From NCBI GenBank assembly GCA_030424545.1, contig JAUHWL010000004.1, positions 124,001 through 188,000 of the forward strand: 64,000 bases of DNA, given 5' to 3'. Origin of the DNA: Bacteroidia bacterium (lineage in GTDB: Bacteria > Bacteroidota > Bacteroidia > Flavobacteriales > Schleiferiaceae). This document shows, piece after piece, positions 1-64,000 of the stretch. Under the pieces are notes generated by a model. It worked only from the letters and a program-made list of their open reading frames with translations, was not told the DNA's origin and searched no databases. Numbering within the stretch: the first letter of the stretch is position 1; each line of letters begins with the position of its first letter. A program made the position numbers and the translations under genes.

Positions 1-665
1 AGTATTTGTGTGAATTAACAGGCTTTAAATTAAAGTTGGCCAAAGATTTAATCGAAGCTACCTCTGATACCGGAGCGTATGTACAACTTAGTGGCGCCAT
101 AAAACGTACGGCTTTAAAACTATCTAAAATTTGTAATGATTTAAGGCTTTTATCCTCTGGCCCAAGAACCGGGTTTAACGAGATTAACTTACCAAGTATG
201 CAACCCGGTAGTAGCATTATGCCTGGTAAAGTAAACCCTGTAATTCCAGAAGTTGTTAATCAAACAGCCTATTATGTTTGTGGCGCAGATATGACCATTA
301 CAATGGCCGCAGAAGCTGGCCAATTGCAATTAAACGTAATGGAACCTGTAATTGCTTTTAGTTTATTTACAAGCATAAAGTACATGAGCAACGCATCATC
401 TACCTTGCGCTTAAAATGTGTTAGCGGCATTACAGCTAACAAAAAATACTGTGAGCAACAAGTAATGAACAGTGTAGGTATTGTAACACTTTTAAACCCT
501 ATTTTGGGTTATGATGAATGTTCTAGAATTGCAAAAGAATCTTTGCAAACCGGAAAATCGGTGCACCAAATTGCTGTTGTAGAGAGACAGTTGGTTACTC
601 AAGAAAAGTGGGCAGAACTTTACAAGTTTGACAATTTAATAAGACCCAAATACATTAAAAAGTAG
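1..665 (+). CDS. aspA: Aspartate ammonia-lyase, C-terminal part
   Basis: This is the 3' end of a fumarase/aspartase superfamily gene; the reading frame is open to the left edge, so the true start lies outside the window. The superfamily signature GSSIMPGKVNP is present, in the mobile loop that supplies the catalytic serine. The stretch downstream (QLQLNVMEPVI, then a C-terminal region with LNPILGYDECSRIAKES) matches aspartases better than fumarases. Aspartase reversibly converts L-aspartate to fumarate and ammonia in the cytoplasm and is a homotetramer with active sites built from three subunits. About 220 of an expected 465 or so residues are visible. It converges on the small membrane protein gene that follows. 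Fumarase C is the alternative, judged less likely. Confidence 0.88.
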   Translation, partial: YLCELTGFKLKLAKDLIEATSDTGAYVQLSGAIKRTALKLSKICNDLRLLSSGPRTGFNEINLPSMQPGSSIMPGKVNPVIPEVVNQTAYYVCGADMTITMAAEAGQLQLNVMEPVIAFSLFTSIKYMSNASSTLRLKCVSGITANKKYCEQQVMNSVGIVTLLNPILGYDECSRIAKESLQTGKSVHQIAVVERQLVTQEKWAELYKFDNLIRPKYIKK

Positions 666-677
666 TTTTACATAAAC

Positions 678-1034
678 TTAGAAAGGCAGAATAAAAAATG
701 CCTTATTACCTAATGTGTATTGCCAAATAAAAGAAAACAAACCAAGGCAGAGGTAGAGCCCGTTTCTAACAAAAAGCTTTACGGGTTTACGTGGTATTTC
801 AATGCCTATCAGACTAAATACGTATGAATAAAACGTAGCGTCTTCATCATCTTCAATTTCATGGCCATCATTCATTAGGCATTTTTTAAAGAAGATAAAT
901 TGTAGTTGTACTACCAAATATGCAACTACCATTAATCTCCAGTCTATAATAAAAGGACCAACCCATGCCAAGAAGGTGATAACTACATGAAGCCAAAAGG
1001 TGAAATTAAGAGTAGAGGATTTAGAGCCTGACAT
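678..1034 (-). CDS. Small integral membrane protein, unknown function
   Basis: I do not recognise a family. The start chosen at 1034 (MSGSKSSTLNF) gives 118 residues; a longer reading frame continues 22 codons upstream, but its extra N-terminus looks non-coding. Three hydrophobic segments are visible: FWLHVVITFLAWVGPFII, MVVAYLVVQLQFIFF and LYLCLGLFSFIW. A charged loop rich in Asp and Glu (HEIEDDEDAT) lies between the second and third. The topology suggests an inner-membrane protein. It is downstream of, and on the same strand as, the acyltransferase gene, about 85 bases away, and may be co-transcribed with it. Nothing indicates a specific role. Confidence 0.55.
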   Translation of the reverse strand: MSGSKSSTLNFTFWLHVVITFLAWVGPFIIDWRLMVVAYLVVQLQFIFFKKCLMNDGHEIEDDEDATFYSYVFSLIGIEIPRKPVKLFVRNGLYLCLGLFSFIWQYTLGNKAFFILPF

Positions 1035-1119
1035 AAAAAAAACACTTTTATTAATGATTTTTACAAGGCCGCGAAAATAATAACCCAACAGAAAACACAA
1101 CTTAATATTTAGGTTTTTA

Positions 1120-2364
1120 TCAATCTAATGTGGTACGTTTTAAAATAGATGTCATTCTGTTTTCAACGTTATTTATTTGCCATAAAGCATTTGTAGCAAT
1201 TTCCCATTTTATTCCAGCCTCTTTTATTTTTTCAGAAGTAAATCGGTAGGCATAATTAGATGAAAGCATTTCTAACCTTTCTTGAAACTGTGGGTTTAGT
1301 GCATCAATGTTTTTTATATTAATTGTTTCTTTATGTTTTTCAAAATCTAATTCAATTCTATCCTTAAAGTAAGATATTGTGCCTCTCCCTTTACTTTTCA
1401 TAGCGTTATAACCTTCGGCCATTGTAAGGTGTACTTGTTCAGATTTTAATAATATATCTGTTGCAGAAGCGTCATTTGCTCGTTTTAAAAATTCACTAAA
1501 AAATTTCGGATTCTGCCAATCAATCCATTCTTTAATATTTTTAAAAGGAGATTTTGCGTTTCCTTTTGGGCTAAGAATACTGTAACAATCAATTTTGTAT
1601 TGTGCGTTGCAATTTCTACAAGTAACCTTGTCTTTATTTGAATTAAACCCTTTAGAGTTTAAACAAGAAGGACACGTAAAAAGAACGAAATCTAAATATT
1701 CAGCAGGGCAATCGGTTTCAGCACAAATTTTTTCATCACTCTGAAACTGTAAATCATCATGTAAAAGGCTTCTTTTTATTCGAGATAAAATTTCATCTTC
1801 AGGTAAGGTTTTTATTTCATCTTCTCGAATGATAATGGAATAGTGTAATTCCATTTTTGCTTTTCTCAATGTTTTTGCCCATCTCGGGTGCGTTATAAAC
1901 CCACCTTTGGTAAGTACAGATAGTACAGGAACTTTTAGTAACCTTACAAGCTTTACAACAGATGGGTCTATGTATAATGTTTCGCCAGACCAAGTTCTTG
2001 CGCCTTCTGGAAATAGACCAATGGCTCCGTTTGCTTGAATCACTTTGGTCATTTCTCTAATTATTTGGGTATCTCTAACCCCTTTTTTCTTAGGCATGGC
2101 ACCAAACCATTTTAGTATTGTACCTATAAATTTATCCCTTAAAATAGCATCACTAGAAATATAATTCACGGGTTTTTTCATGAAGTATGTGATAATAAAT
2201 GGATCTAGGTTGCCATTGTGGTTGGCCAATAATAAAAAGGGTTTATCTAGGTTCTTTATTTCATCAGAAATAAATGCTTTTACCTTGTGCTTGCGCACAA
2301 AAAAGTATAGCCAGATGTTTAATAAAAAGCGTAGAAATTTGTTTATAGGGTAAGGGTTTTTCAT
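1120..2364 (-). CDS. PlsC-like lysophospholipid acyltransferase with C-terminal zinc ribbon
   Basis: Residues 1 to about 200 form a glycerophospholipid acyltransferase domain. The HX4D catalytic motif is His49-Asp54 (NHNGNLD) and the acceptor-binding FPEG motif is at 118-121. Family members move an acyl chain onto lysophosphatidate or a similar acceptor at the inner membrane. The protein has 414 residues, against roughly 240 for an ordinary PlsC. The extra C-terminal half contains two CxxC pairs (Cys231/Cys234 and Cys249/Cys252) spaced like a zinc ribbon, then an uncharacterised domain of about 150 residues. The acceptor lipid cannot be told from sequence. It is the last or near-last gene of a leftward run with the dihydroorotase homologue, BatA-like protein and hydrolase. 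Confidence 0.8.
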   Translation of the reverse strand: MKNPYPINKFLRFLLNIWLYFFVRKHKVKAFISDEIKNLDKPFLLLANHNGNLDPFIITYFMKKPVNYISSDAILRDKFIGTILKWFGAMPKKKGVRDTQIIREMTKVIQANGAIGLFPEGARTWSGETLYIDPSVVKLVRLLKVPVLSVLTKGGFITHPRWAKTLRKAKMELHYSIIIREDEIKTLPEDEILSRIKRSLLHDDLQFQSDEKICAETDCPAEYLDFVLFTCPSCLNSKGFNSNKDKVTCRNCNAQYKIDCYSILSPKGNAKSPFKNIKEWIDWQNPKFFSEFLKRANDASATDILLKSEQVHLTMAEGYNAMKSKGRGTISYFKDRIELDFEKHKETINIKNIDALNPQFQERLEMLSSNYAYRFTSEKIKEAGIKWEIATNALWQINNVENRMTSILKRTTLD

Positions 2365-2392
2365 ATTGAAATGGCCTATTTAAATTTTAAAA

Positions 2393-3652
2393 TTAGGCAT
2401 GTGTAAACTTTCCTTTATTGAAAATACCTTTTACTTTTCCTCTTAATTCTTTTCCTAAAAACGGATTGTTAAATGCTCTAGAGTGTGTTGTGCTTTTATC
2501 TAAAGTCCATCGTTCATTAAGATTATAAAAGGTTAAATCAGCAATAGCACCTTCTACAATTTTTATATCAGGTAAATCTAAAATTGCTCTTGGATTTGTA
2601 CTTATTTTTTCGATAAATAAATCTATGCTAATCTCAGAAATTGCCGAGTGAAGTGCCCCGAAAACACATTCTATGGCGGCCATCCCAAAAGAGGCATGTT
2701 CAAATTCGCATTGCTTTTTTTCAATATCCTGCGGTACATGGTCTGCACATATAGCGTCAATAGTACCATCCTTTAAACCTTCTAATAAAGCAATCACATC
2801 TTCATTATCTCTTAGTGGCGGATTTACTTTAAGGTTTGTATCGTAATCGTTTAACAAGCTGTCTGTTAAAATTATATTATAGAAATTCACATCGGCTGTT
2901 ACAGATTGGCCTTCTTGTTTAGCATTGCGAATTAAGTCTACGCTACCTTTTGTAGAGATACCAGAAAAATGAATTTTGCAATTCGTATACTTTGCTATAA
3001 ACAAGTCCCTAACAATTTGTATTTCTTCGGCAAACGCAGGCATGCCTTTCAGGCCTAGGTATGTGCTAATCGGGCCCTCGTTTATTTGCGCTCCTTTTGT
3101 TAATTCTGCATGATTTGGGTGAGTTAATATTGGAGCAATGTTTTGTGCATAGAGCAAAGCTAATTTTAAAAGATTCGGGTTTTTAATGGCGTTTTTGTCA
3201 TCATAAAATGCAACAGCTCCCGCTTGTTGCATGTCATACATTTCCGTTAATTCTTCTCCACTTAAATTTTTACTCAAGGCACCAATCGGGTAGATATTAA
3301 TATCCGTCTCGTCACTTTTATGAAGCAAATATTCAATATCGCTTTTGCTTTGTATAACAGGTTGTGTAGAAGGGACCAAACAAACACCAGTAAAACCTCC
3401 CGCGGCCGCTGCTTTTGCTCCGCTTTTTAAATCTTCTCTTTCTTCATATCCAGGATCTGCAAAGTTCGAATGCATTTCTACCCAACCAGGCGAAACACAA
3501 TTTCCTTCCATATCAAAAACTTTGGCTTTACTATCACTTACATCAGCGCCAATGGCCACCAACTGATCATCATGAACAAGAATATTTACCTTTTGCTTGT
3601 GGTAAGGAGAGCGCTTATCAATGATAGTAACGTTTTTAAAAAGGTGTTTCAT
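2393..3652 (-). CDS. Dihydroorotase homologue lacking metal ligands
   Basis: At 419 residues it aligns with class I dihydroorotase from end to end, including EDLKSGAKAAAAGGFTGV and the C-terminal FGMAAIE region. The zinc-site motif DxHxHxR reads EMHSNFA, so the second His is Asn63 and the substrate Arg is Ala65. The usual HICHVST motif reads HFSGIST (second metal His replaced by Gly), and TDHAPH reads ADHVPQ; only the Asp that would act as base remains. The cyclisation of carbamoyl-aspartate therefore looks unlikely. Similar PyrC-like proteins without ligands occur beside aspartate transcarbamoylase in some bacteria as structural partners; a PyrC-labelled gene elsewhere in this genome would be expected to do the chemistry. 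It is five bases downstream of the BatA-like gene and in one operon with it. Confidence 0.8.
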   Translation of the reverse strand: MKHLFKNVTIIDKRSPYHKQKVNILVHDDQLVAIGADVSDSKAKVFDMEGNCVSPGWVEMHSNFADPGYEEREDLKSGAKAAAAGGFTGVCLVPSTQPVIQSKSDIEYLLHKSDETDINIYPIGALSKNLSGEELTEMYDMQQAGAVAFYDDKNAIKNPNLLKLALLYAQNIAPILTHPNHAELTKGAQINEGPISTYLGLKGMPAFAEEIQIVRDLFIAKYTNCKIHFSGISTKGSVDLIRNAKQEGQSVTADVNFYNIILTDSLLNDYDTNLKVNPPLRDNEDVIALLEGLKDGTIDAICADHVPQDIEKKQCEFEHASFGMAAIECVFGALHSAISEISIDLFIEKISTNPRAILDLPDIKIVEGAIADLTFYNLNERWTLDKSTTHSRAFNNPFLGKELRGKVKGIFNKGKFTHA

Positions 3653-3656
3653 AGTA

Positions 3657-5645
3657 TTATTTCAATAATCGAAGCAAAAATATTTCTATTAGAACAAAAA
3701 CTAGTGCTGCTAATAAAAAGTATTTCCACAATTGTATGCCCATTTGCCATTCAGAATATACAGAAGAAATGCTAGAAATATCGGCTTCTAATATATGTAC
3801 ATTTTCCTTTTTTAACTGTTCTAGACGCTCAGTTAATTCATTTACCGAATAGCGCTCTAAATTAGATTCGCTTCTGGCAATGTTATAGCTCACATTACCT
3901 ATTTTTTTATTGTCAAAAAGTAAATTATACGTACCACTTCTTTGCAAATCTTTTCCTGCTATTATTTGAATGAATTCTCCGTTTTGTTGCTGTTGCGGGA
4001 TGTATTCAAATTCATGAAGCTGCATAGATAAAACCTTATCTGCCATGGGGTTTAGAACATGAATGTTGAACCTAGAATCTGATCCTACTTGGCCAGAATG
4101 GTTTGCTATATTATCTTTTTTAATCAATGCCTTGATAAACAAAGGCACAACGACTGGGTGACTACTGATATCTGAGAAAACATTGTTTAATGGTACGGCA
4201 AGCTCAAAAATGTTTGTTTGCCCTTTGGCAATTCTTATAAATAACGGATCTCCGTTGGCAAGCGTCATTAAATTAAAACGCGGCAGGCGAGAGGGTTTTG
4301 TAAACCTAAAGTGTTTTTTTACCGTTGGCCAATATGCGTTTTTTGTAGAGCCTGCAAATACTTCATTAAAAAAGGGGTCGTCTGTATTTATAGATTGGGT
4401 TTGTAAAGTTGCGGTATCTATGGTGCCAATTTCTTGTGCACCTACCGACTGTAAAAAATTATTTAGAGCTTGGTTGTTTGATGGATTTGGAAGAATAAAT
4501 AAGTTGGCATTGTTAGAAATTTCTGTTAATGTAAATGCCAAGCCACTGCTAATTTCAGAAAGCTGATTAAGAATTACTAAATCTGCTTTTGCAAGCTGCT
4601 CATTGTCAATTGCACTTGTGGGCATTGCTGTAAACGAAAACTCATTACCTGTAAATATTTTAGAAATTAATGTACTTTGTTCTTGGGAATAAATTTCTAC
4701 AATGTTGTTAGATTCTGGTAAAAAGTATGATTGTAAAAACCGATCGTCAAAAGCATGGGCATCATTCAAAATGTTAATCTGAGCGGTGTTGAAGCCACTT
4801 TTTAATTGCGTTAGCGATGTTTTAATGACTGTATCTTTACTCGGATTTACTGTTGCAGAAAAATTTATTTCCGGTAAGTTGTTGGCTAAGACTTCTAAGT
4901 TTAAATCTGCAACTTGGTTACCATAGTTTTTAAGTTTAATAAAAAGATCTACCGGTTGGCCAGAAATAAGAAATGGAGATTCTATCCAAATACTATCTAT
5001 GGCACTGTTTTCTAATTTCAATTCATCATCTGTAATGGTGGGTACAACAACCCATTGCAAGCTATCACTAGGGTTGTTTAGAAATTGCATATTATTTTTC
5101 TGTAAATCAGAAAAAAGATAAACATCTGCAGATTTTTTTCCTTCTAATAAGGAAAACGAAAGTGAATTGTCTGAGGGTTGAACTTTTTTTATTTGATCTA
5201 TAAGTTCTGTTTTGTTGGTAAATATTATGGCATTTGAGTTTGCTGTGATTAAAGCTACTTCAAGATTATCTGGAAACTCTGAGGCCAAGTTTTGTGCCAA
5301 TTGCTTGGCTTTTTCAAAAGGGCTAACATCTTCAAAACCGGCCGTAGTGCTTATAGAATTGTCTAAAACCAGTATGGCTTTGTTGTTTTGCTTGCTTTGA
5401 TTGCCAACGGGTATATAAGGTTTTGCAAAGGCGAGTACCAATGCGGCAAACGCCATCATCCTACTGGCTAGGATAAGCCAGTCTTTTAATGTCCTCTGTT
5501 TTTTGGTTGTTTTTTGAACCTCCTTTAAAAAACGTATATCACTAAAATAAACCGTTTTGTATTTTCTTAAATTAAACAAGTGAATAAGAATAGGGATAGA
5601 CAAAAAGCCTAATGCCCATAAAAAAGAAGGAAAATAAAACTGCAT
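3657..5645 (-). CDS. BatA-like membrane protein with von Willebrand A-like domain
   Basis: The N-terminal 80 or so residues form the double-transmembrane BatA region (FPSFLWALGFLSIPILIHLF, then WLILASRMMAFAALVLAFAKP). A von Willebrand A-like fold follows with the MIDAS-type DNSIS sequence (VLDNSIS) at about residue 93. The middle of the 662-residue protein is a large, presumably extracytoplasmic beta-rich region, and a last membrane helix (YFLLAALVFVLIEIFLL) ends it. BatA/B proteins were first linked to aerotolerance in Bacteroides, but the molecular role is unclear. Here it stands without a MoxR ATPase neighbour. It lies between an alpha/beta hydrolase (15 bases upstream) and the dihydroorotase homologue. 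Confidence 0.78.
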   Translation of the reverse strand: MQFYFPSFLWALGFLSIPILIHLFNLRKYKTVYFSDIRFLKEVQKTTKKQRTLKDWLILASRMMAFAALVLAFAKPYIPVGNQSKQNNKAILVLDNSISTTAGFEDVSPFEKAKQLAQNLASEFPDNLEVALITANSNAIIFTNKTELIDQIKKVQPSDNSLSFSLLEGKKSADVYLFSDLQKNNMQFLNNPSDSLQWVVVPTITDDELKLENSAIDSIWIESPFLISGQPVDLFIKLKNYGNQVADLNLEVLANNLPEINFSATVNPSKDTVIKTSLTQLKSGFNTAQINILNDAHAFDDRFLQSYFLPESNNIVEIYSQEQSTLISKIFTGNEFSFTAMPTSAIDNEQLAKADLVILNQLSEISSGLAFTLTEISNNANLFILPNPSNNQALNNFLQSVGAQEIGTIDTATLQTQSINTDDPFFNEVFAGSTKNAYWPTVKKHFRFTKPSRLPRFNLMTLANGDPLFIRIAKGQTNIFELAVPLNNVFSDISSHPVVVPLFIKALIKKDNIANHSGQVGSDSRFNIHVLNPMADKVLSMQLHEFEYIPQQQQNGEFIQIIAGKDLQRSGTYNLLFDNKKIGNVSYNIARSESNLERYSVNELTERLEQLKKENVHILEADISSISSVYSEWQMGIQLWKYFLLAALVFVLIEIFLLRLLK

Positions 5646-5659
5646 ATGTAATGAGTGCG

Positions 5660-6649
5660 TTATATCGGTTTTAGTTGTAAAACATTTTCAGAAAAAGAAT
5701 AAATTTCTTCTTCAATTTCTTTAATGGCCTTGCTATATAGGCCACATCCTATCACATGAGTATTGGCGTTTTTAATTGGCGTAAGTACTTTTTGTTCAGG
5801 CATTGTACCCAATAATTGGTGCATCCAAATAATTTTATCTACACGTACTACAGGGTCATTTTGTTCTTCGTTTAAATAGTAGTAAATGTTTTGTACAGGG
5901 CAATAAACTTTGCTAAACGTTTCTTTCGTCATGGTAGTCTCTACCAACTGTTGCATTTCTACCAAACTCTCAATTCTATATTTATCATACCAGTATTTTT
6001 CGTATTCCTTATCTTTTTTTTCTAGCACTCTAAAATCTCCGTTTAATACAAATCTGGAAATTTGTAAACCCCAAGGGTCATTTAATAAAAATGAATTCCA
6101 CGCTTTAGGGTGAATGTTTGGCGAAAGATTTATTAACGCAAAAACGTCTTCTGGAAACTCAGCAGCTAGTTTTAATGCCAAGGTACCCCCTGTAGATGTA
6201 CTCATGATGATAACTTTATGGCCAATTTTTTTTGCAATGGCAAGAGCCTCTAAAGCAGATTCCCAAACAGATTCTGCTGTATAATCAATCATTGCATTTT
6301 CGCTAATAAGCCCCTGGGAGGCCAATCTTGCCGCAAATGAGTTACATTGGTATCGAGTTGCAAAATCAGAATAAACTGGGCTACCTTCAAATTTACTTGC
6401 GGTATAACCATGTAAATAGAGCAAGGAGTATTCTGTTGGGGCTTTGGTAGAATCATCAATCCACACTATTTCAGCCTCGTTTTTTGGCTTTATAACAGAT
6501 CTTGCTTCTAGTTGGGCAACGTATTCTTCTACATCTATGGTAATTTCAGGTATTGATAAATTGTAAAGAGGTGTTTTTGGCTTTGGTCCCAAAAAATAAA
6601 CAATCCCAACTACGGAAAGAACTAATAGTAAAATATAGCGTTTTTTCAT
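5660..6649 (-). CDS. Membrane-anchored alpha/beta hydrolase
   Basis: The 329-residue protein begins with KKR followed by a hydrophobic segment (YILLLVLSVVGIVYFLG), probably an uncleaved anchor or signal. The hydrolase fold is recognisable from the oxyanion strand LLYLHGYTASKFEG and the nucleophile elbow MSTSTGGTLAL, where the serine sits in STG rather than the common GxSxG. The likely catalytic His is in NANTHVIGCG near residue 300. The substrate is unknown; esterases and monoacylglycerol lipases share this layout. It is the first gene of a leftward run of four closely spaced envelope-related genes. Confidence 0.7.
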   Translation of the reverse strand: MKKRYILLLVLSVVGIVYFLGPKPKTPLYNLSIPEITIDVEEYVAQLEARSVIKPKNEAEIVWIDDSTKAPTEYSLLYLHGYTASKFEGSPVYSDFATRYQCNSFAARLASQGLISENAMIDYTAESVWESALEALAIAKKIGHKVIIMSTSTGGTLALKLAAEFPEDVFALINLSPNIHPKAWNSFLLNDPWGLQISRFVLNGDFRVLEKKDKEYEKYWYDKYRIESLVEMQQLVETTMTKETFSKVYCPVQNIYYYLNEEQNDPVVRVDKIIWMHQLLGTMPEQKVLTPIKNANTHVIGCGLYSKAIKEIEEEIYSFSENVLQLKPI

Positions 6650-6731
6650 TGAAGCGAATTTGCTTAAAATAATGCTTAATTAGCATGTTTATTTTAAGAG
6701 AATACTTGTAAGTTATTAAAAGCGTAAAGAT

Positions 6732-7100
6732 ATGAGAGAAGATAAAATAACCTTGGTTTTAGGTGCTAGCAAATGGCCACACAGATATAGTTATTTGGCC
6801 GCTGAAAAACTATTGAAAAATGATTATGAAATTGTTTTAGTTGGAAAAAGTGAAAGCGAAATATTTAATCATAAAATTGTTACTAAGTGGCCCAAAAACA
6901 TCAATATTGATACAATAACAGTCTATTTATCAGCACAAAATCAAACAGGATATTATGACAATATTTTAAACAGTGGGGCAAGAAGGATTATTTTTAATCC
7001 AGGTGCAGAAAATGCAGAGTTAGCGCGTTTGGCAAAAGACAAAGGTATTTTTACAGAAGAAGCTTGCACATTGGTTTTGTTAAGTACAGAACAATATTAA
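6732..7100 (+). CDS. CoA-binding domain protein (YccU-like)
   Basis: A 122-residue single-domain Rossmann protein of the CoA_binding_2 family. Characteristic segments are LVLGASKWPHRYSYLAAEKL at the nucleotide-binding end, GARRIIFNPGAENAEL in the middle and EEACTLVLLST at the end, corresponding to the GVWxQxG and ExACP regions of YccU. The usual Pro after Cys is replaced by Thr. Family proteins bind CoA in vitro; no enzyme activity is established. It is transcribed divergently from the hydrolase operon and is followed by a small membrane protein on the same strand. Confidence 0.75.
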   Translation: MREDKITLVLGASKWPHRYSYLAAEKLLKNDYEIVLVGKSESEIFNHKIVTKWPKNINIDTITVYLSAQNQTGYYDNILNSGARRIIFNPGAENAELARLAKDKGIFTEEACTLVLLSTEQY

Positions 7101-7160
7101 AAGAGGCATTTATTTACCAAATAATTTCCTTTACATTGGCCGCAAATTTCAAATAAGGCT

Positions 7161-7487
7161 ATGAGCAAATCTCAAGAAATAAGACTTTTAAGCACACGTT
7201 GGATAACTTATTCTGTGCTAGGAACATTAATGATGGCGGCAGGTTTAGTTGTGCTAATGGAAGGGATTGTTTTGAGAATTAACGGAAATGACCCTACAGA
7301 ATACGGGTGGGTAATTTTGGTTGCTATTGTAATTTTTAGTGCAGGTATTAGCTTTATTGGAACGTCTGTGAAATACAGAATTTATCTAGACCGTAAACGA
7401 AAGCAAGACAATGAGTTTTCGTCTCATCACAGAAGGTCTGGATCTTCTTCTCACCGGTCTTCGCATAGATCAAAATCAGAATCTTAA
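7161..7487 (+). CDS. Small two-helix membrane protein, unknown
   Basis: 108 residues with two membrane segments (YSVLGTLMMAAGLVVLMEGI and WVILVAIVIFSAGISFIGTSV) and a very basic Ser/Arg/His-rich cytoplasmic tail (HHRRSGSSSHRSSHRSKSES). I recognise no family. Similar small membrane proteins with charged tails are common in Flavobacteria. Its stop codon and that of the convergent Mpl gene overlap inside the palindrome TTAA at 7484-7487. It lies 60 bases after the CoA-binding gene and could be co-transcribed with it. Confidence 0.6.
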   Translation: MSKSQEIRLLSTRWITYSVLGTLMMAAGLVVLMEGIVLRINGNDPTEYGWVILVAIVIFSAGISFIGTSVKYRIYLDRKRKQDNEFSSHHRRSGSSSHRSSHRSKSES

Positions 7488-8833
7488 ACAAGTTCTTTAC
7501 CTAGCTGATTTAAATCTAAACCATTAAAATTTCCCGAAGTCATTATTAAATAAATGGCATTGCCTTTTTGCTTTAGCCAAGCCACAACTTCGGCAGAATC
7601 ATTACTTATAGCTAGTTTGTTGTTGGCAAAATTTCTGGAGATGTCTTCCTTACTTATGGCAGGTAGCTTTTTATGAGCAACAGTTTGTGGACTGTAATAA
7701 ACCAATGCTTCATCGGCCTTATCTAATGCGCCTTTGTAAAGGGGTAGAAAATCTGGGTTTAAACTGCTAAACGTATGCAATTCTAAACAGGCAACTAATT
7801 TTTTATCGGGGTATTGTTCTTTTACCGATGCAACCGTTGCAGCCACTTTAGAAGGTGAGTGGGCAAAATCTTTGTACACAATGGCTTCTTGGCTATTGGC
7901 AATTTTTTCCAACCGTTTGCTTGCACCTTTAAAGCTAGCAATGGCCTCGTAAAATTCATGTTCTTGTATGCCCATTTCTAAACAAATCCAGCGGGCACCT
8001 TCTAAGTTTTGTAGGTTATGATGACCAAAAACTTCAAGTGGTAATTCGCCTTCTGGGGTTTCTAAATAGCACGTCTCATTAGCAACGGTATAATTTGGCG
8101 TTCCGTACGGAAACTCCTTAATCATGGTTTTGGCATTAGAAACCAGGTTGTTTACATGCTCATCTTCTTTGTTATAAACCAAAGCACCACCGGGCTCTAT
8201 CATGTTGATGAATATGTTAAACTGCTCTAAATAATTCTCGAAAGTTGGAAATACGTTGATGTGGTCCCAGGCAATACCGCTAAGCAATGCAATGTTTGGT
8301 TTGTAAAGATGAAATTTAGGTCTTCTATCTATGGGCGAGGCCAAATATTCATCACCTTCTATAAGCATAAATTCGGCATCGGGAGTAATTTTTACCATGG
8401 TGTTAAAGCCTTCTAGTTGGGCGCCAACCATAAAATCTACCTCGTGGCCATGATAACCAAGTACGTGTAAAATCATACTGGTAATGGTGGTTTTACCATG
8501 GCTGCCAGCAATTACAACGCGTGTTTTGTCTTTGCTTTGCTCAAATAAAAATTCAGGGTAAGAGTACACTTTTAAGCCAAGATCTTTAGCACGAATAAGC
8601 TCCGGATTGTCTTCTCTTGCGTGCATACCAAGAATAACGGCATCAATATCGGTGGTTATTCTAGCGGCATCCCAACCAAAACTTTCGGGCAACAAACCGG
8701 CCTTAGCCAACCGTGTTTTAGAGGGTTCAAAAACTTCATCATCGCTGCCAGAAACTATGTGTCCGTTTTCTTGCATGGCTAAAGCCAAATTGTGCATTGC
8801 GCTGCCACCAATGGCAATAAAGTGCATTCTCAT
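7484..8833 (-). CDS. mpl: UDP-N-acetylmuramate:tripeptide ligase (murein recycling)
   Basis: A Mur ligase of 449 residues. It has the N-terminal Rossmann segment (MHFIAIGGSAMHNLALAM), the ATP-binding loop GSHGKTT at about residue 110, and the central and C-terminal ligase domains ending in TSGNFNGLDL. IGGSAMHNLA in place of the IGGIGMSGLA of MurC identifies the Mpl subgroup. Mpl joins L-Ala-gamma-D-Glu-meso-DAP recovered from old peptidoglycan to UDP-MurNAc in the cytoplasm. The start may be Met3 (position 8827). The gene is followed on the same strand by nothing and shares its last bases with the convergent membrane protein gene. rdgB lies immediately upstream on the same strand. Confidence 0.85.
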   Translation of the reverse strand: MRMHFIAIGGSAMHNLALAMQENGHIVSGSDDEVFEPSKTRLAKAGLLPESFGWDAARITTDIDAVILGMHAREDNPELIRAKDLGLKVYSYPEFLFEQSKDKTRVVIAGSHGKTTITSMILHVLGYHGHEVDFMVGAQLEGFNTMVKITPDAEFMLIEGDEYLASPIDRRPKFHLYKPNIALLSGIAWDHINVFPTFENYLEQFNIFINMIEPGGALVYNKEDEHVNNLVSNAKTMIKEFPYGTPNYTVANETCYLETPEGELPLEVFGHHNLQNLEGARWICLEMGIQEHEFYEAIASFKGASKRLEKIANSQEAIVYKDFAHSPSKVAATVASVKEQYPDKKLVACLELHTFSSLNPDFLPLYKGALDKADEALVYYSPQTVAHKKLPAISKEDISRNFANNKLAISNDSAEVVAWLKQKGNAIYLIMTSGNFNGLDLNQLGKELV

Positions 8834-8881
8834 GGTAAAATTATTAAGAGCTAAAAATAGCAGATAGATAGTTTCTGCGAA

Positions 8882-9460
8882 CTAAAGGTTATGTAAGAAC
8901 TCAACAAGTTTTTGCACAGCTTTTCCGCGGTGGCTAATCGGACCTTTTTGGTGCATTTCCATTTCGGCAAACGTTTGATTTGTGCCTTCTGGTTTAAAAA
9001 TAGGGTCGTAACCAAAGCCGTTTGTACCGCGTTTTTCGGTTATAATTTCGCCTTTGGCAACACCTTCAAAAAGGTGTTCTTTTCCGTTTAATATCAGGGC
9101 GATAGCTGTTCTAAATTGAGCTTTTCTATTAGGGTTGTTGGTTAAGTTTTGCAACAACATTTTCATGTTGTCTTCATCGTTTTTTTGCACGCCAGCATAT
9201 CTCGCGCTGTAAACACCAGGTTCGCCATTTAGGGCATCAACCTCTAAACCTGTATCGTCTGCAAAACAATCTAAACCAAAATTTTCTTTTACATATCGCG
9301 CCTTTGCCAAAGCATTTCCCTCAAGTGTATTTTCATTTTCGGGAATATCAACCGTACAACCAATATCCGCAAGGGTTTTTATAACGTATTTGTCGCCAAT
9401 CATTTGTTGGATTTCGGCAGCTTTATTCTTGTTGTTTGTGGCAAAAACGAGTTCTTTCAT
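8882..9460 (-). CDS. rdgB: XTP/dITP diphosphatase (RdgB/HAM1)
   Basis: 192 residues, the usual length. Family motifs are all present: the N-terminal ATNNKNK substrate loop, [25 protein letters not shown] with the metal-binding acidic residues, GFGYDPIF, and C-terminal SHRGKA. The enzyme hydrolyses ITP, dITP and XTP to the monophosphates plus pyrophosphate and so keeps deaminated purines out of DNA and RNA. It is cytoplasmic and dimeric. The start codon follows a plausible intergenic gap of 89 bases from the divergent sulfotransferase gene. It is probably co-transcribed with mpl, 48 bases downstream. Confidence 0.93.
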
Positions 9461-9549
9461 ACGGCAAATGTATGTTTAAGAATAGCTAGATGAGTCAATA
9501 TTTTTAAGAAAACATCAAATTATCATTGTGCAATTGTACATTCGTTTTC

Positions 9550-10260
9550 ATGTTAATTCATCTCATATCTGGCCCTAGAAATATTTCTACTGCGTTGATG
9601 TACAGCTTTGCCCAACGCAAGGATACTGCTGTGGTTGATGAACCTTTTTATGCATATTATTTAAAGGTATCGGGCGTAAAACATCCGGGTAGAGAAGAGG
9701 TTTTACGCAGTTTACCAAATGATGTTGATGCAGTTATAGAGCAGCATATTTTAAATAATCGTGAAGAAGAACATCTGTTTATAAAAAATATGGCGCATCA
9801 TGTATCGGGCATTCCCGTTGATTTTTCTCCGCAAATGGTACATGTTTTTTTAATTAGAAATCCGTACGATTTAATTGCCTCTTTCTGTAAGGTGATTGAA
9901 AATCCAACTTTAAAAGATATTGGCTTGGCTGATGAAGCAGCGTTGTACAATCAATTAAAAAACATGTGTACATGTGTGGTTGTAAATTCTGATGATTTGC
10001 TGCAAAATCCTCCTAATTATTTAAAAAAGTTATGTGAGCAAATTGGAATTAGCTTTGATGAAAACATGCTGAAATGGCCAGCAGGTGCACGAAAAGAAGA
10101 TGGCGTTTGGGCAAAATATTGGTACGCATCTGTGCATAAAAGCACCGGTTTTGGCAGCCATAAAAGGGCGAAAAACAAATTACCAAATCGCCTTTTGCCA
10201 TTGTATGAGGAAGCAAAATTTTACTTTGATCAACTAAATATTCACGCAATAAAAATTTAA
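9550..10260 (+). CDS. Sulfotransferase-like protein
   Basis: The reading frame opens earlier, but Met at 9550 (MLIHLISGPRNISTALMYSF) fits the family start. SGPRNISTALMYSF replaces the usual PAPS 5'-phosphosulfate loop, and VFLIRNPYDLIASF matches the 3'-phosphate-binding region (RNPxDxxxS). The C-terminus is short, giving 236 residues. Members of this subgroup are annotated as sulfotransferases, but their substrates are unknown. The stop codon is one base before the class IV aminotransferase start, so the two are almost certainly an operon and probably act on related compounds. Whether it uses PAPS is unproven. Confidence 0.68.
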   Translation: MLIHLISGPRNISTALMYSFAQRKDTAVVDEPFYAYYLKVSGVKHPGREEVLRSLPNDVDAVIEQHILNNREEEHLFIKNMAHHVSGIPVDFSPQMVHVFLIRNPYDLIASFCKVIENPTLKDIGLADEAALYNQLKNMCTCVVVNSDDLLQNPPNYLKKLCEQIGISFDENMLKWPAGARKEDGVWAKYWYASVHKSTGFGSHKRAKNKLPNRLLPLYEEAKFYFDQLNIHAIKI

Positions 10261-10261
10261 A

Positions 10262-11167
10262 ATGCTACAAAAATTCAACCCTAAAAATGCCAATCTTCAG
10301 GTTTTTGTAAAAGATAAATTATACGCAAGAGCAGAGGCAAAAGTTTCTGTTTTCGACTCGGTAGTGCAAGGCGGTGATGCGGTTTGGGAAGGCTTAAGGT
10401 TATACAAATCGGGAATATTGCATTTAAGCAAGCACATAAATCGATTGTTTGAAAGTGCCAAAGCACTACATTTTACCGATATACCCAGCAAAGATTTTAT
10501 TAAAGATGCAATAAGCCAAACCTTGGCTGCAAACGGCATGACGGAAAATGCGCATTTAAGGTTAACGCTTACCCGTGGCGAGAAAGTTACCTCAGGCATG
10601 GACCCTAGGCTAAACCAAAATGGTTCTTGCTTAATTGTTTTGGCAGAGCACAAAGATTTGGTTTACGATCTTAATACAGGCATCAAAGCCATTACAAGTA
10701 GCCAGCGTAGAAATGGGCCACAGTTTTTAGACTCTAAAATTCATCATGCCAACTTGCTAAATAATATCTTAGCCAAAATACAAGCCAATATTGCGGGTGT
10801 AGATGCGGCCGTTATGCTAGATGATTTTGGTTTTGTTGCAGAGCTAAACGATACCAATTTATTTATGCTAAAAAACAATGTACTTTTTACTCCATATGCA
10901 ACGGCATGTTTACACGGCATTAGCCGAGAAATGACAATGAATATTGCCCGAAACATTGGTTTAAACGTACAAGAGGCCAATTTAAGTTTAACAGAGTTTT
11001 ACAATGCCGATTTTGTTTTTGCAACCGGAACCATGGGAGAACTAACGCCCGTAACGCAGATAGATGGAAGGATAATTTTAAGAGAACGAGGCGTGGAGAA
11101 ATTCGAGATGATTTTAGAAGCCTACAAAAAAGCCATTCCTGCGCATTGCGAAATGCCAAAATCTTAA
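10262..11167 (+). CDS. Class IV PLP aminotransferase (branched-chain/D-amino acid type)
   Basis: 301 residues of the fold-type IV family shared by branched-chain aminotransferase (IlvE), D-amino acid transaminase and 4-amino-4-deoxychorismate lyase. Visible motifs are VFDSVVQGGDAVWEGLRLY near the N-terminus, the Schiff-base lysine Lys159 in LDSKIHHANLLNNI, and the phosphate-binding EANLSLTEFYNADFVFATGTMGELTPV at the end. ATG TMGELTPV with the RG(V/E) ending is closest to IlvE-like proteins, but the substrate cannot be read from sequence. It follows the sulfotransferase-like gene by one base and is followed 12 bases later by a transporter, suggesting a three-gene transcription unit. Confidence 0.78.
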   Translation: MLQKFNPKNANLQVFVKDKLYARAEAKVSVFDSVVQGGDAVWEGLRLYKSGILHLSKHINRLFESAKALHFTDIPSKDFIKDAISQTLAANGMTENAHLRLTLTRGEKVTSGMDPRLNQNGSCLIVLAEHKDLVYDLNTGIKAITSSQRRNGPQFLDSKIHHANLLNNILAKIQANIAGVDAAVMLDDFGFVAELNDTNLFMLKNNVLFTPYATACLHGISREMTMNIARNIGLNVQEANLSLTEFYNADFVFATGTMGELTPVTQIDGRIILRERGVEKFEMILEAYKKAIPAHCEMPKS

Positions 11168-11179
11168 GAAAAATTTAGT

Positions 11180-12583
11180 GTGAATTTTAAAAAAACAGCT
11201 CTTTATTTAGGTCCACTTTTATTTGTTGTTTTCAAGCTAATACCACATTCGGAGATAGATGAGTTAAGTTGGAATGTGCTTGCCGTAGCTGTTTGGATGC
11301 TAGTATGGTGGCTCAGTGAAACTGTAAATCTTGCCGTTACTGCGCTGCTTCCTATGGTGCTTTTTCCGGTGCTAGAGGTTATGCCTTTAAAAGAAGTTTC
11401 AACAAACTACGCCAACCCTTTGGTGTATTTGTTTTTTGGTGGATTCATTCTTGCTCTTTCTATAGAAAAATGGGGGCTCCATAAAAGAATTGCACTACAA
11501 ATAATAAAGTTTACAGGCTTTGGAATAACACGTATTACCCTCGGCTTTATGTTGGCCACGGCATTTTTAAGCATGTGGATAAGCAATACTGCAACTACCG
11601 TAATGATGCTGCCCATTGCGATATCGGTTATTAAATTGGTGGAGCAAAAAAAGAAGTCAAAATTTGCCGTATTACTTTTAATTGGAGTTGCCTGGGCTGC
11701 AAACATTGGCGGAATGGCAACCCTAGTAGGCACGCCACCAAATTTAGTGATGGCTGGATTTATGAAAGAAGAACTAGGCAGAGAAATCTTCTTTTCAGAA
11801 TGGATCGTTATTGGTTTACCTATAACAATCGTGCTATTAATTTTTGGGTATTTTTTATTAACGTTTTTTATACCCAATGATGAAAAACATGCGGAAACCG
11901 AAAGTGCCTCAATACTCATACATAAAGAGTTAAGTAGTTTAGGGAAAATTAAAGGCCCAGAGCTACGTGTTGCTATTGTGTTTTTTGCAACAGCCATTGC
12001 TTGGATTACAAGAAAACAAATTGTTGAATTAACAGGATTGTCTCAGATTTCTGATACAACTATTGCGCTTTTAGCATCAGTCATTCTCTTTATTACGCCA
12101 ACGGGCCAAAAGAATAACACTCGACTATTAAAGTGGAAAGACACTGAAAAATTAGGTTGGGGCATCTTGCTTTTGTTTGGCGGTGGACTGGCCTTAGCAT
12201 CAGGTATTCAGCAATCTATCTGGGTGATAAAAATTGGCGATTGGATAGGAACATTAGGTTTTAGCCATTTATTCTTGATGATTGCCATCATGACGGTTAT
12301 TGGTGTATTTCTTACAGAAATTGTTAGCAACTTAGCACTTGTAACGGCATTAATGCCGTTGGTTGCCGCCATTGCCTTAGGCGCAAATATTGATTTTTTT
12401 AATCTAGGCTTGCCTTTAACTTTAGGGGCTAGCTGCGCCTTTATGTTCCCCATGGCTACACCGCCAAACGCCATTGTGTTTAGTAGTGGAAGAATTACAG
12501 TGATTCAAATGGCACGATATGGTTTTTTAATGAATTGGATTTCTGTGGCAATAATCGCGCTTGCCTGCTGGTTGTTTTTGTAG
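11180..12583 (+). CDS. DASS/SLC13-family anion transporter (dicarboxylate or sulfate)
   Basis: A 467-residue inner-membrane protein of the divalent anion:Na+ symporter family, with about 11 to 12 hydrophobic segments. The two SNT-type substrate/sodium motifs are WISNTATTVMMLP near residue 133 and LTEIVSNLALVTALMP near 380. GTPPNLVMAGF and ATPPNAIVFSSG are the paired re-entrant loop motifs. Translation begins at a GTG codon at 11180, 12 bases after the aminotransferase stop. Family members import succinate and other C4 dicarboxylates, citrate or sulfate with sodium; the substrate here is not determined. Association with a sulfotransferase-like gene makes sulfate a possibility worth noting, but dicarboxylate is the commoner specificity. 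Confidence 0.82.
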   Translation: MNFKKTALYLGPLLFVVFKLIPHSEIDELSWNVLAVAVWMLVWWLSETVNLAVTALLPMVLFPVLEVMPLKEVSTNYANPLVYLFFGGFILALSIEKWGLHKRIALQIIKFTGFGITRITLGFMLATAFLSMWISNTATTVMMLPIAISVIKLVEQKKKSKFAVLLLIGVAWAANIGGMATLVGTPPNLVMAGFMKEELGREIFFSEWIVIGLPITIVLLIFGYFLLTFFIPNDEKHAETESASILIHKELSSLGKIKGPELRVAIVFFATAIAWITRKQIVELTGLSQISDTTIALLASVILFITPTGQKNNTRLLKWKDTEKLGWGILLLFGGGLALASGIQQSIWVIKIGDWIGTLGFSHLFLMIAIMTVIGVFLTEIVSNLALVTALMPLVAAIALGANIDFFNLGLPLTLGASCAFMFPMATPPNAIVFSSGRITVIQMARYGFLMNWISVAIIALACWLFL

Positions 12584-12603
12584 GATACAAAGGAAATTTT
12601 CTC

Positions 12604-13224
12604 CTAACCATAAAGTTTTAATTCATTTAGATAATCCCAACTGGCGCGGCCTTCGCTAAAAATTAAATCAATTACTGAAAGATCCGAAACAAAGGGGCTA
12701 TGCTGATTAAAGTGCTGAAAATAGGGAGGAGCAGATGTTATGATGGAGCTTGATTTCGGATGAATTTTATAACGGAAATCGTTCGCCAAATTTGTTGGAG
12801 GAATGAACGCTTCTGTTTGGGATACATGGATATCAGTCTGTAACCAATCGAGTATAATATTTAAAAACCTCCTGTTTAAATCTACCAAATAGGTTGGGCG
12901 CGTAGTTAAAGCTTCGTGTAAATCTTGCCCTAGTATATCAAAAAAAGGACGACCCTTATAGGCAGAAACTAAGCTACGCCAATGGTTGGTTGGCCAATCT
13001 TCGGCATAGCTAATTTTAAGGTCTTTTATTTTTGTTTTACCTCCGGTATGTATAACCGGAACCGTTAATTTTTGAATGCCATTCGCTCCTAAAATCACAC
13101 ATCTATTTCTATAACTCTGCTTTTCAAAGTTTTCTTCAAACTCTATTATGGCTGAGTGCTTTTGCACAAGCAAAGCCATGTAACTTATAGGAGGCAAATA
13201 GGCTGTACTGACTAAAACAGACAT
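12604..13224 (-). CDS. WbqC-like family protein
   Basis: 206 residues matching the WbqC-like family: N-terminal STAYLPPISYMALL, the EENFEKQSYRNRCVILGANGIQKLTVPV segment, and WRSLVSAYKGRPFF. Some family members sit in O-antigen clusters, but the biochemical role is not established. The gene starts on the base next to the lepB stop codon and in many Bacteroidota is found downstream of lepB, which makes it the last member of the parA-to-lepB operon here. It converges with the DASS transporter gene. Confidence 0.82.
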   Translation of the reverse strand: MSVLVSTAYLPPISYMALLVQKHSAIIEFEENFEKQSYRNRCVILGANGIQKLTVPVIHTGGKTKIKDLKISYAEDWPTNHWRSLVSAYKGRPFFDILGQDLHEALTTRPTYLVDLNRRFLNIILDWLQTDIHVSQTEAFIPPTNLANDFRYKIHPKSSSIITSAPPYFQHFNQHSPFVSDLSVIDLIFSEGRASWDYLNELKLYG

Positions 13225-14847
13225 TTAGGTGGCTTTTTTTGCTTCCTTTTTCTTTAATCTGTATTTATTAGCTCCATAAATTAGCAAGCCAAGAATTAGT
13301 GCATACCAAAAATATGTGGTGCGTTCTCCTTGTCCGTGAACGGTAGTAAATATGCGAGAGAATCTAATTTTTTCTAAGCCTTTACCATTTTTATCAAAGC
13401 TCATCCAAATAAATACAGGTTTACCAACAATATGGTCTTCTGGCACGTAACCCCAATATCTAGAGTCTTGAGAATTATGACGGTTATCTCCCATCATCCA
13501 ATAATAGTTTTGTTTAAAGGTGTAGGTAGTAGCTTTTTCTCCATTTATAAAGTATGTACCATTTTCTTCGCGAAATGAATTGCCTTCATACTTTTCTATA
13601 ATCGTGGCATACTGCTTCACTGCTTTTTTATCTAACGTTACCGTTTCTCCTTCGGCAGGTACGTGAATAGGGCCGTAATTGTCCCAGCTGTACTTAAATA
13701 AACGGGGGCCGTGTACATTGTCATCGGGGAATAAAATAGAGCTTGTATCTTGATTTTCTAACGCACTTAATGTTTCCGGCTGATCGGCTTTTGCGCTTTG
13801 GCCAGCCATTGGGGCGATAATGGGTTTTATTTCTTGAATGTTTGGCAGAGCTGCAAAAGCATCATAAACACTATCAGAAATAAAAATCAAATATTCGTTT
13901 TGGTTGGTTTGTAGGGCATAAACATCTTGGCTTGGCGGATCTTGCCTGTACTCAGATTGTGTTAAATAGTTGATGTCGAAATCTTCTTTTAACTTCTTTT
14001 TGTTAAACGCCATGCCGTTGGTGCGTACATAATATTTGTACTGCGGATTTGCTCTATCCGGAAACTGAAATTCTTCACCATTTACATAAAGCACGCGATC
14101 TTTTATTTGTAATTCATCGCCAGGAATACCTACGCAGCGTTTAATGTAGTTGGTTTTTTTATCAATAGGGCCAACATCTATGGGGTAGTTAAAAACCACA
14201 GATTCTCCGCGTTCTACATCTTGCAATTTCGGCATACGCAGATAAGGAATCTGCGGGAATTCAAAATATGATTTAATCGTTGTAAATGGAATCATGTTAT
14301 GCACCAAAGGAAAGCTAATGGGAGTCATTGGTACACGTACACCATAATGTAGTTTACTCACAAAAAGAAAATCGCCCACCATTAAGCTTTTTTCCATAGA
14401 GCTAGTAGGAATTGTATAGGCTTCAAAAGTTGTAGAACGAATAATAGTTGCAGCTACAACGGCAAAGAAGATGCTATTTCCCCAATCGCCCAAAGCTGCT
14501 TTAATGGCTTTGTTGTCTCTACCTGTAAATTTTATGGTATCAAAATAATTTAAGAAGCCTAAATACACACCTAGCGTAAAAAATACAGCGGCTGTTTGCC
14601 ACGTTTTACGCTGGCCAAAAACATGTAGAAACTCATATACCAAAACAATAGTCATTACGGTGCCAATTACGGGCAGCACCAATAGAATTACCCACCAGGT
14701 AGGTCGTTCGGCAATTTTTAACATCACAACCATGTTATAGAAAGGCACAAATGCCTCCCATGGTTTGCGACCAGCAGCAATAAAGAATTTCCAAGAAACA
14801 ACGCCCCACCAAAGAGATTGAGCAAATAGAAAAATAATATATTCCAT
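13225..14847 (-). CDS. lepB: Signal peptidase I (extended Bacteroidota form)
   Basis: 540 residues, roughly twice the size of E. coli-like catalytic cores. An N-terminal region of about 130 residues carries three to four membrane helices. The catalytic serine is Ser150 in IPTSSMEKSLMVGD, and the general base is Lys236 in NYIKRCVGIPGDEL. Box E is near residue 470 (MMGDNRHNSQDSRYWGYVP). A poorly conserved insertion of about 150 residues between the two catalytic halves is typical of the phylum. One more helix precedes a lysine-rich C-terminus. The enzyme removes signal peptides from exported proteins at the periplasmic face of the inner membrane. dapB is three bases upstream. Confidence 0.93.
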   Translation of the reverse strand: MEYIIFLFAQSLWWGVVSWKFFIAAGRKPWEAFVPFYNMVVMLKIAERPTWWVILLVLPVIGTVMTIVLVYEFLHVFGQRKTWQTAAVFFTLGVYLGFLNYFDTIKFTGRDNKAIKAALGDWGNSIFFAVVAATIIRSTTFEAYTIPTSSMEKSLMVGDFLFVSKLHYGVRVPMTPISFPLVHNMIPFTTIKSYFEFPQIPYLRMPKLQDVERGESVVFNYPIDVGPIDKKTNYIKRCVGIPGDELQIKDRVLYVNGEEFQFPDRANPQYKYYVRTNGMAFNKKKLKEDFDINYLTQSEYRQDPPSQDVYALQTNQNEYLIFISDSVYDAFAALPNIQEIKPIIAPMAGQSAKADQPETLSALENQDTSSILFPDDNVHGPRLFKYSWDNYGPIHVPAEGETVTLDKKAVKQYATIIEKYEGNSFREENGTYFINGEKATTYTFKQNYYWMMGDNRHNSQDSRYWGYVPEDHIVGKPVFIWMSFDKNGKGLEKIRFSRIFTTVHGQGERTTYFWYALILGLLIYGANKYRLKKKEAKKAT

Positions 14848-14850
14848 AAT

Positions 14851-15567
14851 TTAAATTAAGTCGTTTAGTTTGAGCATGTCTTTCATACCATAAACACCCT
14901 TTTTGTCTACAATCCATTTAGCAGCTAAAAGTGCGCCTTTGGCAAAGCCTTCTCTGCTATGTGCGGTATGAATAAGTTCTATATCGTCAATAGCCGAAGA
15001 ATATTTTACGAGATGTGTGCCAGGGGCAGGATCTACGCGTTCTGCGGTAATATTTAACACATTGTTGGCAGTTGCATCTAGCGCATAGCCTTTTTTGCGT
15101 TCTATGTTTTCTACAATTTGTTGTGCCGTGGTAATGGCTGTTCCGCTAGGCGCATCTAGCTTTTGGGTATGATGAATTTCATGCACATTTACATCGTAGG
15201 TATCAAAATGGTTCATGATTTTTGCTAGATAGGTATTTACGGCAAAGAACACGTTTACACCCAGGCTGTAATTAGATGCGTAAAAAAAGCTTCCGTTATG
15301 TTTGGCAACCAATTTTTCTATTTCGTTAAAATGATTTAACCAACCTGTAGTACCAGAAATTACGGGCTTTCCGGCTAAAATGCATTTTTTAATATTCTCA
15401 AAACCAGACTCTGGATTAGAAAATTCTATGCAAACATCTGCGTTAGCAATTGTGTTTACATCAAATCCTTCTCTGCTTATTTTGCACGTTATGGTATGTC
15501 CTTTAGCAAGGGCAATTTTTTCAATGGCTTTCCCCATTTTGCCATAACCAATTAAAGCAATTTTCAT
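14851..15567 (-). CDS. dapB: 4-hydroxy-tetrahydrodipicolinate reductase
   Basis: 238 residues. The N-terminal dinucleotide-binding loop is KIALIGYGKMGKAIE, and the active-site signature is VHEIHHTQKLDAPSGTA with the catalytic His and Lys. ISGTTGW completes the nucleotide pocket. DapB reduces 4-hydroxy-tetrahydrodipicolinate with NAD(P)H in the lysine and meso-diaminopimelate pathway. This supplies DAP for the peptidoglycan stem recycled by Mpl. It lies within the operon parA-parB-DUF5683-dapB-lepB, with three to four bases between genes. Confidence 0.95.
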   Translation of the reverse strand: MKIALIGYGKMGKAIEKIALAKGHTITCKISREGFDVNTIANADVCIEFSNPESGFENIKKCILAGKPVISGTTGWLNHFNEIEKLVAKHNGSFFYASNYSLGVNVFFAVNTYLAKIMNHFDTYDVNVHEIHHTQKLDAPSGTAITTAQQIVENIERKKGYALDATANNVLNITAERVDPAPGTHLVKYSSAIDDIELIHTAHSREGFAKGALLAAKWIVDKKGVYGMKDMLKLNDLI

Positions 15568-15570
15568 TTT

Positions 15571-16146
15571 TTAAAATTGTATTGATAAGCGCAAGCCCAT
15601 GTTGCTGTTAATACCTAAGTTATTATTTCTGAGTAAAGTAGGTTCAATACGCATACTTAAATCATCACTTACATCAAAATCAAAAAGGTGGGCATCTATA
15701 TTGGCATCTAAAATGTTTAGACCATAAATAAGTACTGTAATTATGATTGATAAATCGCGCTGATTTCTGTAAGAATTTTGTAGAGTAATTAAATTTTGGT
15801 CTGTATAGATTCCTTCATATTCATCCTTTTCACCCGCTTGTCTTGCATCAAATGCATCTTTATAATTATTGTATTGGTCTGCATTCCAAAAAATAAAGTA
15901 AATAGAAGTACCCATACCTGCATATATAATCGGGATTTTCCAATATTTTTTGTTGTAGCCTTGACCTAGTCCAGGAAGAAAAGTAGAGTAGAGGGTTGCT
16001 TTTTTTGGGCTATGCGCACTTTTAATAACCGCTATTTCTTCGCCTTCTGTTACAATGGGTTCATTTTGTGCAAATCCATTAAATGCAAAAAGCAGCATGA
16101 AGAATGCTGCAAGAATTTTTTTGCTATGAAAAAGATTTTGAAACAA
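15571..16146 (-). CDS. DUF5683-type protein, probable envelope protein
   Basis: 191 residues with a signal peptide (KKILAAFFMLLFAFNGFAQ). The core is SPKKATLYSTFLPGLGQGYNKKYWKIPIIYAGMG, followed by a hydrophobic stretch and NQRDLSIIITVLIYGLNILDANIDAHLFDFDVS. This layout and the position between parB and dapB match the DUF5683 family of Bacteroidota. The function is unknown. The gene is one base downstream of parB, and its conserved location suggests co-regulation with chromosome segregation and cell-wall genes. Confidence 0.78.
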   Translation of the reverse strand: MFQNLFHSKKILAAFFMLLFAFNGFAQNEPIVTEGEEIAVIKSAHSPKKATLYSTFLPGLGQGYNKKYWKIPIIYAGMGTSIYFIFWNADQYNNYKDAFDARQAGEKDEYEGIYTDQNLITLQNSYRNQRDLSIIITVLIYGLNILDANIDAHLFDFDVSDDLSMRIEPTLLRNNNLGINSNMGLRLSIQF

Positions 16147-16147
16147 A

Positions 16148-17035
16148 CTATTTATTAATAATATTAATAATGCGTTCTAAATCGGTATCATTTTCAAAAT
16201 TGATACTAATTTTTCCTTTTCCATTGGTATTGCGTTGCAACTCAACTTCAGTATTAAAATAATCTTTTAGCTGCACACGTAATTTGCGGTAGGTTTCTGG
16301 TAAAACAGGTTTACGTTTGGCATCTTTTGGTGCTTTTTTCATACCGCGTACAATTTCTTCTACACGCCTTACCGAAAGGTCTTTGGCAATAATATCTCTG
16401 TATATGGCAAGTTGTATATCCTCATCTTCTACATTAATAAGTGCGCGGGCATGCCCCATTGTAATCATTTTGTCTCTTATACCCGCCTGAATTAGCGGTT
16501 GTAATTTCAAAAGTCTTACGTAGTTGGTTACGGTACTACGTTGTTTACCAACGCGCTCGCTTAGTTGCTCTTGGTTTAAATCGCACTCTTCCATTAGGCG
16601 TTTGTAACTCAAGGCAACTTCTATGGCATCTAAATCTTGGCGTTGAATGTTTTCTACTAAAGCAAGCTCAAGCATACTTTGGTCGTCTGCCAAGCGTATG
16701 TATGCCGGTATAGTTTTTAATCCCGCAAGTTTAGATGCTCTAAATCTGCGTTCGCCCGATATAAGCTGATATTGATTAAAGCCTGATTTACGAACGGTAA
16801 TGGGCTGAATAATACCCACTTCGCTAATCGAAACCCTTAATTCTTCTAACGCTTGTTTATCAAAATTACTTCTTGGTTGAAACGGGTTTGTTTCAATGCT
16901 GCTAATTTCAATTTCCGCAATTTGCCCAACTACATTTTTTGCACCTGTATCTTTTGCAGAGCTTATATCCTGATTTGGATCTCTTAATAATGCTGAAAGG
17001 CCTTTTCCTAATGCGTTTTTTTTCTGTGCTGACAT
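16148..17035 (-). CDS. parB: Chromosome partitioning protein ParB
   Basis: 295 residues. The N-terminal ParB/Srx domain has NPFQPRSNFD and the CTP-binding motif ISGERRFRASKLAG, and a helix-turn-helix (LNQEQLSERVGKQRSTVTNYVRLLKL) follows around residues 150-180. A C-terminal dimerisation segment ends the protein. ParB loads onto parS sites, spreads as a CTP-dependent clamp and works with ParA to separate origins. Its start overlaps the parA stop by one base (TAATG), showing translational coupling. I could not find a parS-like palindrome nearby. Confidence 0.95.
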   Translation of the reverse strand: MSAQKKNALGKGLSALLRDPNQDISSAKDTGAKNVVGQIAEIEISSIETNPFQPRSNFDKQALEELRVSISEVGIIQPITVRKSGFNQYQLISGERRFRASKLAGLKTIPAYIRLADDQSMLELALVENIQRQDLDAIEVALSYKRLMEECDLNQEQLSERVGKQRSTVTNYVRLLKLQPLIQAGIRDKMITMGHARALINVEDEDIQLAIYRDIIAKDLSVRRVEEIVRGMKKAPKDAKRKPVLPETYRKLRVQLKDYFNTEVELQRNTNGKGKISINFENDTDLERIINIINK

Positions 17036-17823
17036 TAATTTTCTGTTACCGGTTCTTGCTGTTCGTTTTTCAATAGAAATTCGCGGGCTAAATTAAGATA
17101 ATTGATTGCTCCTTTACTTGCAGCATCGTACATGATAATTGCTTCGCCATAACTGGGGGCTTCGCTTAAGCGCACGTTGCGCGAAATTATGGTATCAAAC
17201 GCCAATTGTTGGAAATGCGTTTTCACCTCTTCAACCACTTGGTTGCTAAGTCTTAAGCGGCTATCATGCATGGTTAATAATAGCCCTTCTATACCTAAAT
17301 TAGGGTTGTGCAATTGCCTAACGCTGTTTATTGTATTTAACAATTTACCGAGGCCTTCTAATGCAAAATACTCGCATTGTATAGGTACTAAAACAGAATC
17401 TGCCGCTGTAAGTGCGTTTAATGTAATTAAACCTAAAGATGGTGCACAATCAATAATGATATAATCATACTGATCTTTAACTTCTGCCAACGCTTGCGCT
17501 AACATTTGCTCTCTATTTACTTTATCTACCAACTCTATTTCTATGGCCACTAAATCTAAATGGGCAGGCAATAAATCTACATGTGGCGTAGAGCTCGCAA
17601 TAATGGCCTCGCTTGCTTTTAATTGGTGTTCTAAAACTTGATAGGTTCCGGGTAGGTCAGATTCGGGGTCGTTGCCCAAACCCGATGTAGCATTTGCTTG
17701 AGGATCTGCATCAACCAACAAAACTTTTTTCTCTAATACGCCTAAACTTGCAGCTAAATTTACAGCTGTAGTTGTTTTACCAACGCCTCCTTTTTGATTT
17801 GCAATTGCAACAATCTTTCCCAT
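17035..17823 (-). CDS. parA: ParA/Soj chromosome partitioning ATPase
   Basis: 262 residues of the MinD/ParA family. The deviant Walker A motif is KGGVGKTTTAVNLAASL, Walker A' is VLLVDADPQANATSGLG, and Walker B is YDYIIIDCAPSLG. The protein forms ATP-dependent dimers on the nucleoid and is released by ParB. It is the first gene of the operon running to WbqC. The 165-base region between it and the divergent flavin reductase gene presumably holds the operon promoter. Confidence 0.95.
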   Translation of the reverse strand: MGKIVAIANQKGGVGKTTTAVNLAASLGVLEKKVLLVDADPQANATSGLGNDPESDLPGTYQVLEHQLKASEAIIASSTPHVDLLPAHLDLVAIEIELVDKVNREQMLAQALAEVKDQYDYIIIDCAPSLGLITLNALTAADSVLVPIQCEYFALEGLGKLLNTINSVRQLHNPNLGIEGLLLTMHDSRLRLSNQVVEEVKTHFQQLAFDTIISRNVRLSEAPSYGEAIIMYDAASKGAINYLNLAREFLLKNEQQEPVTEN

Positions 17824-17988
17824 TTTATATCTTTTGCATATGTTAAACGCTAAGTATCAGTTGTTTATTTAATACAGCGATGTATTTTATAAAAAGCTAA
17901 AGGTAATATGATTCAATTATTGTATTAAAAAAATAACCAACTAGTTTCGCACAAATTGTTAGCAATTTTTTACGCAAATATTTTTAGC

Positions 17989-18510
17989 ATGATTACACTT
18001 ATAAACGCAACCAACCGACCGGAAAATTTAACGGGAAAAGTTGTTTCTGTATATCAAGAAATCTTGAATAGATTAAATTTAGAAAATCAGCTATTTGAGA
18101 TTGCGGAGTTGCAAGATGATTTTGTGTTTAGCGCAAGCTTTGGAAAACAAAATGCGCATATGGAACAGATAATAAAAGAAAAAATAATTCCCGCTACAAA
18201 ATTTGTAATCATTTCACCCGAGTATAACGGAAGCTATCCGGGCGTATTAAAGGCATTTTTAGATTGTGTGCCACCCAAACATTTTGTTGGCAAGCGTGCA
18301 GCTTTGGTTGGTGTTGCCTCTGGTAGAGCGGGCAATTTAAGAGGGATGGATCATCTTACAGATGTGTTGCACCATTTAGGGGTAGAAGTGCTAAGTTTAA
18401 AAATACCTATTAGCAATTTAAACTTGCTTATCAATGATACAGGTGGTTTGACTGATGAAGAAACCATTACGGTATTAAAAAAACAAGCAAAAAAACTAAA
18501 GGCGTTTTAA
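17989..18510 (+). CDS. NADPH-dependent FMN reductase family protein
   Basis: The start at 17989 (MITLINATNRPENLTGK) gives 173 residues with the flavodoxin-like FMN-binding fold. The nucleotide motif SPEYNGSYPGVLKAFLDCV and the FMN phosphate-binding GVASGRAGNLRGMDHL are diagnostic. Proteins of this family reduce FMN, quinones, azo dyes or chromate using NADPH; the physiological substrate is not clear here. The gene stands alone, divergent from parA, and ends in a strong hairpin terminator that overlaps its final codons. Confidence 0.8.
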   Translation: MITLINATNRPENLTGKVVSVYQEILNRLNLENQLFEIAELQDDFVFSASFGKQNAHMEQIIKEKIIPATKFVIISPEYNGSYPGVLKAFLDCVPPKHFVGKRAALVGVASGRAGNLRGMDHLTDVLHHLGVEVLSLKIPISNLNLLINDTGGLTDEETITVLKKQAKKLKAF

Positions 18511-18532
18511 AATAAAACGCCTTTAATTTTTT
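18498..18532. terminator. Bidirectional intrinsic terminator
   Basis: A perfect 12-bp stem (18498-18509 pairing with 18513-18524) with a 3-base AAA loop is followed by TTTTTT on the plus strand. The minus strand also carries a U-rich tail. It overlaps the last codons of the flavin reductase gene and precedes the end of the convergent lipoprotein gene, so it can serve both. Confidence 0.85.
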
Positions 18533-18542
18533 AGATGAGTAT

Positions 18543-18806
18543 TTAGTGCTTTTCTACTAAATCCATACCGCAAACGGGGCAAGAGCCTGTTTCTTCATAT
18601 GTTTTATCGCCTTCGCATTCCATAGGGCAATAGTAGGCTAGCTCAACACTTTCCGTGCTCTCTGCATCATGGTTATGTCCTTCATGACTTTCTTCTACTT
18701 CTGTACTTTCTACTGTTGTTTCTTCATTTGTTTCGCCACCACAAGCGGTAGTTCCAATAAAAAAGGCAGAACCAATAAGTAGTGTAAAAAATGCTTTTTT
18801 AATCAT
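18543..18806 (-). CDS. Lipoprotein with heavy-metal-binding domain
   Basis: 87 residues. A lipoprotein signal peptide (FFTLLIGSAFFIGTTAC) ends in a lipobox with the modified Cys near residue 22. A Glu/Thr-rich linker with His residues (ESHEGHNHDAEST) follows. The C-terminal domain has CPMEC and CPVCGMDLV, the motif of the heavy-metal-binding YHS-like domain that is also found at the N-termini of copper ATPases and CusB-like efflux proteins. It is probably anchored in the outer or inner membrane and binds copper or a similar soft metal in the periplasm. It sits next to the M48/barrel pair and 3 kb from a copper-like TonB locus. Confidence 0.75.
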   Translation of the reverse strand: MIKKAFFTLLIGSAFFIGTTACGGETNEETTVESTEVEESHEGHNHDAESTESVELAYYCPMECEGDKTYEETGSCPVCGMDLVEKH

Positions 18807-18843
18807 TGTAATTGTTTTTAGTTAATAAAATAATTGTTTCTGT

Positions 18844-19548
18844 TTAATGAAATAAGCCAACGGCTAATTTAAAATCTATTAGTGAAGCAAACGCAACACT
18901 TCTTTTGGCATTTTTGGTTAAATCAACATCATAGTTTGTGTTTTTTATTGAAAACAAGTTAGCGGTAATATTAAAACAAACACTTAAATCTACGACTATG
19001 CCATGCTTAAACACTAGCCTTCTGCCTCCTTCTAAAAATATACCGGGCATAATACTACTTTCTTTATAATCTGTATTTTTTACACCCACACCGTTTACAT
19101 CTTTAATATTTACAAAGTACATACTTAAACCATAGGAAAAAAACATAGAGCTAAGCGGCATTTTAATTCCTTTGCCTTTCTTCACACCCAGTTTTACTGG
19201 TATTGCCTGCACATCCAAATATTTAATGTAAGAAATTGTTTGGCCAGAACTGTTTGAGATTCGGCCTTGTGTTGGTTTAGTATTAAAAAAACCAACAGAA
19301 AACGTAAGGGCATAATTATTCCAGGCTTGATATTCTGTAGAAATACCATATTTAAATGCAATGGATTTTACTAAATCAGAACCAAATGCACCTAATCTAA
19401 CATCGCTGTCATACTTTTCGCTAAAATTTGGTGACATACCCACAACAAGAGATGTTTTCCATTTTTTACCCTTATAACCCGTATTAAGTTGAGCAAAACA
19501 AGAACTTCCTATTAGTAATATGAGAAATGAAATCAATACTTTTTTCAT
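18844..19548 (-). CDS. Outer-membrane beta-barrel protein, unknown
   Basis: 234 residues with a signal peptide (KKVLISFLILLIGSSCFAQ). The body alternates hydrophobic and polar residues and aromatic strand ends (WKTSLVVGMSPNF, YALTFSVGFFNTKP, IKMPLSSMFFSYGLSMYFV, IVVDLSVCFNITANLF). The protein ends in Phe-His (LAVGLFH), close to the aromatic barrel ending. These features suggest an eight-stranded or similar barrel of the PorT/OMP_b-brl type, without a recognisable specific family. It starts two bases after the stop of the M48 peptidase gene, so the two are very probably made together. Confidence 0.62.
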   Translation of the reverse strand: MKKVLISFLILLIGSSCFAQLNTGYKGKKWKTSLVVGMSPNFSEKYDSDVRLGAFGSDLVKSIAFKYGISTEYQAWNNYALTFSVGFFNTKPTQGRISNSSGQTISYIKYLDVQAIPVKLGVKKGKGIKMPLSSMFFSYGLSMYFVNIKDVNGVGVKNTDYKESSIMPGIFLEGGRRLVFKHGIVVDLSVCFNITANLFSIKNTNYDVDLTKNAKRSVAFASLIDFKLAVGLFH

Positions 19549-19549
19549 A

Positions 19550-21850
19550 CTATTTTTTGTATTTAGCTTTTGTAGATAATTCTAATAGTTGATTGTAAAT
19601 CAAACAATCGGTTACTTCGTTTGTGCGGTAATGACGTCCTTCATTTTCTTTAAACATAACATTGTTGCCGTTGCTTAAATCTACAACATGCATAAACTGG
19701 TAAGAATCAAAACTGGGCAAAAAATAGGAACCCACTATGAATGGGGCAGAAGGCAAGAAGAACAAAGAAGTGATTAGATTAAAATATTGAGTCACGTACC
19801 TAGGGGTGGTACCAGATCTGTTTAAACTAATCATTCCGCTATATATCATGTATTTGGTATCGTACTTTTGGGCAATTTCTTTGGTTTCGGTATACATGTA
19901 ATGTATAATGCTTATTCCTTCGTGATATGAATGTTCTGTATACCACCTTTGTAGGGTTTGCATCTCGTTAAACTTTTCGGTATCATATTGTTCTAGATAT
20001 TTATAATCGAAAAACTCATAATCTATGTTTTGTTTTTTAGCATTTTCTGTAATGCTATTCACATATTTTTGTTGTCTTTCGGCACTTTTTTCAAACTCTA
20101 CCTTAGAAGAATATTTTACAGAAAAAGTGTAGTATTCTGGTGTAATGATAAATGCCTTGTTAATGCCTTTGCCACCAATGTTTTCTTTTTTATTAGGATA
20201 GATGTATTGACCAAAGTTATTTTGATAAGATCCGTTAGGATTTCTCAGCTCCTCTAGCGTTAATTGCTCTTGACTGTTTTTGTTTATTCTAATGGGCAAA
20301 CTTTTTACAAATTCTTTATTGTGTTCTTCCATTTCTATAAAATGATACTTAAAAATAGAATCGTTTAAATAGCTGCTGAATGCTGTTTCTAATTCAAGGT
20401 TTTCTGTTTTTTCAACCTTTTTTGTTTTTTTTCTTTTTAGTGTTTTTACTTTTCTGCTCGTGTTTAAATTTTCTTCACGAACTTTTATGTTTTCTGTAGG
20501 TGTGGTATCCACCTCAATACTTTCTACATAAAAATCAAACGTTTTGCCGTAGTAATGGGTAAGTTCCCACAAAGCGTCTTTAAATATTTTCTCGCCAAAT
20601 TCGTCATTAGGGTGGTCTCTGTAATATTCATAGGTCAAGGCCACAGCCAATGTGTTTAAAGCCTCTTCGTCCATCTTTTTCAGTAGGTTGCGTACATAGC
20701 TCAACTGGCCTTCTAACTTGTTTGAGCTAATAGAATTTGCACCAAAAGAATTGTAATTAGTATAAACTGAAGCTCCGTACATAGCATATGCTATAGCTCT
20801 TTGCAAAAGCGTATCGTCTGGAAAAGATTTTTGTAATAAAAAGGATTGATAAACAGCTTTATCGTATTCAGATTCGCTTAGATAAAGCATAAGATTTTCG
20901 TAACGGCATAAATTGCGTATATAAAAAAAGTCTTCTTTAGAGATGATAAAGTCTTGGCCTGTTTTTTCTAACGGTACAACTTCGTCTAAAGCTTCTTTTC
21001 TTTCTAATATATTAGGGTGAGAGCTCATTGTAGCGTCTACATCTTCTTCTGCACTAATGGATTTTGCTTCAAAGTCAATTAAATGTTGCTCTCTTACTCC
21101 AAAATTCTCTGTGCTAATACAATCCAATTCAAAGGGAATTTCATCAAACGGCAAGTAAGCGTAAAGCATAATATCCATTAATTCAAATGGAGCAAGGCTG
21201 CTGTAGTTTAATCCATCAAAAAATTCAGTAAAACCTTTTTCATCGGCTTCAAACTCATGTTCTTTAGAAAAAGAATAATAGTTTTTGGCAATTTCCTCAT
21301 CATCGTAAACAGTCCTAAATTTATTTCTCTTTACGTTTTCACGGTAATCATAAGATTCACGTACATGACGATCAACATAATGTACAATTTCATGGCAAAG
21401 CACATAAGCCAATTGGGCTTCGGTTTCTAATTCAGCAATTAATCCAAGGTTTACAAAGATGATTCCGTTGTTGGTTGTATAAGCGTTAAACACCGATGAC
21501 CTTACGGTATATACTCTAATTTCTCTGCGTAGGTCAGGGTGTTTGGCTAATATTTTATCTACAATCTTGTTTAAGTAATTGGTTACTTCATCACCATATA
21601 CAATATTGCCCGAAGTTAAATGCTTATCAAGCATAAACTCATTTACCTGCATAAATAGCAAGTCTTTTTCTCTTTCTTTTTTCGGTTTAGTTTCGTCTAG
21701 TTTCTCTTGTTGTTCAGCCACTTTATTTAAATAATTGCTAATAAAATCTTCGGGAATATCTCCTTTAGCCTTAAGTGGTTGGTAATTAAAAGATTGAGAA
21801 TGACTAGAAAAAACCAAAAGCAATAGACTTGCCGTAAGTATATACTTCAT
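19550..21850 (-). CDS. M48-type zinc metallopeptidase, large secreted form
   Basis: 766 residues with a signal peptide (YILTASLLLLVFSSHSQ). The peptidase domain has the zinc site His153-Glu154-x-x-His157 (LCHEIVHYVDRH) and a third ligand Glu199 in EFEAD, as in the M48B/BepA group. NAYTTNNGIIFVNLGLI just upstream is also typical. The 500 or so residues after the peptidase domain are not a TPR region that I can recognise and contain a lysine-rich stretch (KTLKRKKTKKVEK). BepA-like proteins degrade misassembled outer-membrane proteins in the periplasm. Coupling to a downstream barrel gene agrees with an envelope role, but the substrate is not known. Confidence 0.75.
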   Translation of the reverse strand: MKYILTASLLLLVFSSHSQSFNYQPLKAKGDIPEDFISNYLNKVAEQQEKLDETKPKKEREKDLLFMQVNEFMLDKHLTSGNIVYGDEVTNYLNKIVDKILAKHPDLRREIRVYTVRSSVFNAYTTNNGIIFVNLGLIAELETEAQLAYVLCHEIVHYVDRHVRESYDYRENVKRNKFRTVYDDEEIAKNYYSFSKEHEFEADEKGFTEFFDGLNYSSLAPFELMDIMLYAYLPFDEIPFELDCISTENFGVREQHLIDFEAKSISAEEDVDATMSSHPNILERKEALDEVVPLEKTGQDFIISKEDFFYIRNLCRYENLMLYLSESEYDKAVYQSFLLQKSFPDDTLLQRAIAYAMYGASVYTNYNSFGANSISSNKLEGQLSYVRNLLKKMDEEALNTLAVALTYEYYRDHPNDEFGEKIFKDALWELTHYYGKTFDFYVESIEVDTTPTENIKVREENLNTSRKVKTLKRKKTKKVEKTENLELETAFSSYLNDSIFKYHFIEMEEHNKEFVKSLPIRINKNSQEQLTLEELRNPNGSYQNNFGQYIYPNKKENIGGKGINKAFIITPEYYTFSVKYSSKVEFEKSAERQQKYVNSITENAKKQNIDYEFFDYKYLEQYDTEKFNEMQTLQRWYTEHSYHEGISIIHYMYTETKEIAQKYDTKYMIYSGMISLNRSGTTPRYVTQYFNLITSLFFLPSAPFIVGSYFLPSFDSYQFMHVVDLSNGNNVMFKENEGRHYRTNEVTDCLIYNQLLELSTKAKYKK

Positions 21851-21933
21851 AAAATTTAAGCGTAAATAGCTGCAATTATAATTTATTTAACTCATTTATG
21901 TAGCTCGTTTTTTATTGCTTAAAAAATGTAGTT

Positions 21934-21941
21934 TACATTTG
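21934..21941 (+). promoter_or_regulatory. Candidate -7 promoter box of the metal-related locus
   Basis: TACATTTG matches the Bacteroidota -7 consensus TAnnTTTG. A TTG lies 16 bases upstream at 21915-21917, slightly closer than usual. The GTG start of the Cys-rich gene follows only four bases after the box, so the transcript would be leaderless or nearly so. Confidence 0.4.
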
Positions 21942-21945
21942 CACC

Positions 21946-22293
21946 GTGAATTACTTAAAATCAATATTATTTTTAATCTACTTCCTGTTTGTTGGGTTGA
22001 GCAATCATGCAGCATTTGCATCTTGCGAAACAACCTGTTGCAAGGGGGAGGTACAGTGCTGTAGCAAAGAAGCAAATTGTTGCGATTCTCATGATGAGAA
22101 TGATTTTACAAATATTGATTTGTTTTTTGTTGCCAAAAGAGATTTAATGTCTCAGGCAACAATGTTAGAGCCTATAACTTTTCATGCTGTTTTAGATGCG
22201 TTTAACGCAAGTGTTACAAAACATCTTTATCAGCAATTCCCTCCACCAGATAAGGTTTATTTAAAATTTAATAAACTTATTTTTTACGGCTAA
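21946..22293 (+). CDS. Cys-rich secreted protein, putative metal binder
   Basis: 115 residues from a GTG start. A signal peptide (LKSILFLIYFLFVGLSNHAAFA) is followed by a short cluster of nine cysteines (SCETTCCKGEVQCCS, EANCCDSH) and then an acidic region and an ordinary C-terminal 60 residues. I do not recognise a family. The Cys-Cys pairs look like a thiolate metal site. The next genes encode a periplasmic HMA protein and a TonB receptor with a CC pair in its plug region, so a role in copper or similar metal handling is likely but inferred. The start is not independently supported. Confidence 0.6.
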   Translation: MNYLKSILFLIYFLFVGLSNHAAFASCETTCCKGEVQCCSKEANCCDSHDENDFTNIDLFFVAKRDLMSQATMLEPITFHAVLDAFNASVTKHLYQQFPPPDKVYLKFNKLIFYG

Positions 22294-22349
22294 TTATTGT
22301 TTTTAATCTCGGTTTTTAATTGATTAATAACTTTAATATTTAGTAAAAA

Positions 22350-22700
22350 ATGAAAAAAATAATCTTCATCTTTTTTGTTGCCTTCTTAACGATAAACATA
22401 AACGGAGTAGCACAAAATAAAAACATTGATACAGCAAGCTTTACCGTTGATGGTATTTGTGGCATGTGCCAAGAAAGAATAGAAAACGCAGCCTATATAA
22501 AAGGCGTAAAAAAGGTTTCTTGGAATAAGGAAGAACAGCTATTAACTGTAATTTATAAACCTAAAAAGGTTACAATTAAAGAAGTAGCACAAAGTGTTGC
22601 AGATGCTGGGCACGATAACGAGTATTTTAAAGCAACAGATTGGGCGTACGATAACAAAGTACACCATTGCTGCAAATACAGAGAAAACGAAATACATTAA
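22350..22700 (+). CDS. Periplasmic heavy-metal-associated (HMA) domain protein
   Basis: 116 residues with a signal peptide (FIFFVAFLTININGVAQ). The domain has the ferredoxin-like HMA pattern: TASFTVDGICGMCQERIENAAY, KGVKKVSWNKEEQLLTVIY, and a GHDNEYFKA ending. The metal loop reads ICGMC in place of MTCxxC, so the CxxC thiols are kept with a Gly-Met between them. Extra His-His and Cys-Cys residues (VHHCCKY) near the C-terminus may add ligands. It probably carries a soft metal in the periplasm and hands it to or from the TonB receptor whose gene starts two bases after its stop codon. Confidence 0.75.
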   Translation: MKKIIFIFFVAFLTININGVAQNKNIDTASFTVDGICGMCQERIENAAYIKGVKKVSWNKEEQLLTVIYKPKKVTIKEVAQSVADAGHDNEYFKATDWAYDNKVHHCCKYRENEIH

Positions 22701-22702
22701 CC

Positions 22703-24958
22703 ATGTATTTACAAGTAAAAAAATTGTGCTTCATTTTTTTAATGATGCACAGCTTTGTTTTTGCACAAAACATTGTAGGTAAAGTTTATGGTGCCGATAA
22801 CAAAAAAACACCAATTCCTGGAGCTGTAGTGGGATGGGTGAATTCACCAGTGTACACGGTTACCGATGACAAAGGTTCTTTTTCGCTAAAGCAAGATCAG
22901 AGTAGTAAATTAATTTACGCGGCATTTTTAGGCTATGTTTCAGATACAGTTTCGTATACCAAGCAAAAAGAAATTAAATTCACTTTAAAGGTAAATAACA
23001 ACCAGTTAGAAGAGGTTGTTGTAAGAGACAATGAATCTGCATCTATAATAAAAGCTAGAGAAGCTTCATTAACACAGCTTATTACGGCCAAAGAATTAAC
23101 CAAAGCTGCGTGCTGTAATTTGTCTGAAAGCTTTGAAACCAACCCAGCAATTGACGCCAGTTTTACGGATGCCGTTACGGGTACAAGGCAGATTAAGCTT
23201 TTGGGTTTAGATGGCCCTTACAGCTATTACACACGTGGTAATATTCCGGTAATGGGTGGTGTGGCATCTGTACTTGGGTTGCAACTAATACCTGGTAGTT
23301 GGATTCAGAACATTCAATTAACAAAGGGGAGTGGTAGCGTAATAAACGGTTTTGAAAGTGTTGCTGGACAAGTAAATTATGAGCTTAGAAAGCCAGATGG
23401 CGATGAGCAATTTTACGGTCAGCTATACGGTAATGCCGGAGGCAGGTTAGAGCAAAGTGGCGTTTACAGCATTGTGATTAATGATAAATGGAGCACAAAC
23501 CTTATGGCCTATGGGCGCCAAAATACCAGCAAACCAGATTTTAACAATGATGGCTTTTTAGATAATCCGCAAGGAAATATGTGGATTGGACAAAACACTT
23601 GGAAGTATAACGGTACCAATGGTTGGGAAAGCCAATTTGGGGTAAAGTTTGCAAGTAACAATCAAGTGGGAGGGCAAATGGCAGCCGTAGATGCTCAGGA
23701 AGGCGATCAGGTTTGGCGTGCCTTTATGGATACTAAAAGGTTAGAATATTGGCAAAAAGTTGGGTACGTTTTTAAGAACTCGGTGGGCCGCACAATGGGT
23801 TTGCAAGTGGCCTATAATTACCATGACCAAACCGCAGATTTTGGTTTGCCAACACAAAAAACGTATGGGGCTATAGAAAACTCGGCATACGCCAATCTTA
23901 TTTTTCAGGATATTATTAAAACAACAGATCATGCCTACAAAGCAGGAATTAGTTTTAAATATTTAAGCTTAAACGAAACTTACCTCGGTACAGATTATTT
24001 TAGAACTGAAAAAATTCCTGGTATTTTTCTAGAATACACCTATTTGTTAAAAGAAGCTTTAACCGTAGTGGCAGGTATGCGTTTGGACGACCATAACCTT
24101 TATGGAGCATTTTTTACGCCTAGGTTGCATATTAGATTTGAACCATTTAAAAAGCACACCTTCAGGTTTAATGTGGGTAAGGCGTACCGTACACCCAATT
24201 TATTTGCCGATAATATTGGCGGTATGGCAAGCAACCGAATGTGGCAAATAGAAACCGGTGATGTAGCATATCCGTATTACGGATTAAAACAGGAAGAAAG
24301 CATTAATGCGGGAATTAGCTATGCCTATAGTTTTGAATTAGATTACAGGCCAGGTAGCTTTAGAGTAGAGTACTTTTATACAACGTTCGAAAATCAACTT
24401 GTAAAAGATTGGGATGCCGCTACAAATCAGTTGAACTTTTATAACCTAAACGGACAGAGTTTTGCCCATAGTGCGCAAGTTCAATTAGATTATGAGGTGT
24501 TTCAACGTTTTAATGCGCGTATTGCATACCGGTTTGTAGACGCACAAACTACTTACAGAAGCATTGGTTTAAGCGAACAGCCTTTTATTTCTAAACACAG
24601 GTTTTTTACCAACTTAGAATATAAAACCAAAAATAGTTGGAAGTTTGATGCTACATTAAATACAATGAGTAGCCAAAGACTACCTACCACAGAAAGCAAT
24701 CCAGCACCCTATCAACGTGGTGCTACATCTCCTGTTTTCTCAACGCTTAATGTACAAATTGCCAAAGATTTTTACGATAGATTAGAAGTACACATTGGTG
24801 TAGAAAATGCGTTTGATTATAGACAAGATAACCCAATTGTTGCGGCCGATAATCCGTTTGCACCAGAGTTTGATGCGAGTATGGTATGGGGGCCAGTTAT
24901 GGGTAGAGTGATATATGCAGGAATAAGATTAAAATTGCTAAAGAAAAAAACCGATTAA
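22703..24958 (+). CDS. TonB-dependent outer-membrane receptor, metal-linked
   Basis: The Met at 22703 (MYLQVKKLCFIFLMMHSFVFAQ) is a signal peptide start, giving 751 residues. A CarboxypepD-regulatory-like domain (IVGKVYGADNKKTPIPGAVV) occupies about residues 22-110, then a plug domain (IKLLGLDGPYSYYTRGNIPV, IQNIQLTKGSGSVINGFE) and a 22-stranded barrel to the end. A Cys-Cys pair (KAACCNLSESFETNP) lies just before the plug. The receptor resembles metal-related Bacteroidota TonB receptors of the copper/outer-membrane class. The HMA and Cys-rich neighbours support transport of copper or a comparable ion; the direction and ligand are not shown by sequence. Confidence 0.78.
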   Translation: MYLQVKKLCFIFLMMHSFVFAQNIVGKVYGADNKKTPIPGAVVGWVNSPVYTVTDDKGSFSLKQDQSSKLIYAAFLGYVSDTVSYTKQKEIKFTLKVNNNQLEEVVVRDNESASIIKAREASLTQLITAKELTKAACCNLSESFETNPAIDASFTDAVTGTRQIKLLGLDGPYSYYTRGNIPVMGGVASVLGLQLIPGSWIQNIQLTKGSGSVINGFESVAGQVNYELRKPDGDEQFYGQLYGNAGGRLEQSGVYSIVINDKWSTNLMAYGRQNTSKPDFNNDGFLDNPQGNMWIGQNTWKYNGTNGWESQFGVKFASNNQVGGQMAAVDAQEGDQVWRAFMDTKRLEYWQKVGYVFKNSVGRTMGLQVAYNYHDQTADFGLPTQKTYGAIENSAYANLIFQDIIKTTDHAYKAGISFKYLSLNETYLGTDYFRTEKIPGIFLEYTYLLKEALTVVAGMRLDDHNLYGAFFTPRLHIRFEPFKKHTFRFNVGKAYRTPNLFADNIGGMASNRMWQIETGDVAYPYYGLKQEESINAGISYAYSFELDYRPGSFRVEYFYTTFENQLVKDWDAATNQLNFYNLNGQSFAHSAQVQLDYEVFQRFNARIAYRFVDAQTTYRSIGLSEQPFISKHRFFTNLEYKTKNSWKFDATLNTMSSQRLPTTESNPAPYQRGATSPVFSTLNVQIAKDFYDRLEVHIGVENAFDYRQDNPIVAADNPFAPEFDASMVWGPVMGRVIYAGIRLKLLKKKTD

Positions 24959-24999
24959 TCCGTAACACGCGGCAAGTACATTTGTAAAAATTTTAAACT

Positions 25000-25761
25000 A
25001 TGAATTTTTTAGGCGTAATACCAGCTCGCTACGGCAGCACACGTTTAGAGGGCAAACCTTTGGTAGATATTGCGGGTAAGCCGATGATACAATGGGTGTA
25101 TGAAGAAACCCAGAAAGTACTGGATGTGGTTTACGTGGCCACGGATGATGAACGAATTGCAGAAGTTGTAAAAGCCTTTGGTGGCAATGTGGTAATGACA
25201 TCTACTAAGCACCAAAATGGAACAACTCGTTGTCTAGAAGCTTGGGATTTAATTGCCGAAAAAGAGTCACAAACATTTGATGCTGTACTTAATATACAAG
25301 GCGATGAACCGCTGTTGCATCATGGCTCTTTAGAAGATTTAAAGAGTTGTTTTGAAGGAGGAAAAACAGATTTCGCCACCTTAGTAATCCCTGTTACTGC
25401 CGAAGAAGACTTGTTTAATGATTCTGAGGTTTTTGTAACCTTCACAAAAAATATGGATGCGTTGTATTTCAGTCGTTCTGTAATTCCGCATATACGTGGG
25501 CGGCATAAAATGCATTGGTTAGAAGAAGGGAAGTTTTACAAGCATTTAGGGTTGTATGCGTATACTTATAAAGCACTTAAAAGTTTCGCAATAATGGCAT
25601 CTAGCAATTTGGAGAATTACGAAAATTTAGAACAGTTACGATGGTTAGAAAACGGTGGAGCTATTAAAATTGGCATCACCCAACATGAAAGTATACCGGT
25701 AGATACCAAAGACGATTTAAAACGAGTACGTGCAATTATGGAAAAACGGATAGAGTTGTAG
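25000..25761 (+). CDS. kdsB: 3-deoxy-manno-octulosonate cytidylyltransferase
   Basis: 253 residues. The N-terminal nucleotide loop is GVIPARYGSTRLEGKPL, followed by the NIQGDEPL metal site, and LYFSRSVIPHIRG and VETKDDL-like (VDTKDDLKRVR) endings. KdsB makes CMP-KDO from KDO and CTP in the cytoplasm, the activated sugar for lipopolysaccharide inner core. It begins a series of KDO genes with kdsA 1.8 kb downstream. A TACATTTG -7-like box lies at 24977-24984. The last codons form half of an inverted repeat with the convergent WG-repeat gene. Confidence 0.93.
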   Translation: MNFLGVIPARYGSTRLEGKPLVDIAGKPMIQWVYEETQKVLDVVYVATDDERIAEVVKAFGGNVVMTSTKHQNGTTRCLEAWDLIAEKESQTFDAVLNIQGDEPLLHHGSLEDLKSCFEGGKTDFATLVIPVTAEEDLFNDSEVFVTFTKNMDALYFSRSVIPHIRGRHKMHWLEEGKFYKHLGLYAYTYKALKSFAIMASSNLENYENLEQLRWLENGGAIKIGITQHESIPVDTKDDLKRVRAIMEKRIEL

Positions 25762-25783
25762 TTTACAGCTCTATCCCGTTTTT
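25746..25783. terminator. Bidirectional terminator built from two gene ends
   Basis: An 8-bp stem (25748-25755 pairing with 25769-25776), extendable past a bulge, is followed by five T residues on each strand. It consists of the C-terminal codons of kdsB (RIEL) and of the convergent WG-repeat gene (GIEL). Confidence 0.55.
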
Positions 25784-26263
25784 GTCTATAAAGGTGAATT
25801 TGCCATCTTTTTTAACTTGGGCTAAATTCTTTTTGTAATCGCCAAACGAGTAAATTTCTTGGTAATTAGGTTCTACAACTTCAATTCCATCTTTATCTAT
25901 AAATCCCAATAAATCGTTCTTTTTTACAAGTGCCCAGTCTTTTTTGTAATCGCCAAACGAGTATATTTCTTGATAAATAGGTTCTACAACTTCAATTCCA
26001 TCTTTATCTATAAATCCTAATAAATCGTTCTTTTTTACAAGTGCCCAATCTTTCTTGTAATCGCCAAACGAATAAATTTCGGTGTAAACAGGTTCTACAA
26101 CTTCAATTCCATCTTTATCTATAAAACCAAATAATTGGTTTTTTTCTACCATAGCCCAACCTTTTTTGTATTCATCAAAACCAAAAATGGTTTCGTAATT
26201 TGATGTTGAAAAGGCAGACAAAAAAACTAGGGCCAAAGTGCTTAGAAAGAAACTGGTTTTCAT
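25763..26263 (-). CDS. WG-repeat protein, secreted
   Basis: 166 residues with a signal peptide (FFLSTLALVFLSAFS). The mature protein consists of WG repeats of the form GFIDKDGIEVVEP followed by YxEIYSFGDYKKDWALVKK, 37 residues per unit, about four copies with the first and last diverged. The family (KWG Leptospira/WG repeat) is usually extracellular and of unknown function. At DNA level the central units are almost identical and spaced exactly 111 bases apart. It converges with kdsB, with one base between the stop codons. It has no obvious partner gene. Confidence 0.8.
   Translation of the reverse strand: MKTSFFLSTLALVFLSAFSTSNYETIFGFDEYKKGWAMVEKNQLFGFIDKDGIEVVEPVYTEIYSFGDYKKDWALVKKNDLLGFIDKDGIEVVEPIYQEIYSFGDYKKDWALVKKNDLLGFIDKDGIEVVEPNYQEIYSFGDYKKNLAQVKKDGKFTFIDKNGIEL
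25837..26169. repeat. 111-bp tandem coding repeat in the WG-repeat gene
   Basis: The same sequence beginning TTCTACAACTTCAATTCCAT occurs at 25871, 25982 and 26093, exactly 111 bases apart. The adjoining AAATCGTTCTTTTTTACAAG and CGCCAAACGA blocks also recur with one or two changes. Boundaries are approximate. The high identity suggests recent duplication or gene conversion. Confidence 0.85.
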
Positions 26264-26427
26264 AATGCATTGTTTTTAAGATAAATGAGCTACTAAATTA
26301 ATAAACTTTGGTATTGCGAAAAGCGTATCTAGAAAAATATTACTCTAACAAAAACAATGTTTTTTTAGTATTACCAATCGCATTATATTCATTCAGAATT
26401 TTTAAGTAATAATACAAGCACGTTTTT

Positions 26428-27477
26428 ATGTCTTATACTAAAAAAGCGGGATTACCTCCCGGCACATTAGTTCATATCGGGAATAAGCATACCAATGAGA
26501 CAAAAATCTCAGTTATAGATTATTCTGCAGAGCATGTGCAAAGAATTGAATGCAAAAATGTAGAAGACTGTTTTGTTTATAAAGACACCGAATCGCTAAG
26601 TTGGATAAACATAACCAGTTTAAACGATATCTCGATTATTGAAAAAATAGGTGCTGCATTTAACCTTCATCATTTGCTGTTAGAAGATGTTTTAAACACC
26701 CAGCATCGCCCCAAATTAGAAGATTTTGACGACTATATTTTTATTTCATTAAAAATGCTTGGGGTTACTAAAGACGGAAAAGGTATTGTTTCTGAGCAAG
26801 TAAGTTTGGTTTTGGGCAGTACATGGATTTTGTCTTTTCAAGAAATTGAAGGTGATGTTTTTAATCCGCTAAGAGTGCGGATGGAAAACATTAAATCAGC
26901 GGCAAGAAATAAACATATAGATTACCTACTTTACAGAATATTAGACACTATTGTGGATAATTATTTTTTTGTTACCGAAAACATTTCAGACAGATTTCTA
27001 AAGCTTGAAGAAACCGCATTAAAGGCATCTGATGGAAATACATTAAATGAAATACAGCGGCTAAAGAGACAAATTATACAAGTAAGAAAAACAATTAGTC
27101 CGCTTCGGGATGTGGTTTCTACGTTACAAAAAGATGAGCTTGAAGTAATATCTGCTGAAACCAACAGGTATATTAAAGATGTTTATGATCACCTCATACA
27201 ACTTATTGATACCCTTGATACACAAAGAGATTTAGTTGGAGGCATCATGGAATTATACTTAACAGGTGTTAGCAATAAAATGAATCAGGTGATGCAACTG
27301 CTCACAATCATCTCAACTATTTTTATTCCTTTAACGTTTATTGCAGGCATATATGGCATGAACTTTACCTATATGCCAGAGCTGCAATCACGCTACGGAT
27401 ATTTTATTGTTTGGGGCGTAATGATTGCAATCTTTATTGTCATGATTATGTTCTTTAAACGTAAAAAATGGCTTTAA
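26428..27477 (+). CDS. corA: CorA-type magnesium/cobalt transporter
   Basis: 349 residues. A long soluble alpha/beta and helical domain occupies residues 1-285, and two C-terminal helices follow, with the signature YGMNFTYMPEL in the loop between them. VLLEDVLNTQHRP-like (LLLEDVLNTQHRPKLEDFDDY) and the conserved IRDxxxx region (VRKTISPLRDVVSTL) agree with the CorA family. CorA is a homopentameric inner-membrane channel for Mg2+, also Co2+ and Ni2+. It stands as a single gene with 165 bases of upstream intergenic DNA and no recognisable M-box. Confidence 0.93.
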   Translation: MSYTKKAGLPPGTLVHIGNKHTNETKISVIDYSAEHVQRIECKNVEDCFVYKDTESLSWINITSLNDISIIEKIGAAFNLHHLLLEDVLNTQHRPKLEDFDDYIFISLKMLGVTKDGKGIVSEQVSLVLGSTWILSFQEIEGDVFNPLRVRMENIKSAARNKHIDYLLYRILDTIVDNYFFVTENISDRFLKLEETALKASDGNTLNEIQRLKRQIIQVRKTISPLRDVVSTLQKDELEVISAETNRYIKDVYDHLIQLIDTLDTQRDLVGGIMELYLTGVSNKMNQVMQLLTIISTIFIPLTFIAGIYGMNFTYMPELQSRYGYFIVWGVMIAIFIVMIMFFKRKKWL

Positions 27478-27494
27478 TAACAATAGAAAGAAGA

Positions 27495-27526
27495 TTGATA
27501 AAACTAAACTGTAAGAATTAACTTTG
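27495..27526 (+). promoter_or_regulatory. Candidate kdsA promoter
   Basis: A TTG at 27495-27497 and TAACTTTG at 27519-27526 are 21 bases apart, fitting the Bacteroidota TTG / TAnnTTTG arrangement. The kdsA start codon is 19 bases after the -7 box. Confidence 0.5.
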
Positions 27527-27545
27527 CCCAAAATTTATAAAAAGC

Positions 27546-28379
27546 ATGTCTAAAAAAATTGTAAATATTGGAGATATAAAGGCAGGTGCCGATAAACTGT
27601 TTTTAATTTCTGGACCATGTGTTATTGAAGATGAAATAACCATGATGAAGGTTGCTGAAAAATTAAAGCAAATTTCAGAAAAACTAGATATTCCTGTTGT
27701 TTATAAATCCTCATTTATGAAAGACAACAGGAGCTCTGTAAACTACTACATGGGCCCAGGTATGGACGAAGGATTGCGCATTTTACAAAAGGTAAAAGAA
27801 CAATTTGGTTTTCCGTTGCTTACAGATATACATTATCCTAGCCAAGTAAAAGCTACTGCAGAAGTTGTAGATATTTTACAAATACCCGCCTATTTGTGTA
27901 TGCAAACCACTTTGGTTGTAGAAGCCGCAAAAACCGGGAAAATTGTAAACCTAAAACACGGCCAATTTTTGGCGCCAGAAAACATGAGCAAACCTGTACA
28001 GAAAATAGAAAGTACAGGAAACAAGAACATTATTTTAACCGAGCGTGGTTATACCTTTGGTTATAATGATATGGTGGTAGATCCGCGTGCCATTTACGAA
28101 ATGGGCCAAACCGGTTACCCTGTAGTGTTTGATGTTACGCATGCCATTCGTAAATACGGTATTCCTAGTGCAGACCCAAGCGGTGGCGCACGCCAATATT
28201 TACCTGTTTTAGGTAGAGCAGGCGTAGCGGCTGGTGTAGACGGACTTTTTGTAGAGGCGCATCCTTGCCCAAGCGAAGCACTTTGCGATGCTGCAAGTCA
28301 ACTAGATATGTCTCAGTTAGAAGAATTTTTACTTCCGCTAATAGAAATGCACGAAGTAGAAGTGAAGTACAGAAAATAG
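27546..28379 (+). CDS. kdsA: 3-deoxy-8-phosphooctulonate synthase (KDO-8-P synthase)
   Basis: 277 residues of the DAHP-synthase-like TIM barrel. Family segments include FLISGPCVIEDE, YKSSFMKDNRSS (where KANRSS is usual), TDIHYPSQ, the LKHGQFLAP motif and DVTHAIRKYG. The enzyme condenses D-arabinose 5-phosphate with phosphoenolpyruvate. The gene appears to have its own promoter and is followed 90 bases later by the transaldolase-CBS fusion and the KdsC-like phosphatase, both on the same strand. The substrate arabinose 5-phosphate would usually be supplied by KdsD, which is not found nearby. Confidence 0.95.
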   Translation: MSKKIVNIGDIKAGADKLFLISGPCVIEDEITMMKVAEKLKQISEKLDIPVVYKSSFMKDNRSSVNYYMGPGMDEGLRILQKVKEQFGFPLLTDIHYPSQVKATAEVVDILQIPAYLCMQTTLVVEAAKTGKIVNLKHGQFLAPENMSKPVQKIESTGNKNIILTERGYTFGYNDMVVDPRAIYEMGQTGYPVVFDVTHAIRKYGIPSADPSGGARQYLPVLGRAGVAAGVDGLFVEAHPCPSEALCDAASQLDMSQLEEFLLPLIEMHEVEVKYRK

Positions 28380-28441
28380 TAAACAAAACATTGTTAAATA
28401 GACGCAAACTATAGCCGCAAATTTTGCTTTATTGATTGGTT

Positions 28442-28449
28442 ATATTTGC
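28442..28449 (+). promoter_or_regulatory. Candidate -7 box upstream of the transaldolase-CBS gene
   Basis: TATATTTG matches TAnnTTTG 20 bases before the start codon. The nearest upstream TTG is only 14 bases away, which is short, so the promoter is weakly supported. Read-through from kdsA is also possible. Confidence 0.3.
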
Positions 28450-28469
28450 CCCACAAAAAAATACCTTAA

Positions 28470-29489
28470 ATGGAATTATACTTAGACTCAGCCGATTTAA
28501 AAGAAATTAAAGAAGCGTTTAAACTTGGCTTTTTAACAGGCTTAACAACAACTCCAACATTCATGCATCGCGAAGGAATTACCGACATTGACGGTACCAT
28601 TCTGGAGTTAGCCAAAATTGTTCCTATACTACAAATAGAAGCTTTAGGAAGAACAGCAGAAGAAATTGTTGCAGAAGCAAAACGCCAAGATGCTTTAGGC
28701 TTAGATCGTGAAACTACGGTATATAAAATTCCTGTATCGTTAGAAGGTGTTCGCGCCTGCCGCATGTTGGTAAACGAAGGTTTTAAAGTAAATGTACACC
28801 TAGTATACACCTTACAACAAGCCTATATGGCAATGCAAGCTGGTGCAACTTACGTTTGCCCACTTGTTGGTCGTTTGCAAGATCAAGGTACAGATGCATT
28901 AAGTTTAGTTAGAGATTGTGTAGAGGCTGTAAACTATTACGGTTACGATACCAAAATCATGTTTTCTTCTGTACGTTACGTAGAGCATGTTCGCAACGCC
29001 TTAGAAGTTGGCGTACACACCATTACAGTACCTTACAAAGTGATGAAACAACTAACAGAAAATCACTTTACAGCTTTAGGTACAGAGCAGTTTTATGAGC
29101 ACACTGGTTTAATGACGTTGCGCGTAAAGGATTTAATGCAAGGCCATAACCCAATGGTTACATTAAATAACAACATTAATGATGCTTTAATAGAAATGAC
29201 CAAAGGTGGTTTTGGTGCCGTTACAATTGTAGATGACAACCAAAAGCCAATTGGCATTTTTACTGATGGAGATTTACGCAGATTAATTGAAGCCGAAGGA
29301 GCTACAGCAGTAAACAAAAAAGTAAGCGAATTAAACATTAGTACACCACAAAGCATAGATGCTGGTGAGCTACTTTATAGCGCTCAAGATATATTTAACG
29401 CACAGCAAGTAGATTGCATCATCGTAACATCAAGCGGTAAAGCAACGGGAATGTTAGATGTACAAGACATGCTTAAATTGAAAAAATGA
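28470..29489 (+). CDS. Transaldolase-like domain fused to a KdsD-type CBS pair
   Basis: 339 residues. Residues 1 to about 215 are a class I aldolase barrel of the transaldolase/fructose-6-phosphate aldolase family: MELYLDSADL with Asp6, the TTTP motif (26-29), the Schiff-base Lys86 in VYKIPVSLEGV, YVCPLVGRLQDQG, and FSSVRYVEHVRNALEVG. Residues 220-339 are two CBS motifs; ALIEMTKGGFGAVTIVDD and GIFTDGDLRR closely match the CBS pair of arabinose-5-phosphate isomerases (KdsD/GutQ/KpsF), whose SIS domain is absent. The Asn of the family's TTNP signature is Thr28. It lies between kdsA and a KdsC-like phosphatase, whose ATG overlaps its stop (ATGA). I infer a role in supplying or sensing arabinose 5-phosphate or KDO; this is not established. 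Confidence 0.82.
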   Translation: MELYLDSADLKEIKEAFKLGFLTGLTTTPTFMHREGITDIDGTILELAKIVPILQIEALGRTAEEIVAEAKRQDALGLDRETTVYKIPVSLEGVRACRMLVNEGFKVNVHLVYTLQQAYMAMQAGATYVCPLVGRLQDQGTDALSLVRDCVEAVNYYGYDTKIMFSSVRYVEHVRNALEVGVHTITVPYKVMKQLTENHFTALGTEQFYEHTGLMTLRVKDLMQGHNPMVTLNNNINDALIEMTKGGFGAVTIVDDNQKPIGIFTDGDLRRLIEAEGATAVNKKVSELNISTPQSIDAGELLYSAQDIFNAQQVDCIIVTSSGKATGMLDVQDMLKLKK

Positions 29490-30199
29490 GATTTTCTGAA
29501 ATAGAAAACACATTTACCAAAATGGGAGGAGAATTTATTTCTTCTCCCATTATTATTTCTAAGAAATTAGAAAACATAAAGGCCTTGGTTTTTGATTGGG
29601 ACGGTGTGTGGCATAGCGGTAAAAAAAATGGTGGTGGGCAAAGCTCATTTAACGAGGTAGACAGCATGGGTCTTAACATGCTGCGTTTTGGATATTACCT
29701 AAAAACAAAAAAAATCCCCTTAACCCTAATCATTACTGGAGAACAAAATCATACTGCTTTTGATTTTGCAGAGCGCGAACATTTAGATGGGGTTTTTTAC
29801 AAAGCAAAAAACAAATCAGAGGCACTAGACTTCACACTAAAGAAATGGAAACTAAAAGAAGAAGAAGTGCTTTTTGTTTTTGATGATATTTTAGATCTGG
29901 GTATGGCCGCTAGAGTAGGAGCGCCTTTTTTAGTGAACAGATTAGGCAGCCCAATGTTTTCTCAGTTTACAATAAAGCACAAGTGGTGTCTGTATAAGTC
30001 TGCCGCTACAGGCGATACAAATGCAGTGCGCGAAATTTGTGAACTTGCCTTAGGATTGCTTAAAATGTTTGAAGAAACAGTGGTTAAACGGATGAATTTT
30101 GATGCAGAATACACCACGTATTTAGAAAAGCGAAATGGCCAGAAAACAGAATTTTTCACTAAAGCAGACAAAGCATATACAAAAACAAAAAGGCCGTAA
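29486..30199 (+). CDS. KdsC-like HAD phosphatase
   Basis: 237 residues, longer than the 170-180 of ordinary KDO-8-phosphate phosphatase because of about 30 extra N-terminal and 50 extra C-terminal residues. HAD motif I is FDWDGVWHSG, where KdsC has DVDGVLTDG. Motif II is LIITGEQNHTA, motif III Lys is in KAKNKSEALDFTLKKW, and motif IV is VFDDILDLGMAARVGAPFLV, the pattern of KdsC. The enzyme class removes phosphate from KDO-8-P. The start codon overlaps the stop of the transaldolase-CBS gene by four bases, indicating translational coupling. The divergent motif I leaves some doubt about the exact substrate. Confidence 0.72.
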   Translation: MRFSEIENTFTKMGGEFISSPIIISKKLENIKALVFDWDGVWHSGKKNGGGQSSFNEVDSMGLNMLRFGYYLKTKKIPLTLIITGEQNHTAFDFAEREHLDGVFYKAKNKSEALDFTLKKWKLKEEEVLFVFDDILDLGMAARVGAPFLVNRLGSPMFSQFTIKHKWCLYKSAATGDTNAVREICELALGLLKMFEETVVKRMNFDAEYTTYLEKRNGQKTEFFTKADKAYTKTKRP

Positions 30200-30290
30200 G
30201 TATCCTTAAATAAACGTTTTAAAGGTCTTACTCATTTACCCAACTTAGTTACACTTGGTGCACATAGATTTGTATTCACACAAAAAAACT

Positions 30291-33200
30291 ATGAGACATT
30301 TATTATTAACACTACTCGCCATATTTTTTTCTTTTGCGGTTTCCTCACAATGCATTGAATCTTATCCTTATTCAGAAAATTTTGATGGACCTGATTTTGT
30401 CAAACCGGCTAATGTTTCCTTGCCAGGCCAAATTGCATCTTGTTGGAACCGCGTACCTGCGGCAAACGATTATATTTGGGTGCCAGGCCCTTCAATAATT
30501 GTAAACAGTAATACTGGGCCGTTAGCAGACAAAAGTGGAAATGGAAAATTCATGTATACCGAAAGGGCAGGGTTTACTCCGCCACCAAACACCGCAAATT
30601 TAACTTCTCCTTACATTGATTTGTCTACGGCAACTACCCCACGATTATCATTTTGGTATTATATGTACGGTAGCCAAATAGGCGCACTTACTACACAAGT
30701 TAGCAATGGTAGCGGCTGGTCCTCTGTTCATACAATTTCTGGGGCGCAACAAACCACAAATACAGGCAATTGGGTTAATGTTATCGTACCTCTTTCTACA
30801 TATGTTGGCGACACAATTCGAGTGCGATTTGTTGGTCAAAAAACAAATGCCAGTAATTTATCTCGCATTGCCATAGACGAAATCTCTATTGCACAAACGC
30901 CCACCTGTTTGGTACCATCAAATTTTTATTTAACAAATACTACGGCATCAACCACTACGGTGGGTTGGACAAATGTTGCGACTTCATCTTATGAAATAGA
31001 ATATGGATTATCAGGTTTTGCAATTGGTTCTGGAACAAGAATTATAGCATCTAGCAATCCTCAACTTATAACTGGATTAAACGGATCTACCTCTTATGAT
31101 TTTTACCTTAGACAAATATGTGCGGTAAATGATACTAGCGCTTGGCTAGGCCCAGAAAACACAACTACTTTGTGTTCTAGCCCAATGGTTGCACCAATTT
31201 ATGAGAATTTTGACTCTCCAAATTGGGAACCTTACTCAAGCTTTCAAAATCAAGGAAACATTGCACCTTGTTGGGCAAGAAGTGGAAATGGGACGGGTAA
31301 CAGCTGGCATGCAAATCCAAATTCATTTAACTCATTTAATACAGGGCCAAATGCCGATCATACTTCTGGAAGTGGAAAATATGTTGCTTTTCAGAGAGTA
31401 ACAGGAATTAGTACTAACTTTTTCGGAAACTTAAGATCTCCAGAAATTGATTTAAGTGGGGTGTCAAATCCAGAATTGTCTTTTTGGTACCATATGTATG
31501 GGGCCCAAATAGATAAATTAGAAGTAGAAGTAAAATATGTTTCTGGTGGGCCTTTTACAGTGGTACAAACCATTACTGGACAGCAACAAACAAGCTCCTC
31601 AGATCCTTGGTTAAACTCTACAATATCATTGTCGGGATATGCCGATTCTATTGTTCTTATTCGCTTTAAAGGATATAGTACTTCACAATTTGCAACCCAA
31701 GCAAAAATCTCTATAGATGATTTAAGTATTGTGGCTGGTTCCAGTTGTCCCAAACCAAGTAATTTATTAGCGGCAAATATTAGCGCAACAACAGCAGATG
31801 TTTCTTGGGTAGGTGCTCCTACTGGCAATTACGAGGTTAAGCGTGGGCCCAATGGTTTTAACCCAAATATTACAGGTGTTGGTACAACAGGTATTGGATT
31901 AACACAAACTATTTCGGGTTTAACACAAGGAACCAGTTATGATATATATGTTCGGAAATTGTGTTTTAATAATGACACAAGTAATTGGTTAGGTCCAATT
32001 CAAATAAAAACACTTTGTGTAGCATCCACTCCTTACACACAAAATTTTGATGGTTCTTCTTGGATTGCCCCATTAAACTTCAACGACATTGGTAGTGTGG
32101 ATGATTGTTTTAATAGAAATGAAAACGGTAATTATAGCTGGGTAGTTGGACCTGAACAGTTTCCATCATTTCAAACAGGCCCTTCTTCTGATCATACTAC
32201 GGGAACTGGTAAATATGTTTTTACACAACCATCATTTCTAGGTAGTTTAAATTCAGATGCTATTTTAAAGACGGAGTTGATTGATTTAACTACATTAACT
32301 GTTCCAGAGCTATCCTTTTGGTATCACATGTTTGGTAATCAAATTGGTACGTTAACTGTTGATATAAATGATGGTAGCGGTTGGACTCAAGTATTTACTA
32401 AATCTGGGCAGGTGCAAACGGCTAAAACAGATGCTTGGAAAGAAGTTATAGTCAACCTTTCTAGTTACGCGAATGATACCATTCAAATAAGGTTTAAAGC
32501 AACTCGAGCTCAAAACGCTTTTAATTGCGAAATAGCTATTGATGATATTGATGTACATGAACAACCGAGTTGTCCAAAGCCTCAAAATTTAATTGCTTCA
32601 AATGCCTCTTTTAATAGCGTTGAGTTGGCATGGCAAACAGGCGGTGCAACCAATTGGATTATACGTTTAGAAGCCGCGGGATCAACAAACACGTATGTAG
32701 CGGCAAATACCAATCCGTTTACAGCTACGGGGCTATTGCCAAATACAAAATATAAAGTGTGGGTAAGAGATAGTTGCGGAACAGCAGATGTAAGTGAATG
32801 GTCTGAATTTGATTCGTTCCGTACATTCTGTTTGCCAACTACGGCTCCGTTCACCGAAAATTTTGATGGAACTGTTTTTGTACCGTTTTCTTTGACAAAT
32901 CAATATGGAGCAATAGATCCTTGTTTTAAAAGAACAGATACCACAGATTTTTATTGGGTGCCCGGTCCTGGGCAGTTTTCTACTTTCCAAACTGGGCCAG
33001 ATGTAGATGCCTCTGGAACAGGCCAATTTATGTACACAAGAACAAGTAATTTTCAATCGGATTTAGTAACAGTATTTAGTTCTCCGTGGGTTGATATTAG
33101 TTCTTTGTCATTACCCGAAGTTCGCTTTAAATACCATATGTATGGGGTAGATATAGATAAATTGGTTGTAACATTAAATGGTTACGATGGATCTACACAA

Positions 33201-34877
33201 ACCATTAAAACGCTTTCGGGGCAATCGCACACCAGTGGTTCTGCTGCATGGTTACAAGAAATTTTACCGTTGGCTAATTTAACCAGCGATACGGTGCAAA
33301 TTGTATTTACAGCTCATAGGCTATCAACCGGATTCAGGTCTGAAATGGCAATAGACGAAGTAGAATTAAGCAATCCGTTGGCTTGTGCAGATCCTACTAG
33401 TTTGGTGGCGGCAAATCCAACTACAAACTCGGTTGATTTAACTTGGACAAGCAATACCTTGAGTTTTGCAACCAATATAGAATATGGGCCATCTGGTTTT
33501 ACACCAGGTGGTGGAGGAACAATAATTTATAGTGTAACTAGTCCGTACACGGTAAGTGGACTAAGTCCTAATACAGCCTACGATTTTTACATACAAGATT
33601 CTTGCTCGTGGGGAGGATTAAGTACGCAGATTGGGCCTGCATCTGCAACAACATTGCCTTGTTTAGCAGTTGTTTCATCACCAGTATTATCTAGCTCTAC
33701 AGGTTTAAATGCTTCGTTTTCTGGTTCAAGTTCTACAGGTAGTATAAGTAACTATTTTTGGGATTTTGGCGATGGAAACACTGATAGTGTTGTTAGTCCA
33801 AACCATACGTATAGCGCTGGTGGAGTTTACCAGGTTATGCTTGTAGTTTCTAGTGGATGCGGAAGCGCAGATACAGCATATATTACAGTTTCAATTTGCG
33901 AAACACTCACACCACAATTTTCTTTCGCGAAAAATGGTTTAACCTTATCGGTAGATGGTTCTGTATCTGTTGGTACGTTTTTAAACTTCTCTTGGACATT
34001 TGGCGATGGTAATTCTGGTGCCGGTGTTGCAACCAACCATACCTATAGTGCAGATGGAATCTATGATGTTTGGCTGTTTATTACAGATACATGCGGAAAT
34101 AAAGACTCAGTAATGCAAAGTATCGCTATTTGTTCTCCTATATCGGCTCAAATTAATTATACCCAAAATGGCACAACGGTGTTGTTTGATGGTACCGGTG
34201 GTAACGGAGCGATAGAGTGGTTGTGGCTATTTGGCGATGGAAATCAAGATACAAATGCCACAATCTCGCATACATATGCTAGTACAGGCACGTATCAAAT
34301 TACACTTTACACTACTAATTTATGTGGAGATAAAGACACCGCCACACTTATATTAACGCTTTGCAACGCGCCAAAAGCAAGTTGGAAGTATTCAATTTTA
34401 TCTTCTGGCGGTGGCGGTATGACGGTTCAGTTTGACGGTTCAGCATCTATTGGTGCCAATAGCTTTAGTTGGGATTTTGGCGATGGAAACACCAACACAC
34501 TATCGGCAATTCCGGTGCATACATACAGCGTTCCCGGCTTGTTCTATAATGTATCGCTTACCGTAACCAATTCTTGTGGAGATGAAGATAACTTGACAAG
34601 CACGTTAGCGTCAATAGGAATTGAAGATTTTAACACCCTTGATATTAAAATTTTCCCCAACCCTGCAGATGATTACATTGTTTTAAGTGTGCCTAATTAT
34701 ATAGATGTGCAAGAAATTAGTATAAATTCTATGACGGGGCAAAAAATGGCTGTTCGTGCAGAGCAATCGGAAAATACAATCTCGGTAAAAACAAAAGTTT
34801 TTGCCAACGGAACTTACTTCCTTACTATCAAAACAGATGCGGGCACTGCCGTTTACCAAGTGTTAATAGCGCATTAA
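30291..34877 (+). CDS. Giant modular surface protein with MAM-like, FN3, PKD and T9SS domains
   Basis: The reading frame opens at 30255 with TTG, but the signal peptide (MRHLLLTLLAIFFSFAVSS) begins at 30291. The 1528-residue protein has four similar blocks, starting near residues 22, 300, 578 and 851. Each has a MAM/concanavalin-like half (ENFDG at the start, LSFWYHMYG in the middle, IAIDDI near the end) and an FN3-like half. Four PKD repeats follow at about 1126, 1205, 1283 and 1360, each with a FGDGN turn. The C-terminal 75 residues are a type A sorting domain (IKIFPNPADDYIVL, NGTYFLTIKTDAG). The domains suggest a cell-surface adhesin or carbohydrate-binding protein secreted by the Por system; no catalytic domain is visible. 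Confidence 0.85.
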   Translation: MRHLLLTLLAIFFSFAVSSQCIESYPYSENFDGPDFVKPANVSLPGQIASCWNRVPAANDYIWVPGPSIIVNSNTGPLADKSGNGKFMYTERAGFTPPPNTANLTSPYIDLSTATTPRLSFWYYMYGSQIGALTTQVSNGSGWSSVHTISGAQQTTNTGNWVNVIVPLSTYVGDTIRVRFVGQKTNASNLSRIAIDEISIAQTPTCLVPSNFYLTNTTASTTTVGWTNVATSSYEIEYGLSGFAIGSGTRIIASSNPQLITGLNGSTSYDFYLRQICAVNDTSAWLGPENTTTLCSSPMVAPIYENFDSPNWEPYSSFQNQGNIAPCWARSGNGTGNSWHANPNSFNSFNTGPNADHTSGSGKYVAFQRVTGISTNFFGNLRSPEIDLSGVSNPELSFWYHMYGAQIDKLEVEVKYVSGGPFTVVQTITGQQQTSSSDPWLNSTISLSGYADSIVLIRFKGYSTSQFATQAKISIDDLSIVAGSSCPKPSNLLAANISATTADVSWVGAPTGNYEVKRGPNGFNPNITGVGTTGIGLTQTISGLTQGTSYDIYVRKLCFNNDTSNWLGPIQIKTLCVASTPYTQNFDGSSWIAPLNFNDIGSVDDCFNRNENGNYSWVVGPEQFPSFQTGPSSDHTTGTGKYVFTQPSFLGSLNSDAILKTELIDLTTLTVPELSFWYHMFGNQIGTLTVDINDGSGWTQVFTKSGQVQTAKTDAWKEVIVNLSSYANDTIQIRFKATRAQNAFNCEIAIDDIDVHEQPSCPKPQNLIASNASFNSVELAWQTGGATNWIIRLEAAGSTNTYVAANTNPFTATGLLPNTKYKVWVRDSCGTADVSEWSEFDSFRTFCLPTTAPFTENFDGTVFVPFSLTNQYGAIDPCFKRTDTTDFYWVPGPGQFSTFQTGPDVDASGTGQFMYTRTSNFQSDLVTVFSSPWVDISSLSLPEVRFKYHMYGVDIDKLVVTLNGYDGSTQTIKTLSGQSHTSGSAAWLQEILPLANLTSDTVQIVFTAHRLSTGFRSEMAIDEVELSNPLACADPTSLVAANPTTNSVDLTWTSNTLSFATNIEYGPSGFTPGGGGTIIYSVTSPYTVSGLSPNTAYDFYIQDSCSWGGLSTQIGPASATTLPCLAVVSSPVLSSSTGLNASFSGSSSTGSISNYFWDFGDGNTDSVVSPNHTYSAGGVYQVMLVVSSGCGSADTAYITVSICETLTPQFSFAKNGLTLSVDGSVSVGTFLNFSWTFGDGNSGAGVATNHTYSADGIYDVWLFITDTCGNKDSVMQSIAICSPISAQINYTQNGTTVLFDGTGGNGAIEWLWLFGDGNQDTNATISHTYASTGTYQITLYTTNLCGDKDTATLILTLCNAPKASWKYSILSSGGGGMTVQFDGSASIGANSFSWDFGDGNTNTLSAIPVHTYSVPGLFYNVSLTVTNSCGDEDNLTSTLASIGIEDFNTLDIKIFPNPADDYIVLSVPNYIDVQEISINSMTGQKMAVRAEQSENTISVKTKVFANGTYFLTIKTDAGTAVYQVLIAH

Positions 34878-34904
34878 GTTCAATAACATATTTTAATGAG
34901 TTCG

Positions 34905-34938
34905 CAAGGCGTTTAGGTTTTATCTAAACGCCTTGTTT
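34905..34938 (+). terminator. Intrinsic terminator after the giant surface protein gene
   Basis: A perfect 12-bp stem (34905-34916 pairing with 34924-34935) with a 7-base T-rich loop is followed by TTTAGTATTTT. It lies 28 bases after the stop codon and before accC. Confidence 0.8.
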
Positions 34939-34970
34939 AGTATTTTCGCCCTTCACAATTAAGAAATTAC

Positions 34971-36458
34971 ATGGCCCAAATAACCAAAATATTAGTTGCT
35001 AACAGAGGAGAAATAGCCCTACGTGTAATGCGTTCTGCAAAAGAGTTAGGAATTAAAACAGTAGCAATTTATTCTGAAGCTGATAGAAATGCTTTGCATG
35101 TGAGATATGCTGATGAAGCCGTTTGTGTTGGGCCAGCACCTTCAAACCAATCTTATTTATTGGGCGATAAAATTATAGCTGTTGCTTTAGAAAAAGGTGC
35201 CAATGCCATACATCCAGGTTACGGATTCTTGTCAGAGAATGCAGAGTTTTGCGAAAAGGTAGAAGCTGCAGGCATCATTTTTATGGGGCCAAGAGCAGAT
35301 GCCATACGCGTAATGGGTGATAAACTAAGTGCTAAACACGCAGTAGAAAAGTTTAACGTGCCCATGGTTCCAGGAACAGATGGAGCCGTTACCGATGTTG
35401 AAGAAGCTAAAGTTTTAGCAGAAAAAATAGGATTTCCGGTTCTCATAAAAGCTTCTGCCGGTGGTGGTGGCAAAGGAATGCGCATTGTAGAAAACAAAGA
35501 AGAGTTTAAAGAACAGATGGATAGAGCGGTTAGCGAGGCCGTTTCTGCATTTGGCAATGGTGAAGTTTTTATAGAAAAATACGTTACATCGCCACGCCAT
35601 ATAGAAATACAAATTTTGGCTGATAGCCACGGAAACATAGTGTATTTGTTTGAGCGTGATTGCTCTGTGCAACGCAGGCATCAAAAAGTTGTAGAAGAAG
35701 CACCATCGGCTGTATTAACGCCCGAAAAAAGAAAAGCCATGGGCGAGGCTGCGGTAAACGTGGCTAAATCTTGCAATTATAGAGGAGCAGGTACTGTTGA
35801 GTTTATTTATGATAGCGAGGGCGATTTCTACTTTTTAGAAATGAACACACGCTTGCAAGTAGAACACCCCGTTACCGAAATGATTACTGGAATTGATCTG
35901 GTAAAAGAAATGATCAATATTGCCGAAGGAAAACCACTTTCTTTTAAACAAGAAGATCTGAAAATTAACGGCCATTCTTTAGAGTTGCGTATTTATGCCG
36001 AAAGTCCGGCTGACAATTTTTTACCCGATACAGGTACTTTAGATATTTACGTTCGTCCGCAAGGGCCAGGCATTAGAGTAGATGATGGTTTTGAACAAGG
36101 CATGGAAATTCCCATTTACTATGACCCGATGATTGCGAAATTAATTACGTACGGAAAAGATAGAAAAGAGGCAATTGATAGAATGTTGCGCGCCATAGAA
36201 GAGTACCAGATAGAAGGTGTAAAAACAACGTTGCCGTTTGGCGAGTTTGTTTTAAAGCATGATGCTTTTGTTTCTGGTGACTTTAATACTCACTTTGTAC
36301 CTAATTATTTTTCTCCAGATAAACTTAATCAGCCCAATAAAGAGCAAAGTTTAATTGCTGCTTTGGTTGTAGGAAACCTTTTAAGCGAAAAATCTTCGGT
36401 ACATACAAACCAAAATGTTGCGAAACCCGTTTCTAACTGGAAGAGAAACAGAACATAA
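34971..36458 (+). CDS. accC: Acetyl-CoA carboxylase biotin carboxylase subunit
   Basis: 495 residues. An ATP-grasp enzyme with the start KILVANRGEIALRVMRSAKELG, the glycine-rich ATP loop KASAGGGGKGMRIV, FIEKYVTSPRHIEIQILAD, and EMNTRLQVEHPVTEMITG with the metal and catalytic residues. It carboxylates biotin on AccB with ATP and bicarbonate, the first step of malonyl-CoA synthesis. The C-terminal 40 residues or so extend past the family core. No biotin carrier gene (accB) adjoins it, unlike the usual accB-accC pair, so AccB must be elsewhere. Biotin carboxylases of propionyl-CoA or other carboxylases remain possible. The following gene starts one base later. Confidence 0.88.
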   Translation: MAQITKILVANRGEIALRVMRSAKELGIKTVAIYSEADRNALHVRYADEAVCVGPAPSNQSYLLGDKIIAVALEKGANAIHPGYGFLSENAEFCEKVEAAGIIFMGPRADAIRVMGDKLSAKHAVEKFNVPMVPGTDGAVTDVEEAKVLAEKIGFPVLIKASAGGGGKGMRIVENKEEFKEQMDRAVSEAVSAFGNGEVFIEKYVTSPRHIEIQILADSHGNIVYLFERDCSVQRRHQKVVEEAPSAVLTPEKRKAMGEAAVNVAKSCNYRGAGTVEFIYDSEGDFYFLEMNTRLQVEHPVTEMITGIDLVKEMINIAEGKPLSFKQEDLKINGHSLELRIYAESPADNFLPDTGTLDIYVRPQGPGIRVDDGFEQGMEIPIYYDPMIAKLITYGKDRKEAIDRMLRAIEEYQIEGVKTTLPFGEFVLKHDAFVSGDFNTHFVPNYFSPDKLNQPNKEQSLIAALVVGNLLSEKSSVHTNQNVAKPVSNWKRNRT

Positions 36459-37115
36459 ATGAAACGGTTACTTGCGATTTTCGGATTTATTTTAGTCGCA
36501 TATGTACAATCTAGTGCGCAAACGGCACCAGATACCGTAAAAAAAATTAAGGCTACGCAAATTCATCAACTAACGGTTATAGAAGGTGATACTATACCGT
36601 GGGACGTGTTAGACGAAGTTTTAATAATAAGCACACCAACATTTGATAATGATGAAGCCAGACGTAGATATTACATTTTACGCAGGAAAGTAATCAAGGT
36701 TTATCCGTATGCCGTACTGGCGGGAGATAAATTAGATTCCCTCAATTTGCGTTTGATGAACGTGAGTAACAAACGAAAACGCAAAAAACTAATCAAGAAT
36801 TATCAAAAATTTCTAGAAGAAAAATTTGAACCTGAATTAAAAAAGCTCACCAGAAGCGAAGGACAAATTTTAGCCAAACTAATTTACAGAGAAACAGGTA
36901 TTACGGTGTACGATTTAATTAAAGAATACCGCAGTGGCTGGAGTGCCTTTTGGTGGAATGCTAGTGCACATTGGTATGATATTGATTTAAAAGAAGCATA
37001 CAACCCGTCTTTAAATCAAGAAGATAGGCTTATAGAAATTATTTTGCTGCGTGCTATTTCTAACGGGCTTCTACATGAGCGCGTGCCGTTTTTCCCTCCC
37101 CAAAAAGAGGATTAA
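36459..37115 (+). CDS. DUF4294 family protein
   Basis: 218 residues with a signal peptide (LLAIFGFILVAYVQSSAQ). The conserved segments IEGDTIPWDVLDEVLI, ARRRYYILRRKVIKVYPYAVLAGDKL and LIYRETGITVYDLIKEYRSGWSAFWWN are those of DUF4294, a Bacteroidota-restricted family. No function is known. It begins on the base after the accC stop codon and may be coupled to it. Confidence 0.82.
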   Translation: MKRLLAIFGFILVAYVQSSAQTAPDTVKKIKATQIHQLTVIEGDTIPWDVLDEVLIISTPTFDNDEARRRYYILRRKVIKVYPYAVLAGDKLDSLNLRLMNVSNKRKRKKLIKNYQKFLEEKFEPELKKLTRSEGQILAKLIYRETGITVYDLIKEYRSGWSAFWWNASAHWYDIDLKEAYNPSLNQEDRLIEIILLRAISNGLLHERVPFFPPQKED

Positions 37116-37156
37116 ATTTTCGCGATTTTCCTCTAGTGGTTTTGTACTTTTCAACC

Positions 37157-37876
37157 ATGACAGAATACCTTAAATCTAAACGGAAATATATATTTCTGTT
37201 GCTCCCAGCGCTTTTCATTTTATTGCTTTGGGCCATTTTTGGAATTGAACAATTATTTGGGTTAGATTTTGCTGTTTACGCAGTAGAACCCCGCACAACA
37301 AAAGGATTATTGGGCATTTTGTTTTTCCCGCTTTTGCATGGAGGCATAGAACACATTGCTGGCAATACCACTTCTTTGTTTGTGCTTTTGGTTACCGTTA
37401 GATATATTTTTCCGCAACTTTATATTCGGGTATTTTGGCTCTCGTACTTTGTACCAGGAATAATTACATGGGCCATTGGCCGCCCAGCATTCCATTTAGG
37501 GGCAAGTGGTATGATTTACGCCCTCGTAGCGTTTATATTTATCAGCGGTGTAATTCGTGTAAACAGATATTTGTTGGCCTTATCTCTTTTGGTAGTGTTT
37601 CTATACGGAAGCATGTTTTGGGGGATGTTTCCATTAGAAGATGGAATATCTTGGGAAGGTCATTTAGGAGGAGCTTTTACAGGATTTATTATAGCATTGT
37701 GGTACAGAAAAGAAATGCCAATTAACGAAGTAATTGAAAAAGAACCGGACTGGGGAGATGGTGAAGTAGATTTTGACGATTGGAAAACAATTGATTATCC
37801 ATTTGAAGAGAATACCACGCAAAGCGAAGAAACCAAAATTAAATACCACTATAAATCGAAACAAGATGAAAAGTAG
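37157..37876 (+). CDS. Rhomboid family intramembrane serine protease
   Basis: The start MTEYLKSKRKY at 37157 gives 239 residues; a longer frame begins seven codons earlier. Six membrane segments are visible. The catalytic serine is Ser117 in FHLGASGMIYALVAFIF and the catalytic histidine is His169 in GHLGGAFTGF; the HGGIEHIAGN loop is also conserved. Rhomboids cut membrane-spanning substrates within the bilayer. The C-terminal 50 residues are acidic (WGDGEVDFDDWKTIDYPFEE) and probably cytoplasmic. Its last 11 bases overlap the next gene. Confidence 0.9.
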   Translation: MTEYLKSKRKYIFLLLPALFILLLWAIFGIEQLFGLDFAVYAVEPRTTKGLLGILFFPLLHGGIEHIAGNTTSLFVLLVTVRYIFPQLYIRVFWLSYFVPGIITWAIGRPAFHLGASGMIYALVAFIFISGVIRVNRYLLALSLLVVFLYGSMFWGMFPLEDGISWEGHLGGAFTGFIIALWYRKEMPINEVIEKEPDWGDGEVDFDDWKTIDYPFEENTTQSEETKIKYHYKSKQDEK

Positions 37877-38354
37877 ACTTTTTGTTTTTGGAATTTTTTT
37901 AAGCTTTTTATTTGCGCATACCGCGCATAGCCAAAATATGCTTGTGCTAAAGAAAAAGCATACAGCAAAAATGAAAACCATAAATATGTATGATTTATTA
38001 ACGATTAAACTAAACGGAAAAGACCCTGTGAAAGGAACCGTATCGTTAATTACCAAAGATGATATATTGTTAGATGGCGATGCTTTTGCGTATAAAGACA
38101 TAGAATGGATTAAAACCCACAGTACATTTTGGAAAGGAATGGGCAGATCTTTAGAGATTGGTGGAGCGCTTTTTACCGTAGTGTTTGGTCTTAACGGAAT
38201 TATTGCAAATGCAAGCCCTATCTACACTCAGGGCAATATTATTTTTATTTTAAGTCTTGTTACAGTAGGGGTTATTCTAGAGATTATCTCCGCGAAAAAG
38301 CATTCCTTTAAAAAAGGGTGGAATGTTGAGCCGCTAATATTTCCACAATCATGA
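37866..38354 (+). CDS. Small membrane-associated protein, unknown
   Basis: Met at 37866 (MKSRLFVFGIFLSFLFAHTAHSQ) is a signal peptide start and gives 162 residues; upstream in-frame sequence overlaps the rhomboid gene. The mature region starts LVLKKKHTAKMKTINMYDLLTIKLNGK, with a beta-rich segment ending AYKDIEWIKTH, followed by two hydrophobic segments (IGGALFTVVFGLNGIIANAS and IIFILSLVTVGVILEIIS). I recognise no family. Overlap with the genes on both sides (11 bases upstream, 4 downstream) indicates co-translation in this operon. Confidence 0.62.
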   Translation: MKSRLFVFGIFLSFLFAHTAHSQNMLVLKKKHTAKMKTINMYDLLTIKLNGKDPVKGTVSLITKDDILLDGDAFAYKDIEWIKTHSTFWKGMGRSLEIGGALFTVVFGLNGIIANASPIYTQGNIIFILSLVTVGVILEIISAKKHSFKKGWNVEPLIFPQS

Positions 38355-38998
38355 AAAAAGCAATTATTCTAGGGGCAAGCGGCTTGGTTGGCAGCTTTTT
38401 ATTAAAGCAACTTTTAGCCGATGATTCTTATACCGAAATTGTAAGTATAGCTAGAAAGCCGTTGGGCATTACAAACGTAAAACTAAAAGAGTGTGTAGGC
38501 AATTTGTTGCAATTAGATTTGTTTGAAACCGAGTTTAAACATGCCGACCAATTGTTTATATGCATTGGTACTACCGCAAAAAAGACGCCTAATAAAGAAA
38601 AATACTTTGCAATAGATTATGGTATTCCTGTTTCCGCAGCTCAGCTAGCCAAAAAACATGGTGTTGATAACATTGCCGTTGTATCTGCAGTTGGCGCTTA
38701 CGCACAAAGCAAGGTGTTTTATACAGCCACAAAAGGCAAAATGCAAGATGATATATTGGCACTAGGTTTAGAAAATATAAATTTTTTACAGCCTTCTATA
38801 ATTGCAGGGCCACGCAAAGAAAGCCGGCTAGGTGAGGGGATTGCCAATGCTGTAATGGCATTTTTTAGCTTTCTTATTCCTAAAAAATATAAGCCCGTAC
38901 AGGCAGAAGCTATTGCAACGGCCATGATTTATGTGGCTAATCATCCATCAGAAAATATAATTTGGTCTAACCATCAAATCAAAGAGTTATCATCATAA
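38351..38998 (+). CDS. NAD(P)-binding Rossmann protein (HTATIP2/NmrA-like)
   Basis: 215 residues with the nucleotide loop KAIILGASGLVGSFLLKQLL, followed by FICIGTTAKKTPNKEKYFAIDYG and VVSAVGAYAQSKVFYTATKGKMQDD. This resembles the atypical short-chain dehydrogenase group that includes HTATIP2 and oxidoreductases of unknown substrate. The YxxxK pair appears as the FYTATKGKMQ region. The ATG overlaps the preceding gene (ATGA), so it is the last gene of the accC-DUF4294-rhomboid series or a subset of it. Confidence 0.78.
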   Translation: MKKAIILGASGLVGSFLLKQLLADDSYTEIVSIARKPLGITNVKLKECVGNLLQLDLFETEFKHADQLFICIGTTAKKTPNKEKYFAIDYGIPVSAAQLAKKHGVDNIAVVSAVGAYAQSKVFYTATKGKMQDDILALGLENINFLQPSIIAGPRKESRLGEGIANAVMAFFSFLIPKKYKPVQAEAIATAMIYVANHPSENIIWSNHQIKELSS

Positions 38999-39087
38999 TT
39001 TTTGGTTCTGGGTAAATCTGTAAAGCAAAATAAAAGTCATTTTTTACCATTCTGTTCTGATTACTTTTGCGCCCTAAATTTTTGGAA

Positions 39088-39912
39088 ATGCGGTATACGG
39101 TTGGTTTAATCTTTTTTGCTTTGCTTCAAACAACGGCTGTGTTGGCACAGAATTCCTATGCACAAAAACAAAAAGGCGATTTTTTTGGCTATTGGGGTTA
39201 CAATAGAGCGGCATTTACAAAGTCGAACATTACGTTTACCGGAAAGGGATATGATTTTACTTTGAAAGATGTAGAAGCTTACGACCGACCTACGCCTTTT
39301 TCTTTTGCCGATTATTTTAAGCCCGCAAACATTACCATTCCGCAGTACAACATTAGATTTGGTTATTACATCCGTAACAATTGGAATGTTTCTTTTGGCA
39401 CAGACCACATGAAATATGTTATGCCGCAAAACGGAGTAGTGCCTATAGAAGGAGTTATAAATCAGCCAGGAAACCCTTTTAACGGTGTTTATGATGCAAA
39501 CAGTACCATTGCCTTGCAAGACACATTTCTTACGTTTGAACATACCGATGGACTGAATTATGTAAACATCGCCACGGAATATTTTTTTGATTTATACACC
39601 ACGCCAAATGGCAAATTTGGTGTATCGGCTTTTGGTGGTGGTGGGCTAGGGGCCATGATTCCAAAATCTAATGTGCAGTTGATGAATGGAGAGCGTAACG
39701 ATGTTTTTCATTTAGCAGGTTTTGGTTTACATGCCAATGCTGGAGTTTACCTTTCGTTTTGGCGTCATTTCTTTTTCAGAACCCAAGCAAAGGGCGGTCT
39801 CATTTCTATGCCTGATATCTTAACAAGACCAAATGATGCACCAGACAGAGCCAAACAAAACTTTTGGTTTGATATGTGGGACTTTGCCATCGGATGGAAT
39901 TGGCGATTTTAA
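39088..39912 (+). CDS. Outer-membrane beta-barrel protein, unknown
   Basis: The Met at 39088 (MRYTVGLIFFALLQTTAVLAQ) begins a signal peptide and gives 274 residues. The mature protein shows barrel-like strands: GDFFGYWGYNRAAFTKSNITF, YNIRFGYYIRNNWNVSFG, LNYVNIATEYFFD, NGKFGVSAFGGGGLG. It ends in MWDFAIGWNWRF with a terminal aromatic residue, as for BAM substrates. No family is identified. A TACTTTTG -7-like box at 39062-39069 precedes the start by 18 bases. It lies between an operon and the dnaE homologue, in the same direction. Confidence 0.65.
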   Translation: MRYTVGLIFFALLQTTAVLAQNSYAQKQKGDFFGYWGYNRAAFTKSNITFTGKGYDFTLKDVEAYDRPTPFSFADYFKPANITIPQYNIRFGYYIRNNWNVSFGTDHMKYVMPQNGVVPIEGVINQPGNPFNGVYDANSTIALQDTFLTFEHTDGLNYVNIATEYFFDLYTTPNGKFGVSAFGGGGLGAMIPKSNVQLMNGERNDVFHLAGFGLHANAGVYLSFWRHFFFRTQAKGGLISMPDILTRPNDAPDRAKQNFWFDMWDFAIGWNWRF

Positions 39913-39952
39913 GACGTAATTTGTCAATAAAATCAAAAACTAAATTCTCATA

Positions 39953-39970
39953 TAATTAGTATTCTAATTA
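39953..39970 (+). promoter_or_regulatory. Inverted repeat in front of the short dnaE gene
   Basis: TAATTAG and CTAATTA form a perfect 7-bp inverted repeat separated by TATT, ending 21 bases before the GTG start. The size and position suit an operator for a dimeric repressor such as the XRE-S24 protein at 59985, but this is inference. It may also be chance in AT-rich DNA. Confidence 0.4.
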
Positions 39971-39991
39971 TTTTAGCACAAAATAAAACAC

Positions 39992-42900
39992 GTGCTATTT
40001 TGCCATTCTTATTACAGTCTACGCTACGGAACAGTTTCACCAAAAGAAATACTGCAACGGGCCATTCATGGCAATTTTAGTGCTATTGTTTTAGCAGACA
40101 TCAACAATACTTCGGCCATTTTAAATAGCCTGCGCATGGCGCAAAACAAAGGCATAAACATTGTGCCAGGGGTAGATTTTAGGCAAGGCGTAAAACAGCT
40201 ATTTGTTGCTATTGCCAAAAACAACACCGGTTTTTTAGAAATAAACACAACACTTACGCGGCATTTACACAGCAAAGAACCGCTACCGGTGCAAGCACCA
40301 GAAATGCCCAATACATTTATTATTTACCCGTTTGCTGGCTACGCAGGATGGAAACTCCGAGACAACGAATTTGTAGGTGTGGCACCGCACGAAATTTTTA
40401 AAGCCCAATATTCTGATTTGCATAAATCGCCCGAAAAATTGGTGGCGCAATACACCGCTATATTTAGGCATAAAGCCGATTTTAACGGCCACAGACTGCT
40501 GCGCGCAATAGCCAACAACACTCTTTTAAGCAAGTTGTGTAAAACAGAAGAAGCCCGCTTAGATGCTCAGTATTGTGCAAAAGAAGAACTAGAAACTAGA
40601 TACGCTAACGCTCCGGAATTGCTTCAAAAAACTCAAAAAATTATAGATAGCTGCCATGTGCATTTTGAGTTTGGAGATGAGTATCCGCACAAAAATTTAA
40701 AAACATTTACGGGGTCTAAAAGCAAAGATTCTACGTTACTAAAAAAATTGTGTGCCGATGGCCTTGCGTACCGATACCCTAAAACGAATAGTAAAATTAC
40801 ACAGCGCATAGAAAAAGAATTAGACATTATTTTCGAGAAAGATTTTGTCTCTTATTTTTTAATTAATTGGGACATTGTAAACTACGCCCGAAGAAACAAT
40901 TATTTTTATGTGGGCCGTGGTAGTGGCGCAAACAGTATTGTTGCTTACTTACTAAGAATCACAGATGTAGACCCTATTGACTTAGATTTATACTTTGAAA
41001 GATTTATCAACTTATACCGTAAAAATCCGCCCGATTTTGATTTAGATTTTAGCTGGAAAAACAGAGATGATATTACCGAGTATATCTTTAATAGATTTCC
41101 AAATACATCGTTGTTGGCAACATACAATACGTTTCAATACAAGGCAGTTGTGCGCGAGTTGGGCAAAGTTTTTGGTTTGCCTAAATCAGAGATTGATAAA
41201 CTAAGTTCCGGAAAGTTTAACGCCAATAAATTAGATAGTTTATCAGAATTGGTGTTAAAGTACAGCACGCTCATTCAGGGTTTTCCAAGCCATTTAAGCA
41301 TACATGCTGGTGGTATTTTAATAGCCGATAAACCGCTAGAAAATTATACCGCCACGTTTATGCCTCCTAAAGGCTACCCAACCACGCAGTTTGATATGAT
41401 TGTGGCCGAAGATGTTGGGCTTTATAAGTTTGATATTTTAAGTCAACGGGGGTTAAGTAAAATACAAGATGCTGTGGCCATCATCCGCAAAAACCAACCC
41501 AACGCCCCCAATTTTGATGTGCATGATATTGTACGTTTTAAAGAAGATGAAAAAGTAAAAGAATTGTTGCGAAACGGCTTGGCTATGGGCTGCTTTTATG
41601 TAGAAAGTCCTGCTATGCGTATGCTGCTAAAGAAACTAAAGGTAGACAACTACTTGGCGTTGGTAGCTGCGAGTTCTATCATTCGCCCAGGCGTAGCGCA
41701 AAGTGGCATGATGCGCGAGTATATAAAGCGCTACCGTTACCCCGAAGAGCGAAAAAAAGCGCACCCCGTTATGCTAGAAATTATGCCCGAAACCTTTGGC
41801 GTAATGGTATATCAAGAAGATGTAATAAAGGTGGCGCATTACTTTGCGGGGCTTACGTTGGGCGAGGCCGATGTGCTGCGCAGAGGGATGAGTGGTAAAT
41901 ATCGCGGCCGCGAAGAGTTTGAAAAAGTGCGCGAAAAGTATTTTTTAAACTGCCAACAAAAAGGTTATACCGAAGAGCTGGCCAAAGAAATTTGGCGACA
42001 AATAGAAAGTTTTGCCGGTTATGCTTTTGCCAAAGGGCACAGCGCTAGTTATGCTGTAGAAAGTTACCAGAGTTTGTTTTTAAAGGCGCACTTTCCGTTA
42101 GAGTACATGGTGGCTGTAATTAATAATTTTGGCGGATTTTACAATACCGAAATTTATGTGCACGAAGCGCGTATGTGGGGCGCAGAAATTTGTGCGCCTT
42201 GCGTAAATCGTGGCGATTATCACACTACCATAACGGGCAAAAAAATATACCTCGGGTTTATACATCTCAATGCATTTGAAACCAAAGTGGGGATGCACAT
42301 TGTAACAGAACGAGATGCGCGCGGCCCGTTTACAGATTTTAATAATTTTTTAGATCGGGTGGCCATTTCGGTAGAACAGATTAGCATTTTAATACGCATT
42401 AACGCGTTTCGGTTTACCGGAAAAAATAAAAGAGAATTGCTTTGGGAAGCGCATTTAAAACTGGGAAAAAGCAAAGGGGAGCAGCGCCCTGCAGAACTTT
42501 TTAACGCCCCCCGTAGAGAGTTTAAATTACCAGCGCTAAGCAACTCAGACTTAGAAAATGCGTTTGATGAAATTGAGATTTTAGGGTTTGCGTTATGCAG
42601 TCCGTTTTCTATGTTAAAATCGCCTACAGAAAACAAAATATTAGCCGCAGATTTAGTGGCGTATTTGGGCAAGTGTATTTGTATTTATGGCTATTTGGTT
42701 ACTGTTAAAGTAACCAAAACCGTAAAAGGCGACCGCATGAATTTCGGTACTTTTTTAGATCAAAAAGGTGAGTTTATAGACACGGTTCATTTTCCTCCTG
42801 TGGCAAAGGCGTTTCCTTTTCGCGGCAGAGGAGTGTACAAAATTGTTGGCCGTGTGGTAGAAGAATTTGGTTTTTATAGCGTAGAGGTAGATGCTTTGTA

Positions 42901-42997
42901 TAAAGAAGAAATTATTCCAGATCCGCGCTACAACGAGCCACACAAACAATTGGCTAACGAAAACCAAAACAGTATGCTAAACTTTCTGAAACAATAA
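39992..42997 (+). CDS. dnaE: DNA polymerase III alpha subunit, short DnaE/DnaE2-like form
   Basis: 1001 residues from a GTG start, shorter than replicative DnaE (1100 or more). Polymerase motifs are intact: VGRGSGANSIVAYLLRITDVDPIDLDLYFERF and the catalytic aspartates in PPDFDLDFSWKNRDDI, then the HAGGILIA palm motif, and a helix-hairpin-helix and OB-type region near the C-terminus. The N-terminal PHP domain is degenerate: HVHS reads FCHS and the DHGN metal motif reads DINN. Such alpha subunits act in error-prone DNA synthesis and usually accompany Y-family proteins. The second damage-linked cluster lies 17 kb away. The stop is followed one base later by a convergent gene. Confidence 0.85.
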   Translation: MLFCHSYYSLRYGTVSPKEILQRAIHGNFSAIVLADINNTSAILNSLRMAQNKGINIVPGVDFRQGVKQLFVAIAKNNTGFLEINTTLTRHLHSKEPLPVQAPEMPNTFIIYPFAGYAGWKLRDNEFVGVAPHEIFKAQYSDLHKSPEKLVAQYTAIFRHKADFNGHRLLRAIANNTLLSKLCKTEEARLDAQYCAKEELETRYANAPELLQKTQKIIDSCHVHFEFGDEYPHKNLKTFTGSKSKDSTLLKKLCADGLAYRYPKTNSKITQRIEKELDIIFEKDFVSYFLINWDIVNYARRNNYFYVGRGSGANSIVAYLLRITDVDPIDLDLYFERFINLYRKNPPDFDLDFSWKNRDDITEYIFNRFPNTSLLATYNTFQYKAVVRELGKVFGLPKSEIDKLSSGKFNANKLDSLSELVLKYSTLIQGFPSHLSIHAGGILIADKPLENYTATFMPPKGYPTTQFDMIVAEDVGLYKFDILSQRGLSKIQDAVAIIRKNQPNAPNFDVHDIVRFKEDEKVKELLRNGLAMGCFYVESPAMRMLLKKLKVDNYLALVAASSIIRPGVAQSGMMREYIKRYRYPEERKKAHPVMLEIMPETFGVMVYQEDVIKVAHYFAGLTLGEADVLRRGMSGKYRGREEFEKVREKYFLNCQQKGYTEELAKEIWRQIESFAGYAFAKGHSASYAVESYQSLFLKAHFPLEYMVAVINNFGGFYNTEIYVHEARMWGAEICAPCVNRGDYHTTITGKKIYLGFIHLNAFETKVGMHIVTERDARGPFTDFNNFLDRVAISVEQISILIRINAFRFTGKNKRELLWEAHLKLGKSKGEQRPAELFNAPRREFKLPALSNSDLENAFDEIEILGFALCSPFSMLKSPTENKILAADLVAYLGKCICIYGYLVTVKVTKTVKGDRMNFGTFLDQKGEFIDTVHFPPVAKAFPFRGRGVYKIVGRVVEEFGFYSVEVDALYKEEIIPDPRYNEPHKQLANENQNSMLNFLKQ

Positions 42998-42998
42998 A

Positions 42999-43571
42999 TC
43001 AATCATCAAGCAAAGCATCAATCGTACTAAGCCGGTATTCCAAATCATCACTTGGAGTATAGCCTTTTTGTTTCTTTACAATCTTTCCATCACTATTTAC
43101 AACGAGAATTGTTGGTGAAGAAAATGAACGCAACTTCCAAGACATATGTCTACAATTTGAGCGAATTGAAATGCTCCCGTCTTTATTGATTTTAGTTTTT
43201 TCTTTTTTGCAGAGTGGAATAATTGGATAATGAACAATAGGTGTATTAAATATTGAACGTACGCGATGCATGATAGAAGTTGAGTCATTATAAAACTCCT
43301 CAATCTGTGATTTTGTGTTTTCTGTAAAAACTAAAATCTGCACTTTACTGGTGTCCATTCGGGTTCTGTACTCTTCTAAATCGCTCATTAACCACATAGC
43401 GGGCGGGCAGCCAAGATGTTGAAAAACAACAATGGTAGTTTTTTCTTTAAAATATTCATTAGAAATATTTTGTCCTTCATAGCTTTGAAACTCGAATTTA
43501 GGGAAGTGCTTATAACGTTGCATTCCCATAAAAAATGGCACAATGAATAGAAGGATTACAATTTTTTTCAT
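42999..43571 (-). CDS. Thioredoxin-fold exported protein with a single active-site Cys
   Basis: 190 residues with a signal peptide or anchor (KKIVILLFIVPFFMGMQ). The sequence TTIVVFQHLGCPPAMWLMSDLEEYRT lies where thioredoxins have WCxxC, with only the first Cys kept (GCPPA). The C-terminal FSSPTILVVNSDGKIVKKQKGYT resembles the cis-Pro and beta strand of the AhpC/TSA-thioredoxin fold. Function is unknown; a peroxiredoxin-like or redox-inactive role is possible. It is downstream of the SpoT/RelA gene on the same strand, 9 bases away. Confidence 0.6.
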   Translation of the reverse strand: MKKIVILLFIVPFFMGMQRYKHFPKFEFQSYEGQNISNEYFKEKTTIVVFQHLGCPPAMWLMSDLEEYRTRMDTSKVQILVFTENTKSQIEEFYNDSTSIMHRVRSIFNTPIVHYPIIPLCKKEKTKINKDGSISIRSNCRHMSWKLRSFSSPTILVVNSDGKIVKKQKGYTPSDDLEYRLSTIDALLDD

Positions 43572-43580
43572 TAAGAAAAT

Positions 43581-45824
43581 TTAATTGCCTGTTTTGCGCT
43601 GTACAGAAGTAACTCCTTCTACTTTTTTAAGTTGTTCTATAACACGTAATAAGTGCAGTTTATCGGTTACCAACAGGGTAAGGTTTCCTTCAAAAATGCC
43701 ATCGTCACCCGAAATATTTATGGCGCGAATGTTTACGCTTAAATCATTGCTGATGATTTGCGTTACTTTATTAACCAAACCAACGGTATCAATTCCTTTA
43801 ATAATAATGTTTACCAAGAAATCAGCATGATCTGCTTTTACCCAGGTAGCTTTAAGCGTTCTGTTTGCATAGCGGCTTTGCAAAGCAACAGCATTAGAGC
43901 AATTGTTACGATGCACTTTAATACCCTCGTTGCTGGTTAAAAATCCAAAAACCGGATCGCCAGGGATAGGGTGGCAGCATTTGGCCAATTTATAATCAAG
44001 TTTTTCTTCCTCATTACCAAAAACAAGAATGCGTGCATCACCTGCTTTTAAAGGTACTTTAGATTTTTTAGCAGTGGCTTTATCGCTCTCTTTGGCGTAT
44101 TGAGTTTTTACAAACCTGTTTTTAAGGTAATTGTACAGCCCGCCCGAATTGTCTTTAGCAAACTCTTTAATGTGCTTATTATCTATAATGCCCATACCCA
44201 CTTTGTAGAAAAGTTCGTTGGGATTTTTAAGGTTAAAGTAGTTTACCATGCGCTGCACTGTGCTGTCATTGGCGCGCATTTTTATAAAGTTTAGCTTACG
44301 CTCTAAAACTTGTCGCCCTTTGCCAATAATAACATTGCTTTCGTCTTTTAACGATTGTTTTATGCGCGATTTTGCTTTGCTTGTGATAACAAAGTTTAGC
44401 CAATCTTCTTTAGGGTGTTGCTTTTCTGATGTAATGATTTCTACCTGATCTCCGCTATTCAGTTTGTGACTAAGCGTAACCAGTTTGCCATTTACTTTTG
44501 CGCCAAGCGTATGAGCGCCAATTTCTGTATGTATTTCAAAAGCAAAATCTAGCGGAGTAGAACCTTTGGGTAAAATACGCATGTCTCCTTGGGGAGTAAA
44601 AATGAATATTTCAGCAGAAAAAAGATTCAGTTTGAAATTATCTATAAAATCTATGGCATTTTGATCAGAGTTTTCTAGCATATCTCTAACACGGTTCAAC
44701 CATAAGTCTAAATTGTCTGTAGCCGATTTATCTTCTTTATACAGCCAATGGGCGGCATATCCTTTTTCGGCAATTTCATCCATACGGCTAGATCTTATCT
44801 GCACTTCAACCCAATGGCCTTCTGGCCCCATTACGGTTGTATGCAAGCTTTCGTAACCGTTGCTTTTTGGAGCAGAAATCCAATCGCGCAACCTTTCTGG
44901 GCTTGGCCTGTAATGGTCTGTAACAATAGAGTAAACTTTCCAGCAATCGCTTTTTTCGTTGGCTGGTGTAGAGTCTATAATGATCCTTACGGCAAATTTG
45001 TCATAAACCTCTTCGAAGCTAATGCCTTGGTTTACCATTTTTCTACGGATAGAGAAAATAGACTTTGTTCGCTCTTTTAACGTAAAACTGATGTTTTCTT
45101 TTTTTAGAGAATCTCTAAGCCTGCTGCTAAAGCGTTTTAAATACTTTATTTCTCCGGCTTTAGAGGCCTTTAATTTGAGTGCTATATCTCTATAAACTTC
45201 GGGCTCGGTATATTTTAATGATAAATCTTCAAGCTCTGTTTTGATGTTATACAAACCCAAACGGTGCGAAAGAGGAGCAAAGATGAAAAGTGTTTCGGAG
45301 GCAATTTTTAACTGCTTATGTGCCGGCATGCTACTCATTGTACGCATGTTGTGTAGCCTGTCCGCAAGTTTTATTAAGATTACACGGATATCATCGGCTA
45401 TGGTGAGCAACATTTTTCTAAAGTTTTCTGCTTGTACAGAAACGTTTTGATCAAAAACACCTGAAATTTTAGTGAGTCCATCAATAATCCTCGAAACTTT
45501 TTCACCAAACATTCGTTCAATATCATCCAACGTATAATCGCTGTCCTCAACAACATCATGCAAAAGGGCTGCGGCAATGCTCGTTGGGCCAAGGCCTATT
45601 TCTTTGCTAACGATAATGGCCACTTCAATGGGGTGCAAAACGTAGGGTTCTCCGCTTTTTCTGCGTACATTTTTATGTGCATCCATGGCAAGGTTAAACG
45701 CCTCACGAACCATTTTTTTGTCCTTGTTGTCTGCTTTGCCCTCCATACTGCGCAAAAGCGCACGATACCTATTTACAATATCACGTTCATCTTGTGCGGC
45801 TTTGTCTAATGCTTCTTTGTTCAT
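43581..45824 (-). CDS. RelA/SpoT bifunctional (p)ppGpp synthetase/hydrolase
   Basis: 747 residues in the order HD hydrolase, synthetase, TGS, helical and ACT domains. The HD motif is LLHDVVEDSDYT (His89-Asp90) and NMRTM in LADRLHNMRTM. The synthetase substrate-binding region is RDWISAPKSNGYESLHTTVMGP. TGS starts at IFTPQGDMRILPKGST, and C-terminal cysteine/His-containing KCCHPIPGDPVFGF belongs to the zinc-finger region before the ACT domain (VNIIIKGIDTVGLVNKVTQI). The protein makes and degrades the stringent-response alarmone. Both catalytic sites look intact. It is probably its own transcript after the terminator of the fah gene upstream. Confidence 0.95.
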   Translation of the reverse strand: MNKEALDKAAQDERDIVNRYRALLRSMEGKADNKDKKMVREAFNLAMDAHKNVRRKSGEPYVLHPIEVAIIVSKEIGLGPTSIAAALLHDVVEDSDYTLDDIERMFGEKVSRIIDGLTKISGVFDQNVSVQAENFRKMLLTIADDIRVILIKLADRLHNMRTMSSMPAHKQLKIASETLFIFAPLSHRLGLYNIKTELEDLSLKYTEPEVYRDIALKLKASKAGEIKYLKRFSSRLRDSLKKENISFTLKERTKSIFSIRRKMVNQGISFEEVYDKFAVRIIIDSTPANEKSDCWKVYSIVTDHYRPSPERLRDWISAPKSNGYESLHTTVMGPEGHWVEVQIRSSRMDEIAEKGYAAHWLYKEDKSATDNLDLWLNRVRDMLENSDQNAIDFIDNFKLNLFSAEIFIFTPQGDMRILPKGSTPLDFAFEIHTEIGAHTLGAKVNGKLVTLSHKLNSGDQVEIITSEKQHPKEDWLNFVITSKAKSRIKQSLKDESNVIIGKGRQVLERKLNFIKMRANDSTVQRMVNYFNLKNPNELFYKVGMGIIDNKHIKEFAKDNSGGLYNYLKNRFVKTQYAKESDKATAKKSKVPLKAGDARILVFGNEEEKLDYKLAKCCHPIPGDPVFGFLTSNEGIKVHRNNCSNAVALQSRYANRTLKATWVKADHADFLVNIIIKGIDTVGLVNKVTQIISNDLSVNIRAINISGDDGIFEGNLTLLVTDKLHLLRVIEQLKKVEGVTSVQRKTGN

Positions 45825-45870
45825 ATAGTATCCATTCTCTCAGTACCGAATTTACTAGATGTTGCTAAAT

Positions 45871-45895
45871 AAAAAAAGCGCCCAAGGCGCTTTTT
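45871..45895 (-). terminator. Intrinsic terminator after fumarylacetoacetase gene
   Basis: Reading the minus strand, a 10-bp stem (45886-45895 pairing with 45873-45882) with a 3-base loop is followed by a T run. It lies 21 bases past the stop codon and before the SpoT/RelA gene. Confidence 0.8.
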
Positions 45896-45915
45896 ATACA
45901 ATCTATTCATTTAGT

Positions 45916-47187
45916 TTACAGCGCAGGCAACAACTTGCTTCTTACTTCGCCAAAACCAATTCTTGTTTTGCCGTTGTTGCAATGGCCGCGCATTATTACG
46001 GTGTCGTTATCGTTTATAAAAACGCGTTCTGTGCCATCTGCCATTTTTAGAGGTTTGGTACCCATCCAAGCCAGCTCTAACATACTACCGTAGCTATCTG
46101 GTGTTGGGCCAGAAATTGTACCAGATCCCATCATATCGCCACAATTTATATTGCAGCCATTAATGGTATGATGCGCCAGTTGTTGGCTCATGTTCCAATA
46201 CATATATTTAAAATTGCTCTTACAAACGGTCGTTTCTTCAGCACTTTCGGGCTTAATAGCCACTTCTAAGTCAATATCAAAATTGTGTTTTCCATCAATT
46301 TGCAAATAAGGGAAAGGTGTGGGGTCTTGTTTTGGACCTTCAGTGCGATAAGGCTCTAGCGCATCCATCAACACTACCCATGGGCTAATGGAAGATGCAA
46401 AGTTTTTAGCTAAAAATGGACCTAGCGGTACATACTCCCAAGCTTGTAAATCGCGTGCACTCCAATCGTTAAACAGCACCATTCCAAAAATATGTTCTTC
46501 GGCTTCTTCTATCGGAATGTTTTGTCCAAGTGGTTTTCCTTCAGAAGTAATAAATGCCATTTCAAGTTCAAAATCTACACGTTTGCTAGGGCCAAAAACG
46601 GGTAAGCTTTCTCCTTTGGGTAAACTTTGTCCTTTGGGCCTGTGTATATCTTCGCCACTTATTACAATAGAAGATGATCTGCCGTGATAACCAACAGGTA
46701 TGTGCTTCCAATTTGGCAACAGTGCATTGTTAGGGTCTCTAAACATGGTACCCACATTGGTAGCGTGCTCTATGCTGCTGTAAAAATCTGTGTAATCTTG
46801 CGTGTAAACAGGCAATAGCATTTGCACTTTATTTACCGGAAAAAGTATTTTTTTGCAATGTTCTTTATTGTCTCTTAACTCTGGGTTTTTTGCATCAAAA
46901 ACCTCGGCAATTCTGTTTCTAACCGCGCGCCAAATTGGGCGGCCATGAGAAATGAAGTCATTTAATGTATCCTGTAAAAAGGTGTCTCCAAGTAGCTCTA
47001 TTTCATCAAAATAGCCTAGCTGCTGCATGGCAGATAAATCTATGGCTGTATCGCCAATACGGGTGCCCGTGGTTATAATATCATCTTCGGGAATAAATAC
47101 GCCAAATGGTATGTTTTGTATAGGAAAATCGCTGTTGGCAGGAACAGGTATCCAAGAGGTTCTAGAGGGATCGTTTGCGGTAATCAT
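45916..47187 (-). CDS. fahA: Fumarylacetoacetase
   Basis: 423 residues with an N-terminal SH3-like domain (NIPFGVFIPEDD) and a C-terminal catalytic FAH fold. Diagnostic segments are PVGYHGRSSSIVISGEDIHRPKGQ, the metal-binding FELEMAFITSE and FNDWSARDLQAWEYVPLGPFLAKNFASSISPWVV. NCGDMMGSGTISGP closes the site. The enzyme hydrolyses 4-fumarylacetoacetate to fumarate and acetoacetate in tyrosine and phenylalanine breakdown. No other gene of that pathway adjoins it. The upstream region to glyA is 171 bases and holds no obvious gene. Confidence 0.95.
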   Translation of the reverse strand: MITANDPSRTSWIPVPANSDFPIQNIPFGVFIPEDDIITTGTRIGDTAIDLSAMQQLGYFDEIELLGDTFLQDTLNDFISHGRPIWRAVRNRIAEVFDAKNPELRDNKEHCKKILFPVNKVQMLLPVYTQDYTDFYSSIEHATNVGTMFRDPNNALLPNWKHIPVGYHGRSSSIVISGEDIHRPKGQSLPKGESLPVFGPSKRVDFELEMAFITSEGKPLGQNIPIEEAEEHIFGMVLFNDWSARDLQAWEYVPLGPFLAKNFASSISPWVVLMDALEPYRTEGPKQDPTPFPYLQIDGKHNFDIDLEVAIKPESAEETTVCKSNFKYMYWNMSQQLAHHTINGCNINCGDMMGSGTISGPTPDSYGSMLELAWMGTKPLKMADGTERVFINDNDTVIMRGHCNNGKTRIGFGEVRSKLLPAL

Positions 47188-47358
47188 AAAATAGAATTTA
47201 TGTTATAAATCTAGGCAATGTTAAAACAATTATTATTGATGTTAAAAGCTTTTTGTGTTTAATAAATGATTATTTAATCGACCTAAGTTTTATTAAAAAA
47301 CAAACACGATTAACCGCGCAAACTCATATTTTTGGCTTCCCCATAAAATCATATAATC

Positions 47359-48633
47359 ATGCATAAAGATTCAGAGATATTTAGTTTAATAGAAGAAGAA
47401 AAACAGCGCCAAACAGAAGGGCTAGAATTAATTGCTTCTGAAAACTTTGTAAGCCAACAAGTGCTAGATGCCATGGGCTCTGTGCTAACAAACAAATATG
47501 CCGAAGGATATCCTGGAAAGCGTTATTATGGCGGTTGCGAAGTGGTAGATATTGTAGAAGATTTAGCGCGTGATCGGGCCAAAGAATTGTTTGGTGCTAC
47601 GTATGCCAATGTACAGCCACATAGCGGGAGCCAAGCCAATGCAGCCATTTACTTAGCTTGTTTAAAACCGGGCGAAAAAGTGATGGGTTTTGATTTAAGC
47701 CATGGCGGACACCTTACGCATGGTAGCCCTGTAAATTTTTCTGGACGCACATATAGCACATGTTTTTATGGAGTTGATAAAGAAACAGGACGTATAGATT
47801 ACGATGCCATGAGGCAAACTGCCTTGGCCGAAAAACCCAAAATGATTATTTGTGGTGCATCAGCGTACAGCCGAGATATAGATTATGAAAAGTTTAGAGC
47901 CGTTGCCGATGAAGTAGGCGCCATACTTTTGGCTGACATTTCTCATCCTGCGGGATTGATTGCGCGCGGATTGCTAAACGACCCCGTGCCTCATTGCCAT
48001 ATTGTTACTACCACTACGCATAAAACATTGCGTGGCCCACGTGGCGGACTAATTTTAATGGGTAAAGATTTTGAAAATCCGTTTGGCGATAAAACACCAA
48101 AAGGCGAAACCAAAATGATGAGTGCTGTGTTGGATTTTGCTGTATTTCCGGGCATACAAGGTGGGCCTCTAGAACATGTAATTGCCAGCAAAGCCGTTGC
48201 TTTTGGCGAAGCACTTACTGATGAATACTTTAATTATATACTGCAAGTAAAGAAAAATGCGGCCGCTATGGCAGCCGCATTTGTTGCAAAAGATTATCAT
48301 ATTATTTCTGGTGGTACAGACAACCACATGATGCTAATCGATTTGCGTAACAAAGATATCTCGGGTAAAAAAGCAGAAAATGCACTAGTGGCCGCAGATA
48401 TAACGGTAAATAAAAATATGGTGCCATTTGATGATAAATCACCTTTTGTGACCTCGGGTATTCGTGTTGGTACAAGTGCCATTACAAGCAGAGGATTGGT
48501 AGAAGAAGATATGGCCAAAGTGGTAGACCTTATAGACCGCGTGTTAATGAATGCTGATGATGAGAAAAACCTAGAAATCGTAGGTGCAGAAGTAAGAGCG
48601 TTAATGCAAAATAGACCATTGTTTGCTTGGTAA
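47359..48633 (+). CDS. glyA: Serine hydroxymethyltransferase
   Basis: 424 residues. PLP-enzyme of fold type I with [50 protein letters not shown] and the PLP lysine in [16 protein letters not shown]. It interconverts serine and glycine while charging tetrahydrofolate with a one-carbon unit. The coding sequence ends before a strong bidirectional terminator. A TATTTTTG -7-like box at 47327-47334 precedes the start by 24 bases. Confidence 0.97.
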
Positions 48634-48654
48634 AAAATGCAATGTAAGAATGAT

Positions 48655-48688
48655 AAAAACCCTTAACACGCTATTGTTAAGGGTTTTT
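48655..48688. terminator. Bidirectional terminator between glyA and a T9SS protein gene
   Basis: A perfect 14-bp stem (48655-48668 pairing with 48675-48688) with a 6-base loop, flanked by A and T runs on the two sides. The stop codon of the convergent T9SS protein gene lies inside it. Confidence 0.88.
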
Positions 48689-49564
48689 CTTTACCATTAC
48701 TTTTTTTATGGTAAATCCGTTTTTGCTTTCTAAGTATAAAAAGTACACACCATCAGCAAATTGAGAAAGATCAATTTGGTCATCAAAATTTATGGTGTTT
48801 TGAGTTTTCATCAGCTCACCTATAGTATTATAAAGTTTAATGTTTTCTAGAACGACATTGCCGCTTGTTTTTTTAATTCTGATAAAATCAGAAGTTGGAT
48901 TAGGATATGTAACAATAGAACCAAGAAGAGCATCTTCTTTAATGTTAGCCGTTTTGTTTTCACAAGCATATTCGTGAACAATGCCTGTAGCGAAGTCTAC
49001 ATGACTTAGTTTAATCCATCCATAAATTGTGTCATTAGCATCTAGCATTCGTACGGCAACATAACCTGTATCGGTTTTAAATGAGCTCGTTCTGCTGCAT
49101 GAATATCCCGCATTGGTTGGGTAATTAGCTTTAAAATCTGTAAAACTTAGATGAATGGCAGAATCTGTCCAATTTAGATTTTCGTCTATTAACTCATTGT
49201 ATACCATTTCGTGTGGCGAATAGCTAGCATAAACAAAAATGGCTGGCACATCATTAGACATGCATGAATCTACCGATGCATAAGCAATTTGGTTTTGGTT
49301 TAATGCTTTTAAAGTGATGCGCTTTTCCCAATACCACTGAGATCCATCTTGAAAAATAGTCGAAATGATAAAATCATTGATATTATCACCATTTAAATCT
49401 AACGGTAAGCTATGGCTGCCATTGGCAGGCGGTTGAGGCAATATGGTGTCCGGATTGAAATCAAAATACAAATCATCGTTGTTCCAAACGCCAGCATGCA
49501 TTATTTGGGTAAAACCGTTTAATGAAAAAAACAAAACAGAAATAATAAAAAACACTTTTTTCAT
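48677..49564 (-). CDS. T9SS-secreted protein with type A sorting domain, unknown
   Basis: The Met at 49564 (MKKVFFIISVLFFSLNGFTQ) begins a signal peptide, giving 295 residues; an MSSMKK start three codons upstream is equally possible. A central beta-rich domain of about 190 residues (FDFNPDTILPQPPANGS, PLDLNGDNINDFII) resembles no family that I can name. The last 75 residues are a Por secretion C-terminal domain: GSIVTYPNPTSDFIRI, IKLYNTIGELM, FADGVYFLYLESKNG. It is probably secreted or surface-attached. Its C-terminal codons form part of the shared terminator. Confidence 0.75.
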   Translation of the reverse strand: MKKVFFIISVLFFSLNGFTQIMHAGVWNNDDLYFDFNPDTILPQPPANGSHSLPLDLNGDNINDFIISTIFQDGSQWYWEKRITLKALNQNQIAYASVDSCMSNDVPAIFVYASYSPHEMVYNELIDENLNWTDSAIHLSFTDFKANYPTNAGYSCSRTSSFKTDTGYVAVRMLDANDTIYGWIKLSHVDFATGIVHEYACENKTANIKEDALLGSIVTYPNPTSDFIRIKKTSGNVVLENIKLYNTIGELMKTQNTINFDDQIDLSQFADGVYFLYLESKNGFTIKKVMVKKNP

Positions 49565-49654
49565 TGAGCTCATTTTAGTTTGGATTGGTTCGTTCACGTC
49601 CCGTTTTTTTAAGTCAAATGTATAAAACATTTTAAACATAAAGTATTTAATAGG

Positions 49655-50134
49655 TTAATACCTGGTTTTATCCACTTTATTCGTCCATGCGTTAAACACT
49701 ACTAGCGCTTCATCTCTAAGTTCTTGACTAAACGCAATTTTTCTTTCTTCCAGTGTTACATCAAGCTCGTTGTAAATAAATTGGTCGTCAAATTCTACCG
49801 CAGCCGCATCATGCCTATTGCAAGCGTAAACTACCTTTTCTGGCCTAGCCCAATAAATAGCACCAAGGCACATGGGGCAAGGCTCACAAGAGGTATAAAT
49901 GATACATCCCGCAAGCTGAAACGTGTTTAGCTTGTCGCAAGCCAACCGTATAGCTACAATTTCGGCATGAGCCGTTGGGTCGTTTTGCGATGTAACGCTA
50001 TTATGACCTTCGGCAATTATTTCTCCATCTTTAACAACCACAGCACCAAACGGGCCGCCAGCACCGGCATTCATTCCTTCTTGTGCAAGCGCAATGGCTC
50101 TACGCATAAAATATTGGTTGTCATTTTCTTTCAT
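49655..50134 (-). CDS. guaD: Guanine deaminase, bacterial cytidine-deaminase fold
   Basis: 159 residues from Met at 50134. The zinc site is HAE (PTAHAEIVAIRLAC) and CEPCPMCLGAIYWARP (CxxC), as in the B. subtilis GuaD type. The whole length, including GGPFGAVVVKDGEIIAEGHN and FDDQFIYNEL, aligns well with GuaD. It turns guanine into xanthine and ammonia. The alternative, tRNA adenosine deaminase TadA, is less likely because TadA lacks the FDDxFIYxE ending. The gene lies alone and leftward of an MBL hydrolase gene. Confidence 0.85.
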   Translation of the reverse strand: MKENDNQYFMRRAIALAQEGMNAGAGGPFGAVVVKDGEIIAEGHNSVTSQNDPTAHAEIVAIRLACDKLNTFQLAGCIIYTSCEPCPMCLGAIYWARPEKVVYACNRHDAAAVEFDDQFIYNELDVTLEERKIAFSQELRDEALVVFNAWTNKVDKTRY

Positions 50135-50313
50135 TTTTACCACTTAATTAAGTTTGGATGCTTTTTCTACTTCGTACTAATTGCAAGTGAAGCTTCTTGT
50201 TCAAAAGTAGTGCAGTGAAATGATAAAAATGTCAAACTATTTCTTTTATCTAAAGTTTAAGGATTAATCCATGATGCAATCTAAGTGAGATCGTTCATTT
50301 ATTTTCGCCTTTT

Positions 50314-51108
50314 ATGCACAAAAGTGAAATGAAGCACCAAAAAACAAAAATCACGTTGTTGGGTACAGGAACATCACAGGGAGTACCGGTAATGGGGTGC
50401 AAATGCGAGGTTTGTGTTTCGCCACATGCAAAAGACAAAAGGTTAAGAACTTCTGTACTTATTACCCATGGCGATACAAACTTGGTTATTGATTGTGGAC
50501 CCGATTTTAGACAGCAAATGCTACAACAAAATGTAGATACATTAGATGCCGTTTTATTAACGCATGAACATCAAGATCATGTAGCAGGCCTAGATGAATT
50601 GCGTAGCTACATTTTTAAGCAAAAATTAGCCATGCCTATTTTTGCAGAAGAACGCGTATTAAGGCGTGTAAAAACATTAATTCCGTATGCGTTTACAAAA
50701 CAACCTTATCCTGGGGCACCAACGTATAATTTAAATAGCATTGTTCCCGGACCATTACATATACATGGAGTATTTATAAAAGCAATTCGCGCATTACATG
50801 GCAATTTGCCCGTGCTTGGCTTTAGAATTAAAAATTTCGCATACCTAACAGATGTTAATTTTATTTCGGAGGAGGCAATAGAACAACTTCAAGATTTGGA
50901 AGTGTTGGTGTTAGACGCATTGCATCATAACAAACATCATGCACACTTTAACCTACAAGAAGCTTTAGAAATAGCTAACGAAATTAGTGCGCAAAAAACA
51001 TACTTTACACACATAAGCCATAGTATGGGTTTGCATGAAGTTATAAATAAAAAGCTTCCTGTAGCTATGGCGCTGGCATATGATGGTTTAAGCTTCAACT
51101 TTGGCTAA
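50314..51108 (+). CDS. MBL-fold metal-dependent hydrolase (PhnP-like)
   Basis: 264 residues; Met6 at 50329 is an alternative start. LLGTGTSQGVPVMGCKCEVC with extra cysteines resembles the PhnP/RNase Z-like group. The metal motif HEHQDH (His84-His89), DCGPDFRQQM, HGNLPVLGF and HISHSMG supply the metal ligands. The group includes phosphodiesterases acting on cyclic phosphates or nucleic acids; the substrate here is unknown. A TATTTTCG box sits six bases before the start. Its end overlaps the convergent transporter gene by 21 bases. Confidence 0.82.
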   Translation: MHKSEMKHQKTKITLLGTGTSQGVPVMGCKCEVCVSPHAKDKRLRTSVLITHGDTNLVIDCGPDFRQQMLQQNVDTLDAVLLTHEHQDHVAGLDELRSYIFKQKLAMPIFAEERVLRRVKTLIPYAFTKQPYPGAPTYNLNSIVPGPLHIHGVFIKAIRALHGNLPVLGFRIKNFAYLTDVNFISEEAIEQLQDLEVLVLDALHHNKHHAHFNLQEALEIANEISAQKTYFTHISHSMGLHEVINKKLPVAMALAYDGLSFNFG

Positions 51109-52029
51109 ATTACGTGTAGCCATTTTGCTAAATATAAAAGCTGCAATCAATCCAACAAAAATATCGTAAACACCCCACCAAGCGGTTATTAATGCCATAG
51201 CACCTTGCCCTTGAAAAAGAGAGAAAATTAGCACAAGCCCTAAACCAGAGTTTTGTATGCCGGTTTCTATACTAATGGTGCGGGCAACAACTTTGCTTTT
51301 GGTAAGCAAATATCCCCACAAATATCCAGCTACAACAGCTACTGTAGTATGCAAGAACACCAATCCAATAATGTGATTGTAATACTTTAAGAACAATTCA
51401 TAATTTCCACTAAATGCAAAAGCAATAAAGGCGAGCAAAATAAGCAGCGACAAGCCTTGCATTTTTCCTTTAATCTTTTCTGTAATCGTGGGATATTTTT
51501 TTGCAAATAAAATGCCCAATACCATAGGTATAACCAACATTAACATTACGCTTTTAAACATTTCTAAGAAATCAAGATTAATCTTTCTGAATAGGCTTTC
51601 TGCAAAACCAATACTGCTGCCATAAAAACCAAAATTTAATGGGGTGAAAAGAGGAGCCAGTAATGTGGCTATAGCCGTCATTGTAACAGAAAGCGCTGGA
51701 TTTCCTTTGCCCAACAAGGTAAAATAGTTGCTCACATTTCCACCAGGCAAGGAGGCAACCAACATCATCCCCAAAGCCAGTCCAGGATGCGGTTTTATTA
51801 TCATGATAATTACAAATGTTAGAAATGGAAGTAAAAAAAACTGACTTGTAACCCCAACAAGCACTTGTTTTGGCTGTTTGTAAAGCGTAACAAAATCTTC
51901 GCGTTTCATGCTGAGGGCTACACTAAACATTATTATGGCAATGCACAAATTCATAACCCAAACTAAATTGGTGCTAAAGTTTAGGTTGATGTCGTTTAAA
52001 GAATCGGTGATTTGTAAAAACATAAGCAA
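51088..52029 (-). CDS. Bile acid:sodium symporter (BASS) family transporter
   Basis: 313 residues with nine to ten hydrophobic segments. The family signature LVASLPGGNVSNYFTLLGKGN (in two adjacent stretches) and the ETGIQNSGLGLVLIF region of the BASS fold are clear. Members cotransport bile acids, pantoate, pyruvate or other organic anions with sodium. The substrate is not predictable here. Met3 is an alternative start. The C-terminal codons overlap the last 21 bases of the MBL hydrolase on the other strand. Confidence 0.8.
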   Translation of the reverse strand: MLMFLQITDSLNDINLNFSTNLVWVMNLCIAIIMFSVALSMKREDFVTLYKQPKQVLVGVTSQFFLLPFLTFVIIMIIKPHPGLALGMMLVASLPGGNVSNYFTLLGKGNPALSVTMTAIATLLAPLFTPLNFGFYGSSIGFAESLFRKINLDFLEMFKSVMLMLVIPMVLGILFAKKYPTITEKIKGKMQGLSLLILLAFIAFAFSGNYELFLKYYNHIIGLVFLHTTVAVVAGYLWGYLLTKSKVVARTISIETGIQNSGLGLVLIFSLFQGQGAMALITAWWGVYDIFVGLIAAFIFSKMATRNLAKVEA

Positions 52030-52128
52030 GAAGATTGGGTTTAGATAAGTGCAAAGTAGACTATAATTTCAAAAATTCAAACGAGACTTAAACAAGTGAA
52101 ATATCTTCGCGTATAAAAAAGAAACAAA

Positions 52129-52338
52129 ATGCAAACAAACCAAGTAGAAATAACCGGCATGACGTGCGATGGCTGTGTAAGAACGGTTAGAATGATTTTA
52201 GAAAAACAACCCGGTGTACAAAGCGCTGTAGTAACACTTAGTCCAAGCCAGGCCGAAGTAAGTTTTGATGAAAATGTAACCTCTCTAGAAACTCTAAATG
52301 CGGTTGTATCTAAAATGGGCTATGCCATGAAATTGTAA
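52129..52338 (+). CDS. copZ: CopZ-like copper chaperone, HMA domain
   Basis: 69 residues, a single HMA ferredoxin-like domain with ITGMTCDGCVRTVRMIL as the metal loop (CDGC), then GVQSAVVTLSPSQAEVSFDE and a GYAMKL ending. It is cytoplasmic, with no signal peptide. It probably hands Cu(I) to the CopA-type ATPase whose gene starts two bases later. No CueR/CsoR repressor gene is visible next to it. Confidence 0.88.
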   Translation: MQTNQVEITGMTCDGCVRTVRMILEKQPGVQSAVVTLSPSQAEVSFDENVTSLETLNAVVSKMGYAMKL

Positions 52339-52340
52339 AT

Positions 52341-54527
52341 ATGGCCACCAAAAAGCAACATTTTTTTGTTAAGGGAATGACTTGTGCCGCTTGTGCACGA
52401 AATGTAGAAAACATACTAAAATTTCTTGATGGAGTTGATGCTGCGGAGGTTAATTACGCATCTCACCAAGTGCAAGTAGCATTTTCTGACCAAATAAGTT
52501 TTAGCCAATTGCAAGCAGAAGTACAAAGTATTGGCTATGATTTGGTAGAAAACAGATCAAGGGCCGATCAGCAAAATGAGTTTGCTGCGGCTTTAAAAGA
52601 AATTAAAAAAAAGTTAGTTGTAGCGGTAATATTTAGCCTTCCTGTTTTTCTACTCAGCATGGTTTTTACAAATGTCAGCCACAGCAACTTTATAATGTTA
52701 GTGCTTTCCGTACCAGTAATATTTTATAGTGGCGGGCATTTTTACATAAGTGCAGTTAAAAAACTAAGGCATTTGCAATTCAATATGGATACGCTTATCG
52801 CTTTGGGTACAGGTGCTGCATTTCTATTTTCGTTGATTAGCACATTTTTCGAACAATATTTTATATCAATTGGCATAGAAACTCACGTGTATTATGAGAG
52901 TGCTGTTGTCATCATTACCTTAATCTTACTGGGCAACTTTTTAGAAGAACGCGCAAAACACGCAACCGGTGGTGCTATAGATAAGCTGATGGATTTACAA
53001 GCTAAAACGGCTATTAGGGTTATTGGCCAAGATGAAGAAACAGTACCTATTGAAGCGGTTTGTATTGATGATACACTTAAGGTTTTGCCCGGAGCATACA
53101 TCCCGGTAGATGGAGAAGTTAGTGCTGGTTCTGGGTATGTAGATGAAAGCATGATTTCTGGAGAACCACAAGCAATATCTAAAAAACAAGGCGATAAAGT
53201 AATAGGTGGTACAGTAAACCAAAACAGTGTTTTGTATGTAAAGGCGAAAGTGGTTGGCGAGCAAACGGTACTAGAACAAATTATAAAAGCCGTACAAGAA
53301 GCTCAAGGCAGTAAAGCTCCAGCGCAAAAGTTGGCCGATAAAATTTCATCTGTTTTTGTGCCGATTGTAATTGGTATCTCTATTGTTTCAGGTTTAACAT
53401 GGTTTTTCATCGGGCCAGAACCAGCATTTATTCATGCGTTTGTCTCGTCTGTTACGGTATTAATAATAGCATGTCCGTGCGCTTTAGGTCTTGCTACACC
53501 AACAGCCATTACGGTTGGGGTTGGGCTAGCGGCCAAAAACGGTATTCTAATAAAAAATGCCGAAACGCTTGAAAAGTTGCACGAAGTTGATACTCTATTT
53601 ATAGACAAAACAGGAACATTAACCGAAGGAAAACCGAAGGTTACCCAGCATGTTTGGAGTGAAAAGATTACACAAAAACAAAAGGCAGCATTGTTTCAGG
53701 CCGAAAACAATTCAGAACATCCTATTTCTAAAAACATTTGTGCTTTTCTTCAAAAGGAAGACTTACCCAAAGTTGAGCTTGATGATATACTCACCGTAGC
53801 TGGTCAAGGAGTGTCATTTCGCTATCAGGGGGATGAATACTTTGTAGGGAAAACAGAGTGGTTTAACAAAATTGAAAATGGTTTAGCAGCATCTTTAATT
53901 CAATCTTCAGAACGCATAAATACCACGTGGGTTGCGTTTGGTAAAAAAGATGAAATATTAGCTGTTTTTGGCTTGGAAGACCAAATAAAAGAAAACGCTC
54001 AAGAAAGTGTTGCACAATTGCAACGAATGAATCTAAAGGTAATTATGCTTACCGGAGACAATGCTAAAACCGCGCAATATGTAGCCGAAACGTTAAACCT
54101 AAATGGTTTTCATGCCAACCAATCGCCCCAGAACAAAGCTGAGTTGGTTGCAGAGTTTAGTAAGAACGGTAACAAATGCGCCATGGTTGGCGATGGTATA
54201 AACGATGCGCCCGCTTTGGCCAACGCGCATGTTGGTATTGCCATGAGCACTGGCACCGATATTGCCATGGAGAGCGCAGGGCTTACACTTTTACATGGCG
54301 ATATCAATAAAATTGCAAAGGCTATTTCGGTTTCTAAAAGCACCGTAAAAACCATTAAACAAAATCTTTTTTGGGCTTTTATTTACAACATTTTGGCAAT
54401 CCCAATTGCGGCAGGTGTACTATATCCGATAAATGGTTTTTTACTAAACCCAATGATTGCTGGCGGGGCCATGGCGTTTAGTTCTGTAACTGTGGTGTTT
54501 AATAGTTTACGGCTAAAGTTTAAATAG
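52341..54527 (+). CDS. copA: Copper-translocating P1B-type ATPase
   Basis: 728 residues. One N-terminal HMA domain (VKGMTCAACARNVENIL), then eight membrane helices. The ion site is CPC in IIACPCALGLATPTA; the phosphorylated aspartate is in DKTGTLTEGKP; the actuator loop has ESMISGEPQAI and the nucleotide-binding domain has ENNSEHPIS; GDGINDAPALANAHVGIAM closes the P domain. It pumps Cu(I), or Ag(I), out of the cytoplasm at the expense of ATP. The gene is two bases downstream of copZ and both are in one transcription unit. Confidence 0.93.
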   Translation: MATKKQHFFVKGMTCAACARNVENILKFLDGVDAAEVNYASHQVQVAFSDQISFSQLQAEVQSIGYDLVENRSRADQQNEFAAALKEIKKKLVVAVIFSLPVFLLSMVFTNVSHSNFIMLVLSVPVIFYSGGHFYISAVKKLRHLQFNMDTLIALGTGAAFLFSLISTFFEQYFISIGIETHVYYESAVVIITLILLGNFLEERAKHATGGAIDKLMDLQAKTAIRVIGQDEETVPIEAVCIDDTLKVLPGAYIPVDGEVSAGSGYVDESMISGEPQAISKKQGDKVIGGTVNQNSVLYVKAKVVGEQTVLEQIIKAVQEAQGSKAPAQKLADKISSVFVPIVIGISIVSGLTWFFIGPEPAFIHAFVSSVTVLIIACPCALGLATPTAITVGVGLAAKNGILIKNAETLEKLHEVDTLFIDKTGTLTEGKPKVTQHVWSEKITQKQKAALFQAENNSEHPISKNICAFLQKEDLPKVELDDILTVAGQGVSFRYQGDEYFVGKTEWFNKIENGLAASLIQSSERINTTWVAFGKKDEILAVFGLEDQIKENAQESVAQLQRMNLKVIMLTGDNAKTAQYVAETLNLNGFHANQSPQNKAELVAEFSKNGNKCAMVGDGINDAPALANAHVGIAMSTGTDIAMESAGLTLLHGDINKIAKAISVSKSTVKTIKQNLFWAFIYNILAIPIAAGVLYPINGFLLNPMIAGGAMAFSSVTVVFNSLRLKFK

Positions 54528-54584
54528 CATTTTTTAAGAAAAACTTTTAAAACAAATACGTTAAGCATCTATATAAGTTTACAA

Positions 54585-54592
54585 TAAATTTG
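54585..54592 (+). promoter_or_regulatory. Candidate -7 box directly before the FAD oxidoreductase start
   Basis: TAAATTTG matches TAnnTTTG and is followed by only CGCC before the ATG at 54597. The mRNA would be leaderless or have one or two bases of leader. I find no clear -33 element. Confidence 0.4.
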
Positions 54593-54596
54593 CGCC

Positions 54597-55820
54597 ATGC
54601 AAGAAACAGCAATCATTATTGGTGGGGGGGCAGCAGGCATTTTTGCCGCGATAGCTTGTGCCGAGGCTAATCCAAGCCAAAAAGTAATTGTTTTAGAAAA
54701 GGCAAAAACTTTGCTGCAAAAGGTTAAAATTTCAGGTGGTGGCCGTTGTAATGTTACACACGCTTGTTTTGTCCCAAAAGATTTGGTACAGTTTTATCCT
54801 CGTGGCAACAAAGAGTTAATTGGTCCCTTTTCTCGTTTTCAGCCCGCAGACATTATGGAGTGGTTTGCCGATAGAGGTGTAGATTTAAAAATAGAGGCTG
54901 ATAATCGCGTTTTTCCGGAGTCAGACCAATCACAAACCATTATAGATTGTTTGTTGATGATGGCTGAATCTGCGGGCGTAGAAATAAAAAAAGGCGTAGC
55001 CGTATCAGATATTAAAAACGAAGACAAAAAGTGGCAAATAAAAACCCAAGAGGGAGATTATATAGCCAATAAAATTTTGGTTGCAGCAGGTAGTAGTAAA
55101 AAGCTATGGGATATCCTTAAAAAGCTAGGGCACAACATTATAGAGCCAGTTCCATCATTGTTTACGTTTAACATTAAAGATCCACGTATTAAAGGGTTAG
55201 CTGGTATAAGTTTAGATAATGCCGAAGTATCTATCGCCAATTCTCAGTTGGTAGAAAACGGTCCTTTATTAATTACGCATTGGGGTTTAAGTGGCCCTGT
55301 AGTTTTAAAACTCTCTAGCTGGGGCGCACCAGCCTTGGCCGATTGTATGTATTATTTCCCCATACTTATAAATTGGGTTGCAGATTTAGAGCAAGAAGAA
55401 GTGCTGGCAGCATTTACCGAAGAGCGCGTTTCAAATTCTAGAAAACGCATTCAAAATCACACCATGTTTGGCGTGCCTTTGCGGTTGTGGAAAAACTTAG
55501 CCCAACATGTGGGTATAGAAAATACACATAACTGGGGTGATATCTCTAACAAAACCATGCAAGATTTTGCCAATGAAATTACAGGTTCTTTTTTCCAAGT
55601 TTCAGGCAAAAGCAGGTTTAAAGAGGAGTTTGTTACCGCGGGAGGTGTAGATTTAAAAGAAATAAATTTTAAGCGTTTTGAAAGCACAAAGCTGCCTGGT
55701 TTATTTTTAGCAGGAGAAATATTAAATATTGATGCGTTAACCGGTGGGTTTAACTTCCAAGCAGCATGGACGGGCGGTTGGCTGGCTGGCCATGCTTTGG
55801 CAGGGCAAGAAATAGAATAG
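54597..55820 (+). CDS. BaiN-like FAD/NAD(P)-dependent oxidoreductase
   Basis: 407 residues with the dinucleotide-binding start AIIIGGGAAGIFAAIACAEAN. The HI0933/BaiN group is recognised by KISGGGRCNVTHAC and the C-terminal TAGGVDLKEINFKRFESTKLPGLFLAGEILNIDALTGGFNFQAAWTGG pattern, read in short pieces. Members bind FAD and were linked to bile-acid reduction in Clostridium, but most have no known substrate. The stop codon is one base before the START-domain gene, so the two share a transcript. Confidence 0.85.
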   Translation: MQETAIIIGGGAAGIFAAIACAEANPSQKVIVLEKAKTLLQKVKISGGGRCNVTHACFVPKDLVQFYPRGNKELIGPFSRFQPADIMEWFADRGVDLKIEADNRVFPESDQSQTIIDCLLMMAESAGVEIKKGVAVSDIKNEDKKWQIKTQEGDYIANKILVAAGSSKKLWDILKKLGHNIIEPVPSLFTFNIKDPRIKGLAGISLDNAEVSIANSQLVENGPLLITHWGLSGPVVLKLSSWGAPALADCMYYFPILINWVADLEQEEVLAAFTEERVSNSRKRIQNHTMFGVPLRLWKNLAQHVGIENTHNWGDISNKTMQDFANEITGSFFQVSGKSRFKEEFVTAGGVDLKEINFKRFESTKLPGLFLAGEILNIDALTGGFNFQAAWTGGWLAGHALAGQEIE

Positions 55821-55821
55821 C

Positions 55822-56427
55822 ATGACCAAACATACCATTAAGTTTTTAGGCATTTTTCTGTTTTTCTCTTTATTGGTTTTTGCAGGAGAAAGCTGGCAGT
55901 TAAAAAAAGATAAAAAAGGGATAAAAGTTTATGTACGTAGTGTTAATGAAACTAAGGTTAACATGTTTAAAGCTACTGCAACATATAGTTATCCGCCAGA
56001 ATTTGTAGCCAAAGCAGTATTAGACTTAGATAACTATCACAAATGGATTGATGGTATTGCCAAAGGGCAACTGATTGATCAAATAAGCGACACTGAGTTT
56101 GTTTTTCGGCAAGTAGTGCTTTTGCCTTTTCCATATGACAATAGAGAGGTAGTGCAGCGCTCAATCGTATCAAAAAGAAAAAACGGAGAAATATTAATTA
56201 AGATTACAGAGGCTAATAATATTGATGAACCTTTAGGTGGTCATGTGCGCATGGAGGTTTCTCATGGCTATTGGTTGTTAAAGCCTACAAAAACAGGTAC
56301 AGAGGTAACGTATTCTTTTTTAGCAGACCCCGGAGAAAACATACCTTCGTGGCTTATTAATGCATTTATTGTAGACAGTCCGTACAATTCATTATTAGAG
56401 TTAAAGAGCTATCTAGCTGCACAATGA
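55822..56427 (+). CDS. START-like lipid-binding domain protein
   Basis: 201 residues with a signal peptide (HTIKFLGIFLFFSLLVFA). The mature protein has the START fold pattern: WQLKKDKKGIKVYVR, AVLDLDNYHKWIDGIAKGQLI, FPYDNREVVQRSIV, and VTYSFLADPGENIPSWLINAFIVD. The fold forms a hydrophobic pocket for lipids or sterols, but the ligand is unknown. The signal peptide suggests a periplasmic location. It begins one base after the oxidoreductase stop codon. Confidence 0.8.
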   Translation: MTKHTIKFLGIFLFFSLLVFAGESWQLKKDKKGIKVYVRSVNETKVNMFKATATYSYPPEFVAKAVLDLDNYHKWIDGIAKGQLIDQISDTEFVFRQVVLLPFPYDNREVVQRSIVSKRKNGEILIKITEANNIDEPLGGHVRMEVSHGYWLLKPTKTGTEVTYSFLADPGENIPSWLINAFIVDSPYNSLLELKSYLAAQ

Positions 56428-56462
56428 TTGGTTACATTTGTCGCGAATTTTAAAAATTAGCT

Positions 56463-56876
56463 TTGATAATATTAAAATTTATTTACAAAAGTGTTAATTG
56501 GAAGCTAGGAGCAATTGGCGGGGTTTTAATGGGGTCTGTGGCATATTACATAAATAGAAATTCAGGCTTTGATGCGGCCATGGTTCCGGCTTTGAAACAA
56601 TTTTTTTATACGCTGTTGGTAGGGGGCAGTTTGGTAAAGGTTACTCAAAAAATTAGCGTTGCTCTAAAACACAAATACTTATCTATTTTTCTAGCTATTT
56701 TAACTCCTACAGTAATTACGGCTGTATTAATATCAGCCATTCATTTGTTTAAAGGTACACCCAACCCATACGAAACAATTTTTTATACTGTATTAGCTGC
56801 ACCCCCGGGTGTAATTTTAATTGCCATTGTAACGCGGCAGCGCTACGAAAAAAAGCGTAAAAGAAAAACAACATGA
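56463..56876 (+). CDS. Small integral membrane protein, unknown
   Basis: 137 residues from a TTG start at 56463; no better ATG is in frame nearby. Four hydrophobic segments are seen: IGGVLMGSVAYYI, ALKQFFYTLLVGGSLV, LSIFLAILTPTVITAVLISAIHLF and TIFYTVLAAPPGVILIAIVT. The C-terminus is basic (RQRYEKKRKRKTT). I recognise no family. The ATGA overlap with bioY (56873-56876) suggests they act together, perhaps as accessory membrane components, but the protein has no ECF motif. Confidence 0.6.
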   Translation: MIILKFIYKSVNWKLGAIGGVLMGSVAYYINRNSGFDAAMVPALKQFFYTLLVGGSLVKVTQKISVALKHKYLSIFLAILTPTVITAVLISAIHLFKGTPNPYETIFYTVLAAPPGVILIAIVTRQRYEKKRKRKTT

Positions 56877-57388
56877 ATTTTTGGCTCCGTATTGTACTAG
56901 GTACAATAATAATTGCCTTGGCTAGTCCGCATAGTTTTAATATGCCAGGCTATGTTCCTATTACCCTCCAAAGCCTTGCTGTTATTTTAACCCCCATGAT
57001 TTTTGGTTGGCGTAGCGGAGTAATTTCTATCTTCATTTACTTGGTATTAGGCGCAATTGGCTTACCTGTATTTGCAAACTTTTCTAGTGGTTTAGATCCG
57101 TTTTATGGTAAAACAGTTGGGTTTTTACTCGGCTTTTTACCCGCAGGATTTGTAGCCGGGTGGTGGGCAGAAAAGTGTAAAGTACAATATGCGCGCTATT
57201 TTTTCATCTTTATTGGTGCACATTTGGTATTGATGCTTTGTGGTGTTTTTGGCCTACTTGCGCATGGATTAACCTTTAATTCAATCTGGGAAGTTGTACT
57301 CTATCTATTTCCTGGGTTAATGATAAAATCGTTTTTCGGGGCCATTTTGGTTTTAATTGTAAAGATTAAAACTACTGCAAATTCATAA
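56873..57388 (+). CDS. bioY: BioY-type biotin transporter
   Basis: 171 residues with six membrane helices. VPITLQSLAVILTPMIFGWRSGVISIFIYLVLGAIGLPVFANFSSG is the BioY S-component signature, given here in its order of short pieces (VPITLQSLAV, GWRSG, GLPVFANF, GLLxG-like GFLLGFLPAGFV). BioY binds biotin; here no ATPase (BioM) or BioN gene is adjacent, so it works alone or with a shared ECF module elsewhere. Its start overlaps the previous membrane protein gene. Biotin supports AccC, among others. Confidence 0.9.
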   Translation: MNFWLRIVLGTIIIALASPHSFNMPGYVPITLQSLAVILTPMIFGWRSGVISIFIYLVLGAIGLPVFANFSSGLDPFYGKTVGFLLGFLPAGFVAGWWAEKCKVQYARYFFIFIGAHLVLMLCGVFGLLAHGLTFNSIWEVVLYLFPGLMIKSFFGAILVLIVKIKTTANS

Positions 57389-57487
57389 AGCTTAAGCTAC
57401 CAGTTTTAAATGTTTCCCTACGGTAATTCTAAATAATTATTGTGTAGCATCTGTTTATGGGTGAGTTAATTCTTTTATTTTCACCAC

Positions 57488-58039
57488 ATGAAACCATTAG
57501 ATTACACTTCTTCAGACACCACCATTACCGAATTAATGATACCGGCTTACGCCAATTTTGGTGGGAAAATTCACGGAGGTATTTTACTTTCTTTAATGGA
57601 TAAAGTGGCCTATGCCTGTGCCACCAAACATGCCGGAAATTATTGCGTTACCGTTTCGGTAGACGAAGTAGAATTTTTAGAGCCCGTAGATGTGGGCGAT
57701 TTGGTTAGCATGATGGCGCGCGTAAATTATGTGGGCAACTCATCTTTGGTTATTGGCATTAAAGTAACAGCCGAAAACGTAAAAAAGAAACTGGTTAAAC
57801 ACACCAACACGTGTTATTTTACTATGGTTGCCAAAGGCGATGACGACAAACCAGCGCTCGTTCCGCCATTGTTGCTAAAAACTCCGCTTGCGGTAAAACG
57901 TTTTTCTGAAGCACTGTTGCGCAAGGAGTTAAAACGCTACCACAAATCTAAAATGCGAGATGCACAAGATTTAAATGTAGATGCCAACGCCATGGAGCGC
58001 TTAAAAAACGAACGGTGTGTAATCGAGCTTTCTAATTAA
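57488..58039 (+). CDS. Acyl-CoA thioesterase, hotdog fold
   Basis: 183 residues. The conserved segment is MIPAYANFGGKIHGGILLSLMDKVAYACATKHAG, with the hotdog central helix and an Asp for catalysis, followed by VSVDEVEFLEPVDVGDLVSMMARVNYVG. This is the YciA/BFIT-type acyl-CoA hydrolase family. It releases free fatty acids from CoA esters in the cytoplasm. The C-terminal 35 residues extend beyond the core and are basic. Its stop overlaps the stop of the convergent small gene in TTAA (58036-58039). Confidence 0.85.
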   Translation: MKPLDYTSSDTTITELMIPAYANFGGKIHGGILLSLMDKVAYACATKHAGNYCVTVSVDEVEFLEPVDVGDLVSMMARVNYVGNSSLVIGIKVTAENVKKKLVKHTNTCYFTMVAKGDDDKPALVPPLLLKTPLAVKRFSEALLRKELKRYHKSKMRDAQDLNVDANAMERLKNERCVIELSN

Positions 58040-58251
58040 TCATGCACCTTAAGTTGATGTGCATAATCTGCCATTCCTTCTTCGGCAACAGACATAATAT
58101 TGTGGTCTTTGGCGGCACGCTTAAATGAGCGTTTGTATTGCTGTTTTGCAATAAAATCTTTGATGTATTTTTTTATTTTTTTCATGCGACCAAGAAAAAT
58201 ATTCATCCATATTTTTATATCGATAAAGATATCGTTTTTGATGAATTGCAT
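58036..58251 (-). CDS. Small basic protein, unknown
   Basis: 71 residues, rich in Lys and aromatic residues (RMKKIKKYIKDFIAKQQYKRSFKRAAKDHN). It starts one base after the preceding gene's stop codon, which supports it as a real gene in the same operon. An internal Met (residue 16) is a possible alternative start. No family is recognised. Confidence 0.5.
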   Translation of the reverse strand: MQFIKNDIFIDIKIWMNIFLGRMKKIKKYIKDFIAKQQYKRSFKRAAKDHNIMSVAEEGMADYAHQLKVHD

Positions 58252-58252
58252 T

Positions 58253-58771
58253 TTAAGCTTCCAACCGTTTTAAAACCATCCGCGCACGCGCTTTAAAAGC
58301 AGCAGAACTGCGTTCGTATTGGTCGGTAATAATTTCGCGCAGCTCATGTTCTATTTCCGGATGAATTTTTGTGAATCGATATAAAATTTCTAAGCAATGA
58401 ACTTTTACCGCAATGCTTTCTTTGGGGTTTATTAGCCAATCGAAAGTTTGTTGCAACAATTGGCCTTTTAAATCGTGGTTTGTAGGCAAGCCGTGCAAAG
58501 AGAATAGGCGCGTGGTAAAACGCTTTTCTGCATCGGTTTTGGCATTTAGCGCATGGGCGATGATGGTTTTGTGCCATGGATAAAAAACAGTGGCATCAAC
58601 ATCGCTAGCCTGCTGCAAAAGCCACGCACTTCGGTTTCTTTCTTTGGTGGTTCCTGAGGTAAAAAAGGCAAACACATTGCTTAATTCTTCTGTGTTTTTG
58701 GTTAAATATTCGGCAGCCGCCAGAAATTCTTCTTTGCTTGGCCGCTGCATGATGTAGTGTAAGTCGAGCAT
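58253..58771 (-). CDS. Helical-repeat protein, unknown (HEAT-like)
   Basis: 172 residues, all predicted helical. Segments such as FLAAAEYLTKNTEELSNVFAFF, NRSAWLLQQASDVDATVF and SIAVKVHCLEILYRFTKIHPEIEHELREII suggest a short HEAT/ARM-like repeat array. I recognise no named family. It begins three bases after the stop of the secreted protein gene and is followed one base later by the small basic gene, so three genes form a leftward operon. Met8 (58750) is an alternative start. Confidence 0.62.
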   Translation of the reverse strand: MLDLHYIMQRPSKEEFLAAAEYLTKNTEELSNVFAFFTSGTTKERNRSAWLLQQASDVDATVFYPWHKTIIAHALNAKTDAEKRFTTRLFSLHGLPTNHDLKGQLLQQTFDWLINPKESIAVKVHCLEILYRFTKIHPEIEHELREIITDQYERSSAAFKARARMVLKRLEA

Positions 58772-58774
58772 TTT

Positions 58775-59563
58775 TTAATCGTCAAATAGTGTATAGGTCA
58801 AATGGTAGTGTATAAACTTTTTTTTGCTGTATTTATGGAAGTAAATCGCCTTATTTGGATATCCTTTCTTGTTGAATAGTACTCGCGAGTATGAGATAAA
58901 ACTAGTTGAATTGTTTAGTTCGTCCTCAGTTAGCAAGCCACCACATGAGATCATTTTCGATTCATTATAAACTTCATATTTGATGTATTTGTCAATTTGG
59001 TCGATATATACTATCGAATCTTTTCCGATTAAATGATAGATGAATTTATACTGAAGTGTATCATCTTTTCGTGATAATAGAGCAAATTTGTTTATATGGA
59101 CTTGAATAGTGTCAATTATTTGAGGACGATATTCTCCTTTGGATATTCTTGTTTTGCTTCCGAATGTGGTCCAGAAAACACTATCTGCACCTTCGGGTCT
59201 TGTCTGTTTTAAGAGAAAAATATCATGATAATTCATCCCTACGTTTGTCTCTGCGTAAAGTATTGAGTTTTCTACATCATCATAATAGTATCTTCTTATG
59301 AATTGAAACTCCTTGCCTTTGTAACTGCTATCGATATCTCTTTGCCACATTTTTTTTGATTGAAACGAAGTTTCTTGTTGTATTCGACCGTCTTCATAAT
59401 ATTCTTCAATTTTTTTTGTGCCTTCTGCTGAGTCAATAGCAATTGAAGTTATGCTTTTGATATTTTTTAATTTCAAGTAATCACTAGGTATATGAATTAT
59501 TGCATGCTGAGAAATGCTAAATAGTGGAAGCATTGCTAATAGTGTGAGCGTTCTTAATTTCAT
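58775..59563 (-). CDS. Secreted protein, unknown
   Basis: 262 residues with a signal peptide (LRTLTLLAMLPLFSIS). The mature region is rich in Asp, Lys, Tyr and Ser and has YxYDG-like and repeated polar beta motifs (IEEYYEDGRIQQETSFQSKK, FQFIRRYYYDDV), resembling the MORN/antitoxin-like secreted proteins of Bacteroidota loosely. I cannot place it in a family. It is the first gene of the leftward operon with 58253-58771 and 58036-58251. Codon use is more AT-rich than that of the neighbouring mutasome genes. Confidence 0.58.
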   Translation of the reverse strand: MKLRTLTLLAMLPLFSISQHAIIHIPSDYLKLKNIKSITSIAIDSAEGTKKIEEYYEDGRIQQETSFQSKKMWQRDIDSSYKGKEFQFIRRYYYDDVENSILYAETNVGMNYHDIFLLKQTRPEGADSVFWTTFGSKTRISKGEYRPQIIDTIQVHINKFALLSRKDDTLQYKFIYHLIGKDSIVYIDQIDKYIKYEVYNESKMISCGGLLTEDELNNSTSFISYSRVLFNKKGYPNKAIYFHKYSKKKFIHYHLTYTLFDD

Positions 59564-59573
59564 TTTATAGGAG

Positions 59574-59709
59574 ATGTTTTTCAGTATCGAAATTAATCGT
59601 TGCTTTTTTGCTTATCGCGATTCATTTTATTTTAGACAAAGATGAAATATTTTTTAATCCACATTCTAATATTGTTGTCATTCTGTTTATTTTAGCATTA
59701 TTGTTTTAA
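59574..59709 (+). pseudogene. Possible small membrane protein gene broken by a one-base T-run shift
   Basis: An ATG at 59574 is followed by five T residues (59577-59581). Removing one T gives a 44-residue frame, MFSVSKLIVAFLLIAIHFIL, then DKDEIFFNPHSNIVVILFILALLF, ending at the TAA at 59707. It would have two membrane helices. As written, the frame from this ATG stops after 23 codons. It may be a decayed gene, a sequencing error or chance. Confidence 0.35.
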
Positions 59710-59781
59710 AAGTAAATATCGACCGGGCTCTGTTAAATATCACAATTGTGAGAATAAATCTGATTGTTGAACGAGAGTCTA

Positions 59782-59799
59782 TCCCCCTTTGGAGGGGGA
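59782..59799. repeat. GC-rich palindrome, copy 1
   Basis: TCCCCCT and AGGGGGA pair as a 7-bp stem with a TTGG loop. It is the first of four related palindromes in 1.2 kb and is unlike the AT-rich surroundings. Confidence 0.7.
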
Positions 59800-59880
59800 G
59801 ACACAACGCGCACAAGAACATCACGATCTTAAAACGGAAAACAAAGAAAAGTATATAATTTAAATGCTAAGTCCGATTAT

Positions 59881-59910
59881 CCCCCGCTGGCGGGGGTGCA
59901 GGGGGAGGGT
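59881..59910. repeat. GC-rich palindrome, copy 2
   Basis: CCCCCG and CGGGGG (59881-59886 and 59891-59896) form the stem with a CTGG loop, followed by TGCAGGGGGAGGG. This trailing G-rich arm is also seen in copy 4 (TTTGGAGGGG). Confidence 0.7.
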
Positions 59911-59984
59911 AAAACCAAGCATCGAAAAATTTGAAGAATCAGTCTTAAATCTTGATACACACATCTAAAATCTCACATCTAATT

Positions 59985-60791
59985 ATGAGCCACCTAAACA
60001 CAAACATCCGCTACCTGCGTAAGCAGAAAAATCTAACACAAGAACAATTGGCGCAACAAATTGGCATAAAGCGCGCCATGGTGGGGGCGTACGAAGAAGG
60101 TCGTGCAGAGCCCAAATTAACCACGTTGCAGCATTTCTGCCAGTTTTTTAAAATTAGAATGGACCAATTGGTGCTACGCGATTTAACCACCCAAAAGGCC
60201 GAAGCTGAAGCCGATATTGAAGGACAAAAGTTGCGCATTTTACCGGTGATGGTATCTAAAGATGACGACAAAGAACTGGCCACCATGGTGCCTGTAAAAG
60301 CCAGTGCCGGCTATCTAAATGGCTATGGCGATGCCGACTTTGTGGGTGCACTGCCGCGCTTTGCGCTGCCATTCCCAGAGCTGCCGCAAGACAGAACCTA
60401 CCGCATGTTTCAAATTCGTGGCGATAGCATGTTGCCCGTGCCACCGGGGGCGTATATTATTTCAGAATATGTACAAGACTGGCACAACATCCGCAACGAA
60501 GAATGTTACATTTTAATTACCCGCGATGAAGGTGTGGTATACAAACGCGTGATTAACAACATGAACGAAGGGCAGCTTTTGCTAAAAAGCGACAACCCCG
60601 ATTACGAAGCCTACACCGTGCCCGTGGGCCGCATTGTAGAAGTTTGGAAAGCCGTGGGCGTAATTAGTTTTGAATTACCCAACCCCGAGCGCCAGCCCGG
60701 CTTGCCGCAAATAACATCGTTGCTAGCCGAGCTTAAAAAGGATGTGGAAATGCTGAAAAGCCCCCCCGCCCCCCAAAGGGGGGAGTCATAA
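59985..60791 (+). CDS. XRE-family repressor with S24 self-cleavage domain
   Basis: The start at 59985 gives 268 residues; a longer frame begins 11 codons earlier without support. The N-terminal XRE helix-turn-helix is residues 5-62 (NIRYLRKQKNLTQEQLAQQIGIKR). The C-terminal S24/LexA-like peptidase domain has a predicted cleavage bond at Ala108-Gly109 (KASAGYLNG), Ser148 in RGDSMLP, and Lys187 in VVYKRV. This is the LexA/CI mechanism with a XRE DNA-binding domain, so it should repress damage-inducible genes and be cleaved upon RecA activation. The last codons (SPPAPQRGES) come from a GC-rich palindrome. dinB follows. Confidence 0.88.
   Translation: MSHLNTNIRYLRKQKNLTQEQLAQQIGIKRAMVGAYEEGRAEPKLTTLQHFCQFFKIRMDQLVLRDLTTQKAEAEADIEGQKLRILPVMVSKDDDKELATMVPVKASAGYLNGYGDADFVGALPRFALPFPELPQDRTYRMFQIRGDSMLPVPPGAYIISEYVQDWHNIRNEECYILITRDEGVVYKRVINNMNEGQLLLKSDNPDYEAYTVPVGRIVEVWKAVGVISFELPNPERQPGLPQITSLLAELKKDVEMLKSPPAPQRGES
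60761..60785 (+). repeat. GC-rich palindrome, copy 3, in the repressor's last codons
   Basis: CCCCCC and GGGGGG around AAA form a 6-bp stem (60769-60783) preceded by more C residues. The DNA encodes the PAPQRG part of the repressor C-terminus and ends at the stop codon TAA (60789-60791). Confidence 0.7.
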
Positions 60792-60896
60792 AGACTCACT
60801 CATTTTATGTACAGGGCTTTCTCCAACCTTTACATTAATTCAGGCAAAGAGAAAAAGAAATAGTTCAGTTGATTTTAAATAAAGACTTAAAAAGAG

Positions 60897-60924
60897 CCTC
60901 CCCTTTGGGGAGGTTTGGAGGGGC
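60897..60924 (+). repeat. GC-rich palindrome, copy 4, forming the dinB leader
   Basis: CCTCCCC and GGGGAGG pair around TTT (60897-60913), then TTTGGAGGGGCC leads straight to the dinB ATG at 60926. GGAGGGG looks like a ribosome-binding site but is only two bases from the ATG; GGGGAGG, 12 bases away, is an alternative. Confidence 0.65.
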
Positions 60925-60925
60925 C

Positions 60926-62137
60926 ATGTCACGCAGCATCATACATATGGATTTAGACACGTTTTTCGTGTCGGTAGAACGGTTAATAGACAGCCGCCTG
61001 AATGGCAAGCCTATATTAATAGGTGGCACTAGCGATAGAGGCGTGGTGGCCGCTTGCAGCTACGAAGCCCGTGCCTTTGGCGTGCACAGCGCCATGCCCA
61101 TGCGCATGGCAAAAGAAATGTGTCCGGAAGCTATTGTTATTCGCGGCAATTCGGCTAATTACAGCAAGCATTCGCAAGATGTTACAGAAATTATTCGCGA
61201 AGAGGTGCCGCTGTACGAAAAAACTTCGGTAGATGAGTTTTACATCGACCTAACCGGCATGGATAAGTTTTTTGGCAATTACAAATTTGCCAGCGAGCTG
61301 CGCCAGCGCATAATGAAGGAAACGGGTTTGCCCATTTCTTTTGGGCTTTCGGTAAACAAAACGGTGAGCAAAGTAGCCACGGGCGAGGCCAAACCCAACA
61401 ACCAACTCAATATAGATTACGGCACAGAAAAGCCATTTTTAGCGCCATTATCGGTTCGGAAAATACCCATGGTGGGTGCCAAAACCTACCAGACATTGCG
61501 CAACTTGGGCGTGCAAAAAATACAGACCATTCAAGAAATGCCCCTCGAAATGATGACCAGCGTGTTTGGCAAGAATGGCGAAGTAATTTGGCGCAAAGCA
61601 CAAGGGGTAGACAACAGCCCTGTGGTGCAGTATTCTGAGCGAAAATCTATAAGCACAGAACGTACCTTTAACAAAGACACCATTGATGTAGAAAAACTGC
61701 GCAGCATCCTTATTGCCATGGCCGAAAATTTGGCATTTCAGTTACGCAGAGGAAACAAATTAACTGCTTGCCTTACGGTAAAAGTGCGGTATAGCGATTT
61801 TAACACGCACACCTTACAGGCACGTATACCGTATACTGCGGCAGATCACATCATCATTCCCAAAGTAAAAGAGTTGTTTGAAAAACTATACGACAGGCGC
61901 GTACTGGTGCGCCTTATTGGCGTGCGTTTTAGCCATTTGGTGGGCGGTGGCTACCAAATAAATTTGTTTGACGATAACGAAGAAATGATAAATTTATACA
62001 GCGCTATGGATAAAATCCGCCAGCGCTTTGGCGACCGTGCCGTGCAACGCGCCATTGGTTTGGGCGTAAAATCCATTGGCGGAATGAATCCGTTTAGCGG
62101 AGAACCACCCGCACTGTTGCCCAATAGAAGAAGATGA
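60926..62137 (+). CDS. dinB: DNA polymerase IV (Y-family, DinB)
   Basis: The ATG at 60926 gives 403 residues; the frame extends 19 codons upstream into a palindromic repeat, which is unlikely to be translated. Catalytic acidic residues are Asp9 (HMDLDTFF) and Asp103-Glu104 (SVDEFYIDLTG). The fingers and thumb (GLSVNKTVSKVATGEAKP), and little finger region near LIGVRFSHLVGGGYQINLFDD, are complete. DinB carries out low-fidelity translesion DNA synthesis. It lies 135 bases downstream of the self-cleaving repressor, its likely regulator. The coding sequence is noticeably GC-richer than most of the window. Confidence 0.95.
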   Translation: MSRSIIHMDLDTFFVSVERLIDSRLNGKPILIGGTSDRGVVAACSYEARAFGVHSAMPMRMAKEMCPEAIVIRGNSANYSKHSQDVTEIIREEVPLYEKTSVDEFYIDLTGMDKFFGNYKFASELRQRIMKETGLPISFGLSVNKTVSKVATGEAKPNNQLNIDYGTEKPFLAPLSVRKIPMVGAKTYQTLRNLGVQKIQTIQEMPLEMMTSVFGKNGEVIWRKAQGVDNSPVVQYSERKSISTERTFNKDTIDVEKLRSILIAMAENLAFQLRRGNKLTACLTVKVRYSDFNTHTLQARIPYTAADHIIIPKVKELFEKLYDRRVLVRLIGVRFSHLVGGGYQINLFDDNEEMINLYSAMDKIRQRFGDRAVQRAIGLGVKSIGGMNPFSGEPPALLPNRRR

Positions 62138-62181
62138 ATTTCTTTGTAAGAAAGTCTAAAGCAGTAGTAATTCGTAATAAA

Positions 62182-62658
62182 ATGAAGAACATATTTTTAT
62201 TGTTAAACATCATATTTTCATTATCAATTCATGAAAAACAAGAAGGTATTACAGGGAAATATGAGGCTGATTATTGCGGATATTTAGAAATAATATTTGA
62301 AGAGGAAGGTAATTACGCACTTAAATATTCTCACTTTGAACTCTCAGGAACTTATCATTCAAAAGGAGTGTTTGTGAAAAATCATGATACGTTAGTCCTA
62401 AAAGAAGTCAGCCATAAAATAACTGAGGAGACTTTTAAAAGAAAAGAGAAAGTAGTTTCGGAAATTACGAACCCCATAAATTTTGATACGACAAATTTCG
62501 GAGAAGAATTTCGGCACCTTAGTTTGATTGTTGAAAACGATACATTATTAAAGACTGAGTCTATTTATTGTGGAGGAATGCATGTAAGGCAGAAAGGGTT
62601 TTGGACTTATTTTAAAAAAAATAGCACTTCGCTAGAAACCAATGAAGGACATAAATAA
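62182..62658 (+). CDS. Small exported protein, unknown
   Basis: Met at 62182 (MKNIFLLLNIIFSLSIHEKQ) begins a signal-like segment and gives 158 residues; the frame also includes an ATGA overlap start at 62134. The mature protein has a polar beta-rich region with two cysteines (YCGYLEIIFEE and YCGGMHVRQK). It is AT-rich and contrasts with the GC-rich dinB and SRAP genes on either side, so it may be an insertion into their operon. I recognise no family and no DNA-repair motif. Confidence 0.55.
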   Translation: MKNIFLLLNIIFSLSIHEKQEGITGKYEADYCGYLEIIFEEEGNYALKYSHFELSGTYHSKGVFVKNHDTLVLKEVSHKITEETFKRKEKVVSEITNPINFDTTNFGEEFRHLSLIVENDTLLKTESIYCGGMHVRQKGFWTYFKKNSTSLETNEGHK

Positions 62659-62748
62659 TTGAAAAATTAGATTTCGAAAAGAACATTCGAAGCTTCTAAC
62701 TGAACTAAACACTCAAGACTCATAACTAAAAACTCAACACTAAAAAAA

Positions 62749-63582
62749 ATGTGCGGCAGATACGTAACCATTTCAAAATTAAAGGCAGTAGAAAAGCGGT
62801 TTAATGTAACCACGCCTCAGCCCGATTTATATGCGCCAAATACCAACGTAAGCTTGGGCGATTTTGCGCCAGTAATCACCAATAAAAATCCAGATCAGGT
62901 ACATTTTTTTCAATTTGGATTTTCGCCCACATGGGCTAAAAAACAAATGTATTTGTTTAACGCCAGGGCAGAGGGCGACCACAACAAAACCAACGATGTG
63001 CGCTATACGGGCGCCAAAGGCATCATCAACAAACCTGTATTTAGGCAGGCCATACGCAGCCAGCGCTGCTTGGTGGTAGCCGATGCTTTTTTTGAAGGAC
63101 CGCAAAAAGAAAAACTGAGCAAACCCTATGTGGTGTATATGCGCAAAGGTGTGCGGCCATTTGCTTTTGCTGGGCTGTGGGATGTCTGGCAAAACCCCGA
63201 AACGGGCGATGAAATAAACACCTTTGCCATTGTAACCACCGTTTCCAATTCGGTAACGCAAAAAATAGGACATCACCGCAGCCCCGTAATTTTGCACCCC
63301 GAAGATGAGCTTGCTTGGCTCAGTAACGATTTGCCACTGCAAGATGTTACCCAATTGTTGCAGCCCTTTCCGGGGAGCGAAATGAATGCTTATCCGGTTT
63401 CGCCCGCCCTAAAAAGCCCCAAGGCCAATGGTACAGGTTTGCTAAAACCCGTTGGCGAACGCATTTTTAAAGAGTATGACTATGAAATTTATAGCGAACT
63501 AAAGCTAGAAGGAATGGGCATGACTACCGCACGAAAACGAAATTTAGACGACAATAACCCAACCTTAGATTTATTTTCTTAA
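62749..63582 (+). CDS. SRAP/HMCES-family abasic-site protein (YedK-like)
   Basis: 277 residues. The catalytic Cys2 is in MCGRYVTIS, and the active-site set is completed by Asn71 in LFNARAEG, Glu116 in ADAFFEG and His175 in GHHRSPVIL. SRAP proteins attach covalently to abasic sites in single-stranded DNA through Cys2 and protect them; E. coli YedK and human HMCES are the reference. It lies 612 bases after dinB in the same direction. The C-terminal 50 residues extend past the core domain. The context with repressor and dinB fits damage-inducible expression. Confidence 0.92.
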   Translation: MCGRYVTISKLKAVEKRFNVTTPQPDLYAPNTNVSLGDFAPVITNKNPDQVHFFQFGFSPTWAKKQMYLFNARAEGDHNKTNDVRYTGAKGIINKPVFRQAIRSQRCLVVADAFFEGPQKEKLSKPYVVYMRKGVRPFAFAGLWDVWQNPETGDEINTFAIVTTVSNSVTQKIGHHRSPVILHPEDELAWLSNDLPLQDVTQLLQPFPGSEMNAYPVSPALKSPKANGTGLLKPVGERIFKEYDYEIYSELKLEGMGMTTARKRNLDDNNPTLDLFS

Positions 63583-63586
63583 CCTC

Positions 63587-64000
63587 TTAGAAATCATCAG
63601 ATTCTTGTGCTTTTTCTTTCTTCACATAATTGTTTAAACGCATAGAAAAAGTGAAGGTAAACAATGGCGTTCTAGGCTCAGACAATTGATAGGTGTAAAC
63701 ATTGCCTGCCTGAATACGACTCTCGTTTTTAATGGTTGAAAATATATCTTGAACCTGAAAGATTAAAGAATACTTATTGTTATTAAAACTTTTGCGCACA
63801 GAACCATTCATGGTAAAATAGCCTTCAACTTCACCTTGAACAGTATTTGCTGGCCCAATGTATCTAGAGGCCAACTGTACATTCCAATTGCCTTTTATGG
63901 GGAAGGTGTTTGTAAATCTGGAGTTCCAATTAAAGTTATTGCTGCTGTTAATTTGTTCATGCCCGCTTTTTATAGCATATTGAAATAGATTAAAGGCAAT
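63587..64000 (-). CDS. Outer-membrane beta-barrel protein, C-terminal part
   Basis: The frame is open to the right edge, so the 5' part of the gene lies outside the window. The visible 137 residues have barrel strands with alternating residues (FNWNSRFTNTFPIKGNWNVQL, ASRYIGPANTVQGEVEGYF, YSLIFQVQDIF, PLFTFTFSMRLNNY) of the TonB-linked outer_membrane_beta-barrel family (PF14905-like). The C-terminal tail is charged (KKEKAQESDDF) rather than ending in a strand. Ligand unknown. It converges with the SRAP gene, four bases apart. Confidence 0.68.
   Translation of the reverse strand: MAFNLFQYAIKSGHEQINSSNNFNWNSRFTNTFPIKGNWNVQLASRYIGPANTVQGEVEGYFTMNGSVRKSFNNNKYSLIFQVQDIFSTIKNESRIQAGNVYTYQLSEPRTPLFTFTFSMRLNNYVKKEKAQESDDF

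Follow-up and report, generated by a model that had tools for sequence, protein, structure and literature searches.

We suggest that a fusion protein encoded in the window (the whole stretch of 64,000 nucleotides analysed here) probably supplies arabinose 5-phosphate (A5P) to KdsA, standing in for the isomerase KdsD. The first committed step on the way to Kdo, and hence to lipopolysaccharide, is the supply of A5P. Many Bacteroidota seem to be without the usual A5P-making enzyme and to carry instead a reworked transaldolase-type enzyme joined to the regulatory half of KdsD, beside the next gene of the pathway. The reading is supported by the Kdo-gene context, a near-exclusion with KdsD, distinct KdsA partners, and an invariant Lys86, Asp6 and Arg-Ser-Arg phosphate site; against it stand 12 of the 34 fusion genomes of the window's family, which have no detectable kdsA, one genome (G497) that holds both suppliers, and 16 of 68 loci without kdsA within 1.5 kb upstream. 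An earlier note, made from the DNA letters alone, had proposed a role in A5P supply for this gene, and the KdsD exclusion and the Kdo-gene context now support that role, with the fusion in the place of KdsD. If this is correct, it accounts for the absence of kdsD from many Bacteroidota genomes and records a non-homologous displacement within an envelope pathway; synthetic glycolaldehyde or pentose pathways would also gain a natural A5P-forming enzyme built on the transaldolase scaffold.

Architecture and distribution of the fusion

The fusion gene (28470..29489, + strand, ATG start) encodes 339 residues, of which 1-~215 (28470..29114, +) form a TAL/FSA barrel domain by Pfam PF00923 and alignment of the AlphaFold2 (AF2) model, and ~216-339 (29115..29486, +) a KdsD/KpsF-type CBS pair by TIGR00393 and a PDB sequence match to 3k2v. 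The Pfam family TAL_FSA (PF00923) matches residues 3-201 (E 1.2e-35, 123.7 bits against a gathering score of 27) and CBS matches residues 219-273 (E 2.5e-12), while the NCBIfam model TIGR00393 (kpsF) aligns to residues 216-329 only (E 9.5e-21), with its profile positions 154-267, the CBS part; the domain boundary drawn in the earlier note is thus borne out. A Pfam scan of the protein gave no SIS domain (PF01380) at E up to 0.01, and no Pfam or NCBIfam model among the matches listed spans both halves.

The same architecture recurs in many genomes. It is found in 34 of the 88 genomes of the window's family, the window's own counted (31 copies full-length, three partial at contig ends), and in a scan of genome contigs 472 of 587 candidate stretches among the matches listed encode relatives; the best 80 of these 472 were retained, and their alignments run over fusion residues 1-334 or more. 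The full-length family copies and the best 80 loci exclude a misassembled boundary, a danger that the earlier note had raised, and a frame error is likewise ruled out. The protein, a barrel with a CBS pair and without SIS, is therefore real. By their record titles the best 80 loci are mostly Bacteroidota (Flammeovirga, Thermonema and Thermoflexibacter isolates among them) and some are of Ignavibacteria type; single records are titled Chlorobiota, Saccharibacteria or 'bacterium', and such labels of metagenome-assembled genomes may be wrong. The fusion is a minority trait in the phylum sample: in an even set of 392 well-assembled genomes (completeness 90% or more), 7 carry it, the window's own counted. 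That it is a plasmid gene was considered and rejected, as none of 194 matching plasmid records covers 80% of the query.

For comparison of residues we aligned 52 fusions (the window's, 40 of the best 80 loci and 11 family loci) with E. coli FsaA, TalB and the TalC-type protein of the window's own genome as references. The CBS signature T265, D266, G267, R270 and R271 is present in all 52, and TDG and RR also occur in all five KdsD compared; the motifs EMTKGGFGAVTIVDD and FTDGDLRR, from which a KdsD-type CBS pair had been recognised, are both in the translation. The best PDB sequence match of the CBS part is 3k2v (an A5P isomerase CBS pair, E 1.1e-13), and three of its four best matches are A5P isomerase CBS structures (3k2v, 3fna and 4o9k). 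The AF2 model built on the 52-sequence alignment has a mean pLDDT of 91.1 and a pTM of 0.71. Its barrel superimposes on B. subtilis transaldolase (3r8r) with Z 29.3 and an rmsd of 1.3 Å over 196 residues, and on E. coli FSA (1l6w), the overlay proposed in the earlier note, with Z 27.6 and an rmsd of 2.2 Å over 216 residues; the Foldseek and structure-match lists were taken up by the barrel and do not extend to the CBS part. The FSA model TIGR00875 covers residues 1-210 at 165.1 bits, under its equivalog cut-off of 245.95.

Gene neighbourhood

The fusion follows kdsA, the Kdo-8-phosphate synthase gene (27546..28379, +; TIGR01362, 334.9 bits, cut-off 314), and is followed by a gene for a KdsC-like HAD-family phosphatase (29486..30199, +), whose ATG overlaps the fusion stop by 4 nt (ATGA) and whose matches to YrbI/KdsC models are weak and below cut-off. 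The placement of the fusion between kdsA and a KdsC-like gene is thereby upheld, with kdsA over cut-off upstream and a weakly KdsC-like HAD downstream. The CMP-Kdo synthetase gene kdsB (25000..25761, +; TIGR00466, 210.2 bits, cut-off 155.2) ends 2.7 kb upstream of the fusion, with corA and a reverse-strand ORF in between. Positions 25763-26263 (- strand) encode a 166-residue protein in which a unit of about 37 residues (..FGDYKKDWALVKKNDLLGFIDKDGIEVVEP..) recurs in tandem, by eye like WG repeats. Positions 30255-34877 (+) encode a secreted-looking protein of 1540 residues; by eye, its domains are repeated, PKD-like repeats occur, and its C-terminal tail is similar to a type IX sorting signal.

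The conclusion that the HAD neighbour is certainly KdsC is not upheld. Against the KdsC model TIGR01670 it scores 30.1 bits (cut-off 106.95), although all 26 aligned family copies that accompany a fusion have its aspartates D37, D39, D133, D134 and D137. Of 16 fusion genomes, 11, among them the window's own, encode another protein that matches a YrbI/KdsC-type model over cut-off, which means that the HAD neighbour is not necessarily KdsC; in G502 and G515 this match is confined to frames of about 390-404 residues, and the other five genomes have none. In the window's own genome the second, KdsC-type phosphatase is encoded at G000:C10:44049-44495 (133 bits, over cut-off).

Among the best 80 loci, kdsA lies at most 1.5 kb upstream of the fusion in 52 of the 68 with enough sequence, the HAD gene lies at most 1.2 kb downstream in 59 of 75, and kdsB is found anywhere in the locus in 19 of 80; two KdsD queries gave no match near the fusion in any of these 80 loci. 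Eleven of the 80 (L058, L059, L068, L069, L072, L073, L078, L082, L092, L094 and L097) have, close to the cluster, adjoining genes for an aminotransferase of the DegT type and an iron-containing alcohol dehydrogenase. KdnA is the aminotransferase that acts after KdnB toward 8-amino-Kdo. In Shewanella the route from Kdo to 8-amino-Kdo opens with an oxidation at C8 by KdnB, itself an iron alcohol dehydrogenase, according to the accessible text of PMC5125639. We consider it likely from the gene pairing that the two neighbours are KdnA and KdnB for 8-amino-Kdo in Bacteroidota and Ignavibacteria, a reading that supports Kdo as the product of the pathway. No NCBIfam model was passed over cut-off by either neighbour, and the alcohol dehydrogenase family of the 11 loci also contains lactaldehyde reductases.

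Exchange with KdsD

In the 88 family genomes, TIGR00393 finds KdsD in 40 (21 SIS+CBS, 18 SIS-only and one contig-edge fragment); 34 have the fusion, none has both and 14 have neither (Fisher p 2e-13, relatedness ignored). A KdsA match of at least 269 bits is present in 64 of the family genomes (58 over cut-off), and these divide into 22 with the fusion, 39 with KdsD and three with neither (Fisher p 3e-14, relatedness ignored); one further family genome has KdsD without a KdsA match of at least 269 bits. The same model was run on 54 fusion genomes; judged by identical contig coordinates, one of them appears twice (as G453 and G501) and three (G481-G483) also belong to the family set. Only G497 has a full KdsD; in the other 53 the model yields the fusion's own CBS part or other CBS proteins only, at E up to 1e-12. 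With the repeat and the family genomes removed, 49 of 50 fusion genomes are without KdsD, and kdsA is found in 49 of the 50 (48 over cut-off; none in G510 and a fragment in G525). The earlier note had asked how the fusion is distributed relative to kdsD and had reckoned with a normal kdsD in every fusion genome as one result that would tell against it; the survey found the opposite, a near-exclusive distribution with KdsD in none of the 34 family fusion genomes and in one of the 54 searched with the same model. The KdsD gene of G497 (locus L143, G497:C2:411000-426000) lies beside what appears by eye to be a mannose-1-phosphate guanylyltransferase gene.

We also searched 16 fusion genomes for SIS domains. 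Each has a frame of 612-692 residues bearing two SIS domains, which by its size we take to be GlmS-like; the other SIS frames are about 157-392 residues long and mostly partial matches; in G453 a frame of 282 residues covers the SIS model in full. No SIS protein in these 16 genomes passes the KdsD model. An isomerase other than KdsD elsewhere in the fusion genomes could still conceivably be the source of A5P.

The KdsA proteins divide by their supplier. In the family, the window's KdsA shares 69-79% identity with the copies next to a fusion and 40-47% with those next to KdsD, and an unrooted tree of 14 KdsA separates the six KdsD-linked copies from the fusion-linked ones with a support of 1.000. 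Genus g18 holds both kinds (G071 with the fusion, G074 with KdsD), and its KdsA proteins are split in the tree likewise. The identities and the tree suggest that the unit exchanged is kdsA together with its A5P supplier. G011 has a kdsA of the fusion type and no fusion was found in it, which suggests, because of that type, that the fusion is probably absent from the assembly only. A small tree of the barrels is too thin to place the origin of the fusion. In four family genomes (G043, G058, G067 and G079) waaA was found, and kdsA, KdsD and the fusion were not detected.

The family fusion genomes without detectable kdsA (G042, G044-G048, G052-G056 and G083) belong, in 11 of the 12 cases, to one small-genome genus. 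Eight of the 12 have a kdsB match (seven of these just under cut-off) and nine have waaA, so that the use of Kdo seems to be kept. A contig break as the reason for the missing kdsA was examined beside the deoxynucleoside-kinase gene that adjoins kdsA in G050, G051 and G040. The comparison is informative for G056 alone, which has a kinase 98% identical, yet other sequence where these relatives have kdsA; G053, G054, G052 and G045 share the arrangement of G038, in which kdsA sits on another contig. No second synthase was noticed by eye in the ORF lists near kdsB in G053, G044, G055 and G054. Either kdsA lies in unassembled sequence of these genomes, or a different synthase is used, or the fusion has another use.

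A rival proposal is that the fusion and the HAD protein make another sugar, used beside or instead of Kdo, and merely reside with kdsA. The HAD gene does still adjoin the fusion in nine of the 12 kdsA-less family genomes (a contig or ORF ends in the other three), and the 11 genomes of 16 with a KdsC-type match elsewhere point the same way; however, the remaining five leave the HAD protein as a candidate for KdsC, and such a sugar would sit poorly with the exchange with KdsD, with the distinct KdsA partners and with the presence of kdsA in 49 of the 50 fusion genomes outside the family set. We regard this proposal as improbable and retain A5P supply in place of KdsD as the preferred reading.

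The active site and the route to A5P, compared with known enzymes

Lys86 (codon 28725..28727, +), the equivalent of the Schiff-base lysine (FSA Lys85, TalB Lys132) and already picked out in the earlier note, is present in the translation and in all 52 aligned fusions. Asp6, Thr26, Thr27, Pro29, Arg135 and Ser167 are equally kept in 52/52, as are the TalB-like Asn108 and Arg169. FSA Asn28, Thr109, Ala129 and Tyr131 are replaced throughout by Thr28, His110 (codon 28797..28799, +; also in place of TalB Thr156), Cys130 and Leu132, and TalB Asn35, Ser176 and Phe178 by Thr28, Cys130 and Leu132. Glu57, again in every copy, stands where FSA has Gln59 and the genome's own TalC has Glu, the TalB alignment being uncertain at that place. 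Catalysis by FSA is covalent through Lys85, with Tyr131 as the dominant proton shuttle; the donor is contacted by Asp6 and Asn28, and the catalytic water is held by Gln59-Thr109-Tyr131 (PMC13259622, accessible part); this water-binding and proton-shuttle set has become Glu57/His110/Leu132 in 52/52 fusions. In TalB F178Y the acceptor phosphate is bound by two arginines and one serine, as described in the part of PMC3962226 available to us. By its residues the fusion keeps the covalent lysine and the phosphate site and has its donor side remade. This favours an enzyme over an inactive barrel and tells against ordinary FSA or transaldolase activity; with Thr, His, Cys and Leu in place of Asn28, Thr109, Ala129 and Tyr131, the fusion is by signature neither FSA nor transaldolase. 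The FSA-type barrel of the earlier note thus stands as a fold, by Pfam and the AF2 model, and not as a typical FSA.

The earlier note had offered regulation of the pathway as an alternative to catalysis. CBS pairs are regulatory modules, and in 12 family genomes the fusion persists where no kdsA is detectable, both of which would suit a barrel that senses a sugar phosphate while the fusion controls KdsA or the operon and an unrecognised isomerase provides the A5P. However, Asp6, Lys86, Glu57, Arg135, Ser167 and Arg169 are invariant in 52/52, no SIS protein passed the KdsD model in 16 fusion genomes, and TIGR00393 found no KdsD in 53 of 54; because the catalytic positions are invariant, a purely regulatory or moonlighting role is less likely, and we give it the lowest standing of the readings considered.

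In the preferred reading, the barrel would hold a pentose phosphate by its phosphate and use Lys86 in making A5P. CMP-Kdo acts on enzymes of the KdsD type. The CBS pair, being of the KdsD kind, would sense a late product of the pathway, probably CMP-Kdo, and throttle the supply. The scaffold can make A5P, since FsaA and TalB F178Y do so (PMC9947464, accessible part).

The chemistry is the least certain part of this mechanism. Triose-phosphate isomerase uses a Lys/His/Glu catalytic set, which Lys86/His110/Glu57 resemble. Within the A5P-supply reading we place first, though short of an even chance, an isomerisation of ribulose 5-phosphate by these residues. As a proposal in its own right, an aldose-ketose isomerase that converts ribulose 5-phosphate into A5P without a Schiff base can be put forward only tentatively from the residues: the changes of Thr to His at 110 and of Phe/Tyr to Leu at 132 are invariant (52/52), the exchange with KdsD across genomes fits, and the substrate would be that of KdsD (PMC9478572, accessible part), so that no new metabolite is required, but the fusion retains Asp6 and Asn108, two residues of aldol chemistry that speak for C-C chemistry.

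Second within the A5P-supply reading, and also below an even chance, comes a Schiff-base aldol addition of glycolaldehyde to glyceraldehyde 3-phosphate, the route proposed in the earlier note. It has a precedent in E. coli FsaA, which makes A5P from both substrates in vitro without ribose 5-phosphate as a by-product and which the accessible text of PMC9947464, a synthetic-pathway paper and the only place where our literature search met the phrase, names an arabinose 5-phosphate aldolase; TalB F178Y yields both A5P and ribose 5-phosphate (same source). A transaldolase has also been crystallised in covalent complex with A5P (3upb, according to the entry's title), and Lys86, Asp6 and the phosphate-site residues are kept in 52/52. 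Nevertheless, Tyr131, the dominant proton shuttle of FSA (PMC13259622, accessible part), is Leu, Thr109 is His and Asn28 is Thr in every fusion, and the Pfam scan of 17 representatives of recurrent neighbours gave no obvious glycolaldehyde producer, the iron alcohol dehydrogenase of 11 of the 80 loci being better read as KdnB-like. In addition, the affinity of FsaA for glycolaldehyde was judged insufficient in vivo (PMC9947464, in the part accessible), and the dependence of an essential sugar on free glycolaldehyde would be unusual. The precedent in FsaA stands and the route itself is not established, and a natural A5P aldolase that joins the two substrates directly through Lys86 is, taken as a separate proposal, rather doubtful. 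Three observations place isomerisation slightly above aldol addition: the loss of the FSA proton shuttle, the appearance of an invariant His next to the lysine position, and the lack of an obvious glycolaldehyde producer among the scanned neighbours. Third, and with little weight, ribose 5-phosphate could be epimerised by aldol cleavage and re-addition.

A more far-reaching scenario, speculative at this stage, is that a transaldolase barrel became, by way of a Lys/His/Glu set, an isomerase of ribulose 5-phosphate and A5P, took over KdsD's CBS sensor and replaced KdsD in part of the Bacteroidota and Ignavibacteria, which would give the first committed step of Kdo a second, non-homologous origin.

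We noticed no description of a barrel-CBS fusion in the literature searched, which was mostly outside subscription journals, and in similarly mostly non-subscription literature found no paper that combines 'arabinose 5-phosphate', 'transaldolase' and 'CBS domain'. What is new here is probably that a known superfamily carries out a known pathway step with novel active-site residues and a regulatory domain taken from another enzyme. With KdsD/KpsF/GutQ (TIGR00393) the fusion has in common the C-terminal CBS pair with TDG..RR, the site beside kdsA and the probable product, A5P, but it is without SIS and its catalytic half is a transaldolase-type barrel. With FSA (TIGR00875, E. coli FsaA) it shares the barrel fold and the equivalents of Asp6, Lys85, Arg134 and Ser166, but it falls below the equivalog cut-off, has Thr for Asn28, Glu for Gln59, His for Thr109, Cys for Ala129 and Leu for Tyr131, and bears a CBS pair in addition. 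It is 36% identical over residues 1-209 to the stand-alone TalC-type transaldolase of its own genome (G000:C14), and TalC-type transaldolases (this copy and B. subtilis 3r8r) have, like the fusion, Glu where FSA has Gln59; however, the genome's own copy keeps Asn28, Thr111, Ser131 and Phe133, where the fusion has Thr, His, Cys and Leu. FsaA and TalB F178Y, the A5P aldolases of synthetic glycolaldehyde pathways, have the same fold and make A5P in vitro (PMC9947464, accessible part), but this use is promiscuous or engineered, with no natural role in the Kdo pathway, and their active-site residues are unlike those of the fusion.
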